Positions 1 through 31,718 of a stretch of 31,718 nt of DNA are shown in pieces. The stretch is from IMG/VR virus record IMGVR_UViG_3300042905_002881, positions 1 to 31,718 of that record; one strand, written 5' to 3'. This DNA comes from a virus. Within the stretch, counting starts at the first letter, position 1, and every line of letters starts with the position of its first letter. The notes under the pieces are model-generated. The model did not search any database, was not told where the DNA came from, and was given only the letters and a program-made list of their open reading frames with translations. Made by a program: the position numbers and the translations under genes.

Positions 1-1056
1 AGTTTCGCCAACGGTGGTCAGATATCAGTCAGCAATAGCGAAGTATGGACCAGTTGGAGCAATGTTAAAAAAGGCTTCAAGTGGATGTTCAAAAAGGATG
101 CTCCACTACTGATTCGTCCTAGACTAGATTGGGCACAGTGGAAGTGGATGGCCAAGTTTTTGTACTACACAGCTCGTGGTGTGTATCAAAAGAACACAGC
201 AAACACAGTAAAAATGGGACTGCAAAGTCAAGAACTGTACAACGAAATTTGCAAACAAGAAAAAATTAATTTTGACCGTAGTGACTGTGGCATCTTGCAT
301 TTTTACAAGGATCAAGATTACTGGGCAAATGCGCAAACAGTAACAGAATTGTACAACAAAAATGGCCTGCCACGTGAAGAAGTTAACCCTGCTTATGTTG
401 GTGAGGTTGATCCTGCACTTAAAAACATCAAAGGCATTGTTGGCGCAACCATTACTGCTAGCGACTGGACTGGTGACGTCCACAAGTTCTGTTACCAGCT
501 TGCAAACGTACTTGCGACCAAATACAATGTTACATTCTATTACGATTGGCAAATTAGGCATATTGAAGAAGTTTCTTTTTATGATGCTGTGGTCATTGCC
601 AATGGTGTAGGTAGCACAGCACTGGCAAAAACAGTTGGTGATAGTCTTCCTGTATACCCGGTCAAAGGATATAGCATCACTATCAACAATGTTGATCCTG
701 CACACTTGCCTACAGTAAGTTTGTTAGATGATCAAGCAAAGATTGTTACTTCAAGTTTGGGAAATCGTTTTCGTGTGGCCGGTACTGCTGAGTTAACTGG
801 TGAAAACTATGATATACGTCGTGACCGTATTGAGCCGTTGTTGAAGTGGGTACACACTAACTTTCCCAATATCAACACACACGATTACACACAGTGGGCA
901 TGTTTGCGTCCTATGACACCAAACATGATGCCAATTGTACAACAGAGTAAGAAACGACCAAATGTGTTTTATCACACTGGTCATGGCCATTTAGGTTGGA
1001 CATTGAGCCCGGCCACTGCTAAAATAGTAGTAGACCTTGTCAAGGAAAAAATATGA
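1..1056 (+). CDS. dadA: D-amino-acid dehydrogenase-like FAD oxidoreductase (5' end outside window)
   Basis: The reading frame is open from base 1, so the N-terminus with the FAD-binding Rossmann motif lies outside the window. The visible part opens with SFANGGQISVS, then KWMFKKDAPLLIRPRLD, and ends with LRPMTPNMMPIV and HTGHGHLGWTLSPATAK. These match the substrate and C-terminal FAD-binding segments of DadA-type D-amino-acid dehydrogenases, which oxidise D-amino acids to 2-oxo acids and pass electrons to the membrane chain. The stop codon overlaps the nrdB start (ATGA), implying coupled translation. An internal ATG at 85 would cut a conserved block, so it is not the start. A DadA-like enzyme is unusual beside phage nucleotide genes; its real substrate cannot be read from sequence and may be another amine or glycine-type compound. 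Confidence 0.8.
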   Translation, partial: SFANGGQISVSNSEVWTSWSNVKKGFKWMFKKDAPLLIRPRLDWAQWKWMAKFLYYTARGVYQKNTANTVKMGLQSQELYNEICKQEKINFDRSDCGILHFYKDQDYWANAQTVTELYNKNGLPREEVNPAYVGEVDPALKNIKGIVGATITASDWTGDVHKFCYQLANVLATKYNVTFYYDWQIRHIEEVSFYDAVVIANGVGSTALAKTVGDSLPVYPVKGYSITINNVDPAHLPTVSLLDDQAKIVTSSLGNRFRVAGTAELTGENYDIRRDRIEPLLKWVHTNFPNINTHDYTQWACLRPMTPNMMPIVQQSKKRPNVFYHTGHGHLGWTLSPATAKIVVDLVKEKI

Positions 1057-2153
1057 GCAAAGAACAATATAATTTAACAACTAAAACAGACTACCTCAAT
1101 CGCAAGATGTTCTTGGACCCTGCAGGCCCAGTTACAGTTCAACGATTTGAAGAAGTCAAATACAACAAGCTAGTCAAGTACGAGCAAGAAGCACGTGGCT
1201 TTTTCTGGGTGCCTGAAGAAATCAGTCTCACCAAAGACGCACAAGATTTCAAAGATGCCAGTGACACAGTCAAGCATATCTTCACAAGCAATCTGTTACG
1301 CCAAACAGCACTAGACAGTTTACAAGGTCGTGGCCCAAGCCAAATCTTTACTCCAGTTGTAAGTCTTCCAGAACTAGAAGCCTTGGTCTACAACTGGACA
1401 TTCTTTGAAACCAACATTCACTCAAGAAGTTACAGTCACATCATTCGCAACATCTACAACGTGCCCAAGGATGTGTTCAACACCATTCATGACACTAAAG
1501 AAATTGTAGACATGGCTTCAAGTGTGGGCAACTACTATGATCGTTTACACATGATCAATTGTCGCAAAGAACTGCTGGAACAGTTCCCTGAGCGTGAGCA
1601 CATCCGAGCAATTTGGTTGGCACTGAACGCAAGTTATGCACTAGAAGCTTTCCGTTTCATGGTCAGCTTTGCCACCAGCTTGGCCATGGTAGAGAACAAG
1701 ATCTTTATTGGCAATGGCAATATCATCAGCTTGATACTACAAGATGAAATGCTCCACAAAGAGTGGACTGGCTGGTTGATTAATCAGGTTGTCAAAGAAG
1801 ATCCGCGATTTGCAGCAGCCAAGGCAGAATGTGAAGCTGAAGTTTATCAAATGTACCTGGATGTCATACGAGAAGAAAAGGCCTGGGCTGATTACTTGTT
1901 CCAGAAGGGCCCTGTGATTGGTCTCAATGCGCAAATTCTCAAAGACTTTGTTGATTTCACAGCATTCAATGCTCTCAAAGAAATTGGCATCAAATATACT
2001 GCAAGCTATCCGCGCTCAACACCCATCCCTTGGTTTACCAAGCATGTGGATACCAGCAAGAAACAGGCCGCGTTACAGGAAACCGAGAGTACAAATTATG
2101 TGATTGGGATCATGAGCGACCAACTAGATTATGACAACCTGCCGGACCTATAA
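1053..2153 (+). CDS. nrdB: Class I ribonucleotide reductase small (beta, R2) subunit
   Basis: The product of 366 residues carries the di-metal site and radical tyrosine of class Ia R2: D88 (ALDSLQGR), E119 and H123 with Y127 in FETNIHSRSYSHIIRNI, E198 (ALEAF), and E232/H235 in DEMLH. R2 makes the tyrosyl radical used by NrdA to reduce ribonucleotides for phage DNA synthesis. The C-terminal tail ends DYDNLPDL, the expected acidic, hydrophobic NrdA-docking peptide. Length is normal for the family. The first iron-ligand pair is spaced E-T-N-I-H, one residue longer than E-T-I-H in E. coli NrdB. Its ATG overlaps the upstream stop. The last bases overlap the 3' end of the antisense GIY-YIG gene. 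nrdA is not in the window. Confidence 0.96.
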   Translation: MSKEQYNLTTKTDYLNRKMFLDPAGPVTVQRFEEVKYNKLVKYEQEARGFFWVPEEISLTKDAQDFKDASDTVKHIFTSNLLRQTALDSLQGRGPSQIFTPVVSLPELEALVYNWTFFETNIHSRSYSHIIRNIYNVPKDVFNTIHDTKEIVDMASSVGNYYDRLHMINCRKELLEQFPEREHIRAIWLALNASYALEAFRFMVSFATSLAMVENKIFIGNGNIISLILQDEMLHKEWTGWLINQVVKEDPRFAAAKAECEAEVYQMYLDVIREEKAWADYLFQKGPVIGLNAQILKDFVDFTAFNALKEIGIKYTASYPRSTPIPWFTKHVDTSKKQAALQETESTNYVIGIMSDQLDYDNLPDL

Positions 2154-2695
2154 CGACAATTATCAAGGTGGTATCTTTTCATAGCATTTGATCCACCTGA
2201 TAAACCACAATGCAGACAAGTTAGAGTAGGTTTTATACCTAACAGTTTTCCCTTCATCGGATTTGGCAATCCTTTATTCCAAGCGGTATGTCCCCTTGAT
2301 TTGGGACTATTCAATCTTGCTATTCTAACTGCCTCTATGTGCTCGGGAGATTTCTTTTTGCCTTTATACAACTCACTAAGATTCTTTTTAAATGCATCTG
2401 AACGAACAGCACCGCTTGCGCCTTCGCCACCTTCTGTTCCGTTTTTAAGAATCCCAGTTTGTACATCTTGTCGCCCGTACCATTTGATATATCGGCGTTC
2501 AAGGGCAAATGCGCCAACTTCGGTTAAATGTGTTTCAAGGAATACAATACGAGAATTGTCTTTTGGAGTATGAACTCCTTTGCAATTTATTCTATGCTGA
2601 ACAAAGGCTCGATCTCCGACTCCTTTGCCTATATAATAAGGAGTTCCGTCTTCTCGCAAATATGCATAGACGTAAAAATTGTTAGTTAAATACAT
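2129..2695 (-). CDS. Free-standing GIY-YIG homing endonuclease
   Basis: The minus-strand product of about 188 residues begins MYLTNNFYVYAYLREDG and continues PYYIGKGVGDRAF, the GIY-YIG nuclease core (VYAY...YYIGKG). A later R and E (LERRYIKWYG) fit the catalytic helix. The middle has a SPEHIEAVRIARLNSPKS-type segment resembling NUMOD3 DNA-binding repeats, and the C-terminus has a possible zinc site, CLHCG...HLDNC. An upstream in-frame ATG at 2806 would add 37 unrelated residues overlapping glutaredoxin, so 2695 is preferred. The gene sits alone, antisense, between nrdB and its electron donor gene, a classic place for mobile endonucleases that spread into neighbouring phage genes. Its stop codon lies inside the last codons of nrdB. 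Confidence 0.88.
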   Translation of the reverse strand: MYLTNNFYVYAYLREDGTPYYIGKGVGDRAFVQHRINCKGVHTPKDNSRIVFLETHLTEVGAFALERRYIKWYGRQDVQTGILKNGTEGGEGASGAVRSDAFKKNLSELYKGKKKSPEHIEAVRIARLNSPKSRGHTAWNKGLPNPMKGKLLGIKPTLTCLHCGLSGGSNAMKRYHLDNCRYRSGRLS

Positions 2696-2780
2696 GTGCT
2701 GGTGCCCTTTCCCGGCGTTAGAGTAGTTGGGGATTCCCGTCCCGCGAACTACACCTATATTTATGAAAGAAAATAAAAAT

Positions 2781-3005
2781 ATGACAAAAGCAATTGTATG
2801 GAGCAAATATCATTGCCCCTATTGTGACCAGGCCAAGGCCTTGCTCAAGCAGAAGGGTATTGAGTTTGAAGAAAAGAAAATTGGTGATGGATACACCAAA
2901 GAAGACCTATTAGAAGCAGTCCCAAATGCTCGCACCGTGCCACAAATATTTCTTGGCGAAGAGCTAGTGGGAGGCTTCAATGAGCTTAGACAACGCCTCG
3001 CTTGA
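2781..3005 (+). CDS. Glutaredoxin
   Basis: The 74-residue product has the glutaredoxin active site CPYC (residues 12-15, in SKYHCPYCDQAKALL), the cis-proline motif TVPQIF and the GG motif (LVGGFNEL) of the glutathione site. It would deliver electrons to the phage ribonucleotide reductase. The ATG at 2781 gives the usual compact glutaredoxin start; an ATG at 2763 adds six residues and cannot be excluded. Neither has a strong ribosome binding site. The 3' end overlaps the methyltransferase gene by 26 bases. The natural nrdB-grx neighbourhood is interrupted by the antisense GIY-YIG gene. Confidence 0.92.
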   Translation: MTKAIVWSKYHCPYCDQAKALLKQKGIEFEEKKIGDGYTKEDLLEAVPNARTVPQIFLGEELVGGFNELRQRLA

Positions 3006-3645
3006 CAGTATCACCATTGACTGGTTCAAAGAAAAAATACCAGACTTTGAAAACAATAAATTTTTCACTGCTGACTGGTTTTCAAACGGCTTGATAAATT
3101 TTGAGTATGTCAAACAGCAGATGGGTGCACTGCCGCAGTCAATTTTGGAAATTGGATGTCACGAAGGGCGCAGTACATGTTGGATGTTGGAAAATTTTCT
3201 AGCCAACAACGGAACCATCACTTGCATAGATCCCTTTGCTCATGAACCACTCAGTGCGTTCAGAAACGAACGTCCACCCGAAAATAGAATCATTGAGCAA
3301 ATATTTAGACACAACACTGATTTAGCCAAAGGGTCAGATCAGACAATTCGACTGATGCCAACACTGAGCTTTTACGCTCTTGCTGACCTCGTAGTAGAAG
3401 GTCAACAATTTGATTTTGTCTATGTTGACGGAAGTCACAGTGCAGATGAAGTACTTGCAGATGCTGTAATGGCGTTTGGATTGTTGAAAAAGAACGGGTA
3501 CATGATTTTTGACGACTACCTCTGGAAAGAGGCAGCCGACGCATTGGATCGCCCAAAAATGTCCATTGACGCTTTTGTAAACATGTTTCAAAAGCACATA
3601 GAAGTCAAAATGATTAACTATCAATTTGTTATACAGAAAGTTTAA
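2980..3645 (+). CDS. Class I SAM-dependent methyltransferase
   Basis: The product of 221 residues has a Rossmann methyltransferase motif I, ILEIGCHEGRSTCWML (about 56-71), motif II TITCIDPF (about 79-86), and the segment FDFVYVDGSHSADEVLADA followed by GYMIFDDYLW. This arrangement fits the Methyltransf_24-like group often found in phages beside glycan genes. The substrate is unknown; small molecules, sugars or proteins are all possible. GGGAGG lies six bases before the chosen ATG, which is inside the end of the glutaredoxin gene, supporting this start and translational coupling. Confidence 0.8.
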   Translation: MSLDNASLDSITIDWFKEKIPDFENNKFFTADWFSNGLINFEYVKQQMGALPQSILEIGCHEGRSTCWMLENFLANNGTITCIDPFAHEPLSAFRNERPPENRIIEQIFRHNTDLAKGSDQTIRLMPTLSFYALADLVVEGQQFDFVYVDGSHSADEVLADAVMAFGLLKKNGYMIFDDYLWKEAADALDRPKMSIDAFVNMFQKHIEVKMINYQFVIQKV

Positions 3646-3646
3646 A

Positions 3647-3952
3647 ATGCAATTAATCGCAACACCAGGTCAAGTTTACACCTTTAAGTTAAACTCGGGA
3701 GAAGAACTCATTGCCAAGGTCAAAATGGCCGGCGGTGATTGGATTGAGATCGAGCACCCGGTCAGCGTGGCTCCAGGGCCTCAGGGCATGGGCCTAGTAC
3801 CCTCAATGTTTACCGCAGATCCTGACGCAGAAATCAAGCTAAATACAGCCAGCGTGGCAGTTTATGCATTGACTGACGATCCTGTCAAAATGAAATACAT
3901 TGAAGCCACCACTGGTATCAAGGTACCAGAGAAGAAACTAATACTAGGATAA
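3647..3952 (+). CDS. Small Sm-like-fold phage protein, conserved hypothetical
   Basis: The product of 101 residues begins MQLIATPGQVYTFKLNSGEELIAKV and alternates short strands with glycine turns, the pattern of small Sm/LSM-like beta-barrels found in T4-like aquatic phages. The ATG at 3647 is chosen because it follows the previous stop directly and gives the family-like start; an earlier in-frame codon at 3626 lies inside the methyltransferase gene. It is followed after one base by the PAAR gene. Function is unknown. Position before the spike-tip gene suggests a virion or assembly role, which is inference. Confidence 0.75.
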   Translation: MQLIATPGQVYTFKLNSGEELIAKVKMAGGDWIEIEHPVSVAPGPQGMGLVPSMFTADPDAEIKLNTASVAVYALTDDPVKMKYIEATTGIKVPEKKLILG

Positions 3953-3953
3953 C

Positions 3954-4235
3954 ATGCCAGCAGTACAAAGAGTAGGTGATGCAAACGCAGCCGGCGGGAT
4001 AGCTCAAGGCGGAGTTGCCTCTGTGCGTGTGAATGGTCAACCTATCATTGTTAACGGCAATTCAGTTACAGCCCACGCACCCTGGGGTAAACCTCATCCT
4101 CCACATGCTGCGGCAACAACAACCGGCGGCAACAGTACAGTCAAAGCTGGCGGCATACCTGTTGTCACCACAGGTTGTGCAGACAGTTGCGGACACCCAC
4201 GCACCGGCGGCAGCAGTGATACAAGGGTTGGATAA
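3954..4235 (+). CDS. PAAR-domain spike-tip protein
   Basis: The 93-residue glycine-, alanine- and histidine-rich product has the PAAR layout: MPAVQRVGDANAAGG, then repeated short strand pairs with VNGQPIIVNGN, a histidine-rich HPPHAA segment, GGIPVVTTGCADSCGH and a final glycine-serine run. PAAR proteins form the sharp metal-bound cone at the tip of contractile tail spikes, as with gp5.4 of T4. The cysteines and histidines are the probable metal ligands. AGGAT precedes the ATG. The stop overlaps the next start (TAATG), coupling it to a large probable virion protein. Confidence 0.88.
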   Translation: MPAVQRVGDANAAGGIAQGGVASVRVNGQPIIVNGNSVTAHAPWGKPHPPHAAATTTGGNSTVKAGGIPVVTTGCADSCGHPRTGGSSDTRVG

Positions 4236-6274
4236 TGCCCACAATCACAACCCCGCTACAGTTGACCGCAGTTGCATCCTTGTTGCAAAATCAAGGACTC
4301 CGGCCGTTCCCGCCGGCCTTGGCCACAGCCATACAAAACTTCAATGCCACCACGGTGATCAGTAATTTTATTGCCGCAGTGAACTTTTACAAGGCACAGT
4401 CATACGCCACAGAATCCACGTTGGATCTTTTGCTACGCATTGGTAGCACTGTGTGCCCGGCTCTGGGCAACAGTATTCCCGAGAACCCGGTTGGCAGTTA
4501 TCCTTATCTTGACAGTGAGTACTTGATCAATTATCTAGGTGCCGCAGACGGATCCACTCTTGACCCATCGGGCTTTTCCAATCTAATAGAACAAACCTGC
4601 GCAGCCTATCTTGGCAATGGTGATGCCAGTAGATTTTGCCAAGGGTTTATGTCAGTACAAGGCTATATTGACACCACCAATCAGTACATCAACAGTGGTG
4701 TCAATGTCAATCAGTATCTGGGACCGCTGTTTACCGACATGGATAGTCTTGTAACCGGCAACATTTCCAATATCACAACAGACTTGCCCAATTTTGGTGT
4801 GGACTTGTTCAAGCAGGGAAATTTGTGGAACCCCAATAAACTGGACCTATATGGCACACCAGCTGGGTTGATACAACAAATTTCGGCCTTGACTGGAATT
4901 CGAGGTCGCACTGTACCTGCACTACAGAATGCCATGATCAGCATGGGTCTCACTGCCCAAAACATTTCTGACTTGGTGAATGACAATCGTGTGGGGTTGA
5001 ATCGACCCAACGGACTCACACAAAACGAGTTTGACAAACTGCAACTCATGGCCTACCGAGCAATTACCACGATCTCAGGCGATGACCTGCAACAGATCTT
5101 GGACATCTTGGGAGTGACCACACCGGGCGTGGCCAGTCTTGAAGATTTGCTGAATCCAGTGATTATGTTTCCTTTGAGTTATGCATCGTTACAGACCCCT
5201 AGCCCCAATGGTCCTGTACCAATTTTCAACAGCACCGGTGCGGTGAATTCCAGCATCACTCCCATAGTCAACAGTTACTTGCCCACAGCGTCTGGCTGTG
5301 ACGAGCTGGGCAAAGTGATCCCGCCCGCACAGGCCGTGGCAAACAAAGCCATACAGGTGGCTCTGCAACAAATCAACAACGTACCCAATACCACGTTGCC
5401 AAAGTTGGCTGAAATTGTGATAGGCAGTGTAGACAACCCTTGGGTAGTAACACAGCCCTATCTGGCCAACACAGTGGTGGGCTTGGGCGCACCAGTAGCC
5501 AGTTACTATAGAGCCATTACTGACGTTCCTGCTGGCATAGATATCAACAATACTGCCTACTGGGAACCAACCACCCTGGGTGGTCTCAGTACCATGGCTG
5601 GATTACCGCTGATACAGGCACAGACCACTCCAGTAGACAGTTCAATCACAAATTATATCGCAAACATCTTGGCCACAGGTACCGGACCCAACGGCACAAT
5701 CACCACATATGATGTACTGGGGCTGACACTGGACAGTGAAGATTTTGCCGCACAATTGGACACAGCTACCACAGCCGTCAATGCTTTGCAAACCGCGGGC
5801 AGTTTGGCCACCCTGAACACAGCATACGTAAACATTTTGTCGGCAATCAATGATGCTGGAGTACTAACTCAAATTACCAATGCCAACAACGCCATTGCCG
5901 CACTTGGTGCCAGTCCCTATGTGACCACACTCAACACCGCCTGGACCTACATGGCCAATTTCATGAACCTGAGTGCCAAGTACACCAGCGAAGCCGGTGC
6001 GGACTACTTCAATTTGCAAGCTGGTATAACAACCAATGTGTACAGTTTTGTTCAGAACTTGCCGCGTTATGGTTTGCTCACCGCCTTGGATGATGCTGCT
6101 GAGTTCATGGAAAACATTGCCGATACCACTACCTTAGGGGGTCAGGCCATTGTTGGCGTCATGCGCGAAGGTCGCAATGATTCAAGATTGTTTGCTGGCA
6201 GCTTGTACAACACCAACCAAATACCCAGCGATCCAGAAGTTGCTCCAGTCCCAGTGATTGTGCCGGTGACTTGA
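4235..6274 (+). CDS. Large probable virion (baseplate or tail) protein
   Basis: The 679-residue product is rich in Asn, Thr, Ala, Gly and Gln, has no signal peptide and no enzyme motif that I recognise, and ends in a proline-valine tail (PEVAPVPVIVPVT). Composition is that of a structural phage protein. It starts on the TAATG overlap with the PAAR gene, so it is probably a baseplate, spike or tail-associated component made with the tip protein. I recall similarly long proteins after PAAR genes in T4-like cyanophages but cannot name a T4 counterpart. The gene ends a transcription block: a separate sigma70-type promoter follows at 6305. Confidence 0.72.
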   Translation: MPTITTPLQLTAVASLLQNQGLRPFPPALATAIQNFNATTVISNFIAAVNFYKAQSYATESTLDLLLRIGSTVCPALGNSIPENPVGSYPYLDSEYLINYLGAADGSTLDPSGFSNLIEQTCAAYLGNGDASRFCQGFMSVQGYIDTTNQYINSGVNVNQYLGPLFTDMDSLVTGNISNITTDLPNFGVDLFKQGNLWNPNKLDLYGTPAGLIQQISALTGIRGRTVPALQNAMISMGLTAQNISDLVNDNRVGLNRPNGLTQNEFDKLQLMAYRAITTISGDDLQQILDILGVTTPGVASLEDLLNPVIMFPLSYASLQTPSPNGPVPIFNSTGAVNSSITPIVNSYLPTASGCDELGKVIPPAQAVANKAIQVALQQINNVPNTTLPKLAEIVIGSVDNPWVVTQPYLANTVVGLGAPVASYYRAITDVPAGIDINNTAYWEPTTLGGLSTMAGLPLIQAQTTPVDSSITNYIANILATGTGPNGTITTYDVLGLTLDSEDFAAQLDTATTAVNALQTAGSLATLNTAYVNILSAINDAGVLTQITNANNAIAALGASPYVTTLNTAWTYMANFMNLSAKYTSEAGADYFNLQAGITTNVYSFVQNLPRYGLLTALDDAAEFMENIADTTTLGGQAIVGVMREGRNDSRLFAGSLYNTNQIPSDPEVAPVPVIVPVT

Positions 6275-6304
6275 TAAAAACACAACAAAAATAGCCGTTT
6301 TGTG

Positions 6305-6333
6305 TTGACTCGGCTCTGCTATACATATATAAT
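6305..6333 (+). promoter_or_regulatory. Sigma70-type promoter for the outer-membrane protein gene
   Basis: TTGACT (6305-6310) and a perfect TATAAT (6328-6333) are 17 bases apart. The predicted start near 6340 leaves a leader of about 36 bases containing AAAGGA eight bases before the ATG at 6376. This is a host-RNA-polymerase promoter, typical of early or constitutive phage genes. Confidence 0.85.
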
Positions 6334-6375
6334 ATAGATTGACATCTTGTCATTCAACTTTTAAAGGAAAAATAA

Positions 6376-6825
6376 ATGAAAAAATTTGCAATTGCAACCA
6401 TGATCGCCCTTGCTGCCTCTGCAGCTTCTGCACTGGAAGTTGGTGTTACCACTGCCCGTGACTATGCTGGTACCAACCGCAACGCTGTGGGCCTAACTGT
6501 TGGCCAGAAAGTTGGCGTTGCCACTGTGACCGCTGGTTTTGATCGTGCCACAGGTGGCACCAATGATCAGGACCGCTACAGCTTGGTTGCCGGAGTTGAT
6601 GTTGCCAAATTGGGCCCTGTGAGTGTTGCAGTCAAAGGCGGAGCTGCCTACCTCAACAACCAGACTGGTCAAGACGGTTACGCTGCCTTGGTTGGTGTGG
6701 GCGCAAGTGTGCCTGTTGCCAAGAAAGTGGCACTGACTCTAGACGCCACACGCCAGTTTGGTCAAAGCAGTGTGAACAGTTTTGACGGCAATCGTGTCAC
6801 TGCTGGCCTTAAGTTCAGCTTCTAA
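6376..6825 (+). CDS. Small outer-membrane beta-barrel protein with signal peptide
   Basis: The 149-residue product has a typical Sec signal peptide (MKKFAIATMIALAASAASA, cleavage after ASA near residue 19) and then alternating hydrophobic/polar strands ending in KFSF with a C-terminal Phe, the BAM recognition signature of outer-membrane barrels. The size suits about eight strands. It resembles small porin-like outer-membrane proteins of betaproteobacteria, so it may come from a host. It has its own strong promoter (6305-6333) and terminator (6845-6875), so it is a single-gene unit. A phage-made surface protein could block superinfection or alter permeability; this is inference. A virion role is less likely given the signal peptide. 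Confidence 0.82.
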   Translation: MKKFAIATMIALAASAASALEVGVTTARDYAGTNRNAVGLTVGQKVGVATVTAGFDRATGGTNDQDRYSLVAGVDVAKLGPVSVAVKGGAAYLNNQTGQDGYAALVGVGASVPVAKKVALTLDATRQFGQSSVNSFDGNRVTAGLKFSF

Positions 6826-6844
6826 AGTAATACTTGAGTATTAC

Positions 6845-6875
6845 AAAAACCCTGCAAATTGCAGGGTTTTTCTTT
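6845..6875 (+). terminator. Rho-independent terminator after the outer-membrane protein gene
   Basis: CCCTGC (6850-6855) and GCAGGG (6861-6866) form a stem around AAATT. It is extended by an A run pairing with the following T run (TTTTTCTTT). The element begins 20 bases after the stop codon. Confidence 0.92.
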
Positions 6876-6877
6876 GG

Positions 6878-6906
6878 TTGACCAATAATTCCCAATTTGC
6901 TATAAT
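6878..6906 (+). promoter_or_regulatory. Sigma70-type promoter for the small-gene operon
   Basis: TTGACC (6878-6883) and TATAAT (6901-6906) are separated by 17 bases. It lies just after the terminator and about 30 bases before the ATG at 6937, so it restarts transcription for the genes that follow. Confidence 0.85.
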
Positions 6907-6936
6907 ATACGCATACAGACACAAAAGGAGCCCCGA

Positions 6937-7212
6937 ATGTTTTACATCGTTGCAAAAGGTACCGGACACATTGTTACCGATGGTCCCAATCGGACACGTG
7001 CCTACAAAACTTTTGGTGCCGCACGTGCCACCCGCACTCGGCTGTGTAACAAGGCAGGTTGGATGTTGAGTGAGCTCAGCATTGTTGACACCAAACACTA
7101 CAAACCCCGAATGGTTACCCGTACTAACCTCATGACCGGTCAAGAGTTTACAGAAGATGTCAACACCCCTTACTTCTGCTCGCCCAGTTCTGAATCTTAT
7201 TGGAGCATGTAA
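6937..7212 (+). CDS. Conserved hypothetical phage protein
   Basis: The 91-residue product begins MFYIVAKGTGHIVTDGPNRTRAYKTFGAARA and ends in a serine/tyrosine-rich tail. It is basic in the middle, has no membrane segment or signal peptide, and I do not recognise a known domain. AAAAGGAG lies upstream of the ATG at good spacing. It is the first gene after the promoter at 6878-6906 and is followed after two bases by the next gene. A small regulatory or host-takeover role would fit its promoter-proximal place but is not shown. Confidence 0.8.
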   Translation: MFYIVAKGTGHIVTDGPNRTRAYKTFGAARATRTRLCNKAGWMLSELSIVDTKHYKPRMVTRTNLMTGQEFTEDVNTPYFCSPSSESYWSM

Positions 7213-7214
7213 TC

Positions 7215-7499
7215 ATGGAACGACTCGCAGACATTCAACAGATCAACTCTGCTATCATGTTTGGTGACTTCAGCAATGACCAGCTCAACAGCATCATTGC
7301 TGCCATCAAGTATCGTCGATCTTTGATCACCAAACAAAACAAACGAGCATTCAGGTCCGGTGACTCTGTGAAGTTCACCAGTAGCCGCAATGGCCTGACC
7401 TATGTGGGCACTGTGGACAAAGTCAAAATCAAATACATTCTTGTGAAGACTTCCGGCGGCATGTTCAACGTGCCTGCCAACATGTTGGAGTCAGCATGA
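7215..7499 (+). CDS. Conserved T4-like phage protein with KOW-like C-terminal half
   Basis: The product of 94 residues has an N-terminal helical part (MERLADIQQINSAIMFGDFS, then DQLNSIIAAIKYRRSLI) and a C-terminal beta-rich part with FRSGDSVKFTSSRNGLTYVGTV and KIKYILVKTSGGMFNVP, like a short KOW/Tudor-type barrel. Proteins of this plan are common in T4-like cyanophages; function is unknown, though the barrel could bind nucleic acid. The start at 7215 rather than 7200 is preferred because TTGGAG is well placed before it and the core alignment begins there. The stop overlaps the next start (ATGA). Confidence 0.82.
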   Translation: MERLADIQQINSAIMFGDFSNDQLNSIIAAIKYRRSLITKQNKRAFRSGDSVKFTSSRNGLTYVGTVDKVKIKYILVKTSGGMFNVPANMLESA

Positions 7500-7666
7500 C
7501 TGTCAAGCCGTTTCGTGATTGGCTTGAAGATTTATGGCGAGCCAACTGTGATGAACTTGACGGCTGGGGTCAGCCCCGAATGACCATGCCAGAATATTTT
7601 GCCAAATACAAATGGTGGCTCAAACGCGAGTACCAATACCAAAAAGGAGTTAGACGTGGGTCTTGA
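7496..7666 (+). CDS. Small conserved phage protein, 56 residues
   Basis: This short frame starts on the ATGA overlap with the previous stop and encodes 56 residues, including FRDWLEDLWRANCDEL, then MPEYFAKYKWWLKREYQYQ. I recognise the plan (an RDWL...W helix, then EYF..YKWWLKREY) from small proteins common in T4-like aquatic phages. It is very rich in tryptophan, charge and predicted helix. Function is unknown. Its last bases contain the AAGGAG used by the next gene, whose GTG start lies ten bases before this stop, so translation is coupled. Confidence 0.78.
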   Translation: MTVKPFRDWLEDLWRANCDELDGWGQPRMTMPEYFAKYKWWLKREYQYQKGVRRGS

Positions 7667-8102
7667 CATGTATGCATATGTGGCCAGCCGAGCCGGGCAG
7701 CAAAATGATTTTTATGACACAGCGGTGTTTGACTCTGATGCAAAAGAGTATGTGAATAGCAATGTCACCAAGCCACGTGAAATTGCCTATTGGCGCAAAC
7801 ATCCCAATCTGCATGGTTGGATGGAAAGCCTTTGGAAGCGTAAATTGCACCAAGCCAACATGGAACAGCCCGATGACCGTGGTTGGGGCAGTGCGTTCAA
7901 CGGCATTGAACTAGAACTAACATGGGAAGATCTTGACAAACTTGAGCAAGCAGTCAAGCACTGCCAGCTACCCAAGACCACAGGATTTTTCTTTGGCGAA
8001 GACTCGGACGAATATTATCGAGCACAAGATCTAGAGTTTATCCAAACTGCCAAGTCCGAATTGTTCTTGGGACTTAAAGTGTTTTATAACTCGTCGTGGT
8101 AA
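7656..8102 (+). CDS. Conserved phage protein of the MGLDMY family, GTG start
   Basis: The product of 148 residues begins (M)GLDMYAYVASR and contains EIAYWRKHPNLHGWM, then LPKTTGFFFGEDSDEYY and ends FYNSSW. This pattern belongs to a widespread phage family of unknown function, sometimes mislabelled as an enzyme. The GTG at 7656 is chosen because AAGGAG lies six bases upstream and the family begins MGLDMY. The gene overlaps the preceding 56-residue gene. The conserved aromatic and acidic residues suggest a soluble folded protein; no catalytic motif is evident. Confidence 0.85.
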   Translation: MGLDMYAYVASRAGQQNDFYDTAVFDSDAKEYVNSNVTKPREIAYWRKHPNLHGWMESLWKRKLHQANMEQPDDRGWGSAFNGIELELTWEDLDKLEQAVKHCQLPKTTGFFFGEDSDEYYRAQDLEFIQTAKSELFLGLKVFYNSSW

Positions 8103-8115
8103 GGATTTAAATAAC

Positions 8116-9489
8116 ATGAATGAAATCTCTTTTGATCTTGATCGTTGTGAGGCAGTGATGGCCGCAGGTTGGATTCGAGACCTGGAAAGTTCGGACAGTC
8201 GCATTCACAAAGAAAAGGTGATTGAAAAAGCACTCATGGCCGCACGACTGGGCAGTACTGATGCACAGTGCTTTTTGTTCAACTGCTATCAAGCCTACAA
8301 TCCGTTCTACACATTTCATGTGCGACAGGTTCCCGAAACCACAGGACTAACTGGTCGTGGCAACCCGTGGCCACGCTTTTGGGCCTTGTTGGAAGACCTG
8401 CGCACTCGAGGTATTTCAGGACACCGCGCACGTGATGCCATTCAAGAATGTGCTGACGAGTTTGATAGTGAAGAGTGGAACAATCTTGCTCGACGTGTGC
8501 TGATCAAAGACCTACGTTGCGGCATTTCGGAAAAGACCTTGAACAAGGTGTTGAGCAAAACTGAATGGAAGATTCCTGTGTTCAGTTGCCAACTGGCACA
8601 AGACTCAACAGACCAGCCCAAAAAGCTCCGAGGCATCAAGCGCCTGGAATGCAAACTGGATGGTGTGCGTGTGTTGGCAGTGGTGTCGGGTAACTCGTGC
8701 ACCCTGTACAGTCGCAATGGTAAAGAGTTTGAAAACTTTCCGCAGATTGCAGAAGCTATTTTAGATAATCGCAAGCACTTTCAATACGGTCGTGGCACAG
8801 GTGGCCACTTTGTGCTGGATGGTGAGATCGTTGGCGAAAGCTTTCAAAAGCTCATGCGTCAAGCACATCGCAAGAGCAATGCTGAAACTTCGGGCATGGT
8901 GTATCACATTTTTGATATCTTGCCCTTGGATGCTCTCAAACAAGGCCACTGCAATTTGCAACAGTACAAACGCATTAAGTGGATTGAGAGTGCCCGAGAA
9001 GCCCTTTTGGACACGCCTTGCCTGCGCATCATGAATGGCTTGGAAGTGGACCTGGACACAGCCGAAGGGCATGACATCATGCACCGTTATGCCGAGGCTG
9101 CTGTGGCCGAGGGTTTTGAAGGTATCATGATCAAGAGCATGGATGCACCTTATGAGTGCAAACGCAGTGATTTTTGGATGAAATGGAAACCCACTATAAC
9201 TGTTGATTTGAAGATTGTGGGTTTTGAGCAAGGTACTGGTCGCAACGAAAATCGACTTGGTGCTATAATTTGTGAAGGAGAAGACAATGGACGGCATATT
9301 TGTGTTAATGTTGGCAGCGGTCTTAGTGATAGCGATCGCGATGGGTACTGGGCCGCAAGGCATGACCTACTTGGTCACTTGGTTGAAATCCAAGCTGACG
9401 CGGTCACACAAAACCAAGACGGAACATACAGCCTCAGATTCCCACGGTTCTTGAGATTTCGTGACTTCGAAGCAGGAGAAAAAGTTTGA
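8116..9489 (+). CDS. ATP-dependent DNA ligase, T4 gp30 type
   Basis: The 457-residue product has the nucleotidyltransferase motifs in order: motif I ECKLDGVRV with the adenylated Lys180, motif III LDGEIVG (234-240), motif IV EGFEGIMIK (332-340), motif V DFWMKWKP (352-359), then an OB-fold region to the end. The N-terminal about 170 residues are the DNA-binding domain of T4-like ligases. It seals nicks during replication and repair. Length is close to T4 ligase. AAGGAT precedes the ATG. A membrane-protein-like ORF lies in the +1 frame inside the OB region (9287-9454), with an extended -10 and a ribosome binding site. The stop overlaps the next gene's TTG start. Confidence 0.95.
   Translation: MNEISFDLDRCEAVMAAGWIRDLESSDSRIHKEKVIEKALMAARLGSTDAQCFLFNCYQAYNPFYTFHVRQVPETTGLTGRGNPWPRFWALLEDLRTRGISGHRARDAIQECADEFDSEEWNNLARRVLIKDLRCGISEKTLNKVLSKTEWKIPVFSCQLAQDSTDQPKKLRGIKRLECKLDGVRVLAVVSGNSCTLYSRNGKEFENFPQIAEAILDNRKHFQYGRGTGGHFVLDGEIVGESFQKLMRQAHRKSNAETSGMVYHIFDILPLDALKQGHCNLQQYKRIKWIESAREALLDTPCLRIMNGLEVDLDTAEGHDIMHRYAEAAVAEGFEGIMIKSMDAPYECKRSDFWMKWKPTITVDLKIVGFEQGTGRNENRLGAIICEGEDNGRHICVNVGSGLSDSDRDGYWAARHDLLGHLVEIQADAVTQNQDGTYSLRFPRFLRFRDFEAGEKV
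9287..9454 (+). CDS. Candidate nested small membrane protein inside the ligase gene
   Basis: In the +1 frame relative to ligase, an ATG at 9287 opens a 55-residue frame. The N-terminus holds one hydrophobic segment (GIFVLMLAAVLVIAIAM, residues 3-19), then a second moderately hydrophobic stretch and a polar basic, His/Ser/Thr-rich tail. AAGGAG lies seven bases before the ATG, and an extended -10 (TGCTATAAT, 9261-9269) lies just upstream. No good -35 is seen. The form resembles small phage membrane proteins such as holin-like or inhibitor proteins, but I recognise no family. It could be chance, since the same bases encode conserved ligase residues. Confidence 0.42.
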   Translation: MDGIFVLMLAAVLVIAIAMGTGPQGMTYLVTWLKSKLTRSHKTKTEHTASDSHGS

Positions 9490-9905
9490 AAATTGGACTT
9501 AGTTATAGTCGTTGTGTTCGTGACATTGTGGAAGGTCAAGTGGACCTTGAAGATGTGTTGGTCATTGTTGCTCGCACAGACTTTGATCCACGTGATGATG
9601 CACAATGGTCGGGTATCTGGGCAGGCTATAGTGGCGGCTCATTTCTAAACACAAATATAGAATGGGGCGATACTGATTACACGGAACAAGATTTCCGTGA
9701 TGTCAGTATTGAATTATGGAATCAAGGCAAGTTCCACCAGCCCCGCAAGTTCGGTGCTCACCCCCGACGCCTGCCGTACTACTGGTTAGAAACTGTGGTA
9801 TCAGACAGCGACCTAGAAAACTTGCCCACTGTAAAAGACGCCTGGGACAAATTTCAAATGGTATCTGGTCTCAGAGGTACTCCGTTGAAAGCACACAATG
9901 AGTAA
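9486..9905 (+). CDS. Conserved phage protein, TTG start
   Basis: The product of 139 residues begins (M)KIGLSYSRCVRDIVEGQVDL and continues VLVIVARTDFDPRDDAQW. I recognise this N-terminus from a conserved phage family of unknown function. The TTG at 9486 overlaps the ligase stop and is preceded by AGGAG at eight bases, so it is the likely start despite the rare codon. The C-terminal half is rich in Trp, Tyr and acidic residues. It overlaps the next gene by eight bases and belongs to the coupled run from ligase to the BI-1 gene. Confidence 0.83.
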   Translation: MKIGLSYSRCVRDIVEGQVDLEDVLVIVARTDFDPRDDAQWSGIWAGYSGGSFLNTNIEWGDTDYTEQDFRDVSIELWNQGKFHQPRKFGAHPRRLPYYWLETVVSDSDLENLPTVKDAWDKFQMVSGLRGTPLKAHNE

Positions 9906-10125
9906 AAGAGTTGGCCCAATCACATTAGACGGCGAAGCTGCAAACCGAATCACTTTGCTAAATCTCAAAGAGTACCGTGGATACCTCAAGAAAGAACTCA
10001 GTGACTGGAAAAAGAATCCGAGGTCTGAAGACAATCCCACTGGCTATTGGTTGCATCCAGAAGATGTGGTAAACAATGCTCGTGTAATCGAAGCATTGAA
10101 CCTAGTGATCAAGCAATACGAATGA
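9898..10125 (+). CDS. Conserved phage hypothetical protein, 75 residues
   Basis: The product begins MSKRVGPITLDGEAANRITLLNLKEY-like (read in two parts: MSKRVGPITLDGEAANR and ITLLNLKEYRGYLKKELSDW) and ends PTGYWLHPEDVVNNARVIEALNL. The GYWLHPED...N.R.IEALK motif is familiar from small T4-like cyanophage proteins. It looks helical and soluble. Function is unknown. It overlaps the genes on both sides, with ATGA into the following gene, so it is translated as part of the coupled operon. Confidence 0.82.
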   Translation: MSKRVGPITLDGEAANRITLLNLKEYRGYLKKELSDWKKNPRSEDNPTGYWLHPEDVVNNARVIEALNLVIKQYE

Positions 10126-10580
10126 AAAAGATATTCTATGAAAAAATTGGACGTCGGTATCATCCTGTGGCTGAGTATGACAGTGATCTTTTGGACAGTT
10201 TCCCTAAAGGTAATCACTTGGTCATGTGCTACCCCGGGGGTTCATCCCGTAGGTTTAACGTGGAACCTAACCATGCCGCGCTGATTGCGGCCGGCCGTGT
10301 GGCCGAAGATGCCATGTGCAAAGCCATACGCGAAGCCAGTGAACTGCGACCACAAAGAACTGCTATTACTCCGGGACAAAAGAAAGCCTGGGAAAAGTTA
10401 GCAAAAGAGTTTGGTAGTGAATTGGCTACTCTACAAATTGCTTGTGTTTACGACATTGCTCAAGCAGGATTGACGGCATTACACGCAGAAGCAGATAAAT
10501 TAATGAAACACGAGAGTGTGAGACACGCATACGAACAATTTTTGTTGGTATGCGAATTAACCAAAAAGGAGAAAGAATGA
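10122..10580 (+). CDS. Conserved T4-like phage protein, 152 residues
   Basis: The product begins MKKIFYEKIGRRYHPVAEYD and contains LDSFPKGNHLVMCYPGGSSRR, then AITPGQKKAWEKLAKEFG, DIAQAGLTALHAEADKLMKH and YEQFLLVCEL. This ordered set is well known to me from T4-like cyanophages, where the protein has no assigned role. It begins with a beta-type region and ends with helices. The ATG at 10122 overlaps the previous stop (ATGA) and starts the family correctly; an earlier in-frame start at 10047 would overlap the preceding gene. Its end contains the AAGGAG for the BI-1 gene. Confidence 0.87.
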   Translation: MKKIFYEKIGRRYHPVAEYDSDLLDSFPKGNHLVMCYPGGSSRRFNVEPNHAALIAAGRVAEDAMCKAIREASELRPQRTAITPGQKKAWEKLAKEFGSELATLQIACVYDIAQAGLTALHAEADKLMKHESVRHAYEQFLLVCELTKKEKE

Positions 10581-11269
10581 TGTACGCATCAACTATTGAC
10601 AGTTATAGAGACGCCGCGGGCGTAAATCAAGCCATGGGTCGTGTGTATGGACACATGATGCTGGCTGTGATCACCAGCATGCTGGTGTCTATGTTTGTGG
10701 GCATGAGTCCAGAACTGGTACAGTTTTTCTTTACCGGATTCATGAAATGGGTGGTTATCTTTGCACCCTTGGTGGCAGTGTTTGCGGTCACCATGGTGCT
10801 GGGCAACAATCCCAGCAAAAGTGTTGCGCAACTTTGCCTACATGGTTTTGCGGCCCTTATGGGCTTGAGTTTTGCCACAATCTTTGTAGTTTTTAAAATG
10901 GGATCAATCGTCACAGCCTTCATGGGCGCGGCTGTTTTGTTTGGTACCATGTCGGGATATGGATACTTTACCAAGCAAAGTCTTGACTCAGTGGGTCGTT
11001 ATGCTTTTGTGGCCTTGATTGCAATCATCATTGCCAGCATCATCAACATCTTTATCGGCTCTACGGTGATGCAAATGGTGATCTCTGCAATTGCAATCAT
11101 TGTGTTTTTGGCACTCACAGCCTACGACACACAGAGAATCCGCGAGATGGTGTCAAATGGAAATGCCACTGCGGCCGACGAAGTGTCTGGAGCACTCGCA
11201 TTGTATTTAGACTTTATTAACCTGTTCATTAATCTGCTCCAGCTGTTTGGACTTAAAAAGGACGACTGA
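10577..11269 (+). CDS. Bax-inhibitor-1 / YccA-like multispan membrane protein
   Basis: The product of about 230 residues has roughly seven hydrophobic segments. It carries the UPF0005/BI-1 signatures GYGYFTKQSLDSVG, TAYDTQRIREMV and a final ALYLDFINLFINLLQLFG segment. Bacterial members sit in the inner membrane; E. coli YccA binds and restrains the FtsH protease, and other members conduct calcium. A phage copy could protect phage proteins from FtsH or tune lysis timing; this is inference. AAGGAG precedes two adjacent ATGs (10577 and 10580), so the exact first residue is uncertain. It ends on an overlap with the following ATG. Confidence 0.9.
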   Translation: MMYASTIDSYRDAAGVNQAMGRVYGHMMLAVITSMLVSMFVGMSPELVQFFFTGFMKWVVIFAPLVAVFAVTMVLGNNPSKSVAQLCLHGFAALMGLSFATIFVVFKMGSIVTAFMGAAVLFGTMSGYGYFTKQSLDSVGRYAFVALIAIIIASIINIFIGSTVMQMVISAIAIIVFLALTAYDTQRIREMVSNGNATAADEVSGALALYLDFINLFINLLQLFGLKKDD

Positions 11270-12180
11270 TGTCTACCACCGAAGAGCAGGAAAAACTGCT
11301 ACAAGTACTCAAATTCACACCGCGCACCTACAAGATTCAATTGTGGGGCTATGGTGGCGAGCATGTCATGGGCACCGTGGATCGCAAGGTCTACGATTAT
11401 TTTAAGGAACATCGTCTAAGTGTGCCGGACTATGCCTGGGGTGGATATGATGGGGAAGTGCCCGAAGACATGCAACCTTTTGCGCCCGGGTCGTGGTTTG
11501 ATTGCGATGACATGGGACATGTGAATGGCGTGGATATGAGTGCCGGACATCTGCAGATTCTGGACGAGAATGAAAACATTGTTTATGAGCGTGAACTGTC
11601 CAGTCTTGACGGCTGCGATGTGCAACTCAGCACCATAGAAGAAGTTTGGATTGACGAAAAAGATCCCGGCACTGTGGTGTTCTATGGATACACATCTGAC
11701 AAGGGCACATTCTTTGAAGCCAACATTGAACTTCGACAACCATTTGATCCTGAAAAACTGCTGATACAAATTTCCGATTTTGACAGCAACGAAATTGTTG
11801 TAGGTGCTGAATACGACGGTGAAGAACTGGACAACTATGGTGGAGACACCAACGGCAAAGGTTCTGAGTATGCATTCTACATTGCAGGGTCAAACCAAGG
11901 CAAAGGCTACGAACGATATCGCGACATGGATGACATCGTTTATGGACTTACTAACTGGTTCCCGGCCAAAACTGTGCCTGTTCGCCAAGGCAAGTATGAA
12001 GTCAAGACCAAGGACGGTCACGAATATCATGCCATGTTCAACGGCCGGAACTGGCACAACGAGTGGAGCCCCGACGAAGAACTCAAAATTGTCAAGTGGC
12101 GAGGTGTAGCCTACGACCCCGATGAGCACTTTTTGAGAGAAGCATTAGACCGTATTGTTTTGGAACATACCAAGGAGTAA
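11269..12180 (+). CDS. Acidic conserved phage protein, 303 residues
   Basis: The product contains YKIQLWGYGGEHVMGTVDRK, a WFDCDDMGHVNGVDM segment, a central acidic beta-rich part and a second domain with TVPVRQGKYEVKTKDGHEY. Net charge is clearly negative. I recall proteins starting with YRIQLYGYGGE in T4-like cyanophages, always of unknown role. There is no membrane segment or catalytic motif. It starts one base inside the stop of the BI-1 gene and is followed after two bases by another acidic protein, so the two are probably made together and may act together. Confidence 0.8.
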   Translation: MSTTEEQEKLLQVLKFTPRTYKIQLWGYGGEHVMGTVDRKVYDYFKEHRLSVPDYAWGGYDGEVPEDMQPFAPGSWFDCDDMGHVNGVDMSAGHLQILDENENIVYERELSSLDGCDVQLSTIEEVWIDEKDPGTVVFYGYTSDKGTFFEANIELRQPFDPEKLLIQISDFDSNEIVVGAEYDGEELDNYGGDTNGKGSEYAFYIAGSNQGKGYERYRDMDDIVYGLTNWFPAKTVPVRQGKYEVKTKDGHEYHAMFNGRNWHNEWSPDEELKIVKWRGVAYDPDEHFLREALDRIVLEHTKE

Positions 12181-12182
12181 TC

Positions 12183-12671
12183 ATGGCAAATTGGACTGTA
12201 AGCACTTATTATAAAAAGTCGATCGAAGAACACGAGCACTTTGTCAAAGATGGACAAAAACTTGTGTATCAAACGGGCTGGCGCGGAGGATCTTGGACGG
12301 TCACTACTTCAGATGATAATCCTCCGGAATTTGAATTTGTAGAAGTTCCAGGCGGAGATGGACGTCGCGACAGTATTGACATGTATAACTGTTGTGAAAA
12401 CAACATTGAAGAAGTAGAGCTGATTGAAACCTATGACGGATGGTGGGCAGAGATTGAGTGGCCCGATGACATGGACGAAGAAGAACAGCAACGCCTACAG
12501 GAGATCATCGACGAAGAAGGCGTCTACAGCCTGGAAGATCAAGAAGATTGGATGCACGACGAAACAGAAATGTATATCTGGGGGCCCATTCAAATTGAGG
12601 GAGAAAACGGTTTCAGCAAAATCATCATTGCCGACGAAAACGGCAAAGTTGTGGATTTTAAAGAAGACTAA
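12183..12671 (+). CDS. Acidic conserved phage protein, 162 residues
   Basis: The product begins MANWTVSTYYKKSIEEHEHF and contains SWTVTTSDDNPPEFEFVEVP, GGDGRRDSIDMYNCCENNIE and a strongly acidic stretch (WPDDMDEEEQQRLQEII). This plan is familiar from T4-like cyanophages; function is unknown. The charge resembles DNA-mimic proteins, but that is speculation. AAGGAG precedes the ATG. The gene ends the block: a new -10 box begins eight bases after its stop. Confidence 0.82.
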   Translation: MANWTVSTYYKKSIEEHEHFVKDGQKLVYQTGWRGGSWTVTTSDDNPPEFEFVEVPGGDGRRDSIDMYNCCENNIEEVELIETYDGWWAEIEWPDDMDEEEQQRLQEIIDEEGVYSLEDQEDWMHDETEMYIWGPIQIEGENGFSKIIIADENGKVVDFKED

Positions 12672-12678
12672 AATGTAG

Positions 12679-12684
12679 TATAAT
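12679..12684 (+). promoter_or_regulatory. -10 box of promoter for the structured RNA
   Basis: A perfect TATAAT lies just after the previous stop codon. The -35 region at 17 bases (TTTTAA, 12656-12661) is poor, so an activator or altered polymerase may be needed. The predicted start, about seven bases downstream at 12691, coincides with the base of the RNA's closing helix. Confidence 0.6.
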
Positions 12685-12690
12685 TACTGT

Positions 12691-12875
12691 GTGCATGGAC
12701 AGAGAGATTGGGCTGTTCAATGGCCGGGTAGGGTGATCGATAACCTAGGCCTACCAGGCACCGTGGCATGTGAACAGAAGTCCCGTAGGTTGCGACAAAG
12801 ACCTCGGTCTGGCAACAGACCAAAACCCGGATTGGAACCCCGGGGGTATGCCGAGAGGATCTATCTAGTAAGGTT
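12691..12875 (+). ncRNA. Candidate structured RNA or 5' leader (riboswitch-like), unknown class
   Basis: No frame here looks coding, yet several helices fit together. GCATG (12693-12697) pairs with TATGC (12847-12851) and closes the domain. CTGTTCA (12713-12719) pairs with TGAACAG (12771-12777), with GGG (12710-12712) able to add CCC (12782-12784). Inside, GGTAGG (12727-12732) pairs with CCTACC (12750-12755). AGGT (12787-12790) pairs with ACCT (12801-12804). GGTCTG-GCAA-CAGACC (12806-12821) is a perfect stem with a GNRA tetraloop. CCCGG (12826-12830) pairs with CCGGG (12840-12844). A -10 box sits directly upstream and a small gene starts at 12882 behind TAAGG. It is not a tRNA, tmRNA or RNase P RNA by my reading. 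It may be a cis-acting leader or a free small RNA. Confidence 0.68.
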
Positions 12876-12881
12876 GTGTAT

Positions 12882-13205
12882 ATGACTGTTAACATTGAAG
12901 CCTCTACGTCGAGTATGCTTAAATCACTTGACTCGCTTAAAGAAACGCCTTTGCCCATGCACAAATTATTTTTCGAACTGTCTACCACCAGTCAATGGTA
13001 TGCTATCATGCAAGAAGCAAGAGCACAGTTTGGTAAAAATTGGCGCAGTCAGAGTCATGTCAAACGCAGACTTGATCGTGCCAACATAACCTATAGATCT
13101 GGCCTGGTCGCAGAGCGTGTTTGGTTTGAGGTACCTGATCCCAAGTTTGGTACTTGGGTAGCCATTAAACATGCTGTTAGACAGGTAGCGGCCACTAATA
13201 AATAA
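12882..13205 (+). CDS. Small protein of unknown function downstream of structured RNA
   Basis: The 107-residue product is basic in its second half (RSQSHVKRRLDRANITYRSG) and ends with VAIKHAVRQVAATNK. It has no signal peptide or membrane segment, and I recognise no family. The middle, QWYAIMQEARAQFGKNW followed by the basic helix and a VWFEVPD strand, could be a small nucleic-acid-binding fold; this is inference. The ATG at 12882 is preferred because TAAGG lies eight bases upstream; a GTG at 12876 is an alternative. It follows the structured RNA and may be its regulated gene. Confidence 0.72.
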   Translation: MTVNIEASTSSMLKSLDSLKETPLPMHKLFFELSTTSQWYAIMQEARAQFGKNWRSQSHVKRRLDRANITYRSGLVAERVWFEVPDPKFGTWVAIKHAVRQVAATNK

Positions 13206-13211
13206 ATTTCT

Positions 13212-14648
13212 ATGATATTTGGTTTTGCTATTTTGGCCACTGCTCTTTTATTGAGCGCAGTGGCTGCCTATTACTCTGTGGCTGGTCTGGTTGCTATATT
13301 TTCTGCGGCAACTATTCCTGTGATCATCATGGGTGGCAGTTTAGAACTGGGAAAGATTGCAGCCACTGTGTGGTTGCACAACAACTGGCGCCGTGCTGGC
13401 TGGGCCTTCAAGGTGTATCTTGTGCCAGCCGTGGCCTTCTTGATGCTGCTGACCAGTATGGGCATTTTTGGATATCTATCCAAAGCGCACAGTGATCAAA
13501 GCCTGGTGTCAGGTGATGCTGTGGCCAAGATTGCTATCTATGATGAAAAAATCAAAACAGAACGTGACAACATAGATGCTAACCGCCGGGCTCTCAAGCA
13601 ACTTGATGAAGCAGTGGACCAAGTTATGGGCCGGTCCAGCGACGAACGAGGCGCAGAAAAGGCAGTTCAAATACGCCGTGGCCAACAAGCCGAGCGTGGC
13701 CGACTACTCAAAGAAATTGGCGAAAGCCAAAAAAGAATTACCACGCTCAACGAAGAACGAGCTCCTCTTGCAGCAGAATTTCGAAAAGTTGAAGCCGAAG
13801 TAGGCCCGATCAAATATATTGCCGCCTTGATCTATGGCGAGAGCACTGATCAAAATGTATTGGAAAAAGCTGTTAGATTTGTGATCATAATGATTGTGCT
13901 GGTATTTGACCCTCTAGCACTCACACTGATTCTGGCCGCTAACAAACAATTTGAATGGGCAAGACAAGGCACCGGTGGGTTTATACACGACGAACCCCGA
14001 TACAAACCAGATGATGGTCCACTGACTGAAAAACAAATTGAAACCTTGCGCGAGATTGTAAAGACAGAGACACCTCCACAACAACCACCTTCACACCACC
14101 CCGACACACATCCTTATTTGAAAGAGGGTTTTAAATATCCACCAGGTTGGATGTTTCATTCTCCCATGGTGGTCAAATTCAATGAGACGCCACCAACCGA
14201 AGATCATGAAGAAATTGAATCTGAAGATCTGGAACTCAAAGCAGCCATCAAACAATGGAAGGCCGAGAACCCCAACGACACCATAAAAAATCAACGCTCT
14301 AAATTAATACGAGGTGAAATCAACGAATTGCCTTGGATGCGTCTGGTAGCCGACAATGCCAGACCAGAAAATCGCACTGGGTTTGGCACCAGCTTTCCAG
14401 AAACAGCCAGCAAAGGCGATTCGTTTGTGCGAGTAGACATTGTGCCCAATGTCGTGTACAAGTACAATGGTACAAACTGGATTGCGGTTGACAAAAACCT
14501 TAGCGACAGTTACACTTATGATTCAGCTTATATCGAACACCTGGTGAACAAAATAAGTACAGGTGAATATGATCCTGAATTATTGAGCAACAGCGAGCGT
14601 CAACAATTGGAAAACCATCTACAAAAGGCAAACAATGAAATCAAATGA
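13212..14648 (+). CDS. Membrane protein with coiled coil, conserved phage type
   Basis: The 478-residue product has hydrophobic segments at about residues 3-30, 32-55 and 67-90. A charged coiled-coil region follows (about 105-195, rich in Glu, Arg and Lys), then a further membrane segment at 222-242 (RFVIIMIVLVFDPLALTLIL). The hydrophilic C-terminal half of about 230 residues is proline-rich at first. The N-terminal plan (GGSLELGKIAATVWLHNNW) is shared by membrane proteins of T4-like aquatic phages; function is unknown. It could anchor a complex at the inner membrane. The last codons overlap the clpX start by 14 bases, so it is coupled to clpX. Confidence 0.82.
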   Translation: MIFGFAILATALLLSAVAAYYSVAGLVAIFSAATIPVIIMGGSLELGKIAATVWLHNNWRRAGWAFKVYLVPAVAFLMLLTSMGIFGYLSKAHSDQSLVSGDAVAKIAIYDEKIKTERDNIDANRRALKQLDEAVDQVMGRSSDERGAEKAVQIRRGQQAERGRLLKEIGESQKRITTLNEERAPLAAEFRKVEAEVGPIKYIAALIYGESTDQNVLEKAVRFVIIMIVLVFDPLALTLILAANKQFEWARQGTGGFIHDEPRYKPDDGPLTEKQIETLREIVKTETPPQQPPSHHPDTHPYLKEGFKYPPGWMFHSPMVVKFNETPPTEDHEEIESEDLELKAAIKQWKAENPNDTIKNQRSKLIRGEINELPWMRLVADNARPENRTGFGTSFPETASKGDSFVRVDIVPNVVYKYNGTNWIAVDKNLSDSYTYDSAYIEHLVNKISTGEYDPELLSNSERQQLENHLQKANNEIK

Positions 14649-15849
14649 CACCATTGACACATGTAGTTTTTGTGGTAAACACAAGGATGCAGTTGCCAAA
14701 CTCATTGTGGGCGAACGTGTGGCAATTTGTAATGAGTGTGTGGAACTTTGCGAAACATTGCTCACAGATGAAAGCATTGTTAAGACAACAGACCCAGTTG
14801 AACTTGATCCGCAGGCAATTAAAGAACATCTTGACCAGTATGTTATTGGGCAAGATCGTGCCAAGCAAATGTTGAGTGTGGCAGTGGTGAATCACTACAA
14901 ACGCATTGCCAATCCTGATCCCAATGTAGAAATTGAAAAATGCAATATTTTGATGTTTGGGCCCACTGGATCAGGAAAAACATTGCTGGCTCGCAGCGTG
15001 GCACGCTATCTTGACGTGCCATTTGTTATTGCAGATGCTACCAGTTTAACCGAAGCAGGGTATGTGGGCGATGATGTAGAAAGTTTGATATCTCGACTGT
15101 TTGCAGCGGCCAATGGTGATGTGGCCAAGACTCAACGTGGCATTGTGTTCATTGACGAGATTGACAAGATCAGCCGACGCAGTGAAAGTGCCAGTATCAC
15201 ACGCGACGTTTCAGGCGAGGGTGTACAGCAGGCTCTACTTAAATTGGTAGAAGGTACCAAATGTAGAGTCACTCCCACTGGTAATCGCAAGCATCCTTCA
15301 GGAGAAATGATTGAAATTGACACCACCAACATTTTGTTTATTGCTGGCGGGGCATTTGTTGGTCTTGATGCTGTAGTCAAAAATCGAGTGCGCGGTACCA
15401 GTATTGGATTTGGTGCCAAGGTGAATCCTGATGTCAACACCAGTTTGGATCAAGTCACACCAGATGACTTGATCAAGTTTGGAATGATCCCGGAGTTTAT
15501 TGGACGCTTTCCTGGTTGGGTAGCTCTGAGGGAACTGGGCAAAGAGGATCTTATCCGCATTTTGCTGGATGTCAAACACAGTTATATTCAGCAGTATTCA
15601 TGGTTGTTTGGTCAGGATCGAGTTGAATTAGAATTTTCGCCCGAAGCATTGGAATTAATTGCTGATCGCACTATTTTGAACAAAACTGGTGCTAGAGGTT
15701 TGCACAGTGAACTGGAACGTGTGTTGCTTCCGCACATGTTCTATTTGGCACAGTATCGCCGGCAAGGCATAGACCGGGTGATCATCGATGCTGATCAGGT
15801 AAATACCCCTAGAGAACTCAAGGAAGCAAATGCAAAAACTCAGGGGTAG
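14635..15849 (+). CDS. clpX: ClpX AAA+ unfoldase
   Basis: The 404-residue product is a full-length ClpX. The N-terminal zinc domain has C10, C13, C32 and C35. Then come Walker A GPTGSGKT (109-116), pore loop GYVG (142-145), Walker B VFIDE (171-175), the RKH loop (NRKHP), arginine finger region FIGRFP and sensor 2 GARGL (352-356). The ClpP-docking IGF loop (IGFG, 257-260) is intact, so it can in principle engage host ClpP. ClpX selects and unfolds tagged proteins for ClpP. No clpP is present in the window. Its 3' end overlaps the bS21 gene by 20 bases. The start sits inside the upstream membrane protein gene behind AAAGG. Confidence 0.96.
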
Positions 15850-16054
15850 ATCAGTACTGGTGCAAGATGGACAAGTAGAAAAAGCTCTGCGCAAGTTCAA
15901 AAAGAAAATTCAAGATTCTGGAATCTTGAATGATGTTCGTGATCGCGAGTTTTATGTCAAACCCACGACTCGTCGCAAGCTCAAAGCATCAGCTGCTCGA
16001 AATCGTTGGCGTAAAAAACTAGCAGATCAACAGTTGCCCAAAAAACTTTACTGA
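15830..16054 (+). CDS. rpsU: Ribosomal protein bS21, phage-encoded
   Basis: The 74-residue basic product has the bS21 signature: SVLVQDGQVEKALRKFKKKI, then DVRDREFYVKPTTRRKLKAS and a final KKLY. bS21 sits on the 30S platform next to the anti-Shine-Dalgarno end of 16S rRNA and helps mRNA initiation. Phage copies are known in some large and aquatic phages, and may bias ribosomes toward phage messages. AAGGA precedes the ATG, which lies inside the end of clpX. Length is near the host norm (about 71). The stop overlaps the next gene. The C-terminal half, usually the more variable part, is retained. Confidence 0.93.
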   Translation: MQKLRGRSVLVQDGQVEKALRKFKKKIQDSGILNDVRDREFYVKPTTRRKLKASAARNRWRKKLADQQLPKKLY

Positions 16055-16314
16055 TGTACATAGAATTCAGCTTGCCCACTGGTGCAGGCGGCATGACAGC
16101 GACCTATGCCCTGGCAACACTTCGTGATCGACTTTATAATTGGGCCGCCAAGTACCAAGTTGAATTCCGAACCAAGCCATTCAAGTACACTTTACGGGTA
16201 ACCTTTGACTCAGATGATCTCTACACTCTTTTTGGGCTGACTTGGGTACCAGATCCAAAACACCCGAGCTGGACAGATTACCGTCTGGTAACTGACCTAA
16301 ATAACAAAATATAA
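16054..16314 (+). CDS. Conserved phage protein, 86 residues
   Basis: The product begins MYIEFSLPTGAGGMTATYAL and continues with a basic helix and KPFKYTLRVTFDSDDLYTLF, then LTWVP. The start MYIEF.LPTGAGGM is familiar from T4-like cyanophages, where the protein is uncharacterised. It looks like a small alpha/beta fold. The ATG overlaps the bS21 stop (TGATG), so it is likely translated from the same message as clpX and bS21. Confidence 0.84.
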   Translation: MYIEFSLPTGAGGMTATYALATLRDRLYNWAAKYQVEFRTKPFKYTLRVTFDSDDLYTLFGLTWVPDPKHPSWTDYRLVTDLNNKI

Positions 16315-16327
16315 TTCGCTTTTCGTG

Positions 16328-16368
16328 TATAATAAATAACAATGTAGCGCCGATGGTCGGGCTACATT
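16328..16368 (+). promoter_or_regulatory. Promoter and 5' hairpin of the hsp20 gene
   Basis: TATAATAAATA (16328-16338) combines a perfect -10 box with a T4-late-like TAAATA. Starting three bases later, AATGTAGC (16341-16348) pairs with GCTACATT (16361-16368), and CCGA (16350-16353) with TCGG (16357-16360), leaving one bulged G and a TGG loop. The hairpin would lie at or near the 5' end of the mRNA, and the AAGGAG of hsp20 is about 20 bases further on. It could stabilise the message or sense temperature. Confidence 0.65.
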
Positions 16369-16401
16369 ACAAGTCATCTTGCTTAATAAAGGAGAAAACA
16401 A

Positions 16402-16860
16402 ATGACAAAAACTCTAACCCTTCGTTCTTTCGACCTTCCTGCACTCACCAAATTTGGTATCGGCTTTGATAACGTATTTGATGAGCTCATGCGTGTGAGT
16501 GCTCAACAATCCAGCTCAAACTATCCACCCTACGACATTGTACAAGTTGCAGACGACGAGTACATGATCAGCTTGGCTGTGGCTGGTTTTGCGCACGACA
16601 ACCTCACAGTGACCAAGGACAAAAATCTATTGGTCATTGAAGGCAGGCACAGTCGTGAATCAGTTGACAATGAAGATGCCACTGTAAAATACCTGCACAA
16701 GGGCATTAGCGAAAGAAGCTTCCGCAGAGAATTTCAACTTGCGGATCATGTGGAAATCAGCAATGCACACCTTGAACTGGGTATTCTCAGCATTCACTTA
16801 AAACGTGAAGTACCTGAGGAAGCCAAGCCTAAAACTATTGCTATCACCTACGCTTCCTAA
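16402..16860 (+). CDS. Hsp20 / IbpA-like small heat-shock protein
   Basis: The 152-residue product has an N-terminal arm (FDLPALTKFGIGFDNVFDEL), an alpha-crystallin domain from about residue 45 (YPPYDIVQVADDEYMISLAV), and the conserved ELGILSIHLKREVP strand. A PKTIAI motif follows near the C-terminus, the IXI-type motif that links oligomers. It is closest in plan to IbpA-type proteins, which hold unfolded proteins for the DnaK/ClpB system. Hsp20 genes are common in T4-like cyanophages. AAAGGAG lies before the ATG. It has its own promoter and 5' hairpin and is followed by the clpS promoter overlapping its stop. Confidence 0.93.
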   Translation: MTKTLTLRSFDLPALTKFGIGFDNVFDELMRVSAQQSSSNYPPYDIVQVADDEYMISLAVAGFAHDNLTVTKDKNLLVIEGRHSRESVDNEDATVKYLHKGISERSFRREFQLADHVEISNAHLELGILSIHLKREVPEEAKPKTIAITYAS

Positions 16861-16901
16861 TATAATAGCGTAAATACAGTAGCGGCACAGTGCCGCTACT
16901 G
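16838..16901 (+). promoter_or_regulatory. Promoter and 5' hairpin of clpS
   Basis: TTGCTA (16838-16843) and a perfect TATAAT (16861-16866) are 17 bases apart, with the predicted start near 16873. From 16877 to 16901, CAGTAGCGGCA pairs perfectly over 11 base pairs with TGCCGCTACTG around a CAG loop. The hairpin sits at the extreme 5' end of the clpS leader, leaving the AAGGA before the ATG exposed. No T run follows it, so it is not a terminator of hsp20. Confidence 0.75.
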
Positions 16902-16918
16902 AACAACAAGGAACTGAA

Positions 16919-17230
16919 ATGGCACAGAGCGATACAAGAACACGAATCAAGCCTGCTGAAGACTTAAAAGAACCGCCCATGTACCGTGTTGTATATCTCA
17001 ATGATAATCAAACCACATATGAATTTGTGGTGGAAACACTGATGGAGTATTTTGATTACAACGTAGAAACTGCTGAAACCATCACAAAAGACATTCACGA
17101 AGAAGGGTCAGCTTGTGTGGCAGTGTTGCCCTACGAAATTGCCGAACAAAAAGGCGTTGAAGTGACCATGCTGGCACGAGCTCAAAACTACCCGTTGCAG
17201 ATCAGAGTTGAGCCTGAAAGCGTGACTTAA
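16919..17230 (+). CDS. clpS: ClpS, N-degron adaptor
   Basis: The 103-residue product has the ClpS core: PPMYRVVYLNDNQTTYEFVV, then an IHEEGSACVAVLPYEIAEQK segment and LARAQNYPLQIRVEPE. Pocket residues that grip N-terminal bulky residues are kept at N28, D29 and H60 (N34, D35 and H66 in E. coli). ClpS delivers N-end-rule substrates to ClpA, which degrades them with ClpP; neither is here, so it probably works with host ClpAP. A free N-terminal extension of about 18 residues, needed for delivery, is present. The gene has its own promoter and a 5' hairpin. Its last bases overlap the convergent phosphoesterase gene. Confidence 0.94.
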   Translation: MAQSDTRTRIKPAEDLKEPPMYRVVYLNDNQTTYEFVVETLMEYFDYNVETAETITKDIHEEGSACVAVLPYEIAEQKGVEVTMLARAQNYPLQIRVEPESVT

Positions 17231-18018
17231 AAATCCACAACTATTCTCTTGGGATAATACACTGATTTGACATGCGGTGTATTGCCTCTCCCGCGGCAGT
17301 TGTTGACAAAGCGAATGCCGCCTCGCAGTTGGTCCACACTGCCATGGTAGTGACCAAAACACCATGTGTGTATTTTGTTTTCAGTGTCCACAGCAGCGGC
17401 CTGCATCATGAGTCGGTTGCCCATGGTGTTGAATTGCATGCTGCCGTCAAGTTCTATGTCATGTGCAATCAGCGCAGGGTCCGGTACCGTATGGGTAACC
17501 ATGACGATCTTTTTTACATCTTTGTGAGTTTGTAACCTGCTGACACTGCTCAACATATAACTGGCATCAGTATTGCTCATTCTAGCAATACCCTTGGTGG
17601 CCAGGCCGGTGATATTGTAACGTTCTTGGCTCCACAGCGCAGACTGTTCAGCATCAATACCAAGATCAAAATCAAAACCCCACCAACCATTGGTGCCCAA
17701 AATTGCAACATTATCCACTATGACCACATTGTCTTGTAGATATACCACATTGGGAATTCGGCGCAGTCGGCGAGCTAGATCGGTGTAGCTATGGCCAATA
17801 TCTTCCAATCGTTCGTGGTGTTCATCGTTGCCGTCGATGTAAAACACGGCTTGGTAACACTTGCCTAGGTGTTTGAGTGTGCGAACCAACACGTCTCGGT
17901 CTTGGCATACGTCTCCTGCAACAATACATACTGGACTGGTAGCTTGATAAGTCCAATCAAAATCTGCGGACCAAGTTTCAACGTGTAAATCAGAAATTAA
18001 ATCAAATGCTAGGCTCAT
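17227..18018 (-). CDS. Calcineurin-like metallophosphoesterase
   Basis: The 263-residue product has the metallophosphoesterase motifs in order: D10-L-H12 (LISDLHVE), VAGDV with D36, GNDEH (63-67), VTH with H176, and GHYH with H223 and H225. The usual third motif is GNHE; here the catalytic His is replaced by Asp (D65), with His at 67. The two-metal site is otherwise complete. Substrates of this fold range from nucleotides to phosphoproteins and cannot be told here. It is transcribed toward clpS, overlapping its end. The start lies 24 bases from the divergent gene at 18043; the short spacer between them has no clear ribosome binding site on this strand. Confidence 0.88.
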   Translation of the reverse strand: MSLAFDLISDLHVETWSADFDWTYQATSPVCIVAGDVCQDRDVLVRTLKHLGKCYQAVFYIDGNDEHHERLEDIGHSYTDLARRLRRIPNVVYLQDNVVIVDNVAILGTNGWWGFDFDLGIDAEQSALWSQERYNITGLATKGIARMSNTDASYMLSSVSRLQTHKDVKKIVMVTHTVPDPALIAHDIELDGSMQFNTMGNRLMMQAAAVDTENKIHTWCFGHYHGSVDQLRGGIRFVNNCRGRGNTPHVKSVYYPKRIVVDF

Positions 18019-18042
18019 GATACATATTTAAAAGGAAACACA

Positions 18043-18402
18043 ATGAACATTATATTTGGCGACTCAGCAAAACAAATACCTGACTGTTATACCGTACTAG
18101 AGCTAGACACTTTTAGCACAGTAGGCGGCGATCAAACGTTCACTGCTTATTGTTTGGTTGAAAAAATGGCCATGGATGAATTTGCCAACATGGAAGCACA
18201 CAAAAAGATTCATGCGGATTTAATAGCAGCCTACCGCAACCAACACTGGAACTATTGTGAGCAAGCAATTGCGGGATTGACGGGCAAATGGAATGGTGAG
18301 ATTGATACGTTCTACACAGACTTACTAAATCGTGTCAAGCAACATAAAGAAAACGGTGTACCAAGTGATTGGACTGCAACCATAGTGAAAGATACTGTAT
18401 AG
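18043..18402 (+). CDS. Conserved phage protein resembling the cyclase C-terminal tail
   Basis: The 119-residue product begins MNIIFGDSAKQIPDCYTVLE and ends with a helical part from YRNQHWNYCEQAIAGLTGKW to VPSDWTATIVK. I recognise its family from T4-like cyanophages, function unknown. Its residues 57-119 align without gaps to the last 63 residues of the CHASE2 cyclase at 29466-31529, with 14 identities by hand count (including YR, L.G, G..D..Y, R, K, P..W). The tail in cyclases follows the catalytic domain. AAAAGGA precedes the ATG. The gene is flanked by convergent and divergent minus-strand genes, so it stands alone. Confidence 0.82.
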   Translation: MNIIFGDSAKQIPDCYTVLELDTFSTVGGDQTFTAYCLVEKMAMDEFANMEAHKKIHADLIAAYRNQHWNYCEQAIAGLTGKWNGEIDTFYTDLLNRVKQHKENGVPSDWTATIVKDTV

Positions 18403-18403
18403 G

Positions 18404-19720
18404 CTATGATCTCTGAGACTGATGTTGTTGTATCCAACGTGCAAGTCTTTCACGATCTGTTGATGTTGGCATTCCGGGACGTTTATGGTCTCTCCAACGC
18501 AACATCTCAGGATCATTACTCAATGCTATTTGATCTAGGGCATCTTGATATTTCCCCGACACAGTTAGTTGGCTTGCAGCCAAATCAAAATTATCTTTGA
18601 ATTCTTTCACAATTTGCTGGTGCCATTCATCACTAAAAAACAATTGTTTGTTGCGTTCGGAGATTTTGTACAGTTCAACCCATAACAATTTTTTTTGACT
18701 ATTGTTCAGGGAAGTGATTCTTTTGATTTCTTGAACTATTGCTTTGAGTCGTTGTTGAGGATCCTCTATAGTATCATATGTTTCGTCAATCAATCCATCA
18801 AAAGTCTCAAATCCATATTGTTTTAAATACTGTAAACTACCTGGGGTGGCTGCCAGCATAAATGGACGACCGCAGGCAATTGGACGTAACACTTTTTCAG
18901 TCAAATGTTGCCGCTGATCATCAAATAATGTTTCAAGCACAACTTCAACGGCCGTAGTAGCATAGTCTTCAACGCAGTAGTCAGCACTGGCACTGGCAGC
19001 ATGTGTGTTGGCCGGATACAGTTCATGCAAGTCATCACGAGAGATAGCAAGATCAGGATTGGTAAATTTGTGTTGGGTATACTGCACCTGGTTGTCAATC
19101 GCAGAGAATGTTGTTCGACAACAAGATATTAAATCATTATTGGCTAGCATTTCTACCAAAGCCAAACGATACTCTCTAGTGCCGCTCCAGGCACGATTGT
19201 AAATCAAAAAGTCATGAGTAATATTTTCAAAATTTACTGCTAACGTTGGGTCTACTCTAGCATACCTATACCAATCTCTAGCCAACAAAGCGTGACACCA
19301 GTAGTATACTCCAATAAATCCATGCTGTTGATAAAGTTCAAGATCCCGGCTGTTTTTCTCAGAATGACACAATAACGTTTGATCATAAGCATTTGTTGTG
19401 GCACGTACACATGCTCGCAAATGCAGGTTTGATACAACATCTATCAGTGCCTTGGGCCAGAGAGGGTCTCTATTCTTTTCTACACAATTTTTAAAATCAT
19501 TTTTGTTATACAAGTAATACATCAAGGGTTCTTGATCATGAAATATCATGCATGGCATGGTCATAACTTCGAACCAAGATTGCTCGGGCCGCAGTGGAAA
19601 CGGATCTTTGAGATCATCTAGATTTCTTGATCCATGCGGGAAAAACCGATAAATTAGTAGGTCATCGCGATTTGCAATGTCAAAAAGAAAATTGTACAAT
19701 CTGTCTAAAGGCACACTCAT
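18404..19720 (-). CDS. Possible glycosyltransferase, phage type
   Basis: The minus-strand product of about 438 residues contains HLTEKVLRPIACGRPFMLAA, then TPGSLQYLKQYGFETFDGLI and a DETYDTIEDPQQRL segment. This C-terminal block (TEK..RPI..G.PF...G.pGSL..L...GF.TF) recurs in phage and bacterial glycosyltransferase-like proteins of the fucosyltransferase/exostosin type. The N-terminal half has no clear motif. The start at 19720 sits back to back with the plus-strand ATG at 19721 (CATATG), with no ribosome binding site visible; an ATG at 19792 would overlap that gene by 72 bases. Neighbouring nucleotide-sugar dehydrogenase supports a glycan role. Confidence 0.6.
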   Translation of the reverse strand: MSVPLDRLYNFLFDIANRDDLLIYRFFPHGSRNLDDLKDPFPLRPEQSWFEVMTMPCMIFHDQEPLMYYLYNKNDFKNCVEKNRDPLWPKALIDVVSNLHLRACVRATTNAYDQTLLCHSEKNSRDLELYQQHGFIGVYYWCHALLARDWYRYARVDPTLAVNFENITHDFLIYNRAWSGTREYRLALVEMLANNDLISCCRTTFSAIDNQVQYTQHKFTNPDLAISRDDLHELYPANTHAASASADYCVEDYATTAVEVVLETLFDDQRQHLTEKVLRPIACGRPFMLAATPGSLQYLKQYGFETFDGLIDETYDTIEDPQQRLKAIVQEIKRITSLNNSQKKLLWVELYKISERNKQLFFSDEWHQQIVKEFKDNFDLAASQLTVSGKYQDALDQIALSNDPEMLRWRDHKRPGMPTSTDRERLARWIQQHQSQRS

Positions 19721-20965
19721 ATGAAAAAAATTGGTTTTATTGGAATTGGCAAACTGGGTCTTGATTGTGCTGAAGTCATGGCAGAAAAGCATGAAGTCAG
19801 AGGTTACGATATTTACCCGCGCTCTAGCAACTTGATCAAAATTTGTGATATTGATGAGTTAATAAACCAAAGTGAGTGGATCTTTGTTGCTGTGCCAACC
19901 CCGCATGCCGAAGGATATGATGGTGCTGAGCCAAGTAGTCATTTGGAACCCCGGGACTTTGGATACGAAGCTGTGATTGATGCCATCAACAAAATCAATC
20001 TACACGCCCGGGAGTCCAAAAAAGTTGTGTTAATCTCCACAGTATTACCGGGCACAACACGTCGCGAGTTTGTACCTAGACTGGCTAGACAGCACCAATT
20101 TTTATACAATCCTTATCTAATTGCCATGGGTTCTGTGAAGTGGGACATGGTCAATCCTGAAATGATCATGATTGGCACCGAAGATGGAAACCCCACGGCC
20201 CTGGCTGGCGAACTGCGTGAATTGTATGACACAGTAATGCAGAACAATCCGCGTTATGAAATTGGCACCTGGGACGAGTGCGAAGCCATCAAGATTTTCT
20301 ACAACACATTCATCTCAGCAAAAATTGGACTTGTGAACATGATTCAAGACTTTGCAATGCGTATTGGCAATATCAATGTTGACGTTGTCACAGATGCCCT
20401 GGCTCGCAGCACCATGCGCATCATGGGATCCAAGTACATGACCGCAGGCATGGGTGATGCTGGTGCTTGCCATCCACGTGACAACATTGCTCTGCGTTGG
20501 TTGGCCAAAGAATACAACCTTGGTTACGACTTGTTTGACACAGTGATGCATGCCAGAGAAATACAAGCTAGAAATCTTGCTGACTTCTTGGTGGCGCAGG
20601 CATCACAGCACAACATGGAGGTGGTCATACACAGCAAAGCCTACAAGCCCGATGTGCCTTATTGTATTGGGTCTTACTCTACCTTGATTGGACACTACGT
20701 CAAACAGGCTGGCCTGGATGTCAAATACCTTGATCCACTAGCAGACAATCAAATCGACGTGATTGCAGAGTTACAACAACCATCAGTGATACTGTGGGCC
20801 CATGATCGTCAGATCACTTACAGCTATATTGAAGGGCAAACTGCTACCATGCCGTACTGCGCTATACCTCGTTCTTCAGTCATTGTTGACCCTTGGCGCA
20901 AACTTCCATCTATTGATGGGCTTACAATAATACACTATGGAAACACAAGAAATACTCAAATATAA
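19721..20965 (+). CDS. UDP-glucose / GDP-mannose dehydrogenase-family protein
   Basis: The 414-residue product begins with a Rossmann motif (GFIGIGKLG, 5-13). It then has VAVPTPH (57-62), STVLPGTT (106-113), the catalytic-domain helix ECEAIKIFYN (K191, N195) and GACHPRDN with Cys250, the nucleophile of the four-electron oxidation of nucleotide-sugar C6. A C-terminal domain (KAYKPDVPYCIGSYSTLIGH) completes the family plan, and the length is normal. The reaction is sugar-nucleotide alcohol to acid using two NAD+. AAAGG lies ten bases before the ATG. It overlaps the next gene by 29 bases and shares a start region with the divergent possible glycosyltransferase. Confidence 0.88.
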   Translation: MKKIGFIGIGKLGLDCAEVMAEKHEVRGYDIYPRSSNLIKICDIDELINQSEWIFVAVPTPHAEGYDGAEPSSHLEPRDFGYEAVIDAINKINLHARESKKVVLISTVLPGTTRREFVPRLARQHQFLYNPYLIAMGSVKWDMVNPEMIMIGTEDGNPTALAGELRELYDTVMQNNPRYEIGTWDECEAIKIFYNTFISAKIGLVNMIQDFAMRIGNINVDVVTDALARSTMRIMGSKYMTAGMGDAGACHPRDNIALRWLAKEYNLGYDLFDTVMHAREIQARNLADFLVAQASQHNMEVVIHSKAYKPDVPYCIGSYSTLIGHYVKQAGLDVKYLDPLADNQIDVIAELQQPSVILWAHDRQITYSYIEGQTATMPYCAIPRSSVIVDPWRKLPSIDGLTIIHYGNTRNTQI

Positions 20966-21455
20966 CATTCCAAAATTCTGGAACAACGAGTACAAAGATC
21001 TCGATTACAAACACGAGCAGTTTAATGATGTTGCCAACATCCAACGTTGGCTGAGTCAAGGTTACTCAGAAAAATTCACCGGTGACATGTGCGATATGCG
21101 CAGTCCTCAGCCCAGTTGGAATCAACGTTTTCTTGATATTTACACAGAGATGGGCTGGAAAAACATTGGTACCAGTTACTACAGAATGAACACCGGAACT
21201 GTTCTTCCAACTCATCAAGATTTGTATCTGCGTTACATACAGATATTTCGATTGCAAGGCCAAGAACATCGCATACGCAGAGCTGTGATATTTTTGGAAA
21301 ACTGGAAACCCGGTCACTATGCTGAATACAATGATCTGCCAAAGGTGAATTGGCAAGCGGGTGACGTAGTCGAGTGGCAGTATGATATGCCACACATGGC
21401 TGCTAATCTTGGTGTAGAACCAAGGTATACACTACAAATTACAGGATGGGTATGA
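20937..21455 (+). CDS. 2-oxoglutarate/Fe(II) oxygenase-like protein
   Basis: The 172-residue product has a double-stranded beta-helix pattern: TVLPTHQDLYLRYIQIF gives H93-x-D95, then AVIFLENWKPGHYAEY, GDVVEWQYDMPHMAANLG with H153, and PRYTLQITG with R163. This HxD...H...R set is what 2-oxoglutarate-dependent hydroxylases use to hold iron and the oxoacid. The substrate is unknown; I recall Asp/Asn-beta-hydroxylase-like relatives in phages. The start overlaps the end of the dehydrogenase gene and no strong ribosome binding site is seen. The stop overlaps the next start (ATGA). Confidence 0.78.
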   Translation: METQEILKYNIPKFWNNEYKDLDYKHEQFNDVANIQRWLSQGYSEKFTGDMCDMRSPQPSWNQRFLDIYTEMGWKNIGTSYYRMNTGTVLPTHQDLYLRYIQIFRLQGQEHRIRRAVIFLENWKPGHYAEYNDLPKVNWQAGDVVEWQYDMPHMAANLGVEPRYTLQITGWV

Positions 21456-22363
21456 TCAATAGTTACAACGAGTGGAGTCCATTAAAACGCATAGTAGTAG
21501 GCTCGGCTACTGATGCCAATTGGCCTGTAAACGACCCTGTGTTCTCTCGAGAAGGTGAAAAGACTACTTGGCGAGAAACACCTGTTCCACGTGGACCAGT
21601 GCCCCAAAAGATTATTGATGAAACCAACCAAGACCTAGATAGTCTAGCAACCACACTGATGAGTTTGGGCGTAGAAGTTGTACGCCCAGATCCACTCAAC
21701 TTTCAAGTTCACGACGGTATGTACAACTATTGTCCACGTGACAGACTCCTGGTGTACGGTTCTACCATTGTGAACCCTGCCATGATGTATCCCTGCAGAG
21801 ACATGGAACTACAATGTTACCATGACATCGTGGACGAAGCAGAGAATTACCATTTCATGCCCAGACACGAAGGTATGATTTTGGATGCAGCCAATGTTTG
21901 TCGACTGGGAGATAAAATGCTGTTTTTGGAATCAGCTTCGGGCAATCGCAAAGCCTATGAATGGTTGTGTAGTGTGTTTCCCGGCGTCAAAATTGAATTA
22001 TGTAATTTTTATGCTGGTGTGCATATTGATTCAACTATTGTACCATTGCGAGAAGGCTTGGTGATGTTGAATTCCAGTCGCGTGAATTTTGATAATGTAC
22101 CCCAGGTGTTTGATGGATGGCACAAGATTTGGATCAATGACGTGGTAGCACAGGATTTTTACCAGTATCCATACGCATCAAAATGGATAGCAATGAACCT
22201 GTTGGTGGTAGATCCCAACACTGTGATTTGTGATCGGCACCAAACCGAATTGATCCGAACACTTCGTGCTTACCAATTTGAAGTTATCCCCATGGAACTA
22301 CGTCATAGTCGCACACTGGGCGGAGGTTTCCATTGTGTAACATTGGATTTAGAACGCGGTTGA
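21452..22363 (+). CDS. Glycine/inosamine-type amidinotransferase
   Basis: The 303-residue product has the pentein-fold amidinotransferase plan: MINSYNEWSPLKRIVVG at the start, D145 in ILDAANVCRLG, H191 in GVHIDSTIVPL and Cys295 in GGGFHCVTLDL. These match the catalytic Asp/His/Cys of arginine:glycine and inosamine-phosphate amidinotransferases, which move the amidino group of arginine to an amine. The acceptor cannot be told from sequence. The ATG at 21452 overlaps the preceding stop (ATGA), preferred over 21446. It ends a three-gene coupled unit with a sugar dehydrogenase and an oxygenase. The stop overlaps the -35 of the uvsE promoter. Confidence 0.88.
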   Translation: MINSYNEWSPLKRIVVGSATDANWPVNDPVFSREGEKTTWRETPVPRGPVPQKIIDETNQDLDSLATTLMSLGVEVVRPDPLNFQVHDGMYNYCPRDRLLVYGSTIVNPAMMYPCRDMELQCYHDIVDEAENYHFMPRHEGMILDAANVCRLGDKMLFLESASGNRKAYEWLCSVFPGVKIELCNFYAGVHIDSTIVPLREGLVMLNSSRVNFDNVPQVFDGWHKIWINDVVAQDFYQYPYASKWIAMNLLVVDPNTVICDRHQTELIRTLRAYQFEVIPMELRHSRTLGGGFHCVTLDLERG

Positions 22364-22388
22364 CGAATATTCACAAATGCTGTATAAT
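22360..22388 (+). promoter_or_regulatory. Sigma70-type promoter giving a leaderless uvsE transcript
   Basis: TTGACG (22360-22365) and TATAAT (22383-22388) are separated by 17 bases. The usual start seven bases on is 22395, exactly the A of the uvsE ATG. The -10 lies in the loop of an inverted repeat, TGCTGTA-TAAT-TACAGCA (22378-22395 region), which could be an operator. No Shine-Dalgarno sequence is present. Confidence 0.75.
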
Positions 22389-22394
22389 TACAGC

Positions 22395-23447
22395 ATGACT
22401 ACATCTATTACTCCGCGTATTGGTTTTTGTTGCAAATGGCTCAATGATCCCAGCGAAACTGGCGGTATGAAAGTCAACGCCAAGGATCGTGACATCAATG
22501 GCCGATCAACCACCATGCGCTGGCTGCGTGAGCACAAAGACGAAGCTGAACAGCGCCAATGGGATATCATGAACCATAATGCTCGTGCTGCCTTGATGAT
22601 GGTGGAGCGTGTGGGCACATTGCCACCTGAACGGCGCATGCTGCGGCTGGGATCAGAAATGCTGCAAGGCTATACTGAACCTAGCTGGATTGACTGGTGG
22701 CAACGGCAGGAAATTCAAGATCACTGTGCAAAAATCTTTGCCCCAGTGGGCGATGCTGCTCGACGCCTGGGTGTGCGACTCAGCTTTCACCCTGGACAAT
22801 TTTGTGTGTTGGCCAGTGAAAATGATGGTATTGTGGAGCGCAGTATCCTAGAGTTTGAGTATCATGCAGACATGGCTCGTTGGATGGGCTATGGTCAAAC
22901 CTGGCACGATCATGGTTTCATGATCAACATTCACTTGTCGGGTCGCGGCGGCCCCGAAAAGTTTCTGCGCACACTCAAGAGATTGAGCCCCGAGGCTAGA
23001 AACCTCATAACTATCGAGAACGACGAGATATCAAATGGTCTGGATACTACTTTGGCTGTGGCTGAGCATTGCGCTCTTGTGCTGGATATTCATCACCACT
23101 GGATCAACACTGGCGAATACATCGATCCCAAGGAAGATCGCGTTCAGCGGGTTCGTGAGTCTTGGCGTGGTGTGCGTCCTGGCATGCACTTTTCTACTAG
23201 CCGCGAAGATCTTTTGGTTGGGCATGATCGAAGCGTTCGACCAAACCTTGCTGAACTTCTTGCTAGAGGTTATAAAAAACAAAAGCTCCGCGCTCACAGT
23301 GATTTCTGTTGGAACGTGGCTGTAAACGATTGGGCCCTGGGCTTTACCACTGACTTTGACATCGAAGTTGAAGCCAAAGGCAAGAACATAGCCAGCCAAC
23401 AACTTTATGAACAATATATTTCTCAGTACTCTAATCTGGATTCGTGA
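22395..23447 (+). CDS. uvsE: UV-damage endonuclease UvsE/UvdE
   Basis: The 350-residue product has the TIM-barrel metal-site motifs of the UV damage endonuclease family: RIGFCCKWLND at the start, RRMLRLGSEML, LSFHPGQFCVLAS, HADMARWMGYG, INIHLSGRGG, TIENDEISN, LDIHHHWINTGEY and RAHSDFCWN. It nicks DNA 5' of UV photoproducts. Length is close to bacterial members. The ATG at 22395 is chosen over 22377 because the predicted transcript begins at 22395 and the earlier codon lies in the promoter. The product extends slightly over the following small membrane protein gene. Confidence 0.93.
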   Translation: MTTSITPRIGFCCKWLNDPSETGGMKVNAKDRDINGRSTTMRWLREHKDEAEQRQWDIMNHNARAALMMVERVGTLPPERRMLRLGSEMLQGYTEPSWIDWWQRQEIQDHCAKIFAPVGDAARRLGVRLSFHPGQFCVLASENDGIVERSILEFEYHADMARWMGYGQTWHDHGFMINIHLSGRGGPEKFLRTLKRLSPEARNLITIENDEISNGLDTTLAVAEHCALVLDIHHHWINTGEYIDPKEDRVQRVRESWRGVRPGMHFSTSREDLLVGHDRSVRPNLAELLARGYKKQKLRAHSDFCWNVAVNDWALGFTTDFDIEVEAKGKNIASQQLYEQYISQYSNLDS

Positions 23448-23694
23448 TGATTTTCACAGTCACCCTGCTCGTTTTTGCGTTGAGCTTGTTGCTTGGGCTA
23501 TTAGTATCGGTTGCAGCATCGCAATGGCTGCTACAGTCCCCAATCCGCCTCTACTGTACATGTATCCTATTTGGATTGCTGGGTGTAGTTTGTACGCTTG
23601 GGCTGCTTGGACTCGCAAAAGTTTCGGCATGCTGGCCAACTATCTTTTGTTGACCACAATAGACACTGTGGGTCTTGTGAGAATGTTGATGTAA
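23407..23694 (+). CDS. Small conserved phage membrane protein, 95 residues
   Basis: The product begins MNNIFLSTLIWIRDDFHSHP and has hydrophobic segments at about residues 25-45 (VELVAWAISIGCSIAMAATV), 49-67 (LYMYPIWIAGCSLYAWAAW) and 75-94. I recognise it from T4-like aquatic phages, function unknown. The short proline-rich turn and WAAW motif are typical. It overlaps the end of uvsE by 41 bases and lacks a clear ribosome binding site, so it is probably translationally coupled. A hydrophobic ORF in another frame (23444-23653) is a shadow. Confidence 0.82.
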   Translation: MNNIFLSTLIWIRDDFHSHPARFCVELVAWAISIGCSIAMAATVPNPPLLYMYPIWIAGCSLYAWAAWTRKSFGMLANYLLLTTIDTVGLVRMLM

Positions 23695-23705
23695 ACGCAA
23701 TGACT

Positions 23706-23734
23706 TTGTAACAAAATTGTAACATGATTGTAAT
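23706..23734 (+). promoter_or_regulatory. Pho-box-like PhoB binding site upstream of pstS
   Basis: Three 7-base direct repeats, TTGTAAC, TTGTAAC and TTGTAAT, start at 23706, 23717 and 23728, an exact 11-base period with 4-base AT-rich spacers. This is the spacing of PhoB boxes (CTGTCAT-type repeats). A TTAAAT/TAAATA -10-like sequence follows. The pstS start codon is 31 bases after the last repeat. It implies control by host PhoB during phosphate starvation. Confidence 0.82.
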
Positions 23735-23764
23735 TAAATAACTTTGAACTTCAAAGGAGAAATC

Positions 23765-24763
23765 ATGTTCAAATATATTGTTACCTTGCTATCTGCACTA
23801 GCATTTACCGCACAAGCACAGACAACAATCAATGGAGCCGGGGCATCATTCCCGGCTCCTCTGTATTCAAAGTGGGCCGAAGCCTATCACAAAGCTACCA
23901 ACATTCGGATAAACTATCAGAGTGTGGGCTCAGGTGCCGGGATTAGACAAATTGAAGCAAAGACAGTGACATTTGGTGCCAGCGACATGCCGCTGACCGA
24001 CGCCCGACTAACAGAATTGGGCGCATTTCAATTTCCCACAGTTATCGGTGGTGTGGTGCCAGTGATCAACCTCAAGGGCATTGAACCTGGATCCATGAGG
24101 CTCACCGGCACAGTGATAGCTGATATCTTTTTAGGCAAAATCAAGAAGTGGAACGATCCTGCTATCACAGCGTTGAATCCCACTCTCAAACTGCCGGATC
24201 AAGACATTGTGGTGGTTCGACGAGCCGATGGGTCTGGCACAACATTTATCTGGACCAACTATCTCAGCAAGGTCAGCGCAGAGTTCAAATCCACCATTGG
24301 TGAAGGCACAGCAGTAAACTGGAAGGTGGGTGCTGGCGGCAAAGGCAACGAAGGTGTATCTGCCATGGTGCGACAGTTACCGGGCTCACTAGGCTATGTT
24401 GAATATGCCTATGTCAAACAGACCAAGATGAACTGGGTCAGCGTACAAAATGCAGCAGGCACCTGGGTTGCTCCCACAGAAGATACATTTAGAGCAGCAG
24501 CCGCCAATGCTGATTGGAATCGCACTTACTTTCAAATCTTGACAGATCAAAAGGGTAGAGATGCTTGGCCCATCACTGGTGCTACATTTATTCTTGTGCA
24601 TACAAAGTCTGACAAGCCCGAAGGTGTCAAGGCAGCTCTGGAGTTTTTTGATTGGTCATTTGCCAACGGTGACAAAATGGCCGATGAACTAGATTATGTG
24701 GCATTGCCCGCCTCAGTCAAAACCAAAATACGTGCCGACTGGAAACAATTGGGATTAAAGTAA
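23765..24763 (+). CDS. pstS: PstS, periplasmic phosphate-binding protein
   Basis: The 332-residue product has a signal peptide (MFKYIVTLLSALAFTAQA, cleaved after residue 18), then TTINGAGASFPAPLYSKW, SVGSGAGIRQIEAKTVTFG and RADGSGTTFIWTNYL, the phosphate-cleft segments of PstS. The C-terminus ends with a conserved helix (KTKIRADWKQLGLK). In bacteria PstS feeds phosphate to the PstCAB importer, which the phage lacks here, so it would work with the host importer. AAAGGAG precedes the ATG. It has a three-repeat Pho-box-like element upstream and a strong terminator, making it a single-gene unit. Sequence is close to betaproteobacterial PstS by eye. Cyanophages are known to carry pstS too. Confidence 0.95.
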   Translation: MFKYIVTLLSALAFTAQAQTTINGAGASFPAPLYSKWAEAYHKATNIRINYQSVGSGAGIRQIEAKTVTFGASDMPLTDARLTELGAFQFPTVIGGVVPVINLKGIEPGSMRLTGTVIADIFLGKIKKWNDPAITALNPTLKLPDQDIVVVRRADGSGTTFIWTNYLSKVSAEFKSTIGEGTAVNWKVGAGGKGNEGVSAMVRQLPGSLGYVEYAYVKQTKMNWVSVQNAAGTWVAPTEDTFRAAAANADWNRTYFQILTDQKGRDAWPITGATFILVHTKSDKPEGVKAALEFFDWSFANGDKMADELDYVALPASVKTKIRADWKQLGLK

Positions 24764-24768
24764 ACAAC

Positions 24769-24796
24769 AAAAAAGCCCCGGATGGGGCTTTTTTTT
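24769..24796 (+). terminator. Rho-independent terminator after pstS
   Basis: GCCCC (24775-24779) and GGGGC (24784-24788) form a stem with a GGAT loop, extended by a run of A before and T after (AAAAAA ... TTTTTTTT). It starts six bases after the pstS stop. Confidence 0.93.
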
Positions 24797-24821
24797 ATTT
24801 GTTGTGCCAAGAAAATGATGT

Positions 24822-24829
24822 TATAAATA
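24822..24829 (+). promoter_or_regulatory. T4-type late-promoter candidate
   Basis: TATAAATA matches the T4 late-promoter -10 consensus exactly. It follows the pstS terminator and lies about 35 bases before the ATG at 24864, leaving room for an AGGA ribosome binding site. No -35 is expected for this class. Confidence 0.65.
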
Positions 24830-24863
24830 ACAATTCATATACATCAACCCAGGAAAAATTTTC

Positions 24864-26468
24864 ATGGCACACGCCATTATATTCACAGACCGCGCCCCCA
24901 GAACACGAGAATTAGATCTTACCAGCTTGCACTACACGCATTTTGCCGGTGCTGCCAAAGTTGCCTCTGAGTTGCGAAAAGATGGCAAAGACGTATTGAT
25001 TGTGCCCAATTGCATGAACTTGAGCTTGGCCGGCATAATACAAATTATTGAAAATAACCGACAAAATCTCTTGTGGGTAGGTTTGAGCACAACTCTTATG
25101 GGCATGCGAGTGACCAAAGAAGATGTAGATGCCTACTACGACTTGTGGTCAAAATCAACAGATGCCATAATTGACATAGACTTTTTGGTAAAAAAAGTAG
25201 ATGATGCCCAAGGCGATATAATTCTTTGGAATGCCAAGGCCTTGGGACGAATCAGTCACCTGCTGGACAGCAAATACAACGTTCCTTTTGTTGTTGGTGG
25301 TGCTTATGTAAACATCATTGACACCACTGGGCCGTTGGCGCACCCCAACATGCATGTGGTTCAAAACTACGCTGAATCTTACACCAAGAAATTGACCGAG
25401 GCCATGAGCAGCAGTCCACGTAATGCGGTGCCTTACATTGTCAACAATACTGAATACGATAACACTGAATTCAAACACAGTCAAATTCACTGGACCGACA
25501 CAGATTTCATTGAACCCAATGACTGGTTGCCAATTGAAGTTGCCAGGGGCTGTGCATTCAACTGTGCCTACTGCAACTATCCCAGACGTGGAAACTTTGA
25601 TTCTTTTCGTAACGCAGATAGTTTACGTGAAGAACTCATAAGAAACTATGAACTGTATGGGGTCACCAAGTACACCTTGGTTGATGATCTCTACAACGAC
25701 AGCAAGGAAAAAGTACGCTATCTCTACGATAACGTATGGAGCCGACTACCGTTTCGTCCCGAGTGGGTGAGTTTTATGCGACTGGATATGTTCTGGGCCG
25801 ATCCTGAAAGTGCAGAAATTGTCAAAGCCAGCGGTGCCAGGTATGGTGGTTTTGGCATTGAAACCTTGCATGACCAAGCTGGCAAACGCATTGGCAAAGG
25901 ACTCGGCAAGCGTCGCATTCTTGAGACCTTGCAACTGCTCAAAGAAACATGGGGAGATGAGGTATTAGTGGGTGCCAATATGATCTCCGGCTTGCCGTTT
26001 GAACCACTTGAAAGCATCCATGAAAGCATAGACTGGACCATGAAAACAGATTTGATTCATGGTGCTACCTGGCAATATATGCAAATGATCCCACCCGAAC
26101 CTGAATCAAAAATAATTCAATCCATGGGAAAAGCATCTAACAAATTACAGTCTGCACCCAAAAACAAAATTGACAGCGACTTTGACAAATATGGGGTGAA
26201 ATGGCTTGACAATACCAACTGGATCAACAGTGCCGGGGTAACCAATCAGCAAGCCCTTGAAGCAGTGCATAGATATCGACCAAACAATCCCTGGGCCGGT
26301 AGATTTAGTCAGTACATTTATGCTGATGTTAGATCCAGTGGGTTGACACATGAGCAGATTGTAAACATACATTCTGGAAGTATTAGTGAGGACTTCATGG
26401 AACAATCAAAGATTGTTACCAAGCAACGCATAATTCAGCGTCTAAACAAAATACTGGCTCTGCGTTGA
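24864..26468 (+). CDS. B12-binding-type radical SAM protein
   Basis: The 534-residue product has an N-terminal cobalamin-binding-like Rossmann half (about 1-180, with VLIVPNCMNLSLAG and LLWVGLSTTLMG). The radical SAM domain carries C230, C234 and C237 in EVARGCAFNCAYCNYPRRGN, and later GFGIETLHDQAGKRIGKG and GANMISGLPFEP segments. A classic DxHxxG cobalamin motif is not seen, so the N-terminal domain may not bind B12 in the base-off form. These enzymes do radical chemistry such as methylation or rearrangement. The substrate is unknown. An AGGA and a late-promoter candidate lie upstream. The C-terminal about 130 residues form a helical tail without a known motif. Confidence 0.85.
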   Translation: MAHAIIFTDRAPRTRELDLTSLHYTHFAGAAKVASELRKDGKDVLIVPNCMNLSLAGIIQIIENNRQNLLWVGLSTTLMGMRVTKEDVDAYYDLWSKSTDAIIDIDFLVKKVDDAQGDIILWNAKALGRISHLLDSKYNVPFVVGGAYVNIIDTTGPLAHPNMHVVQNYAESYTKKLTEAMSSSPRNAVPYIVNNTEYDNTEFKHSQIHWTDTDFIEPNDWLPIEVARGCAFNCAYCNYPRRGNFDSFRNADSLREELIRNYELYGVTKYTLVDDLYNDSKEKVRYLYDNVWSRLPFRPEWVSFMRLDMFWADPESAEIVKASGARYGGFGIETLHDQAGKRIGKGLGKRRILETLQLLKETWGDEVLVGANMISGLPFEPLESIHESIDWTMKTDLIHGATWQYMQMIPPEPESKIIQSMGKASNKLQSAPKNKIDSDFDKYGVKWLDNTNWINSAGVTNQQALEAVHRYRPNNPWAGRFSQYIYADVRSSGLTHEQIVNIHSGSISEDFMEQSKIVTKQRIIQRLNKILALR

Positions 26469-26522
26469 TTGATTACTGGCAACAAAATAATTTTCCAAAA
26501 TTTCTATCAGTCAAAAACCATT

Positions 26523-26556
26523 CAATAAATATCTGCCTAAGGCAACCTAAAGGCAG
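26523..26556 (+). promoter_or_regulatory. Late-promoter-like box and hairpin covering the polymerase gene's ribosome binding site
   Basis: CAATAAATA (26523-26531) resembles the T4 late box. Two bases later CTGCCT (26533-26538) pairs with AGGCAG (26551-26556), with inner AGG (26540-26542) and CCT (26546-26548). The 3' arm contains the AAAGG that serves the ATG at 26563, so folding would hide the ribosome binding site. Confidence 0.5.
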
Positions 26557-26562
26557 CACAAC

Positions 26563-28239
26563 ATGGATAGATATAAAGAACTTGAACACCTAGTACAACA
26601 ATTTAGAAGAGAACTACCCCAAGACCCAAGATACGCAGACAGATTGGCAGAAGAACTAGAACTCATAAGAGATCAAAACTTTTCAAGACATTTCTTACGG
26701 GTGAGAGAAATATTAGATCTCACTACAGACATTCCACACATCACTAGAGGATCAGCAGGTTCAAGCCTGGTGTGCTGGCTCATGGGCATCAGCGATCTTG
26801 ATCCTGTGGCAGAAAACATTCCCATAGCACGTTTCATGAATCCCAAACGTGACGACCTTCCTGATATTGATCTAGACTTTCCGCATTGGCAACAGGCCAC
26901 CGTGATGGATCGCATATTCCGACGCTGGCCAGGACAAAGCGCCAGAGTCTCAAACTATGTGATGTACAAAGAAAAATCAGCCAAGAGAGAAGCAGCCAAA
27001 CGACTTGGGGCCAAGGGCACACTCAAACGCGGATTTGAATTCAGTCAAGTATTGCCCCCAGAAGAAATAAAAGAAGCAGAACGAGTCACAGCCAAGTTGT
27101 TGGGCAAGAAACGCTGTATTTCAAAGCACTGTGGTGGCATCTTGATTTTTGATCGAGCTGTGCCCAAAAGCCTAATCAATGGCAACAATCAAATACTGCT
27201 GGACAAATATGAAACTGAAGATCTTGAGCACTTCAAGATTGATATTTTGGCCAATCGCGGACTTAGTCAATTATGGGAAATTGACCAACGCCCACTCACA
27301 GACTATCCCGAGCATGATGAAAAAACCAGCGACTTGTTAGCACGTGGCGATGTACTGGGTGTGACACAGGGCGAAAGTCCAGCCATGAAACGACTGTTTA
27401 GAGCCTTGAAGATCCGAAGCCGCAGTGAATGTACCTTGGCCACTGCACTGATACGTCCGGTGGCCACGCAAGGACGTCGTAGAGCCAGTGCTTTTCAAGA
27501 CTGGAGTGCTGATACCATACAACAGGACACAGTGGTATTTGAAGATGATGCCATCACCATGATTGCTGACATTCTAGAATGCGACATGTACACCGCAGAC
27601 ATGTGGCGCAGAGCATTTGCCAAACGCAACGAGGAAAAAATCTATGAGTTCATGCAGTTGATTGGCGATCATCCCAAACGCGATAGTGTGTTGTCTGCTC
27701 TGCGTGAACTCAGTCACTTTGGATTATGTCGTGCCCATGCTACCAATTTGGGGCGACTGATCTGGGCATTGGCTTATCACAAGGCACACAATCCTCGAGA
27801 GTTTTGGGCAGCCTGTTTGAAACATTGCGAAGGCAGTTATAGTCGTTGGGTGTACTGGCAAGAAGCCAAACTAGCGGGTGCTGTGCCTGCACCACTGGAA
27901 GGTGGTGAATGCGAAGAGTTGGCCCGCACAGGACGTTGGAGTTCCGGCAGATTCATACCAGCCTGCACTGAAATACGCAGGCCTGGCGAAGTTGAATTTC
28001 TTGGACTGGTTGCCAATTACCGGGTGTTCAAAAGCGGTGCCAAAGACTACATAACCTTTGCCACACTAGGCACCGGCAATGGCCGATATCTGGACGTAAT
28101 ACTGCCACACGCTGTGTCTTTTAGTGATCAACCAATCTTGTGGGGCAAGGGCCGATTGGACTTTACAAACAGTAGCGAATGTGTTAAAGTATACAAGAGC
28201 AAACGCATGCGATTGCAAGACATAGCACACATTGACTGA
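26563..28239 (+). CDS. PHP-less DNA polymerase III alpha (DnaE)-like protein
   Basis: The 558-residue product has the C-family polymerase palm: TRGSAGSSLVCWLMGISDLD, PDIDLDF with D101 and D103, and FKIDILANRGLS with D226, matching E. coli DnaE D401, D403 and D555. The fingers region is recognisable (ALIRPVA...RRAFAKR), and a C-terminal OB-like domain follows (VEFLGLVANYRVFKSGAKDY). It lacks the PHP domain normally at the N-terminus, the clear clamp-binding motif and much of the usual 1,100-residue length. It may be a repair or translesion polymerase related to DnaE2/ImuC. AAAGG precedes the ATG. The stop overlaps the next gene (TGATG). Confidence 0.85.
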   Translation: MDRYKELEHLVQQFRRELPQDPRYADRLAEELELIRDQNFSRHFLRVREILDLTTDIPHITRGSAGSSLVCWLMGISDLDPVAENIPIARFMNPKRDDLPDIDLDFPHWQQATVMDRIFRRWPGQSARVSNYVMYKEKSAKREAAKRLGAKGTLKRGFEFSQVLPPEEIKEAERVTAKLLGKKRCISKHCGGILIFDRAVPKSLINGNNQILLDKYETEDLEHFKIDILANRGLSQLWEIDQRPLTDYPEHDEKTSDLLARGDVLGVTQGESPAMKRLFRALKIRSRSECTLATALIRPVATQGRRRASAFQDWSADTIQQDTVVFEDDAITMIADILECDMYTADMWRRAFAKRNEEKIYEFMQLIGDHPKRDSVLSALRELSHFGLCRAHATNLGRLIWALAYHKAHNPREFWAACLKHCEGSYSRWVYWQEAKLAGAVPAPLEGGECEELARTGRWSSGRFIPACTEIRRPGEVEFLGLVANYRVFKSGAKDYITFATLGTGNGRYLDVILPHAVSFSDQPILWGKGRLDFTNSSECVKVYKSKRMRLQDIAHID

Positions 28240-28547
28240 TGGCCCGACTACACATATATCCACACAGCGAACCTCAACAGGATTTGCACATAGTGGCAGA
28301 TCCTGCCGCACTGAGAGAACTAGCACATGCTCTGCTGAGTGTGGCCAAAAACCCCAACAGTTTTGAAAGACTAAGATTACACACCAGTGATGGACACGAA
28401 TATACAGCTATGATTGTGTCAGGAGTGAGTGAGGATGAATGGCAAACTATACCCCCGGCGTATGCCAAGTCTACAGTTCCTGCTATCTCAACACTGGAAG
28501 ACTATCACAGTCTGCGCAAAGAATTGAAACAAGTCAGCTCCGGCTGA
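28239..28547 (+). CDS. Conserved hypothetical protein, 102 residues
   Basis: The product contains DLHIVADPAALRELAHALLS and a beta segment FERLRLHTSDGHEYTAMIVS, then a helical, charged tail. The plan of a short helix plus a DGHEY strand pair recurs in small bacterial and phage proteins of unknown role. It starts on the TGATG overlap with the polymerase gene, so it may be a partner or accessory of that protein; this is only context. Its end overlaps the convergent desaturase gene by 14 bases. Confidence 0.75.
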   Translation: MARLHIYPHSEPQQDLHIVADPAALRELAHALLSVAKNPNSFERLRLHTSDGHEYTAMIVSGVSEDEWQTIPPAYAKSTVPAISTLEDYHSLRKELKQVSSG

Positions 28548-29241
28548 GCTTGGCTAATCCTAGAAATCTAAACACCGTTAGCCACATCCAACCTATATCA
28601 AACTCAAACCATTTATTGCTGAGTTTGGGACTGGCGGGTGAGAGATGGTGGTTGTTGTGCAACTCTTCGCCACCAATGATAATTCCCCAAGGAATAATAT
28701 TACGGCTGAGGTCGTTGGTGTTGCCATTTTGATATCCCCAATAATGCCCTACGCCGTTGATAACGCCTGCTGCCCAAAATGGAATCCATATCATTTGTAT
28801 GCTCCATATCAACAGTCCCCACCAACCGAAACAAATTAAATTTATACCCAATAACAAAACTATTCCCAGACGGCTGTGTGTAGAGTATAAGTTACGCTCA
28901 ATCCAATCATCGGGTGTACCAACACCATAGGCATTGACCATGTTGGTATCTTTGGATGCTGAGTGATACAATCCGGCTCCCTGTAACAAAACACGCCAAA
29001 ATCCAAACACATGGGGGCTGTGTGGATCTCCTGCCACGTCACTGAATCTGTGATGCTTGCGATGTATGGCAACCCACTGCTGGGTAATCATGCCGGTTGT
29101 GAGCCACAACCAAAAACGCATGAAGTGTTCAAGCACCGGCGCAAAAACAATGCCTCGATGTGCTTGTCCACGATGCAGGTAAAGAGTGACACACACTATG
29201 GTAATGTGCGTCATTACCAGTGTGGCTAAGAGTTCTATCAT
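28534..29241 (-). CDS. Acyl-CoA / fatty-acid desaturase
   Basis: The 235-residue product has the histidine boxes of membrane delta-9-type desaturases: HRGQAH (H23, H28), HRKHH (H60, H63, H64) and HNNHH (H195, H198, H199), plus an NGVGHYWGY segment with H166. Hydrophobic stretches at about 5-20, 34-55, 126-148 and 146-162 suit a membrane diiron enzyme that adds a double bond to acyl chains and raises membrane fluidity. It is shorter than the usual 300 residues but has all boxes. Fatty-acid desaturases are known in cyanophages. The start follows the 49-residue gene's stop after three bases, so the pair forms a minus-strand unit. No strong ribosome binding site is seen. Confidence 0.9.
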   Translation of the reverse strand: MIELLATLVMTHITIVCVTLYLHRGQAHRGIVFAPVLEHFMRFWLWLTTGMITQQWVAIHRKHHRFSDVAGDPHSPHVFGFWRVLLQGAGLYHSASKDTNMVNAYGVGTPDDWIERNLYSTHSRLGIVLLLGINLICFGWWGLLIWSIQMIWIPFWAAGVINGVGHYWGYQNGNTNDLSRNIIPWGIIIGGEELHNNHHLSPASPKLSNKWFEFDIGWMWLTVFRFLGLAKLSRS

Positions 29242-29244
29242 AGT

Positions 29245-29394
29245 TTACTTATCGCCAACAGGTTTGTTTGTGTTGGTTGGCGTGGGTCTAGCACGTTTGG
29301 CTTCTTCAAGGAATTTTTCTGAAATGGGACTTAATCGCGGGGCAAGCTGTTTTGATGGTGTTTTGATTCTGGGAGAACGTTTAAACCAGCTCAT
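29245..29394 (-). CDS. Small conserved phage protein, 49 residues
   Basis: This short minus-strand frame encodes 49 residues. It begins MSWFKRSPRIKTPSKQL, followed by SPISEKFLEEAKRARPTPTN. I recognise the plan (basic start, then R.SPI.EK.LEE.K) from tiny proteins of T4-like cyanophages, function unknown. It is positively charged and probably unfolded in part. A TAAATA box lies in its upstream region (CGCTAAATATACAC just before the ATG), but no ribosome binding site is clear. It is followed after three bases by the desaturase gene. Confidence 0.72.
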   Translation of the reverse strand: MSWFKRSPRIKTPSKQLAPRLSPISEKFLEEAKRARPTPTNTNKPVGDK

Positions 29395-29465
29395 GTGTAT
29401 ATTTAGCGTTGCGTACAGTTTTAAGATACTAGGTTAAAGTCCAAGGCTTGAGAAATAAGTACAAG

Positions 29466-31529
29466 ATGTCCAAAATTTTTAAAAAAATACTAACTAGCCC
29501 ATGGACCGCATTGCTGACTCTGGCACTGTGTGCAGGCGCAAGAATTGCTGATCCTGCTTTTGTGGAAAGTGTGAGACTACGGTATTTTGACACGCTGATT
29601 ACTGGAACCGAGGTCAAGGTCAGTGAGCAAGTGCATCTAGTAAATATTGACGATGCTGCGATAGAAAAGTTAGGGCAGTTTCCATTCCCACGTGGACAGT
29701 ACGCCAACATCATACAGGATCTTTACCAACGCAATGCAGGATTGGTAGTGTTCAACATATTCATGCCTGATGCTGACCGTGCTGGACAGGATGCTGTTTT
29801 GGCATCTGCGTTGAAGCAAATGCCCACAGTGTTACCGCACACAGCAACCAATGATGATGTGCGCTCAAGTGTGCCACCGTTTCGTCCTGGTGTGAGTGTG
29901 ATAGGTTCAGGTGAACCCGGAATACCATATCGGCACATTCAACCCAATGTAAGGAGCATTAATGAAACAGCAAGCGGTATTGGTATTGTTAATACTTTGC
30001 CTGAAGTGGACGGAGTCGTACGCCGAATCCCCATGGTTGCAAACATCGGAGGACAACTCTACCCCTCGATCAGTCTCGAAACCCTCCGTGTTGCCTCCGG
30101 CGACCCCTCTTTCCAGGTTAGGGTCAACGACGGAATCATTGAAGCCGTTAGAATTCCGCAGTTTGGAAAAATTCCAACAGACAATCTTGGTAGAATCTGG
30201 GTGGATTGGTCATCCCGACCGACCCAACATTCCCTGGCTAATTTGCCAAAGGACTTCCAAGGTGGAATTGTTATCGTCGGACTTACCGCGAGGGGGCTCA
30301 ACAACCCCGTCGCAACTGCTGGAGGAGAAGTCTATCCGCACTTCGTGCAAGCCGCTGTAATAGACACAGTGGTATCAGGGCGCATGATTCAACGTCCTGA
30401 TTATGCAGATGGTGCGGAAATCATTGTCTTGATAGCAGGTGGTTTGCTACTTTTATTCTTAACGAGGTGGACATATGTTGGGCTTGGTGCGGTTGTTGTG
30501 TTGGTTGGTGGCTCCGTGGTTGCTAGTTGGTATTCTTACCATGGCTTTTTATGGTTATTTGACGCTACTGCCTTTGCAGGTGGCACAATCTTGGTCGCTC
30601 TGCATGCCTACGGTGTCAAGTTCGTCTCAGAGTTCCTCCAAAAGCAAGCCATAAAGAAACAGTTTGCTGGCTACTGCTCAAAAGAAGTTGTGGAGATGCT
30701 ACAGAAAGATCCAGACTTGATCAAGCGTGGTGTGCGTAAAGATGTATCAGTTATGTTCTCAGACTTGCGTGGCTTTACTCCTATCGGCGAGCACTACGGT
30801 GATGACGTAGGCGGGCTTGGCAAATATATGAACGGCTACATGGATAGTATCAGTCGTCCTATCATGGACAACAGAGGCATGGTCATAAAGTATGTGGGCG
30901 ATGCAAGTATGCACATTCACGGTGCTCCTATTGAAGATCCAAATCATGCTAGAACTATTGTCAAGGTAGGACTTGAAATGTTGGATGCTGTTGACGAATA
31001 TACTAAACTAATGGAAGCACAGGGCTTGCCTCCGGCCGCAATGGGTTGGGGTTGTAATACAGGTATTGGTTTTATTGGCGAAATGGGTTCGACACAAAGA
31101 CACAGCTATGACATCTTAGGCGACATGGTTTCAACGGCCGCTCGACTAGAAGCACGTTGTAAAGCCTATGGTGTGCTGTGTATCATTGGTGCTGAAACAT
31201 ACAACAGAACCCGAGATGACTTCTTCTATCTAATGCTGGACAACTTACAACCCAAAGGCAAAACTGTAGCAGACTTGATCTATACAGCATTGCGTATCAA
31301 AGGCGATGTCAAAGAATATTACCGCGCCAGAGAAACACACAACAAGATGCATGCCTTGTATCGAGAACGCCAGTTTGATGCTGCCGCTATACTATGTGGA
31401 GAACTTGCGGGATCATTTGATGGACAAATGGACAAGTATTATCACATGTGGACCGAACGCTGTGAGTTCATGAAACAACAAGACTTGCCTGACAACTGGA
31501 ACGGTGAGTTTGTGGCTCACGAAAAATAA
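29466..31529 (+). CDS. CHASE2-domain adenylate cyclase (class III)
   Basis: The 687-residue product has an N-terminal anchor, a CHASE2 sensor domain (about 30-310), three membrane segments (about 317-382) and a class III cyclase domain. Motifs: VMFSDLRGFT (D433), VIKYVGDASM (K475, D479), and YDILGDMVSTAARLE (D549, R560). K475 and D549 predict ATP as substrate. The transition-state Asn expected at 556 is Ser, so activity may be low. The tail after residue 625 resembles the 119-residue protein at 18043. Codon usage changes in 29990-30360, where a second ORF is nested. The ATG at 29466 is preferred over a TTG at 29448; no strong ribosome binding site is visible. Confidence 0.88.
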   Translation: MSKIFKKILTSPWTALLTLALCAGARIADPAFVESVRLRYFDTLITGTEVKVSEQVHLVNIDDAAIEKLGQFPFPRGQYANIIQDLYQRNAGLVVFNIFMPDADRAGQDAVLASALKQMPTVLPHTATNDDVRSSVPPFRPGVSVIGSGEPGIPYRHIQPNVRSINETASGIGIVNTLPEVDGVVRRIPMVANIGGQLYPSISLETLRVASGDPSFQVRVNDGIIEAVRIPQFGKIPTDNLGRIWVDWSSRPTQHSLANLPKDFQGGIVIVGLTARGLNNPVATAGGEVYPHFVQAAVIDTVVSGRMIQRPDYADGAEIIVLIAGGLLLLFLTRWTYVGLGAVVVLVGGSVVASWYSYHGFLWLFDATAFAGGTILVALHAYGVKFVSEFLQKQAIKKQFAGYCSKEVVEMLQKDPDLIKRGVRKDVSVMFSDLRGFTPIGEHYGDDVGGLGKYMNGYMDSISRPIMDNRGMVIKYVGDASMHIHGAPIEDPNHARTIVKVGLEMLDAVDEYTKLMEAQGLPPAAMGWGCNTGIGFIGEMGSTQRHSYDILGDMVSTAARLEARCKAYGVLCIIGAETYNRTRDDFFYLMLDNLQPKGKTVADLIYTALRIKGDVKEYYRARETHNKMHALYRERQFDAAAILCGELAGSFDGQMDKYYHMWTERCEFMKQQDLPDNWNGEFVAHEK
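29962..30360 (+). CDS. Candidate nested secreted protein within the cyclase gene
   Basis: In the +1 frame of the cyclase gene a 132-residue ORF begins at 29962. AAGGAG lies five bases before the ATG. The N-terminus is a plausible signal peptide: MKQQAVLVLLILCLKW, then TESYA with possible cleavage near residue 21. The rest is rich in Ser, Thr and Pro. No family is recognised. The frame covers the stretch where the cyclase's codon usage is unlike that around it, which could reflect two overlapping coding constraints or imported DNA. The ORF may be a chance product. Confidence 0.35.
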   Translation: MKQQAVLVLLILCLKWTESYAESPWLQTSEDNSTPRSVSKPSVLPPATPLSRLGSTTESLKPLEFRSLEKFQQTILVESGWIGHPDRPNIPWLICQRTSKVELLSSDLPRGGSTTPSQLLEEKSIRTSCKPL

Positions 31530-31718
31530 TTATTTTTTCTTGGTGTTGTCTTCGGTATGGGGATCATCAGCCACAGCTTTTTTGAACTGATCAGCAGCTT
31601 CGCGTTCGACTTTGACCTGTTCCATCACACGATCTGACTCAATGATCTTGCCTCGTAGATGCAGCACAGTGTTGACTTTTTGATTCAATCGTATCAAGTC
31701 ATTGTCCAGCATTCTGAT
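31530..31718 (-). CDS. Small charged protein of unknown function (5' end near or beyond window edge)
   Basis: The minus-strand frame encodes a soluble, mostly helical product of at least 60 residues, beginning MLDNDLIRLNQKVNTVLHLR at 31712 and ending with a lysine-rich tail. The frame stays open to the window edge, so the true start may lie outside. I do not recognise it. Its stop codon abuts the cyclase stop (convergent), with an AT-rich palindrome (AAAAATAATTATTTTT) at the junction. Confidence 0.6.
   Translation of the reverse strand: MRMLDNDLIRLNQKVNTVLHLRGKIIESDRVMEQVKVEREAADQFKKAVADDPHTEDNTKKK

Follow-up and report, generated by a model that had tools for sequence, protein, structure and literature searches.

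A reading frame nested in a phage cyclase gene

The DNA analyzed here (the window) is the complete 31,718-nt stretch of the IMG/VR record IMGVR_UViG_3300042905_002881, a 31.7-kb virus sequence with genes for ribonucleotide reductase, DNA ligase, and a DNA polymerase III of the alpha type. The last full gene of the window (29466..31529, + strand, taken here as frame 0) encodes a protein of 687 residues in which a CHASE2 sensor precedes a class III adenylate/guanylate cyclase domain. Both Pfam matches are above the cut-offs (CHASE2, 4e-37; Guanylate_cyc, 4e-14), which places the product among the CHASE2-class III cyclases. The gene is adjoined by a fatty acid desaturase gene on the - strand (28534-29241), and a desaturase gene likewise lies beside the cyclases of loci L002 and L004. 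On the + strand, the region also encodes a small protein that matches the immunity protein Imm32 below threshold (28239-28547, E 0.00036), a periplasmic-binding-protein-like product (PBP_like_2, 23744-24763), and a UvdE UV-endonuclease (22377-23447); the last two are perhaps auxiliary phage genes. Among the neighbors that we scanned (10 genes of the window and 20 ORFs at other loci), there was neither a consistent partner gene near the cyclase nor an i-spanin gene. FecR is found among the cyclase neighbors in L040, L151, and L099, and a curlin repeat in L040 and, below threshold, in L084. In L083, a small ORF directly upstream of the cyclase (L083:1710-1976) matches the Rz1-like lysis protein LysC, though below threshold.

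The initial annotation of the window had noted AAGGAG, an ATG, and a 132-codon frame with a signal-peptide-like N-terminus in the +1 frame of the CHASE2 region. All these elements are indeed there. The frame, called nested gene 1 below, spans 29962..30360 on the + strand, with its ATG at 29962, 132 sense codons, and a stop at 30358-30360. A Shine-Dalgarno (SD)-like TAAGGAG (29950-29956, + strand) precedes the ATG with a spacer of 5 nt. The product starts with MKQQAVLVLLILCLKWTESYAES..., where a single Lys is followed by a hydrophobic core (best 10-residue Kyte-Doolittle mean of 3.62). A rule of thumb predicts a signal peptide over residues 1-21 (29962..30024) with possible cleavage after S-Y-A, which are residues 19-21. 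It would be followed by a disordered linker (residues 22-68, 30025..30165; pLDDT below 50 over residues 18-68) and by a predicted three-stranded beta sheet (residues 69-132, 30166..30357) with strands at 72-82, 93-104, and 119-131. Its two cysteines of interest, Cys95 (30244..30246) and Cys129 (30346..30348), overlap a Leu TTG and a Val GTG codon of the cyclase, respectively. Judging from the sequence comparisons described below, this ORF is very probably a gene.

The nested frame is kept in one clade of phage cyclases

We collected homologues by using the cyclase and nested protein 1 as queries against viral contigs, and added the window record and one Melnitz phage. Among the matches listed, this gave at least 158 loci and at least 95 distinct cyclases including that of the window, each represented by one row. 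Frame status was scored over window codons 166-298. The +1 frame is free of stops in 26 of the 95 rows, window included, two of them being partial (L086 with 89 codons and L098 with 105). Five more rows (L149, L150, L155, L156, and L158) have two stops each, both upstream of a later ATG of their own. The other 63 rows, which we call stop-type, carry 3-17 stops in the +1 frame of the nested-gene-1 columns. The remaining row, L152 (L152:2480-4507), has three such stops.

Stops in homologues, which would have spoken against a gene had they been scattered, thus occur in 69 of the 95 rows (the 63 stop-type rows, L152, and the five rows with later starts), but they are not scattered, since the frame is kept within one clade. 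In a tree built from cyclase residues 6-161, outside the ORF, the frame-keeping rows and L152 form a single clade of 28 of the 89 rows with support 100/98. The tree left out L086, L097, L098, and L119, the open row L111 is unlabeled in it, and its root rests on a single long branch. L152 is the only member of the clade to have lost the frame, a natural loss, and in the permutation test described below it still falls short of the expected number of stops (2 against 6.4). One gain followed by one loss would explain this distribution. Within the clade, the ATG, the open frame, and the positive and hydrophobic N-terminus are preserved despite synonymous divergence, as is the SD-like site, except in sub-clade B. 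These comparisons support the idea that evolution has kept the +1 nested frame open in one clade of phage CHASE2-cyclases.

The clade is diverse, as its open rows include cyclases that are just 48-60% identical overall to that of the window. Over the catalytic part (residues 421-620), identity to the window is mostly 39-52% in these divergent rows (51-68% in L123), and mostly 84-98% in stop-type rows, a few blocks of which are at 72-74% and Melnitz at 57-60%. Since the catalytic parts of these open rows diverge while those of the stop-type rows match the window, the nested frame tracks the CHASE2 half of the cyclase and not its catalytic half.

Outside phages, 28 bacterial CHASE2 loci were compared. 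Only L171 and L180 lack +1 stops in the region; the remaining ones have 1-13 stops, with L182 covering merely 29 codons. Two contigs of a Rhodobacteraceae bin (L160 and L165), with cyclases that share 50-52% identity with that of the phage, may be phage contigs binned with their host. A tblastn search of nested protein 1 against 50,697 phage records gave no match at E values up to 1.

Depletion of stops and codon use

In the window alone, the absence of +1 stops compares with 3.1 stops expected when synonymous codons are permuted within the region (p=0.008), and with 8.8 expected from codon use elsewhere in the gene (p given as 0.0 in 5,000 draws). For the 26 open rows, permutation predicts 1.6-4.7 stops where none is observed, with p at or below 0.05 in 23 rows and of 0.051-0.061 in the other three. 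Resampling from the codon use of their own gene predicts 3.3-14.6 stops, with p<0.02 in all 26. The five rows with later starts, scored from their own start region, give permutation p-values of 0.017-0.064 and resampling p-values of at most 0.0002. A Fisher combination over seven lineages that differ pairwise at 40% or more of their fourfold sites results in p of about 1e-9, and these p-values are approximate because the lineages are related. As a control, the permutation was applied to every fourth stop-type row (16 of 63). Thirteen of these fit the null, and three have p<0.05, two of which are near-copies (L028 and L066).

For a sliding scan we used 12 frame-keeping and 37 stop-type representatives, picked so that their fourfold difference was 0.45 or more; the same set served in the codon analyses of the second nested ORF. 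Mostly stop-free +1 windows over codons 168-287 are found in frame-keeping rows only (in 10 of the 12, then three times in 12 of 12), and codons 336-383 are mostly free of +1 stops in both types of rows. In the +2 frame, no window is mostly stop-free in either set of representatives. Depletion of +1 stops also occurs elsewhere, with z down to -8.7 in stop-type representatives. This general depletion, together with the low p-values of three of the 16 stop-type controls, makes the permutation an imperfect null.

The claim that the ORF coincides with a patch of atypical codon use fared less well. The mean excess codon surprise is higher in the ORF than elsewhere (0.123 against 0.051 nats), but blocks outside the ORF are equally high and the maximal segment (30096-30497, with an offset chosen by the analyst) is displaced from it. 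As the patch is weak in the window, we dropped it as independent evidence. The codon patch, one of the two arguments initially raised against chance, carries less weight than had been stated. Across homologues, NTA codons make up 2.4% of the ORF and 8.2% of the rest of the gene in the 26 open rows, against 10.9% and 9.8%, respectively, in stop-containing homologues.

Start signals and N-termini across the clade

An SD-like match of 4-7 nt lies 5-9 nt ahead of the ATG in 21 of the 29 complete ORFs. The other eight form sub-clade B, none of which has such a site before the nested ATG. For comparison, 94 of the 688 ATGs of the window have a comparable match, and an SD-preceded ATG is found in only 2 of the 63 stop-type rows, where it opens at most 17 codons. 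Nested starts with an SD-like match occur at four relative positions (-11, -10, 0, and +10). In several lineages the nested ATG comes 0-3 codons after an in-frame stop, and in L148 an alternative ATG upstream, at -19, is also possible.

The +1 hydropathy peaks at codon 172 (2.6-2.8) in rows starting at -11 to 0, whereas the group starting at +10 peaks at codon 184 (2.67) and has just 0.15 at codon 172. Stop-type rows have 0.70 at codon 172 and 1.70 at codon 184, the latter being a milder counterpart of the peak of the +10 group. Over the rest of the +1 frame, stop-type rows are fairly hydrophobic and frame-keeping rows mostly polar. In all 27 N-termini inspected, the n-region is positively charged overall, and there is a hydrophobic core as well as one or more candidate cleavage sites with small residues, under a loose rule applied without a control and distinct from SignalP. 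The lipobox [LVI][ASTVI][GAS]C is absent from the first 45 residues of all 27. We therefore rejected a lipoprotein of the Rz1 type (o-spanin): there is no lipobox and the enclosing gene encodes a CHASE2-cyclase, not an i-spanin.

Selection and predicted structure of the nested protein

At conserved residues, fourfold divergence is lower in the ORF than elsewhere in groups A (0.26 against 0.40-0.62) and D (0.26 against 0.34-0.50). The reduction is small in group C and nearly absent in group B. We also compared changes that alter both proteins with those that are silent in the nested one (NN/NS), by a count of our own that resembles OLGenie and has no bootstrap. Over the ORF region, groups A, B, and C have NN/NS values of 0.46-0.52, compared with 0.61-0.63 for stop-type rows. 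Values near those of the stop-type controls are found in group D (0.61) and in the comparisons of A with C (0.57) and of A with B (0.62). Constraint on the amino acids of nested protein 1 thus appears visible but modest.

AlphaFold, given 27 nested sequences, predicts a helix at the N-terminus, disorder in the middle, and a three-stranded sheet at the C-terminus. In this model, 44 residues reach a pLDDT of 70 (mean 58.7, pTM 0.33), with blocks of the sheet at 81-90 and a dip to 57-64 over residues 101-120. In the control, made from the same frame of 27 of the 63 stop-type homologues with stops read through, long helices are predicted and 3 residues reach a pLDDT of 70 (mean 58.1, pTM 0.24); these rows were picked largely among those with the fewest stops. 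The mean pLDDT is thus nearly equal in gene and control, and just the distribution differs.

Cys95 and Cys129 are both present in 16 of the 31 frame-keeping rows and both absent in 14, and L099 has Cys129 alone. The two are present as well in L152, where the frame is lost. In stop-type rows the two occur together in 8 of 63, about as predicted from their separate counts (31 and 16). Going by the predicted strand limits, the register of the strands would fit their pairing (95+129 = 93+131). Because this distribution follows the tree, it does no more than hint at a disulfide.

Searches for relatives of nested protein 1 gave no match in Pfam and NCBIfam for the sequence of the window. The best E value against PHROGs is 0.0075, in 3 of the 27 members, which is not convincing, and the best values are 0.41 against PDB sequences and 0.54 for the predicted fold in Foldseek. 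A VIA match (best Z 4.2, to SasG) is in the range of common arrangements, and we do not claim homology on its basis.

A second nested frame

The scan brought up a second ORF in the +1 frame, between the CHASE2 and cyclase domains (nested ORF 2, 30475..30654, + strand), with a hydrophobic product of 59 residues. An SD-like GAGGTG (30464..30469, + strand) precedes it and contains the AGG codon of cyclase Arg334. Among the 94 rows that cover this region, 91 have an ATG within seven codons of its position in the window, and the first 48 codons are stop-free in 85. The length is 47-61 residues in 76 of the 91 ORFs, and a 15-residue stretch with a mean hydropathy of at least 2 is present in 76 of them. 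Codons 336-383 are stop-free in 35 of the 37 stop-type representatives (11.1 expected by permutation) and in 11 of the 12 frame-keeping ones (2.0 expected). Nested ORF 2 seems, from these comparisons, to be kept more widely than nested gene 1. An ATG at its start position is absent from Melnitz (L082) and from the 28 bacterial CHASE2 loci.

Codon use around the start is unusual. AGG encodes Arg334 in 45 of the 49 representatives, compared with 7.7% gene-wide, and none of the 423 conserved columns departs more strongly in codon use. Tyr337 is TAT in all 44 representatives having Tyr. The AGG alone could also reflect a translational pause before membrane insertion, but a pause site fits the ATG and the open frame less well. 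A restart giving a soluble cyclase after the ORF 2 stop was considered and rejected: over codons 381-402 of the 49 representatives, a frame-0 ATG is found in L151 only (GTG and TTG being left unweighed).

A probable exported protein and the alternatives

The observations support the reading of the initial annotation, a signal-peptide protein nested in the cyclase gene, and we consider it likely that nested gene 1 is an overprinted gene whose product is translated and exported. Ribosomes would start internally on the cyclase message at AAGGAG/ATG (29951/29962), as the comparison of homologues suggests, and translate the 132-codon +1 frame into a protein with a signal-peptide-like N-terminus. 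This protein would probably be exported by Sec to the periplasm and may be cleaved near residue 21, leaving a mature part of about 110 residues. The mature part is predicted to consist of a flexible linker and a small beta-sheet domain, which in the subgroup of the window may be pinned by a Cys95-Cys129 disulfide.

The role of such a protein is a more tentative matter. CHASE2 domains are extracytoplasmic sensors, so that a partner of the sensor is an economical guess for an exported nested protein. Within the envelope, nested protein 1 might then plausibly act upon, or next to, the CHASE2 sensor with which it shares its DNA, a possibility to which we would give somewhat less than even chances. 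About as likely is an independent job, in which the nested gene is real and its product exported but serves as a superinfection-exclusion or lysis-related envelope protein that uses the cyclase message. Small exported or membrane proteins are common in phage superinfection exclusion and lysis, and Rz1 within Rz is the classic nested exported gene. Against such a role for the present protein, there is no convincing family match, no lipobox in any of the 27 N-termini, and no spanin encoded by the enclosing gene, although a new kind of superinfection-exclusion or lysis protein would still fit.

We find it improbable that there is no gene at all and that the open frame results from base composition, codon bias, or a recombined patch, with the signal-like start being an accidental +1 reading of the conserved CHASE2 stretch GIGIVNTLPE. 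As would fit a recombined patch, subgroups resemble each other more over the ORF than in its flanks: amino-acid identity between A and C is 0.78 over the ORF region, against 0.64, 0.58, and 0.44 in the flanks. The bacterial L171 and L180, free of +1 stops, are GC-rich (GC3 of 0.85 and 0.94), and the low p-values of three of the 16 stop-type controls also agree with such an origin. But the permutation conditions on the region's own codons, SD-like matches mark start sites in four positions, and sub-clade B, with a GC3 of about 0.25, has no stops where its own codon use predicts 10.7-14.7. Moreover, synonymous sites are largely randomized between A and B (fourfold difference of 0.67), so that inheriting one patch would not suffice to exclude stops.

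Ribosomal frameshifting from the cyclase frame, which would give a truncated CHASE2 with another tail and involve no internal initiation, is compatible with the conserved open +1 frame taken alone. It seems very unlikely, as it needs no SD-preceded ATGs at several positions, some of them 0-3 codons past an in-frame stop. Least likely of all is a constraint on the nucleotides (RNA structure, pausing, or a regulatory element) rather than on a coding frame, which would agree with the synonymous conservation raised in parts of the ORF region among open representatives but gives no reason for a stop-free run in +1 and not in +2, nor for start signals at several positions.

Returning to an overprinted gene with an exported product, the two nested frames can be put together in a more speculative way, which we regard as possible but doubtful. 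One signaling gene would contain two out-of-frame genes. The older, near-universal one would lie over the membrane segment and encode a small hydrophobic protein; the younger would lie over CHASE2 and encode an exported one. The cyclase and its membrane and periplasmic partners would then share their DNA as a compact module and travel together when catalytic domains are swapped.

Relation to known systems

The arrangement resembles Rz/Rz1 of phage lambda and its relatives in that a small protein, exported in the case of Rz1 and probably so here, is encoded in the +1 frame inside the gene of a membrane-anchored envelope protein. It differs in that the enclosing gene encodes a CHASE2 sensor cyclase instead of an i-spanin and in the missing lipobox (27 of 27). 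Phage CHASE2-class III cyclases of the same family are present in the Melnitz phages (MZ577095-8; PHROG 35576, of unknown function). Melnitz (L082) and the other 62 stop-type rows are without nested gene 1, and Melnitz is also without the start of nested ORF 2. A literature search that was light on subscription journals and bioRxiv turned up no paper that describes genes nested in CHASE2-cyclases of phages.

Annotation readily overlooks genes nested on the same strand. To our knowledge, there are few for which the clade of origin is clear, sister sequences are without the gene, and the start codon varies between lineages. If our reading is true, one could trace over about 30 diverged sequences how a secreted protein arose within an enzyme gene. 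It also suggests that phage-encoded cyclases come with hidden envelope proteins, which would matter for the role of these sensors during infection. Overprinted, out-of-frame overlapping genes of viruses and bacteria have been reviewed (PMC8227390). Nested gene 1 resembles them in that it would give a novel protein drawn from the second frame of an older gene and limited to one clade; it differs in belonging to a large dsDNA phage, in overlapping a signaling enzyme, in having a signal-peptide-like start at several positions, and in being accompanied by a second nested ORF.

The cyclase gene itself is a mosaic, in that different phages combine the CHASE2 type containing nested gene 1 with quite dissimilar catalytic domains (29466-31529 in the window; L084, L088, L151, and L153).
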